38,196 bases of DNA, taken from Magnetococcales bacterium. Its GTDB lineage: Bacteria; Pseudomonadota; Magnetococcia; Magnetococcales; JADFWT01. This document shows, in pieces, positions 1 to 38,196 of this stretch. The translations under genes were made by a program, and so were the position numbers. How positions within the stretch are numbered: the stretch's first letter is position 1; each line of letters starts with the position of its first letter. The DNA is taken from positions 1 through 38,196 of the forward strand of contig JADFWT010000015.1 in assembly GCA_015233785.1 (NCBI GenBank), in the 5' to 3' direction. The notes below the pieces were generated by a model, which saw only the letters and a list, made by a program, of their open reading frames with translations, was not told the origin of the DNA and did not search any database.

Positions 1-124
1 TGGGAATAGATGGCCACACAATCCCCCTGTAACGCGATTCTGTGGCATTACGTGATCGAGGGATACTCAGGCGTGCAACAGGTGCGAAAATGCCCGTGCG
101 GTACGTGCTGGGGGATTGTGTTGT

Positions 125-712
125 TCAGATCTGCACGGGGAATGGTGGCGTGCATGGTCCGTGCAAGAGAGTGGATTTACCGGGGCATGGTCCGTGCGGT
201 GGATCAGAGCGGGTCGTTACCGTGCTCTCCATGCGCCAGGCAATGAGAAAACCAAGCGCCGTAAAGCCCAATGACGACAACACCATACCCATAATCACCA
301 GCAAGGCGATGCTCCAATCGTTGATCAACCCCATAAACGGCGCAGCAATCAACAATACAACCCCCTGCATCAGGGCAATGGACATGGCACCCAGCACCTT
401 GCCCATAACGATGGAGAAGCGCGACACCGGCGCGGTAAGCACCCCTTGCAGCAGCCCTTGGTTGCGATCTTCAATGATGGTGATGGTGGAAAAGATGCCG
501 GAGAACAGCATCAGCATGAGAAGTACACCAGGATAGAAGTACTCCAGATAGGTCACCCCCTCCATCCCCGGCAAACGAAACGACGACGTGAATCCACTGC
601 CGAGAAAAACCCAGAATATCAACGGCTGCGCAAGACTCCCTACCACCCGGTGAGGTTGACGGAAAAAGCGTGTAATTTCGCGACGCGCCAGCGCCAGGAT
701 GGCCCGCATCAT
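125..712 (-). pseudogene. ABC-2 type transporter permease, apparently truncated at its C-terminus
   Basis: N-terminal ~160 aa (MMRAILALARREITRFFRQPHRVVGSLAQPLIFWVFLGSGF...YLEYFYPGVLLMLMLFSGIFSTITIIEDRNQGLLQGVLTAPVSR) is typical ABC-2 permease; after 'FLIAWRMEST' (about nt 220) the frame turns into non-membrane low-complexity sequence (VTTRSDPPHGPCPGKSTLLHGPC...). Overlaps the ATPase gene by 4 nt. Confidence 0.7.
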
Positions 713-1659
713 GCGTCCTCCTCCGTATGTTCGTGATCCAACGCATGGCCAGTGATGTGAATATAGACATCCTCTAAGGTGGGCTGCTTGATGGAGAGAT
801 TGCGAATCTCCCCCCGATGACGAGACAGCAAGCCATCCAACAGTGCCGGGGCATCCGCCCCCTCTACACGAATCTGACCGTTGAACCGTCGCACACCCAA
901 CCCCTTCAGCGCCTCGTCGGCCATCACCACGTCAGGATCCATGGCATCAATCACCAACATCTCCTGCCCCAACTGCCCCCGAAGCACATCCGGCTTGTCG
1001 TTGGCCAGCAGACGCCCCTCCTGAAGAATCGCCATACGATCCGCCTCCTCCGCTTCAGAGAAGATATGGCTGGTCATCATCACAGTAATGTTGCGCTCTT
1101 TTTGAATCTTCTGAAGGGTTTTCAGGAATGCCCGCCGCCTTCCGGGGTCAAGGCCGGTGGTGGGTTCATCCATCAACAGCATCTCCGGCTCATGAAGTAG
1201 CGCCTTCACCAGCTCCACCTGCCTCTGCAACCCGCCAGAGAGTCCACCCACTCTCTCATCCAGACGCCCTTCCAGACCGGTCCAGCCCAGAGAGGCATCC
1301 AGGCGACTCTTGAATTGTGCCTTGCTGAGACCGTAAAGTTCGGCATGAATGGACAAATTCTCTAATATAGACAGGTGTTTATCCAGTGCTGGATGCTGAA
1401 ATACCACCCCCATGGTTCGCCGGGCCAGCTCCGGCTTGCTGAACAGATCCTCCCCCTTCAGCCGCACCTGCCCAGAGCTGGGATACATCAGGCCGCAAAG
1501 AATGCGAAACAGAGTGGACTTGCCTCCGCCATTGGGCCCGGTCAGCACAAAAAAAGCCCCCGCCTCCAACGTCATGGAGACGCCATCCAACGCCAAACGG
1601 GCCGGACTCTTGCGCTTGGCCGGATAGCGGTGGGTTAGATTCTCAATGGTCAACATCAT
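709..1659 (-). CDS. ABC transporter ATP-binding protein (CcmA/NatA/DrrA-like multidrug family)
   Basis: Walker A GPNGGGKST, signature LSGGLQRQVELVKALLHEPEMLLMDEPTTGLDP; co-transcribed with the downstream permease. Confidence 0.93.
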   Translation of the reverse strand: MMLTIENLTHRYPAKRKSPARLALDGVSMTLEAGAFFVLTGPNGGGKSTLFRILCGLMYPSSGQVRLKGEDLFSKPELARRTMGVVFQHPALDKHLSILENLSIHAELYGLSKAQFKSRLDASLGWTGLEGRLDERVGGLSGGLQRQVELVKALLHEPEMLLMDEPTTGLDPGRRRAFLKTLQKIQKERNITVMMTSHIFSEAEEADRMAILQEGRLLANDKPDVLRGQLGQEMLVIDAMDPDVVMADEALKGLGVRRFNGQIRVEGADAPALLDGLLSRHRGEIRNLSIKQPTLEDVYIHITGHALDHEHTEEDA

Positions 1660-1794
1660 GGCTCAGGGCTTTGTTTCAAAGGAGGTTGACAAAACGGCAG
1701 CATGGAACGCCAAAGGCCGGTAGTCTGAACCATGGCATGGCCACCGTCCAGCGATACCGGCCCTTGGAATGATCCACCCCGCAGGGCAGCTCAA

Positions 1795-2457
1795 CTACCG
1801 ATAACGGTAGGGAGGGGGCGTCTCGTTGCTGGGATAAGCAAAACCACGCATCGAGTTTTGGGAAGGACCGCGCGGCGTCTGAGTCGCATCACCGGACCCC
1901 ATCCCCATGCCGGGCATATTGTTCTGCTTCTGATGCATTTGATGCATCTGGTGCTGCATCTGTTGCCGCATCTTCTGCATGCCGTGCTGAGAGTGATCCA
2001 TACCACCCCCCATCATCACGCCACGACGCACTTCAGCCTGAATGGTCTTCTCGCTGCCATCGCTGAAGGAGAGATAGACAGGAGTCCGCTGTCCAGCCAT
2101 CAAACGCTGAGTGGAAAGTGGTGCAATCAACATCAGATGGTATCCGCCCGGCTTGAGAAGTACCTTCTCTCCCGGTTTGATCTCCAAGCCATGAACCTGC
2201 TCCATCATGGCCATATTATTTTTGTGGATGGTCTGATGCACCTCCACTTTGGCAAAAGCCGGGCTGGCGGCTTTGACCAGCTTCACAGCCTGTTTGCCTT
2301 TGTTCTCCAAAGTCATATAAGCCGCCAGCGTCTGCACCATGGGCGGTGCCTCGCGGATCCAGGGATCGTGCACCACCACATCTGCGGTGGCGGTCGCCGG
2401 AACCATCCAAGTCAGGGCCAACATAAAGAGTGCGCCTACTCCAATACGTCGCTTCAT
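1795..2457 (-). CDS. PCu(A)C-family periplasmic copper chaperone with Met/His-rich C-terminal extension
   Basis: Signal peptide MKRRIGVGALFMLALTWMVPATATA, then VVVHDPWIREAPP...AAYMTLENKG...VEVHQTIHKNNMAMMEQV...LKPGGYHLMLI (PCu(A)C His/Met pattern). Start chosen at MKRR (GGGGAG SD just upstream) rather than the ORF-track start at 2550. Confidence 0.85.
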   Translation of the reverse strand: MKRRIGVGALFMLALTWMVPATATADVVVHDPWIREAPPMVQTLAAYMTLENKGKQAVKLVKAASPAFAKVEVHQTIHKNNMAMMEQVHGLEIKPGEKVLLKPGGYHLMLIAPLSTQRLMAGQRTPVYLSFSDGSEKTIQAEVRRGVMMGGGMDHSQHGMQKMRQQMQHQMHQMHQKQNNMPGMGMGSGDATQTPRGPSQNSMRGFAYPSNETPPPYRYR

Positions 2458-2814
2458 CATCATCTCCCCATCGGTTTGCAAATCATAAAGTGTGCTGTAT
2501 GGAACATACCGTTGCACTACCCCCCTCCAATCGCCAGTGCAGGCCCCCACGCAGGGCTATATATTTATGCGCTCTTATGGTCGAAAATGCAAATTTCCAC
2601 ACCACGATCCACCATCCCCCCAGGCACTATCCGTTGAAATTCCTACGCTCAAATGGTAAGCATCTAATCCTGAGTCGAATGACCAAGCCCCTCTGGGCTT
2701 TTCAACAGGTCGCGCTGCGGCCAAAATATGTGATGTTCATATGCGAGCCCCGGATTCGCGCCGGGATTCGAAATCAACCACACGGATCGGCATCCCTTAA
2801 TCAGGAGACCCATC

Positions 2815-3390
2815 GTGAGCAATCAGTCTCTGGAAGCCACGGTAGAACCGGCAGACGTGCAGTCGTGGATCGACGCCATCGGGCGTGAACCTTCGGCAGC
2901 CGTGCCTCTGCTCCAGGCCATACAAGGCGCATACGGCTATCTGCCGCGCAAAGCCATGGACCTGGTAATCGCCAACACCGATGTCAACGCCAGCCAGCTA
3001 TACGGCGTCGCCACCTTCTATGCTCAGTTCCGGCTTAAACCGGTCGGGCGGCATCTGATCAAGGTGTGCCACGGTACGGCCTGTCATGTACTGGGAGCCG
3101 ATCGGCTCAACACCTCGTTGAACCATATTCTCGGCATCACCGATGAGGAGGAGGATACCGCCGCCAACGGCAGCTACACCGTGGAGGATGTGGCCTGCAT
3201 CGGCTGCTGTTCTCTGGCACCGGTGATGCTGATCGGTGAAGAGGCGTTCCCCAACCTCTCCGGGGCCGATGCCCAACGCTCCCTCAAAAAGCACGCCCGC
3301 AAGGTGAAAGAGGTGCTTCCGGGACATGAGGAGATGCAGAACGAAGCCAAGGCCAAAAAGGCTGCCAAAGTGCAGGAGGTGCGCGCATGA
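2815..3390 (+). CDS. NuoE/HoxE-like NAD(P)H oxidoreductase [2Fe-2S] thioredoxin-like subunit
   Basis: AVPLLQAIQGAYGYLPRKAMDLVIANTDVNASQLYGVATFYAQFRLKPVGRHLIKVCHGTACHVLGADRL...DVACIGCCSLAPVMLI: conserved C-x4-C...C-x3-C of the NuoE family. Overlaps the next gene by 4 nt. Confidence 0.93.
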   Translation: MSNQSLEATVEPADVQSWIDAIGREPSAAVPLLQAIQGAYGYLPRKAMDLVIANTDVNASQLYGVATFYAQFRLKPVGRHLIKVCHGTACHVLGADRLNTSLNHILGITDEEEDTAANGSYTVEDVACIGCCSLAPVMLIGEEAFPNLSGADAQRSLKKHARKVKEVLPGHEEMQNEAKAKKAAKVQEVRA

Positions 3391-5159
3391 ACGGCATGAT
3401 TATTACCGTTGGTGAAGGTACCTGCGGCATCGCCGCCGGGGCCAAAGATGTTATGACCCTGCTGAAAAAGCAGGCCCCCGAAGCGGAATTTAGGGTCGTG
3501 GGTTGCGTCGGTATGTGCCACCGCGAAGTGATGGTGGAGATCGAAAACCCCGACGGACAGGTCTATCTGTGGGGTGATGTGGATCGCAAAAGCGCGCCCA
3601 AGATCATGAAGTTCCACAAAGGAGCCGGCGATCTTCCCAAGGATAACCTGATCCGTTCCAGTGAGAATCCGGATGCTGAGACCGACGCCTATTTGGCCCG
3701 GCAGACCCGGATTGCCCTGCGTAACGTCGGCCATATCGACCCTAAATCCTTGGAACAGGCCCAGGGACGCGGCTCTTACGTCGCCATCAAAAAGATGGTG
3801 GCGGAGATGAGCCCCGAGGATGTTATCGAGCAGGTCAAAATCGCCAATATTCGCGGACGCGGCGGAGCCGGCTTCCCGGCCGCCACCAAATGGACCTTCG
3901 CACGCAACGCCCCCGGCGATAAAAAATATCTGGTCTGCAATGGCGATGAGGGCGACCCAGGTGCTTTCATGGATCGCTCCCTTCTGGAGGGCGACCCTCA
4001 CACCGTGCTGGAAGGCATGCTGGTGGCTGCCTATGCCATCGGGGCCTCCAACGGTTACGCCTATATCCGTGCCGAATATCCCCTGGCGGTGGAAAACTTC
4101 CAGAAAGCTCTTGAGGACGCCCGAGCCGCCAACCTGCTGGGTGACAATATTCTCGGCTCCGGTTTCAGCTTTGATGTCAAAATCAAGCAGGGTGCGGGTG
4201 CCTTTGTCTGCGGTGAAGAGACAGCGCTTCTGGCCTCCATTGAGGGCGAGCGCGGCATGCCCCGCATCCGTCCGCCCTTCCCGGCCATCAAGGGGCTGTT
4301 TGCCTATCCCACCATCATCAATAACGTCGAAACCCTCTCCAACCTGGGCTGGATCATCAATCAGGGCGGAAAGGCCTACTCCGACATCGGTACCAGCGGA
4401 TCTAAGGGTACCAAGGTGTTTGCACTGGCCGGGGCCATCAAAAACGGCGGACTTGTGGAAGTGCCTATGGGCATGACGGTTCGGCAGATGCTCGAAGAGA
4501 TCGGCGGTGGTTCCTCCACTGACTATCCCATCAAGGCGGTGCAGTTGGGCGGCCCTTCCGGCGGATGTATACCGGCGTCGCTGTTCGACACCCCCATCGA
4601 GTACGAGGCGATCAACGCCACCGGAGCCATCATGGGATCCGGCGGTATTATCGTCATGGACGAAAAGTCCTGCATGGTGGATATCTCCCGCTACTTCCTG
4701 GAGTTCACCCAGTTGGAGTCGTGCGGCAAGTGTACTTTCTGTCGTATCGGCACCGTCCGTATGCAGGAGATTCTCTCCCGCATCTGCGACGGCAAAGGGA
4801 CCATGGAGGATCTGGATACTCTGGAGGAGTTGGCACACAAAATTAAAGACTCCAGCCTCTGCGGCCTGGGTCAGACCGCCCCCAACCCGGTGTTGACCAC
4901 GCTGAAATACTTCCGTGAAGAGTACGAAGCCCACGTTAAAGACCAAAAGTGCCCAGCGGGTGTCTGCAAAGGATTGATCACCCACTTTATCGTTCAGGAT
5001 GAGTGCACCGGGTGTACCATTTGCGAACGTTACTGCCCGGTGAACTGCATTGAGGGCGAACTCAAGAAGCCGGAAACCTGGGTCATTGATCAGGAAGTTT
5101 GCATCAACTGCGGCATGTGCGTGGAAGTGTGCAAGCCGGACGCTATCCTGGTCCAATAA
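3387..5159 (+). CDS. NuoF/HydB/HndC-like NADH-binding subunit with N-terminal [2Fe-2S] domain and C-terminal 2x[4Fe-4S] ferredoxin domain
   Basis: NADH/FMN motifs (RGRGGAGFPAATKW, CNGDEGDPGAFMDRSLLEGDPH, EYPLAVENFQKAL), SLBB-like region, ESCGKCTFCRIGT, then C-terminal CTGCTICERYCPVNC and CINCGMCVEVCKPDA clusters. Confidence 0.95.
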   Translation: MNGMIITVGEGTCGIAAGAKDVMTLLKKQAPEAEFRVVGCVGMCHREVMVEIENPDGQVYLWGDVDRKSAPKIMKFHKGAGDLPKDNLIRSSENPDAETDAYLARQTRIALRNVGHIDPKSLEQAQGRGSYVAIKKMVAEMSPEDVIEQVKIANIRGRGGAGFPAATKWTFARNAPGDKKYLVCNGDEGDPGAFMDRSLLEGDPHTVLEGMLVAAYAIGASNGYAYIRAEYPLAVENFQKALEDARAANLLGDNILGSGFSFDVKIKQGAGAFVCGEETALLASIEGERGMPRIRPPFPAIKGLFAYPTIINNVETLSNLGWIINQGGKAYSDIGTSGSKGTKVFALAGAIKNGGLVEVPMGMTVRQMLEEIGGGSSTDYPIKAVQLGGPSGGCIPASLFDTPIEYEAINATGAIMGSGGIIVMDEKSCMVDISRYFLEFTQLESCGKCTFCRIGTVRMQEILSRICDGKGTMEDLDTLEELAHKIKDSSLCGLGQTAPNPVLTTLKYFREEYEAHVKDQKCPAGVCKGLITHFIVQDECTGCTICERYCPVNCIEGELKKPETWVIDQEVCINCGMCVEVCKPDAILVQ

Positions 5160-5181
5160 CCTGGAGCTGACCTGAGATCCC

Positions 5182-5206
5182 GGAGCGCTTTCCGATGCGG
5201 CGCTCC
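5182..5206 (+). other. Intergenic hairpin (GGAGCGC...GCGCTCC) between the NuoF-like and GltD/NuoG-like genes
   Basis: 7-bp perfect inverted repeat with 11-nt loop, no following T-tract, located in the 90-nt operon gap. Confidence 0.55.
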
Positions 5207-5249
5207 TTACTTAATGATCGCATCCCCGACTGATCGGGAGGAATGACGC

Positions 5250-8207
5250 ATGAGCGAAACCGTTTCCATCACGCTTAATGGCCAGCAGGTGGAGGCCGAG
5301 GCCGGCGCAACGATCCGCGCCGCTGCTGAGGCCCAAGGCATTAAAATTCCCACCTTCTGTCACGATAATCGTCTAAAACCCTTTGCCTCCTGCTTCCTGT
5401 GTGTGGTGGAAGTGGAGAAGGCCCGTACTCTGCTGCCTGCATGCAGTACGGTGGTGGGTCCAGGCATGGTGATCCACACCGACAGCCAGAAGGTCACCGA
5501 CAGCCGCAAGATGGCCCTGGACCTGATGCTGTCGGACCACGCCGGGGACTGTATCGCACCCTGCGAAACCACCTGCCCGGCCAATATCGATATTCAGGGC
5601 TATGTGGCGCACATCGCCAACGGCCAGTTTGAAGAGGCTGTACACCTCATCAAACGACGCAACCCCTTACCGGTGGTGTGCGGGCGTATCTGCCCCCACC
5701 CCTGCGAGTCGGAGTGTCGTCGCGCCCTGGTGGACGAAGCCATCGCCATCAATCCGCTGAAGCGCTTCTCATCCGAGTATGAGATGACCCACGGCATTGT
5801 CGTACCCAAAGCCGGTCCTGATACCGGCCACAAGGTAGCCATTATAGGTGGCGGTCCAGCGGGACTCTCTGCCGCCTATTATCTGCGCCAGATGGGCCAC
5901 GCTGTCACCATCTTTGAAGCCCTCCCGGAACTGGGCGGTATGGTCCGTTACGGTATCCCCCGCTTCCGTATGCCATGGGATATGATGGATAATGAGATCG
6001 GTGCCATCATCGATCTGGGCGTCGAAGTTAAGTTCAACCAACGCCTGGGCAGCGATTTCACCCTGGCGGATCTAAAATCCCAGGGATTCGGTGCCACACT
6101 GCTGGCCATCGGTGCCCATAAGCCGAAACCCATGCGCCTGGAAAATGAGGATGTCCCCGGCGTGCTGGGCGGCGTTGATTTTCTACGCATGGTAGTACTG
6201 GGCGAAGAGGTGGATGTGGGTAAAAAGGTGGCGGTCATCGGTGGTGGTGATACCGCCATGGACTGCTGCCGTGTGGCCCGCCGTCTTGGGGCTGATGTGA
6301 CGCTGCTCTATCGCCGCACCCAGGCCGAGATGCCCTCTCTGCCCATCGAGCAGGAGGAGACCGAAGAGGAAGGGGTTGAGTTCCGCTTTTTAACCGCGCC
6401 CTCCAAGGTATTGATGAAGGATGGTCGTGCGGTTGGTCTCGAAGTGATCACCATGGAACTGGGCGAACCCGACGATTCCGGTCGCCGCCGTCCGGTGCCC
6501 ATCGAGAACAGCGAAGAGGATCTGGAGTTCGATCTCATTATCCCGGCCATTGGTCAGGATCCCGATATGTCTTGTATCACCAATGAGACCGATAAGCCGG
6601 ATACCACCCGCTGGAACACCTTTATCTACGACATGGATACCTGCGTCACCTCTATCGAAGGTGTGTTTGCCGCCGGTGACTGCGCCTTTGGACCGGATAT
6701 TGTCATCCGCGCTGTGGGCGAAGGTCGTAAATCAGCCCTGGCCATGGATCAATACCTCAACGGCAAAGAGACCAAACTGGAGCACGAATACGCCATCTCC
6801 CGTGGTCGTCTGGCCGATCTGGAAATGGCCGACTTTTCACCCCGTTTTGTCCATAAAAAGCGTGCATTGGAAGGCGTTCACCCGCCGGAAAAACGCCTTA
6901 CCAACGATGGGGGTTGGGCCGCCATCAATATGGGGCTGGAGCAGGCTCAAGCCATGGCTGAAGCCTCCCGCTGCATCGAGTGCGGCTGTAATGCCCGCTT
7001 TAACTGCGATCTTCGGGACTACTCCACCGAGTACGGAGCCACCGAGACCCGTCTGGCGGGCAACAAGCGTGCCTGCGATGAAGATAAGCGCCATCCGCTC
7101 ATCAAGATCGAATCCGATAAGTGCATCACCTGCGGTAGCTGCGTGCGCATCTGCGACGAAGTGCGAGATGTTCACGCCCTCACCTTTGTGGAGCGCGGCT
7201 TCTCCACCCGCATCGGTCCCAATTTTGGCGATCCATTGCAGGTCAACGGCTGCGATGCTTGCGGCATGTGCATTGATGTCTGTCCGACCGGTTCCATGGC
7301 AGCCAATGTCGGCAAGGAGTGCGGTCCATGGCTCAGCGAACCCACCAACACCACCTGCACCTCGTGCAGCAAAGGTTGCGGCCTCATGGTGCGGGTCAAA
7401 AACGGCATCGTGGTTCAGGTGCGCAGCATCAACGATGACCCCATTAACGGGGCCAACATCTGTGCTGAAGGTCGTTTCGGTTACCAACTGATGGCCAATG
7501 GCGCGACCAATAACGGCTCTGATCCCATCCAGGGTGCCCGGGATGTCATCTTCAATGCCAAAAGCGTTTCGGTGGTGGTCTCCACCCAGTTGACGGTGGA
7601 GCAGTGCTTTGCCGCAGCCGAACTGGCCCAGGCCGATGGTGGGCGGCTTTACTACGCCTCCGGCCAATCCATTACGGCTGAGTCCAAGCCCTACGGAAAA
7701 ATCACCGGTGAAGCCAATGTGGCACTTCTGAGCCGGCTGGGAGCAAAACCATGGGGAGCGGGCACCAATAGCGACTGTATTGTGCTGGTTGGGGCCACTC
7801 TTCCGGAGGCCGAATTGGGATCTGCCAAGGTAATTGCAGTAAGTGCCTATGATCCGGGTATTAACGGTGCCATCGTACTACCGGTGGCTGATCCACTCAG
7901 CAGTGATGGTGCATTCCTCAATCGTGATGGACAGTTGACGATCCTGCGAAGCCCATTTGGCGATGCCGGGGAGCGTGCTGTTCATCGGGTTCTGGCCAAA
8001 CTGGCTGGTCGGAAGGCACTCTCTGATCTTGGTGGACTGCGATCCAAGCTGGCAGAGAAGGTCACCGAGTTAGCCCCCATCACCCGCCTTAACGGCGAGC
8101 GGGTGGCGGCCACTGAGCTAAAACCTGAGCTGGTGCCAGCGGCACTTGATGGACGCGGGGCCGCCTTTGCCAAGCATATGAAGGGTATGGAACTGGGGTG
8201 GAATTAA
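5250..8207 (+). CDS. Fusion oxidoreductase: [2Fe-2S] + GltD/NfnB-like FAD-NAD(P) domain + NuoG-type Fe-S and truncated molybdopterin-oxidoreductase-like domain
   Basis: N-term ferredoxin-like MSETVSITLNGQQVEAEAGATIRAAAEAQGIKIPTFCHDNRL; GltD-type CETTCPANIDIQGYVAHI, VAIIGGGPAGLSAAYYL, VAVIGGGDTAMDC; [4Fe-4S] CITCGSCVRICDEVR and CDACGMCIDVCPTG; CTSCSKGCG...NICAEGRFGYQ; short C-terminal MopB-like region. Confidence 0.92.
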   Translation: MSETVSITLNGQQVEAEAGATIRAAAEAQGIKIPTFCHDNRLKPFASCFLCVVEVEKARTLLPACSTVVGPGMVIHTDSQKVTDSRKMALDLMLSDHAGDCIAPCETTCPANIDIQGYVAHIANGQFEEAVHLIKRRNPLPVVCGRICPHPCESECRRALVDEAIAINPLKRFSSEYEMTHGIVVPKAGPDTGHKVAIIGGGPAGLSAAYYLRQMGHAVTIFEALPELGGMVRYGIPRFRMPWDMMDNEIGAIIDLGVEVKFNQRLGSDFTLADLKSQGFGATLLAIGAHKPKPMRLENEDVPGVLGGVDFLRMVVLGEEVDVGKKVAVIGGGDTAMDCCRVARRLGADVTLLYRRTQAEMPSLPIEQEETEEEGVEFRFLTAPSKVLMKDGRAVGLEVITMELGEPDDSGRRRPVPIENSEEDLEFDLIIPAIGQDPDMSCITNETDKPDTTRWNTFIYDMDTCVTSIEGVFAAGDCAFGPDIVIRAVGEGRKSALAMDQYLNGKETKLEHEYAISRGRLADLEMADFSPRFVHKKRALEGVHPPEKRLTNDGGWAAINMGLEQAQAMAEASRCIECGCNARFNCDLRDYSTEYGATETRLAGNKRACDEDKRHPLIKIESDKCITCGSCVRICDEVRDVHALTFVERGFSTRIGPNFGDPLQVNGCDACGMCIDVCPTGSMAANVGKECGPWLSEPTNTTCTSCSKGCGLMVRVKNGIVVQVRSINDDPINGANICAEGRFGYQLMANGATNNGSDPIQGARDVIFNAKSVSVVVSTQLTVEQCFAAAELAQADGGRLYYASGQSITAESKPYGKITGEANVALLSRLGAKPWGAGTNSDCIVLVGATLPEAELGSAKVIAVSAYDPGINGAIVLPVADPLSSDGAFLNRDGQLTILRSPFGDAGERAVHRVLAKLAGRKALSDLGGLRSKLAEKVTELAPITRLNGERVAATELKPELVPAALDGRGAAFAKHMKGMELGWN

Positions 8208-8240
8208 TCGCGCTCTGCCCTTCCTGACGCCTGCTTTTTT

Positions 8241-8275
8241 GGGTCGATCTCAGTGATGGGATCGGCCCTTTTTCA
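8241..8275 (+). terminator. Rho-independent terminator after the oxidoreductase operon
   Basis: GGGTCGATC-tcagtgatgg-GATCGGCCC followed by TTTTT. Confidence 0.7.
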
Positions 8276-8331
8276 TTCCGTCCCCCCTCATGCACTACTT
8301 GCTGGTCGTCCTTACTAAGAAGCTTTCTCAT

Positions 8332-8355
8332 CCCCCTCATTGGGGGCTTTTTTTT
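8332..8355 (+). terminator. Possible second terminator hairpin
   Basis: CCCCC-TCATT-GGGGG then C and a run of T. Confidence 0.4.
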
Positions 8356-8496
8356 ACCCCAAACTTCTTTGATGAAACCATTCATATTTTTTTGAACTCT
8401 GTATGTCATTACCTGGTAAAAGGTGTTAAATTATATCGTTCGCAACGCCTGGAGAATGGGCCTTAAGAAGCCCGCCTGCTGGAGAGGAGTACGACC

Positions 8497-10353
8497 ATGT
8501 ATGACCACCGTACCAATTGGTTTGCCGATAAGCCCCCCATGTGGCTGTTAGGCCGGGTGGGGATTCTTTTGCTGTTGCTGATTGCGCCCTCGGCTTGGGC
8601 CATGGGACCAGCACCAACCGGTCCCATCGTTGGCCACTCCGAACTGGACTGGGTAAAGATGGGCATCAATCTGGCCGGCGGGCTGGCCATCTTCCTGTTC
8701 GGCATGGAGCTGATGACCGACGCGCTTAAGGCCGTGGCCGGCGACCGCATGAAGAGAATTCTCGCCACGATGACCACCAACCGGGTCACCGGCGTCATCA
8801 GCGGCGCATTGATCACCGCCACCATTCAATCCTCCTCCGTCACGACCGTGCTGGTGGTAGGCTTCGTGAGTGCTGGTGTGCTCTCCCTCACCCAATCCAT
8901 CGGCATTATCTTCGGCGCGGAGATCGGCACTACCATCACCGCCCAGGTCATCGCCTTCAATGTCACCAAATACGCCCTGGTGATGGTGGCTGCAGGCTTC
9001 CTGATGAGTGTCATCAGCCGCAATAACAATGTCCGTCAATACGGCAAGATTCTGCTGGGGCTGGGGCTGGTCTTCTATGGCATGACCGTCATGAGCGGTG
9101 CCATGAAGCCTCTGCGCTCCTATCAACCCTTCATTGACCTGATGATTGAGGTGCAGAACCCCTTCCTGGCCATCGCCATCACCGCCTTTTTTACGGCACT
9201 GATTCAATCTTCCTCGGCCACGACCGGCATTATCATCGTCATGGCCAGTCAGGGATTGATTCCGCTCCATACCGGTATTGCTCTGGCCTTTGGTGCCAAT
9301 ATCGGCACCTGCGTCACGGCATTGTTGGCCGCCATCGGAAAACCTCGTGAAGCTGTTCGTGCCGCCCTGGTGCATATCACCTTCAACACCACAGGCGTGC
9401 TGATATGGGTCAACTTCATCGGCCCCATGACAGAGCTCATTACCAGCATCTCTCCTGTATCCGAAGGGCTGGAAGGAGCCGCCAGACTGGCGGCCGATAC
9501 CCCCCGACAAATTGCCAACGCGCACACCATGTTCAACCTCGGCAACACCTTGATGTTTCTCCCCTTCGTCGGACTGATGGCCAAGCTGATGATGATCATT
9601 GTGCCGGAGAAGAAGGTGGCGGTAAAAGAGAGCGCCAAGGATATCCCAACCACCGATGACGCCCCGGGAGAGATCCAGAAGCCCATCCGCCTGAGCAGAG
9701 GGCTGGTTCGCACCCCATCACTGGCTATGAATATGCTCCGCATTAAGATCGCCCGTCGTATGGGCCATCCCATCCAGGAGATGCTGCAAGAGGTGATACC
9801 GGCCATTATTGAGGGGGATGAAGCCACTTTACGCCGGGTGGAAGAACGCGATTCCGACGTGGACGAAAGCTACGCCCGCATCGTTACCTACCTGGGACAG
9901 ATCGGCTCTCACACTGAGACCAAGACGCAGATGCAGGAGTTCACCTCACTGGTCTCTATTGCCAATGATCTTGAGGATCTGGGCGATGTGATCGAGAAGA
10001 GCCTGGTCCATCTTGGGCGTGAGGTGATTCGCAAGGAACTGCCCTTCGACGATGAAACCCGTGATCTTCTGGGACGGTTTCACGAGGAGCTCTCTCGCTG
10101 TTTGGAAGATAGCCTCGCGTCTGTACTCTATCAAGATAGCGCGGCCGCCAATCGGGTGGCACGTCAATATCCAGCCATTCGGGAGCTCTCCGATGAAGCC
10201 GCCACCTTGGAGAGCAGGCGGCTCGCCAGCGATCACGAAGACCGGGTCGCCATGCACGCCATCACCATGGAAATCTACGACAAAATGCGCTGGATCTACT
10301 TCCGTTCTCGTCGCATTTCTGCGTTGGCAGGGGGGCCGGAAGTAGAGGCATAA
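8497..10353 (+). CDS. Na/Pi-cotransporter II family protein with C-terminal PhoU-like domain
   Basis: NLAGGLAIFLFGMELMTDALKAVAGDRMKRILATMTTNRVTGVISGALITATIQSSSVTTVLVVGFVSAG, second QSSSATTG motif, C-terminal helical PhoU-like region (EVIPAIIEGDEATLRRVEERDSDVDE...). Confidence 0.94.
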   Translation: MYDHRTNWFADKPPMWLLGRVGILLLLLIAPSAWAMGPAPTGPIVGHSELDWVKMGINLAGGLAIFLFGMELMTDALKAVAGDRMKRILATMTTNRVTGVISGALITATIQSSSVTTVLVVGFVSAGVLSLTQSIGIIFGAEIGTTITAQVIAFNVTKYALVMVAAGFLMSVISRNNNVRQYGKILLGLGLVFYGMTVMSGAMKPLRSYQPFIDLMIEVQNPFLAIAITAFFTALIQSSSATTGIIIVMASQGLIPLHTGIALAFGANIGTCVTALLAAIGKPREAVRAALVHITFNTTGVLIWVNFIGPMTELITSISPVSEGLEGAARLAADTPRQIANAHTMFNLGNTLMFLPFVGLMAKLMMIIVPEKKVAVKESAKDIPTTDDAPGEIQKPIRLSRGLVRTPSLAMNMLRIKIARRMGHPIQEMLQEVIPAIIEGDEATLRRVEERDSDVDESYARIVTYLGQIGSHTETKTQMQEFTSLVSIANDLEDLGDVIEKSLVHLGREVIRKELPFDDETRDLLGRFHEELSRCLEDSLASVLYQDSAAANRVARQYPAIRELSDEAATLESRRLASDHEDRVAMHAITMEIYDKMRWIYFRSRRISALAGGPEVEA

Positions 10354-10382
10354 CTTTTTTCCAGGCCCAATCTCACGCTTCG

Positions 10383-10424
10383 CTGGGGGGAGAGTATTCC
10401 CCCCAGACCTCCCCTTCTTTTTTT
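10383..10424 (+). terminator. Stem-loop downstream of the Na/Pi cotransporter with distal T-tract
   Basis: CTGGGGGG-AGAGTATT-CCCCCCAG, T-run about 10 nt after the stem. Confidence 0.5.
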
Positions 10425-10437
10425 AATCTCTGTTTTT

Positions 10438-11970
10438 ATGTCTATTGTTCTTGTTGCTCAGAATGCCCGCTTTGCGCATACCGCCTTTGGGCTGCGCTAT
10501 CTTAAGGCGAACCTTCCCACGGCCCTTCGCGACATCACCCATATTCTGGAATTTGATCTCACCGCCCGCCCTGGCGATATCGTCGAGGCAATTCTCAGCC
10601 ATGGCCCCACCATCATTGGTCTCGGCGTCCACATTTGGAACGCCCGGCAGGCCTATCATCTGGCCACAACGCTCAAACAGGTGGCACCCGCCATCCCTTT
10701 GATTTTGGGCGGCCCGGAGATCAGCCACGAAATCGACAAACAACCCATCGCCGGTTATGCCGACCACATCATTACCGGAGAGGCGGAACTGGCCTTTGCA
10801 GAGCTCTGCATCCAGCTCCAGCGTGGCCAACATCCACCCGATAAGATCATCCATGCCGAACCTCCCGACCCGGCTCAGCTGACACTGCCATATGATCTCT
10901 ATAGCGACGAAGATCTCACCCACAGAACCATCTATGTAGAGGCTTCCCGTGGCTGTCCGTTCCGCTGCGCCTTCTGCCTTTCAGCCTTGGATAAAACCAC
11001 CCGTCCTTTTCCCTTGGAGCCGTTTCTGGAGGCGATGCAACGACTGCATGAACGGGGCCTGCGCCGCTTCAAGCTGGTGGATCGCACCTTTAATCTCGCC
11101 CCGGATCGCAGTCGTCGGATTCTTGAGTTCTTCCTGGAGCATGTGTCACCCGAGCTGTTTGTTCATATTGAGGTGATCCCGGATCGCCTGCCGGACGCCC
11201 TCAAGGAGACTATCGCCCGTTTTCCAGCCGGATCCCTGCAACTGGAGATGGGCTTTCAAAGCTTCTATCATGAGACCCAAGCGCGCATCGGACGCCAACA
11301 GAACAACCCACTTGCCGAAGAGAATCTGCGCTGGCTGCTCACCCAAACCGGCGTCCATCTGCACACCGATCTCATCATCGGTCTTCCCGGTGAGGATGAA
11401 GCCCGTTTTGGGCTCGGCTTCGACCGGCTCATCAAGGCCGGAGCCCAGGAGATTCAGGTGGGCATTCTCAAGCGGTTACGCGGCGCCCCGATTGCCCAGC
11501 ATAGTAGGCCGTTCGGCATGATCTACAGCCTTGAAGCCCCCTACGAGCTACTGGCTAATGACCTGATCCCCTTTGAACGCATGCAGCACTTGAAACGTTT
11601 CGCCCGCTTTTGGGATCTCATCGGCAACTCGGGACGATTTCCCCATTTCCGCGGATGGCTGCTGGAACAGGATGCCCCGTTCACCCCCTTCATGACGCTC
11701 TCGGCATGGCTCTTTGAAGTCTACGGTCGCCGCACCCACGGCATCTCTTTACGGCGCCTCTTTGGCGGCATGGCCTTGGGGCTACAGGAGGCACTCTCTC
11801 TAAACCCACAGCAGGCACAACAACTGATCGGGGCCGATTTTCAACGCGCTTTTCCTTCGGAAAGAGCCGATGCACTATCTGGACTCATGGCACGAATTCA
11901 GAGATGTAACTCTGAGAAAGTCGTGTCGGGCATCCAGCGTCAGGCACGCCATCTTCGGGTGTCATCTTGA
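10438..11970 (+). CDS. B12-binding domain radical SAM protein (DUF4080-like)
   Basis: Cobalamin-like N-terminal domain (IIGLGVHIWNARQAYHLATTLKQVAPAIPLILGGPEISHE), radical SAM motif EASRGCPFRCAFCLSALD, QLEMGFQSFYHETQARIGR, HTDLIIGLPGEDE. Confidence 0.92.
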   Translation: MSIVLVAQNARFAHTAFGLRYLKANLPTALRDITHILEFDLTARPGDIVEAILSHGPTIIGLGVHIWNARQAYHLATTLKQVAPAIPLILGGPEISHEIDKQPIAGYADHIITGEAELAFAELCIQLQRGQHPPDKIIHAEPPDPAQLTLPYDLYSDEDLTHRTIYVEASRGCPFRCAFCLSALDKTTRPFPLEPFLEAMQRLHERGLRRFKLVDRTFNLAPDRSRRILEFFLEHVSPELFVHIEVIPDRLPDALKETIARFPAGSLQLEMGFQSFYHETQARIGRQQNNPLAEENLRWLLTQTGVHLHTDLIIGLPGEDEARFGLGFDRLIKAGAQEIQVGILKRLRGAPIAQHSRPFGMIYSLEAPYELLANDLIPFERMQHLKRFARFWDLIGNSGRFPHFRGWLLEQDAPFTPFMTLSAWLFEVYGRRTHGISLRRLFGGMALGLQEALSLNPQQAQQLIGADFQRAFPSERADALSGLMARIQRCNSEKVVSGIQRQARHLRVSS

Positions 11971-12115
11971 TTTCAATGATGGTATGGTTATTGTTTACAA
12001 CTCGCTGCCGAGAATCTGCTTGGGAAAATGGATGCCCGCGCCGATAGAGTCAGAAGGGATGTAACCAGTTCATAACAGCGTGCTGGTAGAGGCACGCCAA
12101 GAGGGATTTGGGGAT

Positions 12116-12439
12116 ATGTTTAACATTGCGCCGAAATACCACGGGCCGGTGAACTACGGCATGGGCATTCTCTGCTATCTGGGCATTCTCTGTCTGGTGC
12201 CGCTGGTGACCCGCCGACACGATGAGTTTATCGACTTTCATAGCCGTCAAGGCACCATGGTCTGGCTCTTCTTCATGATGGGCATGTTCAGCCTCTATCT
12301 GCCGGTGGTGGGTGGGTTTATCTTTGGCACCACCTATGTCTCAGGCATGATTTTCTCTGGTCTGGGGATTCTATCGGTGCTCACCGGGCGCATGTTGCGT
12401 ATTCCGGGCTTCTATCATATTGCAGCACGCTTCGCCTAG
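12116..12439 (+). CDS. Small tri-spanning membrane protein resembling the magnetosome MamF/MmsF family (DUF4870/Tic20-like)
   Basis: MFNIAPKYHGPVNYGMGILCYLGILCLVPLVTRRHDEFIDFHSRQGTMVWLFFMMGMFSLYLPVVGGFIFGTTYVSGMIFSGLGILSVLTGRMLRIPGF: three TM segments and the '(D)DEF..FH.(R/K)QG' signature remembered for MamF/MmsF. ATG at 12116 preferred over the GTG at 12080. Confidence 0.75.
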   Translation: MFNIAPKYHGPVNYGMGILCYLGILCLVPLVTRRHDEFIDFHSRQGTMVWLFFMMGMFSLYLPVVGGFIFGTTYVSGMIFSGLGILSVLTGRMLRIPGFYHIAARFA

Positions 12440-12492
12440 CTTGAACGAGGCACCACTTTCTTGTTTTCCCTATACTTTTAGGAGATGTTCAC

Positions 12493-12867
12493 ATGAGAGT
12501 ATTGGCCATAACACTGGCGGTGATTATGGGACTGATGTTTGTGCCCGCCTCTGCCCAGGCTGAGCGACCCAACTGTAAGGATCTGGATGAAGTTGCCGAA
12601 GGGCTGGACTCAGTGGCGACGCATCTGAGTGAGTACAGCTCGATTGAGCCGGACAGCCCTCTGGAAGAGCTGGTGGGTGAGATTATTGACGCGATGATTA
12701 GCATTGCTGAAGTAGAGGACAACTCCGATCTCTCCGCCGCCGTACGGACCATGAAACGTATCTGGCGTTCTGATACATCTTGGGAGGATGATCTACCCGA
12801 TTTCGTTCAGGCTCTGGATGATTCGGCGGCCTCTATAGATGGAATTCTTAAAGAAGAGTGCCGGTAG
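12493..12867 (+). CDS. Small exported acidic helical hypothetical protein
   Basis: Clear signal peptide MRVLAITLAVIMGLMFVPASAQA; AGGAG-type SD upstream; followed by a terminator. Confidence 0.75.
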   Translation: MRVLAITLAVIMGLMFVPASAQAERPNCKDLDEVAEGLDSVATHLSEYSSIEPDSPLEELVGEIIDAMISIAEVEDNSDLSAAVRTMKRIWRSDTSWEDDLPDFVQALDDSAASIDGILKEECR

Positions 12868-12875
12868 AAGCGGAA

Positions 12876-12913
12876 CGGCGAGATCCTGCCTGACAGGATC
12901 CCGCCTCTTTTTT
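12876..12913. terminator. Rho-independent terminator between convergent genes
   Basis: GGCG-a-GATCCTG-cctga-CAGGATC-c-CGCC followed by TCTTTTTT. Confidence 0.8.
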
Positions 12914-12926
12914 CAATGGATGAGTC

Positions 12927-14267
12927 TCAGGCCGGTGATGTGGCTGACACAACCTGCTTGCGCCACTCGGTGGCTTGCTCTTTGGCGACTTCACTCGATG
13001 CCATGGGGGCCGTTACCATCTTCCCCTCCGCCTGTGCCACAATCTCAGCAATCGTCGCCGTCTCCTCAGATGTCAGGGTACGCTCCACATGGGCAGACAC
13101 TACCGGAGAAGTCCCCACAGCCGCCATGGCCGGTTGTGCAACGGTACGCTGCTCTCTTTCTGCTTCACCCTCTGGCAAAATCCAGTAGCAAAAGCGTGCA
13201 AACAGGCCGGTCATGGGCAAAAATGCGAGCGCAAGCCCAATATTAAACAGTGAGTGTGCGTTGGCCACCTGACGCGGAAGAGTCGCGGCCAGGATCTCCT
13301 GGGAACCAACCAACGAAGCATCCGGGGCCGGTGAGATGGAACGCACCAACTCGGCAAACTGCGGAATAAAGCCCACCAACAGAAGCCCACCCGCAATCTT
13401 AAAGCTGACATGAGCCACGGCAACACGCACCGCCTCACGAGGACGCCCAATAGCAGCCAAACCAGCCGTGACACAGGTGCCGATGTTGGCACCAATGGTC
13501 ATGGCAATGCCCCCTTCCAGATCAATCAGGCCGTGCATGGCCAGAACAACCACCACACCCATAGTCGCCGCAGAGGCTTGAATCAAGCCGGTAAACAGCG
13601 TGGCAATCAACACGCCCACCAAGGGATTGGAGACGCTGCCCATCATATCGATAAAGGGCTGGTAGGAGCGCAGCGGCTCCATGGCTTGGCTCATCAGGCC
13701 CATGCCAAAGAAAATCAGCCCCATCCCCAGCACCAGATTTCCATACTGTCTGATCTTTTCCGTACGCCCCAGAAAATTAAACGCAAAACCGAAAGTGATA
13801 AATAATGGAGCCCACTTGGTCACCTTGAACGCGACAATCTGCGTGGTGATGGTGGTGCCGATATCCGCACCAAGAATCACCCCCAAGGTCTGAGCAAAGC
13901 TCATCAATCCAGCCGTGACAAACCCCACCAGCATCACGGTCGTCACCGAGGAGGACTGAACCACAGCCGTGACAAACGCCCCGGTGATCATCCCCATAAT
14001 GCGGTTGGAAGTGAGACGACGCAGGATGGCACTCATCTTCTCACCGGCCGCCTCCTTGAGGGAGCGATTCATCATATCCATGCCAAATAAGAAGATGGCT
14101 AAACCACCAAGAACGTTAATACTGATGGTGGTAATGTCGATTTCAGCGTTTCCAATGACCCCGGCAGACGCTTGTGCCAGTGTGGGCAGAAATATGGCCG
14201 CACCAAAAGTGAGTGCCGTCGCAAACAGCACTTGTTTCTGCGGATGATGATGCTTGAAGCCATTCAT
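12927..14267 (-). CDS. Na/Pi-cotransporter II family protein (short form)
   Basis: INVLGGLAIFLFGMDMMNRSLKEAAGEKMSAILRRLTSNRIMGMITGAFVTAVVQSSSVTTVMLVGFVTAGLM; second QASAATMG motif. Start set at MNGFKHHHPQKQ (GAGGAG SD) rather than 14405. Confidence 0.92.
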   Translation of the reverse strand: MNGFKHHHPQKQVLFATALTFGAAIFLPTLAQASAGVIGNAEIDITTISINVLGGLAIFLFGMDMMNRSLKEAAGEKMSAILRRLTSNRIMGMITGAFVTAVVQSSSVTTVMLVGFVTAGLMSFAQTLGVILGADIGTTITTQIVAFKVTKWAPLFITFGFAFNFLGRTEKIRQYGNLVLGMGLIFFGMGLMSQAMEPLRSYQPFIDMMGSVSNPLVGVLIATLFTGLIQASAATMGVVVVLAMHGLIDLEGGIAMTIGANIGTCVTAGLAAIGRPREAVRVAVAHVSFKIAGGLLLVGFIPQFAELVRSISPAPDASLVGSQEILAATLPRQVANAHSLFNIGLALAFLPMTGLFARFCYWILPEGEAEREQRTVAQPAMAAVGTSPVVSAHVERTLTSEETATIAEIVAQAEGKMVTAPMASSEVAKEQATEWRKQVVSATSPA

Positions 14268-14321
14268 GTTTAAAACTCCTCTCGATATCTCGCGTTGCAA
14301 ACTCGACTTGAATACTTGCTG

Positions 14322-14339
14322 ACAGGGGCCTTCCCCTGT
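14322..14339 (-). other. Hairpin in the leader/upstream region of the second Na/Pi cotransporter
   Basis: ACAGGGG-CCTT-CCCCTGT perfect 7-bp stem about 55 nt upstream of the proposed start codon. Confidence 0.4.
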
Positions 14340-14823
14340 TTGCTGATCGTGGTACTGGACCCAGCAACATCGACTGCAACTCGTAGACCACACAATAGAG
14401 GCCAAATATGTGGATTTTTTTTCTCGTTGATCTCATATCTAACGGTTATGGAACATGGTTTATTAGTATTGGCAGGGGATGATTACATCCAAAAATTTTA
14501 TTTATCGTGCGATTCAGAAGGGGTACAGGGGGGGGGAGATGAACAGAAGGTTTTGACACACAACATGGATGAATAACATGCTAATGAGTTGTTTTATATA
14601 TTTATATTATCTATTGATCACCTCATCAATCAAACAAATGATGGCGTCAAAATGGACAACAGGGCATGCCTGATTATTGGCAGTAGGGCGTGACCTACAC
14701 ACTTCCAGCCAAAACACAGACAAAAGACAAACCTACCAAACAATGGCTTAAGAAAAATCTCTGCGAATGGTTAAGCGATTTTATAGAGCGGTGGAATAAA
14801 ATTCACTTTGAAGCAGAAACGAT

Positions 14824-15288
14824 TCACGTCCCTTTTTGATAGACCAAAAAGCCGACCACCATCAAGCCCACCAGCGGAATAGAAACGATCAACATTAGGA
14901 GCGGTGGTGCCACCAGAAGAACCATCATCTGTTCCCAATCCAAAATCGTCATGGCATGGATTTCATGATGCATGGCCAGCCACTGTAACACCGTACCGGC
15001 CACCATAGGTAACAAGTACGACCCTCCCAGCACATAACGGATAATCTTGCTCATCAGCGCCACTTTCTCCGGCGCAACTTTTTGGTGTTTTCCTGCTCTG
15101 CTCTTGACCAATCCATCCAGCAACTCCATGAGCATCCAGACGAATAGCCCCAGTATGAACGACGGAAAAAAACTCCGGCTAAACCAGAACATGCAGAAAT
15201 CAAAAGAGAGCACAATCTCGCCCGCGGACCAGGCTGCCGCAGATCCAACCACTACGGAGATCAGAAAAATGCCAATCAGCATGACCAT
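14824..15288 (-). CDS. Integral membrane protein of unknown function
   Basis: 154 aa with about four hydrophobic segments; start overlaps the stop of the upstream hydrolase gene. Confidence 0.7.
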   Translation of the reverse strand: MVMLIGIFLISVVVGSAAAWSAGEIVLSFDFCMFWFSRSFFPSFILGLFVWMLMELLDGLVKSRAGKHQKVAPEKVALMSKIIRYVLGGSYLLPMVAGTVLQWLAMHHEIHAMTILDWEQMMVLLVAPPLLMLIVSIPLVGLMVVGFLVYQKGT

Positions 15289-15803
15289 TACCCTTCACCC
15301 CCTACTTCGTCCAATAATCGTCCAAACGCCTCGCCAATGATCGGCCATACATCCCGCAGTCGATGGTCGCTATTCACCATGATCAACCTCGGCTGATACT
15401 TCTGGGCAAAGCGCAACGCATGGGCAGGAGGAACCGTGTCATCGCTCCAGCCATGGACCATCACCACCTGTGCGCCATTGGGGTCAGGGTCACGCACCTT
15501 GTAGCCCGGCAGATAGAAAGCCGGGGCCAGCAGGAACAGACCATCGGGTCGTAACCAGTTTGACGCCGCCGTGGAGATGTATCCGCCCATGCTGGATCCG
15601 GCCAAAATCAGCTTGCCGCCCCCGCTGCCCTGCGGCGCATGATGGCGTAGAATCTCAAGACGCTTATCCGGGTCCATGGTGTGCTGATAGTCGAGACTCT
15701 CAACCTGCCACCCTTTTTGCCGGGCAATCGCCGAGAGATATTTGATTTTTCCACCATCCGGCGTCCCAAGTTTTCCGTGGGAGAAGCAGACTTTGTGGAT
15801 CAT
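15288..15803 (-). CDS. Alpha/beta hydrolase (YqiA/RsbQ-like small esterase fold)
   Basis: Nucleophile elbow LILAGSSMGGYISTAASN, VVMVHGWSDDTVPP, MVNSDHRLRD; start at MIHKVCFSHGKLG. Confidence 0.82.
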   Translation of the reverse strand: MIHKVCFSHGKLGTPDGGKIKYLSAIARQKGWQVESLDYQHTMDPDKRLEILRHHAPQGSGGGKLILAGSSMGGYISTAASNWLRPDGLFLLAPAFYLPGYKVRDPDPNGAQVVMVHGWSDDTVPPAHALRFAQKYQPRLIMVNSDHRLRDVWPIIGEAFGRLLDEVGGEG

Positions 15804-15820
15804 GGCCTCCTCTGGGCTTC

Positions 15821-16972
15821 TCATTGGCTCTCCAGTATCGTGGATGACCGTGCGCTCACACCCCACCCCACCAGCGCCAGCACAGCCATCATCAAAAATA
15901 GCGCCTCTCCCCCAACCCGCTCATAAAGCGCCCCGGAGAAGGTCAACCCAACCGCCCCTCCCACGCCAAACGACAGCGCCGAATACCACCCCTGGGCCGT
16001 GGCACGTAGCCGGGCCGGAGAGATATCAAACGCCCGCCGCACCGCCGCCACATGGAATGAACCAAAAGTGAAAGCGTGCAGCGTCTGCGCCAGAAGCAGC
16101 GCCGGAAGCCACAAGGTGCTCCCCAGCATAATCCAACGAATGGCCGCCAGAATCAGCGACCCGGAGAGTAGCAGCGACACCCCCAAACGCCCCAATAGCC
16201 ACCCCGAATGAGAGAGCAACACCACCTCCGACAGCACCCCTAACGCCCACAGCGCGCCAATCCAGGTCAAACTAAAGCCGTGGTGCTCCAGGTGAAGCGA
16301 GAAGAAACCGTAGTATGCTCCATGGGAAAGCTGCATCAAAAAGGTGGAGAGATAAAACCCACGCACGCCGGGCCTTGAAAACAGCCCGAAGGCTCCCCCT
16401 TTGGGGGCATCATGATGACCATGGGACTCACCACGGGGCAAAAACATGGCGATCATCGCGCAACTGGCCAGCAGCATAGCCGCTGCCACCAATACCCAGA
16501 ACAGCCCCCAATGATCGGTAAGCGGCCCCATGGCCAGTGCAAACAGAATAAACCCCACCGAACCCCAAACCCGGATGCGCCCATAGTCGGCATTACAGCT
16601 CTTCACCAACTCCAGCGTGGTGGACTCCACCAGTGCCAACGGGCCAGAGTGAAAAAAACTGTAGAGGGCCGTAACCGCCAGCAGCCACAAAAAACGGGTA
16701 TCGATAAAGTAGAACAGAAAAGCGCAGAAGGAGACCCAACTGGTGAGCACCATCACCCGGCGACGAGAACCCCGGTCGGCCAACTCCCCCCAAACCGGCG
16801 GACCCAGCACCTTGACCCCCAAACCGATGGCGCTAAGCAAACCGATCTTCTGGGCGTCAAAGCCCAACGTCTCCAGATAGAGCGGCCAGAAGGGGATCCA
16901 GACGCCAAGAATGGCGAAATAGGCGGCGTAATAGCCCGAAAGAAGCAGATAGGTCTTTCGGTCCATGGACAC
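15821..16972 (-). CDS. MFS transporter (HcaT/LacY-like nucleoside/phenylpropionate permease family)
   Basis: 12-TM pattern, YLLLSGYYAAYFAILGVWIPFWPLYLETLGFDAQKIGLLSAIGLGVKVLGPPVWGELADRGSRRRVMVL, RATAQGWYSALSFGVGGAVG. Confidence 0.92.
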   Translation of the reverse strand: MSMDRKTYLLLSGYYAAYFAILGVWIPFWPLYLETLGFDAQKIGLLSAIGLGVKVLGPPVWGELADRGSRRRVMVLTSWVSFCAFLFYFIDTRFLWLLAVTALYSFFHSGPLALVESTTLELVKSCNADYGRIRVWGSVGFILFALAMGPLTDHWGLFWVLVAAAMLLASCAMIAMFLPRGESHGHHDAPKGGAFGLFSRPGVRGFYLSTFLMQLSHGAYYGFFSLHLEHHGFSLTWIGALWALGVLSEVVLLSHSGWLLGRLGVSLLLSGSLILAAIRWIMLGSTLWLPALLLAQTLHAFTFGSFHVAAVRRAFDISPARLRATAQGWYSALSFGVGGAVGLTFSGALYERVGGEALFLMMAVLALVGWGVSARSSTILESQ

Positions 16973-17055
16973 AAACGTCCTGCAGATAGTAGGGGGGATG
17001 AGAGGCGTTCAAGCCCCCCACTGGAACACGAGGCAACACCCCGCAAAAAAAGCCG

Positions 17056-17478
17056 TTAAAACCTGAACAACACCCACTGCGGCAGGATAAAACGCCCTTG
17101 AGGACCATCATAACGGCTCTCAAACAGCCCGTTGCCATCCTGGTCGATCAATACATAGGGTATCCCGTAGTAGGGTATGACCTCCACCTGAAACACCAGC
17201 CCATTGATGGCATATTCACGAATTTTGGTGCCGTTGACATCCTGATAGAGTCGAACCACCGTCTCTGGCCCCTTGATTTTAGGATCCAGATCTTCGGTCA
17301 ACTCGGCGATCAATGCCCCCTTGCTGGGCACGGCATGCCCTTGAGGATTGATGATCTCCTGCGGTTCATCCACCACCGCCGGTACTTCGGCGGCCATGAC
17401 GCCGCTCCATGTCATGGTCACAGCCACCGCTGCTGCCATCACGCCCAATATCCAGTGTGCTCCGCGCATACCCCTCAC
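17056..17478 (-). CDS. DUF2782-type exported protein
   Basis: Signal peptide plus PETVVRLYQDVNGTKIREYAINGLVFQVEVIPYYGIPYVLIDQDGNGLFESRYDG; adjacent and divergent to polA, a common arrangement for this family. Confidence 0.8.
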   Translation of the reverse strand: MRGMRGAHWILGVMAAAVAVTMTWSGVMAAEVPAVVDEPQEIINPQGHAVPSKGALIAELTEDLDPKIKGPETVVRLYQDVNGTKIREYAINGLVFQVEVIPYYGIPYVLIDQDGNGLFESRYDGPQGRFILPQWVLFRF

Positions 17479-17602
17479 CTCATTGCCTTCCCGGCTTTGC
17501 GTCCAAGATCAACGCGCCGCCTTATCGCTCCCCCGGCCCGGGAAAACTTCTCACGATCCACCACATTGCAACGGCTGGCCAGAACCCGTCACTGGGTATA
17601 TT

Positions 17603-20332
17603 ATGCGTGCTATGTCTAACGCACGCCTCTTTCTATTCGATGGCTCCGGCTTTATCTACCGAGCCTATCATGGAATCCGTCGCCTATCCCGGCGCGATGG
17701 CTTCCCCACGAACGCCATTTTCGGCTTCCAGAAGATGATGCGCAAGGTGATCGACGCTCATCAGCCCGAATACACCGCTATGGTGTTCGATACCAAGGGG
17801 CCAACCTTCCGCCATAAAATGGACACGCAGTACAAGGCCAACCGAAAGCCCATGCCGGATGATCTGCGCCCGCAGATCGAAATCATCCACCGCTTAGTGG
17901 ACGCCTGCAACATACCGCGCTTTGCCCTGCAAGGCTATGAAGCCGATGATATTATTGCCACATTGACCAAGAAGGCCCATGAGACGGGCCTGGAAGTGGT
18001 GATTGTCAGTGGCGATAAAGACCTCATGCAGATGGTGAAGCCGGGGGTTTCTATGTTGGATGCCATGCGTGAAATCTGGTTCCATGAGGCAGAAGTCGAA
18101 GCCCACTGGGGCGCTCCGGCTCACCAAGTGATCGAAATCATGGCGCTGGTTGGAGACAACTCCGACAATATTCCCGGCATACCGGGCATCGGCCCAAAAA
18201 CCGCCGCCCCCTTGATTAAAGAGTATGGCAACCTGGAAGAGCTGCTGGCAAACACCGATCGTATCAAACAGCCCAAGCGGCGTGAAAATCTGATTAAATT
18301 TGCCGATCAGGCGCGCATGGCCCGCAAGCTGGTGGCACTGGATGAGAATGTCCCCATCGAAACCGACCTGGAAGCGCTACGCAGTCAGGCCCCCAACCGA
18401 AAGGCACTGCACGCCCTGTTCGTTGAGATGGAGTTCACTACCCTGGCCCGGCAAATGGCCCAGGAGGCCCGAAAAACCACCGATGAAAACGCCCCGCCAG
18501 CCCCCATGGCCGCCGAACCAAAGCAGGATTACCGCACCATCGCCACCCAGGCGGATTTTGCGGCTTTTCTGAAAGACCTTAAGGCACAGGTCGGCTTTGC
18601 CCTGGATACCGAGACCACCCATATCGATCCCATGCGGGCAGAGTTGGTGGGACTCTCCTTCTCCTGGCAGGCTCGACAGGCGTTCTATCTGCCGCTGGCC
18701 CACACCCAGGAGGCCGCCCCCAATGGCCAATTGGACCGACAGGAGACCCTGAAGGCCCTGAAACCGCTTCTTGAGGCCACAACGCCTAAGAAAATTGGTC
18801 AGAACCTCAAATATGACGCCCTGGTACTGCGCCACTATGACATCATCCTAAACGGGATCGAGCACGATACCATGCTGATGTCGCATCTGATCTACGGCTC
18901 TACCCGCCGTCACAATCTGGATGCCATCGCCCTGGAGACTCTGGGACGCACCACCACCACCTTCAAAGAGATCGCCGGGACCGGCAAAAAGCAGCTCCGT
19001 TTCGACCAGATCCCCCTGGAAACCGCCGCGCCTTATGCCTGCGAAGATGCCGACATCGCCTGGGAAGCGGCTCAGCGCTTCATGCCGCAACTGGAGAGCC
19101 TCACCGGCCCTACCAAGCTCTATCAGGAGGTTGAACGCCCACTGATGCCGGTACTCACCGAGATGGAGTGGGTGGGCGCGCTCATTGACCGGCAGGTGAT
19201 GGAACGTCTGTCGAAGGACTTCAACCAACGCCGGGGAATCCTTACCGAAGAGATCCATCATTTGGCTGGGGAGACCTTCAATATCAACTCCCCCAAGCAG
19301 CTCGGTGAAATTCTGTTCGGAAAAATGGGTATCAAGGGGGGACGGCGCACCAAAACCGGCTACTCCACCAACGTCAATGTGCTCACCAAACTGGCAGATC
19401 AGGGCCATAAGCTCCCGGCCAAGGTACTGGATTACCGCACCCTCACCAAGCTGCAATCCACCTATACCGATGCTCTGCTGGCGCTGATACACCCCGAAAC
19501 CGGACGCATCCACACCAGCTACAACCAAGCGGTGACTCTAACCGGACGACTCTCATCGTCAGACCCCAATCTTCAAAATATTCCCATTCGCAGCGAAGAG
19601 GGACGCGCAATTCGCGGGGCCTTTATTGCGCCTGAAGGGTGGAAGCTGCTTTCCGCCGATTATAGCCAGATTGAGTTACGCCTCTTGGCCCATCTGGGCG
19701 ATGTGCCACGCCTTAAGGAGGCCTTCAACGGCGGCGAAGATATTCACAGCGCCACGGCGGCAGAAATTTTTGACATCTCACTGGATGCGGTCAATGACGA
19801 CCAGAGACGCATGGCCAAAACCATCAACTTTGGGCTGGTTTACGGCATGAGCGCCTTTGGACTTGCCAAACGGCTGGAGATTGAAAATTATGAAGCCCAA
19901 CGCTATATGGACCGTTATTTCCAGCGCTACTCCGGCGTGCGACAGCACATGGACCGGGTGATTCTGGATGCTCAGCAGAAGGGGTATGTGGAGACACTGG
20001 GCGGGCGACGTTGCCCGGTGCCGGATATTGCCCATCGTCAACGCAATCTGCGAGAGTTTGCCGAGCGCACCGCCATCAACGCCCCACTTCAGGGCTCCGC
20101 CGCTGATCTGATTAAAATGGCCATGATTCGTCTGTCGAGCATGTTGCAAGATGCGGGATTGAAGAGCCGTATGATTCTTCAGGTGCATGACGAGCTGGTT
20201 CTGGAAGTACCGGAGGCGGAGATTGAGACAGTACAGCCGTTGATCCGGGAGGCGATGGAGGGCGCTATGAAGCTCTCCATTCCGTTGGTGGCCGATATTG
20301 GCATCGGCCAAAACTGGGCGGAAGCCCACTGA
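17603..20332 (+). CDS. polA: DNA polymerase I
   Basis: 5'-3' exonuclease start MSNARLFLFDGSGFIYRAYHG; 3'-5' exonuclease domain FALDTETTHIDPM; polymerase motifs LSADYSQIELRLLAHLGD, DDQRRMAKTINFGLVYGMSAFGLAKRL, LQVHDELVLEVP. True start at 17603 or 17612, not 17348. Confidence 0.97.
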   Translation: MRAMSNARLFLFDGSGFIYRAYHGIRRLSRRDGFPTNAIFGFQKMMRKVIDAHQPEYTAMVFDTKGPTFRHKMDTQYKANRKPMPDDLRPQIEIIHRLVDACNIPRFALQGYEADDIIATLTKKAHETGLEVVIVSGDKDLMQMVKPGVSMLDAMREIWFHEAEVEAHWGAPAHQVIEIMALVGDNSDNIPGIPGIGPKTAAPLIKEYGNLEELLANTDRIKQPKRRENLIKFADQARMARKLVALDENVPIETDLEALRSQAPNRKALHALFVEMEFTTLARQMAQEARKTTDENAPPAPMAAEPKQDYRTIATQADFAAFLKDLKAQVGFALDTETTHIDPMRAELVGLSFSWQARQAFYLPLAHTQEAAPNGQLDRQETLKALKPLLEATTPKKIGQNLKYDALVLRHYDIILNGIEHDTMLMSHLIYGSTRRHNLDAIALETLGRTTTTFKEIAGTGKKQLRFDQIPLETAAPYACEDADIAWEAAQRFMPQLESLTGPTKLYQEVERPLMPVLTEMEWVGALIDRQVMERLSKDFNQRRGILTEEIHHLAGETFNINSPKQLGEILFGKMGIKGGRRTKTGYSTNVNVLTKLADQGHKLPAKVLDYRTLTKLQSTYTDALLALIHPETGRIHTSYNQAVTLTGRLSSSDPNLQNIPIRSEEGRAIRGAFIAPEGWKLLSADYSQIELRLLAHLGDVPRLKEAFNGGEDIHSATAAEIFDISLDAVNDDQRRMAKTINFGLVYGMSAFGLAKRLEIENYEAQRYMDRYFQRYSGVRQHMDRVILDAQQKGYVETLGGRRCPVPDIAHRQRNLREFAERTAINAPLQGSAADLIKMAMIRLSSMLQDAGLKSRMILQVHDELVLEVPEAEIETVQPLIREAMEGAMKLSIPLVADIGIGQNWAEAH

Positions 20333-20342
20333 TCGATACGCC

Positions 20343-21062
20343 ATGCCGATTTTTCCATTAGAAGATGACCCGGAGTTTGCCGACCTGTTTCCGCCGGTGG
20401 GGCTTGCCGAAGAGAACGGCCTGCTGGCCATCGGCGGTGATCTGACGCCAAAGCGTTTGATTGCCGCTTATCGCCAGGGCATTTTCCCCTGGTTCTCCCA
20501 GGATGAGCCGCTTCTTTGGTGGAGCCCTGATCCACGTCTTATACTGCGCCCGGAAAAACTGCACCTCTCCCGCAGCCTTAAAAAGACACTACGCCGCGAA
20601 ACCTATCGCATCACCTATGATCACGCCTTTGAACAGGTCATCACCGCCTGTGCTGAAACGCCGCGTGGCGATAATAACGGCACCTGGATTGTCCCAGAAA
20701 TGGTTGAGGCGTACTGCCAGCTCCAGGCCATGGGGTATGCCCACTCAGCAGAGGCGTGGCGCATGGGGATCGATGGCTCCAAGGAGCTGGTTGGCGGGGC
20801 CTATGGCGTGGCCATTGGCGGGGCTTTCTTTGGGGAATCGATGTTCTACCTCGCCCCGGACGCCTCCAAAGTGGCATTTGCCAGCCTGGTACAACGTCTC
20901 AACGATCATGGTTTCACCCTCATCGATTGCCAGATGGACACCGACCACCTGCGCCGCTTTGGGGCTGAACTGGTAACCCGTGAGACGTTCCTGGGTCAGC
21001 TCAAGACGGCGCTCTCCATTCCTGTGGAACAACTCTCCTGGCGTCAAGATGGTGCCATCTAA
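20343..21062 (+). CDS. aat: Leucyl/phenylalanyl-tRNA--protein transferase
   Basis: FPPVGLAEENGLLAIGGDLTPKRLIAAYRQGIFPWFSQDEPLLWWSPDPRLIL, TWIVPEMVEAYCQLQAMGYAHSAEAW, GGAYGVAIGGAFFGESMF. Confidence 0.97.
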   Translation: MPIFPLEDDPEFADLFPPVGLAEENGLLAIGGDLTPKRLIAAYRQGIFPWFSQDEPLLWWSPDPRLILRPEKLHLSRSLKKTLRRETYRITYDHAFEQVITACAETPRGDNNGTWIVPEMVEAYCQLQAMGYAHSAEAWRMGIDGSKELVGGAYGVAIGGAFFGESMFYLAPDASKVAFASLVQRLNDHGFTLIDCQMDTDHLRRFGAELVTRETFLGQLKTALSIPVEQLSWRQDGAI

Positions 21063-21239
21063 GAGTGGTTAGGGCACAACGGCCCCGCACTGTCTTCATC
21101 TCGCGCCCCATGATTGATGTTGCACCGTTGCTTCGAGATCTATAAGGTGTTTTCAGGATAGGGGACTGAAATGTTAACAAAAAACAAGATCCCCACCTTC
21201 AACTATAAACGTAACCATCTCATCTAAGGGGATCCTGTC

Positions 21240-21860
21240 ATGCTATTGCGACGTTCCGTACAATTTCTATCCATCTTTGCCCTGCTTGGAGCGCTTACGA
21301 CGACACCTGTCGAGGCTGGCATGGGCGGCTTCGGCTCCGACGTGGGCGGTGGCAAGTATGGATCTGGAGGTGGCGGGGAGAGCGGCATGGCTGTCTATAC
21401 GCCCAACACCGTGACCCAGCTACAAGGCACTGTCTCCAGCAGTTCTGTTGACCACAACTCGGAGATGGGCCAGAAGGGCCTTCATGTTTACCTGAGTACC
21501 GACAAAGGGCGGGTCAAGGTTCACGTCGCACCTGAGTGGGTGACAAAGCAGCAGCGCATCTCATTTCGTAACGGCGAGCCCATCAGTGTGATTGGCGCCA
21601 CCTTTGAGAAACGCGGTGATCTGAACATCTATGCAGCCACCATCTATCAAGGACGGCGGATGATTTCACTGCGTAATCCACAGACGGGACAAAGCTTGTG
21701 GCGGGGACGCCACGCACAAGGCGGAATGGGTGGACAACAACAGCGCGGCTATGGCCAAGGCGGTCAACAGCAGCGCAGGTATGGACCAGGGAACATGCCG
21801 CAACAGGGTGGACAGCAACGGTTTGGGCCGCCACAAGGGAATGGACCTTGGAATCGGTAA
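21240..21860 (+). CDS. Exported protein with small beta-rich (OB-fold-like) domain and Gly/Gln/Arg-rich C-terminal tail
   Basis: Signal peptide MLLRRSVQFLSIFALLGALTTTPVEAG; TVTQLQGTVSSSSVDHNSEMGQKGLHVYLSTDKGRVKVHVAPEWV...GEPISVIGATFEKRGDLNIYAATIYQGRRMISLRNPQTGQSLWRGR; tail GGMGGQQQRGYGQGGQQQRRYGPG. Confidence 0.8.
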   Translation: MLLRRSVQFLSIFALLGALTTTPVEAGMGGFGSDVGGGKYGSGGGGESGMAVYTPNTVTQLQGTVSSSSVDHNSEMGQKGLHVYLSTDKGRVKVHVAPEWVTKQQRISFRNGEPISVIGATFEKRGDLNIYAATIYQGRRMISLRNPQTGQSLWRGRHAQGGMGGQQQRGYGQGGQQQRRYGPGNMPQQGGQQRFGPPQGNGPWNR

Positions 21861-21930
21861 ACTGAACGGCAATGGGGAGGGTCAACGCACGCAACCATTC
21901 ACACTTGGCTCTCTCCGCATCAGCCTCTAC

Positions 21931-24900
21931 TCACCCCCCCCCACACGCATCCCGAATCGCACCCAACAACTGGTCCTTCTTGATCGGCTTGCCAAGATGC
22001 AGGTTCGCGCCAGCCGCCAGACTCCTCTGCCGCTCTTCCTCCATGGCGTAGGCCGTTAAGGCAATCATGGGAATGGGCTCCCGGCCATGCTCCTTCTCAA
22101 AGCTACGCATGGCCTGTAAAGCCGTGTAGCCATCCATTACTGGCATCTGAATATCCATCAGAACCAGATCATAACGCTGTTCACGAAACCGATCCAAAGC
22201 TTGTTGACCGTTCTCCACATCATCAATGGTAAAGGCGGTTGCACGGCTAAAAGCGTGCACCAGCATACGGTTCTCTTTGGCATCATCAGCCAACAGAATC
22301 CGTAGTGGCGTTTGCAGAAGATCCTCACTCTGTTGCGGCTCGCTGGGAGGAGTTTTTTTTCCACTCAGGGCCTCTTCAACACGGGTAAACAGCTCTCCAC
22401 GCTTGATCGGCTTGGCAATGATATTCATCTGTGCCACCAACGATTGATGCTGGGCGCGTAGAATATCGGAGGTGAGCATCAGAATGGGAATCTCTGCCGC
22501 ATAGCCGGCGTCCAGACAGTTGGCCACCTGTACACCATTGAGCTTCGGCATACGAAAATCCAGCAGAACAATATGATAGGGATGTCCCTCTTCTCTGGCC
22601 CGCTCCACTTCACGCAGCCCCTCCTCCCCATCTGCTGCCTCAATAATCTCCGCACCAGTCTCTTGAAACATCTCTTTGATGATGATCCGATTCACATCAT
22701 AATCATCCACTACCAGGATGCGCTTCCCATGCAAATCCGGCATGGTAAATGGATTGATATCTTGAGCGCTTCCCTGTGATAAAACGATAGAGAAACTAAA
22801 GCAACTTCCCTGCTTCGGCTTACTCTCCAAAGTCAGATCGCCCCCCATCATCTTCACATAACGACGCGCAATACTCAGTCCCAATCCAGTCCCGCCGTGG
22901 CTACGGTTGATGGAGGCATCGGCTTGACCAAAAGGATCAAAAATAACCTCCTGTTTCTCAAAAGGAATGCCAATACCGGTATCAATAACCGAAAAAATCA
23001 GCCGAACCTGATCGTTCGCCATGGAAGCCGTCGATACCTTCACACGCACTTCACCTTTATGGGTGAACTTGACCGCGTTGCTCATTAAATTAAGCAAAAT
23101 TTGACGCAATCGCGAAGGATCACCCTGAAGCACAGAGGGTAGTGGACCGATACGTTGCCAGGATATTTCCAACCCTTTGTCGTGCGCCGACGGGGATAGA
23201 ATGTCGCATAGCGTGTCCATCAGCGGTTCCAGATCAAACGGAACCGACTCCAGCATCACTTGACCGGCCTCAATCTTGGACATATCCAAAACATCATTGA
23301 TAATACTCAGCAGGGCCTCACCAGCCGCCTTAAATATCCGCACATACCCCATCTGCCTCTTATTAAGCGGGGTCTCCTCCAGAAGCTGGGCCATGCCAAT
23401 GACCGAGTTCATCGGCGTACGAATCTCATGACTCATATTGGACAAAAACATGCTCTTGGCCTCATTGGCGCGATCAGCCGCCTCCTTGGCCTTGCGTAGT
23501 GCATGCTCCATTCGTTTGGCATGGGTAATATCCACCCAACAAGAGCGACTGTAGAGTATCTTCCCCTGATCGTCTTTTACCGAAGTGGCGTTAAGATTGA
23601 CATCTATTTGACGACCATCCCGACGTTTGAGCTGCAACTCAGCATTCTGAATCTCACCGCTCTCAACAAAAGTCTGAAAGACCTGATGTACCTTGTCCAG
23701 ACAGTCAGGATGGTAGAGTTCAAAGATCTCTCTGCCGATGATCTCCTCTTTGGTGTAGCCAAGATTATCGGCAACGGTCTGGTTACACTGCTTAATAATG
23801 GCTGTGGCAGCGTCTACCGAGGCATACATATCGGGGGAGAAATCATAGAGGTCGGCATAGCGTGCCTCAGATCGAATCAAGGCTTGGTTGGCCCGAGTCA
23901 GCTCCTGTGTCCGCAACTTAACCTGACGCCGCAGTGCCCAGGTCCACAACACCCCCATAAGCATCAGAAAAAACAGACCGACCCCAGCCATCAAGCCATA
24001 ACGTCGGATCTTCTGTAACGGTACCCCCCGAGGATCAACGATACCGAACCACTTATCATAAATTTCGTCATAGCGTCCGGTGGCCTTGATAATGCTAAGG
24101 CCTTGATTCAATTGATCACGAAGATGACTGTTGCCTTCACGGACTGCAAACCTATAGCCGTGCCCGTAGACATCAATTTTTGGGCCAGAGCTCTCCAGAT
24201 TAGTCAACCCCAGTTCATGAACGGTTAAAAGGGCAACCAGTCTTGGCACCAAGGCCAAATCGCCTTCGCCACTGGCTAAACGACGCAGGCTATCGGCAAC
24301 GGTTTTTGTCGCGAGAATTTTTGAAGTGACTTGATTTTTTTTTAGATAATCGTGGGTTGCGTCAGACTGCATAACCAAAATAGTCCGACCACGCAGATCC
24401 ACCTTTCGACGGATTGGTGCACCTCCCTTGCGAACAAAGGCCACCGCATAGGAGACGGTATGGGGGGTGGTATAATCAAAAAGCTTATCCCGCTCGGTAG
24501 AGTAAGAGACCAAAGGCAGCGCATCGATCTCACCCTTTTCCAGGGCATGGCGTACCTCATCCCAGGGACCAACCCGAAAGATAACCGGTAACCCCATCAC
24601 CTCTGCTACGGCCTTAAACAGATCAACACTGAATCCGTCCGCCTCACCGTTACTATTGACAATGGCAAACGGTGGATAACCCACCTCACTCCCCACCAAC
24701 AGGGCATCATCCGCAGCCACAACACGCGGCAGCAGAGAGGTCAGCACCATCAGAACGACAGAGAGCGCCATAAGCCAACGCCCTACCATCATCCGTAGTA
24801 TTTGTAGAGAGGAAAAAAGACGCAGACTAACGGGCCTGCCAACCACCTCACATTCCACAAGGAAGCGACGGCAGAAATCAAGCCGATGGACGAGATGCGC

Positions 24901-24954
24901 AGACACGCAATAATCCGACATTTGGACGCACCCCCACAGTGACGTCCCCCTCAA
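21931..24954 (-). CDS. Hybrid sensor histidine kinase: periplasmic SBP_bac_3 sensor - TM - PAS - HisKA - HATPase - REC - REC
   Basis: Solute-binding family 3 sensor (LLVGSEVGYPPFAIVNSNGEADGFSVDLFKAVAEVMG), SNMSHEIRTPMNSVIGMAQ, GGTGLGLSIARRYVKMMGG, REC1 IVLLDFRMPKLNG, REC2 LVLMDIQMPVMDG. True start may be the MMVGRWL codons near 24792. Confidence 0.93.
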   Translation of the reverse strand: MRGTSLWGCVQMSDYCVSAHLVHRLDFCRRFLVECEVVGRPVSLRLFSSLQILRMMVGRWLMALSVVLMVLTSLLPRVVAADDALLVGSEVGYPPFAIVNSNGEADGFSVDLFKAVAEVMGLPVIFRVGPWDEVRHALEKGEIDALPLVSYSTERDKLFDYTTPHTVSYAVAFVRKGGAPIRRKVDLRGRTILVMQSDATHDYLKKNQVTSKILATKTVADSLRRLASGEGDLALVPRLVALLTVHELGLTNLESSGPKIDVYGHGYRFAVREGNSHLRDQLNQGLSIIKATGRYDEIYDKWFGIVDPRGVPLQKIRRYGLMAGVGLFFLMLMGVLWTWALRRQVKLRTQELTRANQALIRSEARYADLYDFSPDMYASVDAATAIIKQCNQTVADNLGYTKEEIIGREIFELYHPDCLDKVHQVFQTFVESGEIQNAELQLKRRDGRQIDVNLNATSVKDDQGKILYSRSCWVDITHAKRMEHALRKAKEAADRANEAKSMFLSNMSHEIRTPMNSVIGMAQLLEETPLNKRQMGYVRIFKAAGEALLSIINDVLDMSKIEAGQVMLESVPFDLEPLMDTLCDILSPSAHDKGLEISWQRIGPLPSVLQGDPSRLRQILLNLMSNAVKFTHKGEVRVKVSTASMANDQVRLIFSVIDTGIGIPFEKQEVIFDPFGQADASINRSHGGTGLGLSIARRYVKMMGGDLTLESKPKQGSCFSFSIVLSQGSAQDINPFTMPDLHGKRILVVDDYDVNRIIIKEMFQETGAEIIEAADGEEGLREVERAREEGHPYHIVLLDFRMPKLNGVQVANCLDAGYAAEIPILMLTSDILRAQHQSLVAQMNIIAKPIKRGELFTRVEEALSGKKTPPSEPQQSEDLLQTPLRILLADDAKENRMLVHAFSRATAFTIDDVENGQQALDRFREQRYDLVLMDIQMPVMDGYTALQAMRSFEKEHGREPIPMIALTAYAMEEERQRSLAAGANLHLGKPIKKDQLLGAIRDACGGG

Positions 24955-25018
24955 ACTTTACGATACCATTATCCTACCATAGACTCATTTCGATTGGGTG
25001 ATTTGAAATGGCATCAAA

Positions 25019-25705
25019 TCACCAAGGCATAAACTGATTCATAAAGCTCATGGGCCGCGTTGCACCGTTCATGTCATACCCCATGCGGGACACAGAGCCG
25101 GTCATGACATGCATGGCCTGGGTCATGGACTGCATATTGGAACTCATAGGGCCCAGTGTATCAAGTTTGACGGACATGGAGTCCATGACGCCGGACATAT
25201 GCCCGACACTCTTATCCATGCTGGTAACGTTGATGGACATGTGCTCCATGTTCTGGGCCATGTTCTGCATATCCACACTCATGGTCTCCATATTGTCGCT
25301 GATGTACTCCAGGTGCGTGGAGATTGAGGCGACGTTATCGGCCAAGATGCGAATGTTGCTGGACATGCCGCCCATGTTCATGCCCATCTTTGGATCGATA
25401 GACGAGGCCATGGTGCGAATATCTTGGGTGAGGCTATAAATGAGAAAAAAGCCGTACATGGCTAAAATAATGAAGGCAAAGAGCGACGGATAGACAATCA
25501 GCTCCCAACGCTTTGCGCTCTTGTCAAAGCTCTTGGCAAACTGGTCCAACACCGACGCCGAGCAGCCACCACACTCATCGTGCTGCCCAATGGGAATCAG
25601 CGGCGCTCCACGCATGGATGGCCTACTCTTGATCTTGGTGGCATCGCCGGTCTTTTTGGATGAATCTCCGACGAGCGCAGCGCCCGGCTTTTTTTGCTCG
25701 GCCAT
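25019..25705 (-). CDS. Single-pass membrane protein with basic N-terminus containing CGGC and a long Met-rich coiled-coil C-terminal domain
   Basis: N-term MAEQKKPGAALVGDSSKKTGDATKIKSRPSMRG...HDECGGCSASV; TM LIVYPSLFAFIILAMYGFFLIYSL; C-term ISDNMETMSVDMQNMAQNMEHMSINVTSMDKSVGHMSGVMDSMSVKLDTLG with Met/Ile/Val spaced 3-4 residues. AGGAGG SD. Confidence 0.85.
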   Translation of the reverse strand: MAEQKKPGAALVGDSSKKTGDATKIKSRPSMRGAPLIPIGQHDECGGCSASVLDQFAKSFDKSAKRWELIVYPSLFAFIILAMYGFFLIYSLTQDIRTMASSIDPKMGMNMGGMSSNIRILADNVASISTHLEYISDNMETMSVDMQNMAQNMEHMSINVTSMDKSVGHMSGVMDSMSVKLDTLGPMSSNMQSMTQAMHVMTGSVSRMGYDMNGATRPMSFMNQFMPW

Positions 25706-25731
25706 ATTCCGGCCTCCTGATCAAAAAAAAT

Positions 25732-26421
25732 TCAGCTTGCTAACTTGGCGTGCTTGGCGACTGGTCGCTTTGTACGCCGTTTTTTGGCAAGCGATGGGTA
25801 GAGCTTCTTGGCCAGCCCCAAAAACTCCTGGGCAGCCTTACTCCTGGGAGAGAGCTCAAAAACAGCGCGTCCTTCGCTGAATGAGCGCCGGTAGGCGGTG
25901 CGCTGTCCTATACGATCCTTGAGCACCGTTACCCGAGAGAGATAGGTCAGAGCCTCCTCGGTTTCGTCCGATTCACGCAGGCCGGGATGGGTATCGGCCC
26001 GATTGACAAACAACACCACTTCCGGCCAGTCACGCTTTCTGCCCACGGTCTCGGCAATGATGTCCAAAAAACGCTGTGTGGACCACACATCCGCCTGACT
26101 GGGCGGAACCGGAACCACAATTCGATCCGCCATCAAAATGGCCTGTCTCATGGTCCAACGATTAGAAGCGCTGATATCCATCAACGCATGGCCCTTATGC
26201 TCCTTAAGGATCGGCTCCGGATCGGTGTCGGGGCGATAGGCGTTGATAAACGGCTCAACCCCCTCTTCCTTACGCAACTCCACCACCTCACTCAATGTGG
26301 CCTGAGGATCCAGGTCGAAAGCCACCACGTTCTCACCAGCATGTGCCAGCCAGACCGCCAGATTAAAGGTAATGGTACTCTTTCCGCACCCACCTTTTAG
26401 ATTTCCGATAACTGTGACCAT
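25732..26421 (-). CDS. Orphan ParA/MinD-family ATPase
   Basis: Deviant Walker A GNLKGGCGKSTITFNLA, Walker A' VVAFDLDPQATLS, basic C-terminus; no ParB gene adjacent. 27 nt upstream of the Met-rich coiled-coil gene on the same strand. Confidence 0.93.
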   Translation of the reverse strand: MVTVIGNLKGGCGKSTITFNLAVWLAHAGENVVAFDLDPQATLSEVVELRKEEGVEPFINAYRPDTDPEPILKEHKGHALMDISASNRWTMRQAILMADRIVVPVPPSQADVWSTQRFLDIIAETVGRKRDWPEVVLFVNRADTHPGLRESDETEEALTYLSRVTVLKDRIGQRTAYRRSFSEGRAVFELSPRSKAAQEFLGLAKKLYPSLAKKRRTKRPVAKHAKLAS

Positions 26422-26551
26422 AGTACGTTCAAATTACGCTAATTGGTCGGCACAATCAAGGTTACCCGGTACGCCAAACGCCCTGGCAGGCAACGCCCGA
26501 AATCGCTGCATCCGTCAAAAAAATCACTGGTCCAATATCCAGAAATAAATC

Positions 26552-26586
26552 GGGGGGAGCGCCTCCATGACAGATTCGCTCCCCCC
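26552..26586 (-). terminator. Strong hairpin downstream of the Asn/Trp-rich gene (terminator/attenuator before parA-like gene)
   Basis: Perfect 10-bp inverted repeat GGGGGGAGCG...CGCTCCCCCC with 15-nt loop; minus-strand reading is followed by ATTTATTTC. Confidence 0.65.
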
Positions 26587-26624
26587 ATACCGCATCACTC
26601 ATTTAAACATAGAGCGATTCAAGC

Positions 26625-27068
26625 TTACTTGCTCTCGGCGGCAGGCTTCTCAGCGGCAGGCGCACGAGGAGGTGCACCGTAGGGGCCGGCACCGTAAGGG
26701 CCGTAGTAAGGATTGCCGCCATAAGGACCGCCCCAGTTGTTGTTGTTCCAGCCGTTGTTCCAGCCGTTGTTCCAGCCGTTGTTCATGTTGTTGTTCCAGT
26801 TGTTGTTGCCATAGCCGTTGCCATAGCCACCAACATCACCACCCATGTTGAAGCCGATGTTGCCACGGGCGTTGCCGCCGCCATGACCGCCACCGTTGTT
26901 GTTCCAGCCGTTGTTCCAGCCGTTGTTCCAGTTATTGCTGTTGTTGTTGTTCCAGCCGTTGTTGCCCCAACCCGGACCCCAGCCCCAAGCTTCGGCGCTA
27001 CCGGAAGTCAACATGGCCATTCCACCGAACAGAGCGGCGATCGCAAGAATCTTCATACCATTCTTCAT
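26625..27068 (-). CDS. Exported Asn/Trp/Gly-rich protein, sulfur-globule-protein-like
   Basis: MKNGMKILAIAALFGGMAMLTSGSAEAWGWGPGWGNNGWNNN...NARGNIGFNMGGDVGGYGNGYGNNNWNNN...NNGWNNGWNNGW...GGPYGGNPYYGPYGAGPYGAPP: Sec signal plus composition and order (W/N/G start, NARG..FNM core, GYG/PYG end) reminiscent of purple-sulfur-bacterial Sgp proteins. Confidence 0.7.
   Translation of the reverse strand: MKNGMKILAIAALFGGMAMLTSGSAEAWGWGPGWGNNGWNNNNSNNWNNGWNNGWNNNGGGHGGGNARGNIGFNMGGDVGGYGNGYGNNNWNNNMNNGWNNGWNNGWNNNNWGGPYGGNPYYGPYGAGPYGAPPRAPAAEKPAAESK
26748..26783 (-). repeat. Short in-frame tandem repeat, 3 x 12 bp (CCAGCCGTTGTT on + strand; NNGW in protein)
   Basis: Direct reading of three consecutive identical 12-mers. 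Confidence 0.85.
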
Positions 27069-27194
27069 AACTTTAAACTCCACAGACTGCGTTGTTTACT
27101 AAATGTACGCGCATCATCGCGCCTTTAAGTGCGGGGGGGAATCGTGTTCCTCATCCACCGCATGGGGAAAGCCGACCTCGTTACCGTCGGCCCT

Positions 27195-27587
27195 CTACCA
27201 GCCCCAACCGGGACCGCCCCAACCTGGACCGCCCCAACCGGGGCCGTTCCACGGATTCCAACCATTGTTCCAGTTGTTTCCGTTATTCCAGTTATTGCCG
27301 TTGTTCCAGAGATTGTCCCAGTTATTATTCCAGAGACCATCCCCCCAGCCACCGACATCTCCGCTGATGTTGAAGCCGATATTACCACGGGCGTTGCCGC
27401 CGCCGTAGCCATTGCCGTTATTGCCCCAACCATTGTTCCAATTGTTGCCGTTATTCCAATTGTTGCCGTTATTCCAGTTATTGCCACCCCAAGGGCCCCA
27501 ACCCCAGGCTTCGGCAGTATCTGCACTCATCAGCGTGGCCGCACCCAGAAAGGCCGCCAGCGCCAACATTCCCACGGTTTTCTTCAT
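27195..27587 (-). CDS. Exported Asn/Trp/Gly-rich protein, paralog of the 26625..27068 product
   Basis: MKKTVGMLALAAFLGAATLMSADTAEAWGWGPWGGNNWNNGNNWNNGNNWNNGWGNNGNGYGGGNARGNIGFNISGDVGGWGDGLWNNNW...: shares AEAWGWGP start and GGGNARGNIGFN(M/I)(G/S)GDVGG core with the neighbouring gene. Confidence 0.75.
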   Translation of the reverse strand: MKKTVGMLALAAFLGAATLMSADTAEAWGWGPWGGNNWNNGNNWNNGNNWNNGWGNNGNGYGGGNARGNIGFNISGDVGGWGDGLWNNNWDNLWNNGNNWNNGNNWNNGWNPWNGPGWGGPGWGGPGWGW

Positions 27588-27670
27588 GTCTGTGCTCCTT
27601 ACCCAAATGATGGAAAAGAAAACTCAACCCCGCCACGTCCAGATACGCCATCGCAGATGGTCAGGACGTT

Positions 27671-28360
27671 TCACCAGATCCAAGGGTTATTCTGACTCCA
27701 GGGCGACCGATTACCATCGGCATAGCCGCCATACCTCCTTGGATCATCCCAGCCATAATAGCCCGCGGCACCCCTTCCTGGGGGATACCCACCTCCCCAT
27801 CCTGGCGGGGGAGCCCCATAGGGTCCGGGACCGTATGGACCATAGCCGTAAGCCGGTGGTCCACCATCATTTCCGTATCCGTACAAACGCCCCGGCGTCG
27901 CGCCCCAGGGATCGTAACCCACTAGCGGTGGACTCATGTAGCGAGCCCCCCAGGGGTCGTAACGAAACAGCCTCTCCGGTTGGCGCTGCTGAAGCACCTG
28001 ACGCTCCCGAAGAGTTCGCGCCCGATCCATGGAGTCGGATGACTTGGGTGCAGGCAGCGCTTCTGTCGCTGTCGTTTGCCCACCATCCCGATTCGCCCCT
28101 TGGACCATTTCCCCTTGGAACGATTTCATGAAGCGACCAAAATTGCGCCCCATATATTCGGCATCGCCACTTCCGGTACTTGGCATGGCCATTCCGGTAC
28201 CAGCCTGTGCCATGGAGCGGGCCAAATCCATCTCTGCAAAAGAGGCCGATGGAGCACCCAATCCCAAGATCATCATCAGCATCGGGACCGATCTCCGTTT
28301 CGAGATAATGGAGCGGTTCATCGGTCTCACCCTCCTCAATCCTCCAGACACTCCACCCAA
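27671..28360 (-). CDS. Exported Gly/Tyr/Pro-rich protein
   Basis: Signal-like RSVPMLMMILGLGAPSASFAEMD; C-terminal GYGPYGPGPYGAPPPGWGGGYPPGRGAAGYYGWDDPRRYGGYADG; likely start at MNRSIISKRR. Confidence 0.65.
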   Translation of the reverse strand: MGGVSGGLRRVRPMNRSIISKRRSVPMLMMILGLGAPSASFAEMDLARSMAQAGTGMAMPSTGSGDAEYMGRNFGRFMKSFQGEMVQGANRDGGQTTATEALPAPKSSDSMDRARTLRERQVLQQRQPERLFRYDPWGARYMSPPLVGYDPWGATPGRLYGYGNDGGPPAYGYGPYGPGPYGAPPPGWGGGYPPGRGAAGYYGWDDPRRYGGYADGNRSPWSQNNPWIW

Positions 28361-28584
28361 TCAAATGGGCAACCAAATCTACAACCTATTATTCATCAAC
28401 ACGTTACCCCATTCGATAGGGGGTATATTCAAATATTATAAAATTCTAATATACTAGGTATATATCGGCCCTTCGCCAACAATCAACAATAAAATTTATT
28501 ATGGCAACATATCCAAGCTTTGGGCAATGGCTCATCTATGTTCCGCCGCCTCTCCTGATCCTTGATTCTACAACACCATTTCAC

Positions 28585-29265
28585 TCAGCGACCCATACGA
28601 CGCGGTGCAACCGGAGCGGCAGGACGAGTCACTTCATAATTCCTGGGTACTCTAAACAGCTCATCAGATTGACGCCCTTCCTGAATATTCAGCATGTGCA
28701 TGGAAGATCCATTGGCATACTCCTCCCGCACCGCTACCTTAAGCCTGGGATCCACCCAGAGACGTGAATACTGCATCTTGCCATTATTGGGGTTGCGACG
28801 CCCCACTTCCCACATCACTACCGAACGCCCAGACACCACAGAACGCCCCACTTTTCGACACTGCACGCCTCGATTGGGCTCCTTGCAGGGACTACCATCT
28901 TCATCCGGCAGTGGAGGCCGTGCAGCCGACACGCCCTGATGCTGTATCATGCGCTTCTGGTCGGGGAACAACATCCACGCCTGCTTGGCGTCCGGGTGAA
29001 AAATCATCACCACCGGCTGCTCTTTTATCCGTCCTTCCGTTCGAACCCCAAGCCGATCCACATAAATACGCCCTTTGGCACTCTTCTCCGGCTGGGTGGG
29101 ATCGGTACGCACCACCGTAGCCGAAAAGGGTACAGGAGGCCCGGACCATGCCCAGAGCGCCCCAGGCACACCGCCCAAAGCCATCATCACCCAAATAAGC
29201 GCGCTCAGCAGCTTCCAAATCCGTAGTCTAACAAAACCCGACTTCCCATGAACGTTCTCTACCAT
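28585..29265 (-). CDS. Exported protein, DUF4412/LolA-like beta-sheet family
   Basis: Hydrophobic signal LRIWKLLSALIWVMMALGGVPGALWA; PFSATVVRTDPTQPEKSAKGRIYVDRLGVRTEGRIKEQPVVMIFHPDAKQAWMLFPDQKRMIQHQ...SRLWVDPRLKVAVREEYANGSSMHMLNIQEGRQSDELFRVPRNYE. Start near 29265, overlapping the upstream gene's stop. Confidence 0.7.
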   Translation of the reverse strand: MVENVHGKSGFVRLRIWKLLSALIWVMMALGGVPGALWAWSGPPVPFSATVVRTDPTQPEKSAKGRIYVDRLGVRTEGRIKEQPVVMIFHPDAKQAWMLFPDQKRMIQHQGVSAARPPLPDEDGSPCKEPNRGVQCRKVGRSVVSGRSVVMWEVGRRNPNNGKMQYSRLWVDPRLKVAVREEYANGSSMHMLNIQEGRQSDELFRVPRNYEVTRPAAPVAPRRMGR

Positions 29266-30200
29266 CGCGGTCCCGACGGCCCATAAGCCCCACCCGGCGC
29301 ACCTCCCCACCAGCCTCGATAACGATCCTCCGCCCGCGCCGGCGTTGACCATGGTGGGCGCGGAGAGATGGCCTTACCGGCCGCACTATTCCGACCACCA
29401 TTCCGGCCATCGTCCCGATAGTCAGGACCACCGCTTTGGTTGGTCCGCTCAGTCCCTTTGCTACCACCATGCCTCATAGACGGTGGACGCAGATGACCAC
29501 GCCCAGGATCATAGGGGGTGTAGCGTGGCCGCAATGGCGGCGTCCCATAGGGCGTTGGCTCATAAGGGGTATTGCGGCCGTTCTGAGACCAACGGGAACG
29601 GCCATAACCCGGAAAGCCTCTGGCATCATAAGGCTGGCTTTGATAGCCCTTACCCATCCTCTCCTGGCGTGGATCGTTCCACGAACCGCTGCGAAACTGT
29701 GAAGGGGCATCACCACCACCCCTTCCATAGGCAGGATAGGCTCCAGGAGCCCCATGCCAACTACGCGCGGACGGGAGCATCCGACCCTCTTCTTGGGCGT
29801 AACGGGCGTCGGGCATTCCCGGCAGCTCACCGCCCCAAGGACGAGTACTTTCAGCAGCTCCCTGAGGACCAAAAACCGCCTCTTCCCGCCCTTTGCGCAG
29901 ATAGTGATCGCCATACCAGCGCCAGCGCTGCTGACCTTCATTCGCCTGCTGAACCGCCGCTCCACTCTGGCTCGGGGGTTGAGCCTGAGATTGCGCGGTC
30001 CAACTCGGTGCATGCCAACTACCGACGGCATAGGGCTGATAACCGGGGCTGGAAGACCAACTCTGACCATGGACGGCTGAACGACCACCATTTTGCGGTG
30101 CCGCCGCAAACCAATCGGTCTGCGCCTGGAGAGGGCTACCGGGCAGGCCAAGCGCAAATCCAACACAGAGCGCCGCCATATAGGACCATCTCAAACGCAT
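29259..30200 (-). CDS. Exported low-complexity Gly/Pro/Arg/Tyr-rich protein
   Basis: Signal peptide RLRWSYMAALCVGFALGLPGSPLQAQ; 313 aa rich in G, P, R, Y, S. Stop/start overlap with the adjacent genes supports a translated operon. Confidence 0.65.
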   Translation of the reverse strand: MRLRWSYMAALCVGFALGLPGSPLQAQTDWFAAAPQNGGRSAVHGQSWSSSPGYQPYAVGSWHAPSWTAQSQAQPPSQSGAAVQQANEGQQRWRWYGDHYLRKGREEAVFGPQGAAESTRPWGGELPGMPDARYAQEEGRMLPSARSWHGAPGAYPAYGRGGGDAPSQFRSGSWNDPRQERMGKGYQSQPYDARGFPGYGRSRWSQNGRNTPYEPTPYGTPPLRPRYTPYDPGRGHLRPPSMRHGGSKGTERTNQSGGPDYRDDGRNGGRNSAAGKAISPRPPWSTPARAEDRYRGWWGGAPGGAYGPSGPRW

Positions 30201-31312
30201 TAAAGTTGCCCCTTTCCGGCATCAACCGATGGCTCTGGATCCTTATCCGCACCAGTGGTCGACACGGCATTGGCTTTCTCTGTCACAACAACAGGAGTGA
30301 CCGGATCCGAAGGAAGTGGAGGAGTTCCAGACGGGCCAACAGGCTGACCTTGGGGAGGGAGATTCCCTTGCCCGTTATAATGCCCATAGTGAGGCGCATA
30401 ACCCATCTGTCCGGCTGGCGGTCCATAGCCGCTCCGACCAGCCGGAAGAGTACCATGCATGGCGTGATCTTGTGGCGGGCCATAGATCATCTGACCCTGA
30501 GGAGCATACCCCTGTTGCCCTTGTGGATAGCCATAGCCGCTCGGCCCATATTGGGGAGCATGCGCCATTTGACCCTGGGGAGTCCCATGGCCAAAGTCCC
30601 CCTGCCCCTGAGGTGCACCATACCCTTGCCCAGCATAAGGCCCGGCATGGCCCTGGGAAAACCGCCCACCGGGGGGATAATACCCTTGAGAAGCTTGCGA
30701 CGATTCGGGGCGATGCATCGAGACACCCTCACCACCATGAGCAGCAACACCAGGACTCATCCCGGTGCCTCCAGGAGGCATGCCAGGGCCTGTGGGTTGA
30801 TAATTCCGATAGCCGTATCGAGGCAACCATGAGGGAGATGGCGGCTGCCACCCCTGCTGCGAGGCCGAGGTAAAATCATGCCGCCGAGTGGGCGCATATC
30901 GATAGGGGTTGGCCGGATAAGGACGATAAAAATGGGTCTCTGTGGGCCAATCCTGGGGGGGTTTGACCTGCTCCTCCGGCGGTAGCCCCTCCGGTGCATT
31001 CATGGCAGGAACCTGAGCACTGAATCGGCGCGGCGGCGGAGGGCGATAACCATAGCCCCTCGACATGTCAGGCCCCGATCCAGGGTTCGGCTGCCCCTGC
31101 ACGGCCCCCTGAGATCCAGCACGAGCCCCAGGGCCATAGTTGGGAAGGCGATTGGTGGCAAGTGAGGGATCCTGCCCCATATCCGTCCAGTTGGGTTTGG
31201 CCCACTCGGGGGTCTCAAACGCCTCCACGGCCGTCATGCTTCCTGGGCCGCAGACAACGGCGGCACAGAGTGACAGAGCCGCGATACGATAAAAACGTGA
31301 TGGAGGCATTCC
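30200..31312 (-). CDS. Exported low-complexity Pro/Gly/Gln/Tyr-rich protein
   Basis: Signal-like FYRIAALSLCAAVVCGPGSMTAVEAFETPEW; repeats such as YAPQGQM, GYGPPAGQMGYAPHYGHYNGQGNLPPQGQ. Likely start at MPPSRFYRIA inside the 31375 ORF. Confidence 0.65.
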   Translation of the reverse strand, partial: GMPPSRFYRIAALSLCAAVVCGPGSMTAVEAFETPEWAKPNWTDMGQDPSLATNRLPNYGPGARAGSQGAVQGQPNPGSGPDMSRGYGYRPPPPRRFSAQVPAMNAPEGLPPEEQVKPPQDWPTETHFYRPYPANPYRYAPTRRHDFTSASQQGWQPPSPSWLPRYGYRNYQPTGPGMPPGGTGMSPGVAAHGGEGVSMHRPESSQASQGYYPPGGRFSQGHAGPYAGQGYGAPQGQGDFGHGTPQGQMAHAPQYGPSGYGYPQGQQGYAPQGQMIYGPPQDHAMHGTLPAGRSGYGPPAGQMGYAPHYGHYNGQGNLPPQGQPVGPSGTPPLPSDPVTPVVVTEKANAVSTTGADKDPEPSVDAGKGQL

Positions 31313-31427
31313 AAATCTCCCCGTAACAACGTTGCTCGTATGTACCCGATCTGAACAGAGGCCTTGCAAGACCACCGCTCAACTCCTCCACCCTACTCGA
31401 AATGACGCGGCAGCAACAATCCCCGTG

Positions 31428-34400
31428 CTACGCCTCCTCTTTCGGGCTCCCCTTCAACCGAATGCCGCGACGGCGACCGGCTCCGCTCTTGGCAGCCTCA
31501 CCCTTCTTTGCAGCCGGTTTTGCGGCAGCCGTTTTGCGTGTGGCCGGTTTTCTCTTGGTCGCCGTACGCTTTGCAGCGGTTTTGCTAGCCGCAGGCTTCT
31601 TGGTCGTTGCGCTCTTAGCCCGAGTGGCCCGCTTGCGTGTTGTGGTTGCCGCCTTTTTGGCCGCAGGCTTTGCTTTTACGGCACTCTTCTTGGCTTCCGG
31701 TTCTGGCTTTGCGTACTGCCTGGCCGGGGCCTCCTCTACCTTAGGCTCGGCTTTCACCTCACGCTTACTGGCCGCAGTGGTCTTGCGACTCTTGGGCGCC
31801 GATTTGGCCGTTGCCCGCTTCTTGGCCGCAGGTTTGACCGGCGTGGGCGACTTCTCCTCTACCTTTTTAGCTGCTGGTTTTACCTTGACAGCGGACTTTT
31901 CTGCCGCCTTCTTCGCCGTCGGTTTCACCTTGGCAGCAGGCTTCTCCGTGACCTTTTTGGCAGGCGGTTTAGCCTTAGGTTTCTCCTCAGCCTTTTTGGC
32001 CGCAGATTTCTGCTCGGCATCCGCCTCGGAGAGCTTTGCCTCCTTTGCTGGCGCAGCCTCCGCTTTGACGCTGGCTTTTTTATCCGTCGCCTTGTCGGCC
32101 TTCGCTGATTTCTCATCCTTGGCCGCCGCTTGTGGATCCTCCTTGCTGCGCTCCCGTTTCTTCTCCTCAGACTTGGTCTGCTTTGCCGCCACCTCAGGAT
32201 TGTATTTCTCCAGAAACTCCCGAGTTTTGGCAACATTAGCCCCGGATCTTTTGGGCATCTCACAAGAGGCGGAAGAGGTCTGGGGCGGAATAGCCGTATC
32301 ACTCTGCCCCCAGGAGGTCAGCTCCGGCTGAGCCAGGGCACGATGCGTGAGATCTACATCCTTTTCAGGCCTGCGGAATGCGCTCTCCGCACTGATGCAG
32401 CCCAGAGGAATCACCAGAAGGGTGAGCAGCGTGGAGACCAGCGCACCAAACAGCAGTGAGATGGCCATTCCCTGGAAGATAAAGTCGGTAAGAATGACAC
32501 TCGACCCGGCCACCAGCGCCAAGGCGGTGATGACGATGGGGCGGGTTCTCGCCTTGCAGGCCAGAATGACCGCTTCACGCACCGGCGTACCGCGCAGAAT
32601 CTCCTGCTGGGAAAAATCCACCAGCAAAATAGAGTTGCGAACAATAATACCCGCCAAGGCTATAAATCCAATCATGGAGGTGGCGGTAAATTTGGCATCC
32701 AGCATCCAGTGACCCGGCACAATGCCGATCAGGGTCAGAGGAATCGGGGCCATAATGATCGCCGGCAGCGTAAAGTTGCCGAACTCCCACACCACCAGCA
32801 TGTAGATCAATACAAGCGCCACCCCAAAGGCCATTCCCATATCCCGGAAGGTCTCGTAGGTAACGGTCCACTCCCCGGTCCACTCGAAACCAGACTCTTT
32901 ATAGGAGTCCGGCGGCCCCAAATAGTGACCGGACATGGTGACACCATCCGGCGTTGTGTAGCTCTCCAGCATCTCTTCCACTTCGGACATGCCGTAGATG
33001 GGCGCATCAAGACGACCCTCCACTTCGCCGGTGACATACTCCACCGGACGCAGATCCTTATGGTAGATTACAGAATCTTGTTTGCCCTTGACGAAGCGCC
33101 CAAGCTCACCCAGTGGAATCACCGACCCGGTGGGCGTCGTTATGGGAAGATCGCCCAGCGAAGTGATGCGCGAACGCACCTCCAGCGGGGCCTGAATGAC
33201 AATATAGGTAGGCTCCAGTACCGTCCCGCGTTTCACATCGCCCAACTTGACGCCGCCCATGGCCATGGCCAGATTACGGTTAATAGCATCCACCGAGACA
33301 CCGCGACGTACGGCCTTTTCAGTATCTACCTCAAAGCGCCAGATATCGGATACATCTTCGATATAGTTATCCACATCGACGATGGTCTTTGACTTCTCAA
33401 ACAGACGGGTCAACTCCTGGGCCACCTGGACGCGGGTTACCGGATCAGGGCCCGTCACCTCGGCCACCACCGATTGCAGCACCGGCGGGCCAGGCGGCAT
33501 CTCAACCACCTGAATCTTGGCACCGGCCTCTTGCGCCATAGGGGTCAGAAATTTGCGGGCAAAGACCGCCAGATCATGACTGGTGCGCTCACGATCACTC
33601 TTGTGCTTGAGCTGCACCTGAATATCGGCGTGCCATGCTTCGCGACGCAGATAGTAGTGACGCACCATACCGTTAAAATTATAAGGTGATGCGGTGCCGA
33701 CATAAGTCTGAAGCGCGGTCACTTCGGGAATCTGTTTGCGAAGCTCCTCGGTCATCTGCTGGGCGAGGTTGGCGGTCTTCGGCAGCGCCGTCCCCTCCGG
33801 CATATTGATGACAACATTAAACTCCGGCTTGTTATCCAACGGCAGAATCTTCACCGTCACATCGGTGGTGTAGAAGAGCGCCAGCGACATGAAGAAGACC
33901 ACCACCAGCCCGCCCAGGAACATCCACCCCTTGCCACGATTATCAACCAACGGCGGAATCAACCAGCGATAGAACCCTTCGAGCTTCTCCACCGAGGCGT
34001 GTTCACGATCGGCATACTTGTGCAGCGCATCCATGCTGGGTTTAATAATCTGTGCCAGCCATGGGGTAAAGATGAAGGCGGCAAACAGCGAAAAGAGCAT
34101 TGCCACCGATCCCAACGCGGGAATCGGTTCCATATACGGCCCCATCATGCCGCTGACAAAGCCCATGGGCAGTAGGGCGGCAATCACTGTGAAAGTGGCC
34201 AGAATTGTAGGGTTGCCCACCTCTCGTACGGCGTCTACGGAGATCTCCACACAGCAGTCGTGCTGAAGCAGCCAGCGGCGATAGATATTCTCAACTACCA
34301 CGATGGCGTCATCCACCAAAATGCCGATGGAGAAGATCAGTGCAAAGAGGCTTACCCGGTCAATGGTGTACTCCATGATCCAGGCGGCAAACACCGTCAT

Positions 34401-35588
34401 CAGGATCACCACCGGAATCACCACCAGCGTGACGATGGCCGGACGCAGGCCAAGCATGGCCCAGACCAGGAACATCACCGCCATGGTGGCGATAAAGAGC
34501 TTAAAGAGCAGCTCGTTGACCTTCTCGTTGGCGGTTTCGCCATAGTTGCGGGTTACGGCCACAAAAACATTGTCGGGGATAAAGTTGCCTTTCAACTCCT
34601 CCACCCGCTGTAGAACACCCTCGGCAACCGTGACGCCGTTGGAGCCCTTCTTTTTGGCAATGGCCAGGGTGACAGCCGGGGCGCCATTGGCGGCCGGGGT
34701 TCCCCCTGGATAGGCCTGTCCCGAGTAGTAGGTGACCATCTGCCGGGTCTCTTCGGGGCCGGAGAAGACCCGTGCCACATCGCCAATATAGATCGGCGCA
34801 TTGTGCCGGGTTCCCACAACCAATCGGGCAACCTCTTGAGCATTTTTGAGGAATGCACCGGTGTAGACCTTATAGCCGTGGCCACCCGCTTCCATATTGC
34901 CGATGCCCTGTTCGCTGTTGGCGGTCTTGATGGTACCGGCAATCTGGTCAAGGCTGATGCCGAAACCGGAGAGACGCTCGGGATAGACCTCCACACGAAT
35001 CTGCTCGGTACGACCGCCCACCACAAAGCCAAGGCTGGTGTTGGGCACCTCTTTCATCTTCTGAAGCACATCAAGCCCCAGCGTTCTAAGCGCCGCATCG
35101 TCCACATCGTTGGACCAGAGGGTCAACGCCACCACCGGCACATCATCCACCGCCTTGGGCTTCACAAGGGGTTTTCGAACCCCCGGTGGTATCCTGTCCA
35201 TGTTGGATTCGATCTTGTCGTAAAGCTTGAAGATCGACTCCTCCATATCCTCGCCGACATCAAACTCCACGGTGATCATGGCCTGCTCGCGCATGGAGGC
35301 GGAGTAGACGTGCTTCACACCCTGGATCTCACTCATGATCCGTTCCAGAGGCTCGGTGACCAGGGTGGCCACCTGCTCCGAAGAGGCCCCGGAGTAACTG
35401 ACAAAGATATCCACCATCGGCACGGAGATCTGGGGATCTTCCTGCCGAGGGGTAAACATCAATCCCAGCAGGCCCATGGCCAAGCAGGCGAACAGCAGCA
35501 AGGGCGAAAGGGGGGATTCAATAAAGGCTTTCGCCATTTTCCCTGCAACGCCGAGGGAATCGTCAGTAGGCTGATGTGTGGTGCTCAT
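31428..35588 (-). CDS. RND efflux permease (AcrB/AcrF superfamily) fused to a ~300-aa Lys/Ala/Pro-rich C-terminal tail
   Basis: RND landmarks (PLSPLLLFACLAMGLLGLMFTPRQEDPQISVPMVDIFVSYSGASSEQVATLVTEPLERIMSEI; ILVDDAIVVVENIYRRW; GIIVRNSILLVDF); tail with PAAKK/KPAAKK-type repeats beginning roughly after '...LAQPELTSWGQSD'. Confidence 0.93.
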   Translation of the reverse strand: MSTTHQPTDDSLGVAGKMAKAFIESPLSPLLLFACLAMGLLGLMFTPRQEDPQISVPMVDIFVSYSGASSEQVATLVTEPLERIMSEIQGVKHVYSASMREQAMITVEFDVGEDMEESIFKLYDKIESNMDRIPPGVRKPLVKPKAVDDVPVVALTLWSNDVDDAALRTLGLDVLQKMKEVPNTSLGFVVGGRTEQIRVEVYPERLSGFGISLDQIAGTIKTANSEQGIGNMEAGGHGYKVYTGAFLKNAQEVARLVVGTRHNAPIYIGDVARVFSGPEETRQMVTYYSGQAYPGGTPAANGAPAVTLAIAKKKGSNGVTVAEGVLQRVEELKGNFIPDNVFVAVTRNYGETANEKVNELLFKLFIATMAVMFLVWAMLGLRPAIVTLVVIPVVILMTVFAAWIMEYTIDRVSLFALIFSIGILVDDAIVVVENIYRRWLLQHDCCVEISVDAVREVGNPTILATFTVIAALLPMGFVSGMMGPYMEPIPALGSVAMLFSLFAAFIFTPWLAQIIKPSMDALHKYADREHASVEKLEGFYRWLIPPLVDNRGKGWMFLGGLVVVFFMSLALFYTTDVTVKILPLDNKPEFNVVINMPEGTALPKTANLAQQMTEELRKQIPEVTALQTYVGTASPYNFNGMVRHYYLRREAWHADIQVQLKHKSDRERTSHDLAVFARKFLTPMAQEAGAKIQVVEMPPGPPVLQSVVAEVTGPDPVTRVQVAQELTRLFEKSKTIVDVDNYIEDVSDIWRFEVDTEKAVRRGVSVDAINRNLAMAMGGVKLGDVKRGTVLEPTYIVIQAPLEVRSRITSLGDLPITTPTGSVIPLGELGRFVKGKQDSVIYHKDLRPVEYVTGEVEGRLDAPIYGMSEVEEMLESYTTPDGVTMSGHYLGPPDSYKESGFEWTGEWTVTYETFRDMGMAFGVALVLIYMLVVWEFGNFTLPAIIMAPIPLTLIGIVPGHWMLDAKFTATSMIGFIALAGIIVRNSILLVDFSQQEILRGTPVREAVILACKARTRPIVITALALVAGSSVILTDFIFQGMAISLLFGALVSTLLTLLVIPLGCISAESAFRRPEKDVDLTHRALAQPELTSWGQSDTAIPPQTSSASCEMPKRSGANVAKTREFLEKYNPEVAAKQTKSEEKKRERSKEDPQAAAKDEKSAKADKATDKKASVKAEAAPAKEAKLSEADAEQKSAAKKAEEKPKAKPPAKKVTEKPAAKVKPTAKKAAEKSAVKVKPAAKKVEEKSPTPVKPAAKKRATAKSAPKSRKTTAASKREVKAEPKVEEAPARQYAKPEPEAKKSAVKAKPAAKKAATTTRKRATRAKSATTKKPAASKTAAKRTATKRKPATRKTAAAKPAAKKGEAAKSGAGRRRGIRLKGSPKEEA

Positions 35589-35650
35589 AGGTCGGCCTTA
35601 ACTCGTTTCAAGCGGAGGGTCGAACCGCCGGGGCGGCTATCCTGAGGCTT

Positions 35651-36847
35651 CTAGCGAACAGAACCGCCATATTGCGGCGCATTCCATCCGGAAGGTCCAC
35701 CCTGGGGCGGTTGGGCAACGATCCGCTCGCCGGACTTGATACCGGAGAGCACGCTGATGGTCTGGTTATCCACCAAGCCACCAAGCCGCACCATGCGCAG
35801 GACCGGTTCGGCCTGGGCACCAAGCACGTAGACCGCTGGCAGGCTGCCGCGCCACAACACCGCAGACTTGGGAATGATCGGCAGATTTTTTACCGGTGAT
35901 GTGATATCGGGCACCATCACCTCGGCGTACATGCCGGGTCCACCCGGCGCATCGGTGGGCAGATCCAATTTCACCGTTACCGTATGGCGCTGGGGGTCGG
36001 CCATGGGATAAACCTGGGCAACGCGGGTATCCACACGCGCATCCCCCACATCCAGACGGGCCGGAATCACCATGCCCTTCTTGATACCAGGCATCAACCG
36101 AGCCGGAACATCCACCTTGATCTGAAGATGACGGGTATCGGCAAATTGCAACAGCGGCATGCCGGGCATCATGGTATCACCCACTTCGGCATGCTTGCGA
36201 ATGATCACCCCATCAAACGGGGCTATGGTCTGGGTATCACGCAGCTTGGCATCCAGTTCGTCCAATCCGGCCTGGGCCTGAAGCAGGCCAAAACGGGCCT
36301 GATCAATGCCGATACCGTGGGCGAAAATCTGCGCCCGTCGGGTTAGTTCCGGGTTGGTGGTGCCCATCATGCCGGACATAGGCTTGGTAAACACCTCGTC
36401 GAGCATCTTCGGTACGCCCATACCCATGGTCTCTGAGAACTGGGAGCCGGAGTAGACCTGACGGGTATACTGCACCCGAGCATTGCGCCATCCAGCCTGA
36501 GCCTTGGCCAATCCGGCTGCTGCGGAGCGCCGTTTGGCCACTAGATCGTCGTTGTTGAGCGCCACGAGAAGCGCGCCCCCTTCAAACCAATCCCCTTCGA
36601 CACCGGCGATCATTTCGATCCGGCCCGGCATCTGGGTGGCCAGAGAGACCTCCTTGAATGGAACAACGGTACCGCCCAAAGTGGTGGTAGCACCAATAGC
36701 CCCCGACTCCACCGTAACCACGGCTCCAGGGGTCTGGGCTTGTCCGAGCATGGGCGCGGCTGGCAGTAGAAATCCCGCAATCAAAACGGGCAGTGCGCGT
36801 CGTAGCAACTTGTTCCTGATCATGGAAAGATCCCTCTCCAACAACAT
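35651..36847 (-). CDS. RND efflux periplasmic adaptor (membrane fusion protein)
   Basis: Signal peptide, VVTVESGAIGATTTLGGTVVPFKEVSLATQMPGRIEMIAGVEGDWFEGGALLVALNN, DAKLRDTQTIAPFDGVIIRKHAEVGDTMMPGMPLLQFAD. Confidence 0.92.
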   Translation of the reverse strand: MLLERDLSMIRNKLLRRALPVLIAGFLLPAAPMLGQAQTPGAVVTVESGAIGATTTLGGTVVPFKEVSLATQMPGRIEMIAGVEGDWFEGGALLVALNNDDLVAKRRSAAAGLAKAQAGWRNARVQYTRQVYSGSQFSETMGMGVPKMLDEVFTKPMSGMMGTTNPELTRRAQIFAHGIGIDQARFGLLQAQAGLDELDAKLRDTQTIAPFDGVIIRKHAEVGDTMMPGMPLLQFADTRHLQIKVDVPARLMPGIKKGMVIPARLDVGDARVDTRVAQVYPMADPQRHTVTVKLDLPTDAPGGPGMYAEVMVPDITSPVKNLPIIPKSAVLWRGSLPAVYVLGAQAEPVLRMVRLGGLVDNQTISVLSGIKSGERIVAQPPQGGPSGWNAPQYGGSVR

Positions 36848-36904
36848 CTTGCAGGGATTAACAGGCGGGCGGCCAGAGTGCCACCCGCCAAACCGTTCCA
36901 GCGA

Positions 36905-37300
36905 TTACACGCGGCCCATCACCGTAAAACTCTTGATGAAAGGACCGGCCATGCGCGGATCTTTGATCATCGCGCCGTAGTCGCCTACTTTGAATTTAAG
37001 TTTGCGGGAAGTGTACGCCATACCAAGGCCCATCATGCCGATACCCTTGGCCGCCCACTTTTCCCAGCTGGCCTGATTGGCACGCAAATCCCAATTGAGA
37101 TTTTCACCATTGAAGGCTCCGCCGCTTACCGCTTTGCCATTCTCAACCACCAGCACGCCCCGCGGATTGTCTTCGCCTTCCAATCCGTAAGCGATCACCG
37201 AGTTGAAATTGATCTTGGCCAGCGCGTCCGACAGATCGGGCTCGTTGTTCCACTCTTCCATATATCGCTTCATCCACTCGTCGGAAAAAAGTTCAGCCAT
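36905..37300 (-). CDS. SCP-2 sterol-transfer-like domain protein
   Basis: MAELFSDEWMKRYMEEWNNEPDLSDALAKINFNSVIAYGLEGEDNPRGVLVVENGKAVSG...ADL-type lipid-transfer beta/alpha pattern. Confidence 0.7.
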   Translation of the reverse strand: MAELFSDEWMKRYMEEWNNEPDLSDALAKINFNSVIAYGLEGEDNPRGVLVVENGKAVSGGAFNGENLNWDLRANQASWEKWAAKGIGMMGLGMAYTSRKLKFKVGDYGAMIKDPRMAGPFIKSFTVMGRV

Positions 37301-37881
37301 CTCATTCCCCTTGAATCAAAAACTGTTAAATCCGCCGTTTGGCTTATGCCGAACTTCCGGCGACTGTTGCGCCTGACGCCTCCGGCCTGTTGGACGTCCT
37401 GGCGAGAACCGTGAAAAGTGGGAGTATAAGGGGTTTTTTCGGATGCGCCAAGATGCTCCAAGAAAAAAACCCATATTTGATCCGATCAATTCTGTCGTGT
37501 TTCATAAAATAACCCAATGACGAGATTAAGTAAACACTAATATTAGCTTTTGCTAAATTTCAAATATTATGTAAAAAAATCATACGATTCAGAAGGCCAA
37601 TCCAACGTTATTACGGCCCATCGAAAACGAAAATCCCACCCGCTGAACTCAAATATAAAGACTGTGTTTTATTGGAACTTTTTTCGAAGCGAAGGGGGAG
37701 TTATTCGATAGGAAGCGCATGGCAGATGCCCGGATGAGCGGAAGATCATTACCGAACGGAAAAAAAATGGGACGAGCCGGCAACTATTCCGGGCGACAAC
37801 AGGTCACGCCCCGATAGCTGCCGCGTGATCTCGATTCTCTACGGCAGGTTATTGGATAACTTCTTCTATCCCCCTACCCAA

Positions 37882-38196
37882 TCATTCGAAAGAACAGGCA
37901 CCCACATTCGACAAAGCATCGGAGCCTTTGACTGCATAGGCAAAATGCCTGATCAACCGGCCGGCTCGCTCCCCTTTGGATTGAAAATTGGTGGTGATCC
38001 AACCGGCCGGCTCCGGGGCAAACTGTCCCTCTCCCGCCAAATTAACAAAATTGGGATGTGCTTCCAGATGCTCCAACATCCATTCGGCATAGTTGGCCGA
38101 ATCGGTGGCCAGGGAGAGCACTGCGCCGGGCCGCATAACCTCTGACAACTGATCCAGAAGCGCAGTCTGAATCAGGCGCCGCTTAAAGTGACGCTT
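37882..38196 (-). CDS. trmB: tRNA (guanine-N7-)-methyltransferase, partial (5' part lies beyond the window)
   Basis: Minus-strand translation from the window edge reads KRHFKRRLIQTALLDQLSEVMRPGAVLSLATDSANYAEWMLEHLEAHPNF...GWITTNFQSKGERAGRLIRHFAYAV, matching the TrmB C-terminal half. Confidence 0.85.
   Translation of the reverse strand, partial: KRHFKRRLIQTALLDQLSEVMRPGAVLSLATDSANYAEWMLEHLEAHPNFVNLAGEGQFAPEPAGWITTNFQSKGERAGRLIRHFAYAVKGSDALSNVGACSFE

Follow-up and report, generated by a model that had tools for sequence, protein, structure and literature searches.

A conserved ParA-RND operon with a shared terminal pump peptide suggests a DNA-partition motor used for pump placement

Introduction

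ATPases of the ParA/MinD type place plasmids, chromosomes, chemoreceptors, flagella, carboxysomes and division sites. Partners engage these ATPases via short, positively charged, disordered peptides (PMC10241942; PMC13170346; PMC12204374). For the binding of ParB to ParA, hydrophobic contacts are the driving force and one Arg is essential for stimulation (PMC13170346).

Among the described systems, McdA/McdB resembles the locus reported here in having a ParA-type ATPase and a protein cargo, with a short basic disordered terminus of the partner engaging the ATPase (PMC12204374). In McdA/McdB, however, the peptide sits on the N-terminus of a separate adaptor, whereas here it would be the C-terminus of the proposed cargo itself, a trans-envelope pump. 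PomXYZ is similar in that two partners are possible and the activating peptide is basic (PMC13170346); unlike the ParA-RND system, it is a cytosolic division-site regulator that involves no transporter. The ParF/ParA plasmid partition ATPases share the small ParA without N-terminal DNA-binding domain and the deviant Walker A motif, but our locus has no ParG/ParB partner gene and ParA is found in a fixed chromosomal operon with an RND pump. In the open-access text that we searched, we found no link between a ParA/MinD ATPase and an RND efflux pump, and nothing on the peptide RRGIRLK.

Results

An orphan ParA in an operon with an RND pump

The window, that is the whole stretch of DNA analysed, spans 38,196 nucleotides of a Magnetococcales genome (contig JADFWT010000015.1). 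The features are as follows.

25019-25705, minus strand: MetCC, a 228-aa protein with a single transmembrane (TM) helix and a Met-core coiled coil
25427-25540, minus strand: near-invariant juxtamembrane and TM stretch of MetCC (residues 56-93, FAKSFDKSAKRWELIVYPSLFAFIILAMYGFFLIYSLT), from the alignment
25732-26421, minus strand: ParA, a 229-aa ParF-like deviant-Walker-A ATPase, from family matches and alignment
26625-27083, minus strand: secreted Gly/Asn/Trp-rich protein with a GNIGFNMGG core
27195-27587, minus strand: second secreted Gly/Asn/Trp-rich protein, with a GNIGFNISG core
27671-28360, minus strand: secreted protein rich in Gly, Pro and Tyr, of which some relatives have weak homologs
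28585-29352, minus strand: secreted LolA/RseB-fold protein, a conserved operon member with an uncertain start codon
29259-30200, minus strand: low-complexity secreted protein whose gene lies between those of the pump and the LolA-like protein, without family match and of uncertain membership in the system
30200-31375, minus strand: low-complexity secreted protein rich in Gln, Gly, Pro and Tyr, encoded immediately downstream of the pump, without family match and of uncertain membership
31428-35588, minus strand: RND permease, 1386 aa, with an AcrB/CmeB-type core (residues 18-1062), the proposed cargo
31431-32333, minus strand: low-complexity tail of the RND permease, ~300 aa, 28% K+R and 32% A+P, cytosolic by RND topology
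31452-31472, minus strand: codons for RRGIRLK, the proposed ParA-recognition peptide near the pump C-terminus
35651-36847, minus strand: membrane-fusion adaptor (HlyD/CusB-type) of the RND pump

The ParA protein belongs to the ParA/MinD superfamily, with a deviant Walker A (KGGCGKST) containing the signature Lys, a DxDPQ motif and the Walker B Asp; it matches Pfam CbiA with E = 1.5e-16. In the ortholog alignment K9, G10, G11, G13, K14, S15, T16, D36, D38, P39, Q40 and D82 are invariant, as are DxDPQ (D36, D38) as a whole and RRSFSEG (178-184), and the basic residues at the C-terminus are variable. The match to NCBIfam ParA_partition (NF041546, 3.6e-40) scores 137.7 bits, below the curated cut-off of 180, which leaves the protein outside that family. 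Its nearest solved relatives by profile (5e-15) are TP228 ParF (PDB 4dzz) and a related ParA (5u1g).

The original prediction described an orphan ParA with an intact deviant Walker A, and this is borne out, as all the signatures are present and the operon lacks ParB. No ParB/ParG-like DNA-binding partner was found at the ParA loci, which sets the gene apart from parABS and plasmid partition systems. A chromosomal ParB acting as partner had been raised as well: the operon contains none, and the chromosomal ParB of G010, a relative assembled as a single contig, lies ~650 kb from ParA. No ParB was found in the window's own MAG, which is 72% complete. ParA is present in one copy per genome. A defence system was also considered and rejected, the single weak PADLOC match being limited to the ParA P-loop.

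We also observed a sister ParA group (L311, L312 and L313; E ~1e-54 to 1e-61) with no RND nearby, adjoining genes that resemble RidA, LptD and SurA.

Conservation of the operon and co-occurrence of ParA with the pump

Within the window, the RND pump is located ~5 kb upstream of ParA in the same orientation, with its adaptor alongside. We found the order membrane-fusion adaptor (MFP), RND, secreted proteins, LolA-like, ParA and MetCC repeatedly in both Magnetococcales and Gammaproteobacteria. Of 65 fetched loci that include an RND ortholog, 64 have it upstream of ParA and on the same strand; in the f13 genomes the pump is encoded apart from ParA-MetCC. In a third lineage (G290), the arrangement is MFP, RND with RRGIRLK, LolA-like and ParA, with no adjoining MetCC. 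Accordingly, the ParA-RND link is independent of MetCC.

A strong ParA ortholog was found in 32 of 41 genomes of the order Magnetococcales (the window's own included) and MetCC adjoins it in all 32, so that the co-conservation on which the original prediction depended holds. Outside the order the pair occurs in Gammaproteobacteria, Chromatiaceae among them; Thiobaca trueperi has it, and strain DSM 13587 of this species carries the operon. MetCC is present in 85 of 96 Chromatiaceae genomes, and wherever a locus holds both genes (76/76) it follows ParA on the same strand. At gammaproteobacterial ParA loci MetCC is recognisable in 44 of 66 cases, about a third being without it.

We quantified the co-occurrence of ParA (E<=1e-40) and RND (E<=1e-100) in 369 gammaproteobacterial genomes drawn evenly from the class. 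ParA is found in 65 genomes, RND in 75 and both in 60 (Fisher p = 1.9e-48), and genomes with ParA have the longer RND open frames (p = 3.8e-6); these counts take related genomes as independent, a property known only roughly for this sample, and both p values are consequently optimistic. Genomes with one gene and not the other (5 with ParA, 15 with RND) may be explained in some cases by incompleteness or candidate limits. Defining a tailed RND as an open frame of at least 1190 aa, and judging ParA-less gammaproteobacterial RNDs by open-frame length, we found ParA in 57 of the 61 genomes with a tailed RND, the four without it being G407, G582, G656 and G671. ParA is present in 3 of the 14 genomes with short RNDs alone, one of these being cut by a contig end and another frameshifted. 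In some Magnetococcales genomes with a tailed pump (G002, G030, G033 and G037) ParA was not found; these four are all 65-80% complete.

A near-invariant peptide on the pump tail

The permease is an RND efflux pump by its match to PF00873 (ACR_tran, 5.4e-148, residues 18-1062) and by the HlyD-type adaptor upstream. Its core aligns over the full length with CmeB, MdtB and AcrB, and it is this end-to-end alignment that makes it like the AcrB/CmeB-type (HAE) pumps. It differs from them by an added cytosolic tail carrying RRGIRLK and by its operon partners ParA, MetCC and the LolA-like protein. Owing to this low-complexity tail past the last TM helix, intact orthologs reach 1198-1423 aa. The tail itself measures 77-355 aa, varying freely in length and in sequence outside the motif.

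RRGIRLK is found exactly in 52 of 68 long-tailed orthologs, and 64 fit a relaxed pattern. Two more (L253 and L318) show RRGIRLK after reading past an assembly frameshift, raising the count to 66/68, and L286, from a genome with ParA, has the degenerate motif WRGIRLN. The sole long-tailed ortholog without the motif (1/68) belongs to G003, a ParA-less genome that is 96% complete and the one genome in which ParA and the motif are jointly absent. Shuffled tails never contain the motif. At the nucleotide level, a degenerate pattern coding for RRGIRLK gives 28 matches across 41 relatives, of which 27 fall at the pump terminus, compared to 3 for the reversed pattern in the same genomes; the window's genome has a single match, at the pump. 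The only match away from a pump terminus is G002:C429:4296-4316. The ParA-less RND paralogs, ~45% identical, have no tail. At the level of sequence, the tail with RRGIRLK co-occurs with ParA, as is expected of a cargo to be positioned.

Gammaproteobacterial pump tails often contain a stretch of hydrophobic residues with Arg or Lys at its centre (e.g. LFYAVRGIFLLL; L157, L162, L165, L174). This stretch could be membrane-embedded and, as a full TM helix, would place the motif in the periplasm of these species. The stretch with central Arg is missing from 16 of 17 Magnetococcales tails, and the cytosolic placement therefore rests best on Magnetococcales.

MetCC follows the pump more closely than ParA

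MetCC contains 28 Met residues (12.3%). Over residues 95-214 Met recurs with a period of 3.49 (power 11.3), a heptad signal equalled by 0 of 2000 random placements, in agreement with the coiled-coil core dominated by Met that had been predicted. In the AlphaFold2 model, of low overall confidence (mean pLDDT 65), residues 1-47 are disordered and helices span 48-101 (with the TM within), 105-182 and 184-212. Charge distribution around the TM favours the N-in/C-out topology, as the original prediction had it; adjacency to ParA is likewise confirmed, at a spacing of 26 nt (25706-25731) rather than the 27 nt first given.

Identity is ~60-70% across family-level groups of Magnetococcales, far above chance. 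Conservation is centred on the juxtamembrane/TM stretch and on RPMSF.N.FMPW at the C-terminus and does not extend to the N-tail: R66, W67, E68, L69, V71, Y72, P73, S74, F78 and others are invariant from Magnetococcales to Thiobaca. The described Lys/Arg-rich N-terminus is real in the window sequence (net charge +3) but is not conserved in orthologs, where it is usually acidic (mean net charge -0.9 in 34 Magnetococcales and -3.6 in 41 gammaproteobacteria). The CGGC motif is retained as CxxC by every scored Magnetococcales ortholog (34/34) but by just 2 of 41 gammaproteobacterial ones.

MetCC is present with its conserved parts intact in G003 and G014, both of genus g4, in which ParA is absent. 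Magnetococcales also have a second RND operon, tail-less and ParA-less, directly followed by MetCC paralogs, usually two in tandem (L089:3531-8022, L090:1972-6351, G009:C110, G024:C112, G031:C124, G040:C111). A further paralog group (L151, L153, L154 and L171) shares the N-terminus FEKDPRTFSPEYKNLSPEQKAMVKLE, and ParA is missing from the fetched locus.

An unconserved and usually acidic N-tail makes a poor ParA-engaging peptide. Because the tail has this character, because MetCC is kept where ParA is absent and because its paralogs follow a ParA-less RND pump, we abandoned the proposal that a basic N-terminus of MetCC engages ParA. MetCC without ParA in g4, ParA loci without MetCC and the ParA-less RND paralogs together indicate that MetCC follows RND pumps more closely than ParA. 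Given that its paralogs follow a tail-less RND, that it outlives ParA and that the N-tail is not its conserved part, MetCC is more probably a pump accessory than a ParA adaptor. The idea of an envelope cargo is retained, with the RND pump upstream as a better identification than something held by the MetCC coil.

Other genes around the locus

The product of 28585-29352 has the LolA superfamily fold. It matches LolA and RseB with E ~1e-6, at ~12% identity to LolA. Its AlphaFold2 model (pLDDT 81) finds LolA, RseB and ependymin among the top folds, with a TM-score of ~0.4-0.55, and the Chromatiaceae ortholog matches DUF4412. It thus resembles the LolA/RseB superfamily and DUF4412 in fold, but here forms a separate family tied to the ParA-RND operon.

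Between the LolA-like gene and ParA, secreted Gly/Asn/Trp-rich open reading frames with a GNFGFNMSGD-like core occur at 27 of 124 loci, some of them gammaproteobacterial; they are reminiscent of sulfur-globule envelope proteins. The genes after ParA encode, in many gammaproteobacteria, a TPR protein, a DUF302 single-TM protein and a dynamin-family GTPase (L302:10227-13989, L316, L297, L247:5076-7936). The LolA-like, Gly/Asn/Trp-rich and TPR/DUF302/dynamin neighbours suggest an envelope or lipid-related export task.

Downstream of MetCC, the window has a large hybrid histidine kinase (21931-24954, minus strand) with a periplasmic SBP_bac_3 sensor and a PAS domain. We rejected it as a member of the system, its position not being conserved in relatives.

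Discussion

From these comparisons, we consider it probable that ParA is the motor of a positioning system and that it acts on the RND efflux/export pump encoded in its own operon, a cargo engaged via a C-terminal peptide. With some reserve, we also favour the more specific reading in which ParA directly positions the trans-envelope pump and the pump's cytosolic C-terminal RRGIRLK is the element that activates the ATPase. The long disordered tail past the last TM helix would sit in the cytosol, where RRGIRLK, basic as well as hydrophobic, would bind the ATP-bound, nucleoid-attached ParA dimer and stimulate its ATPase, like the basic N-terminal peptides of ParB, McdB, PomX and MinE. This would space the pump assemblies or prevent them from gathering at one spot, and would divide them between daughter cells. 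MetCC (N-in, C-out) may stabilise or cluster the pump assembly, its Met-core coil extending into the periplasm. RRGIRLK fits the role of a ParA activator since it is basic, contains Ile and Leu and lies at the tip of a long, disordered tether in the cytosol. Nonetheless, known ParA activators are mostly N-terminal peptides and RRGIRLK is C-terminal, which counts against the model. The motif may resemble the N-terminal GRGL-type box of chromosomal ParB, a likeness that we do not use as evidence.

The tail and RRGIRLK might instead bind a target other than ParA (DNA, RNA, lipid or a chaperone), ParA having an unrelated cargo and the genes being merely co-inherited. The Lys/Ala/Pro-rich tails are indeed like histone-H1-like nucleic-acid-binding tails. 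We nevertheless think this unlikely: the motif is an island of eight residues inside a freely varying tail, it is missing where ParA is missing (G003 and the tail-less paralogs), and its charge pattern matches that of known ParA activators. That a plasmid- or chromosome-partition ParA strayed beside the pump genes is highly improbable. Its nearest solved relatives are plasmid ParF and a related ParA, but the same operon order is found in distant lineages, each genome has one copy, and ParB does not adjoin it, the chromosomal ParB lying elsewhere. Operon order and the distant ParB contradict a partition role, which we rejected.

Two other explanations bring MetCC into contact with ParA. As an adaptor, it would engage ParA through its cytosolic N-terminal part and hold the cargo with its periplasmic coil. 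Its place directly downstream of ParA (32/32 Magnetococcales and 44/66 gammaproteobacterial loci) agrees with this, and the contact could be made by the near-invariant juxtamembrane cytosolic segment (SFDKSAKRWELIVYPS) rather than by the tail. The adaptor role is nonetheless quite doubtful in view of the unconserved, usually acidic N-tail, of MetCC remaining unchanged where ParA is lost, of paralogs that go with ParA-less RND, and of the lack of MetCC at the ParA locus of G290 and at about a third of those in gammaproteobacteria. Alternatively, RRGIRLK and the MetCC juxtamembrane helix may both touch ParA, as PomX and PomY do with PomZ, a known case of one ATPase having two activators (PMC13170346). 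Both elements are near-invariant and both genes are operon neighbours of ParA; yet MetCC is conserved independently of ParA (G003 and G014) and some ParA loci lack MetCC, and we judge such a dual arrangement distinctly improbable.

Returning to direct positioning of the pump through RRGIRLK, an integral-membrane efflux machine would, if true, constitute a new class of ParA cargo, with a C-terminal, cargo-encoded activator, in Magnetococcales and many Gammaproteobacteria. The Brownian-ratchet machinery would then extend to a machine that spans the cell envelope and is fixed in it, raising the physical question of how a gradient of ParA on the nucleoid would act on a cargo confined to the membrane. 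With a peptide of 7 residues, the claim is cheap to test. Many orphan ParA genes would gain a cargo. The conserved ParA-RND operon and the near-invariant RRGIRLK shared by the pump tails suggest that a motor of DNA partition is used for pump placement.
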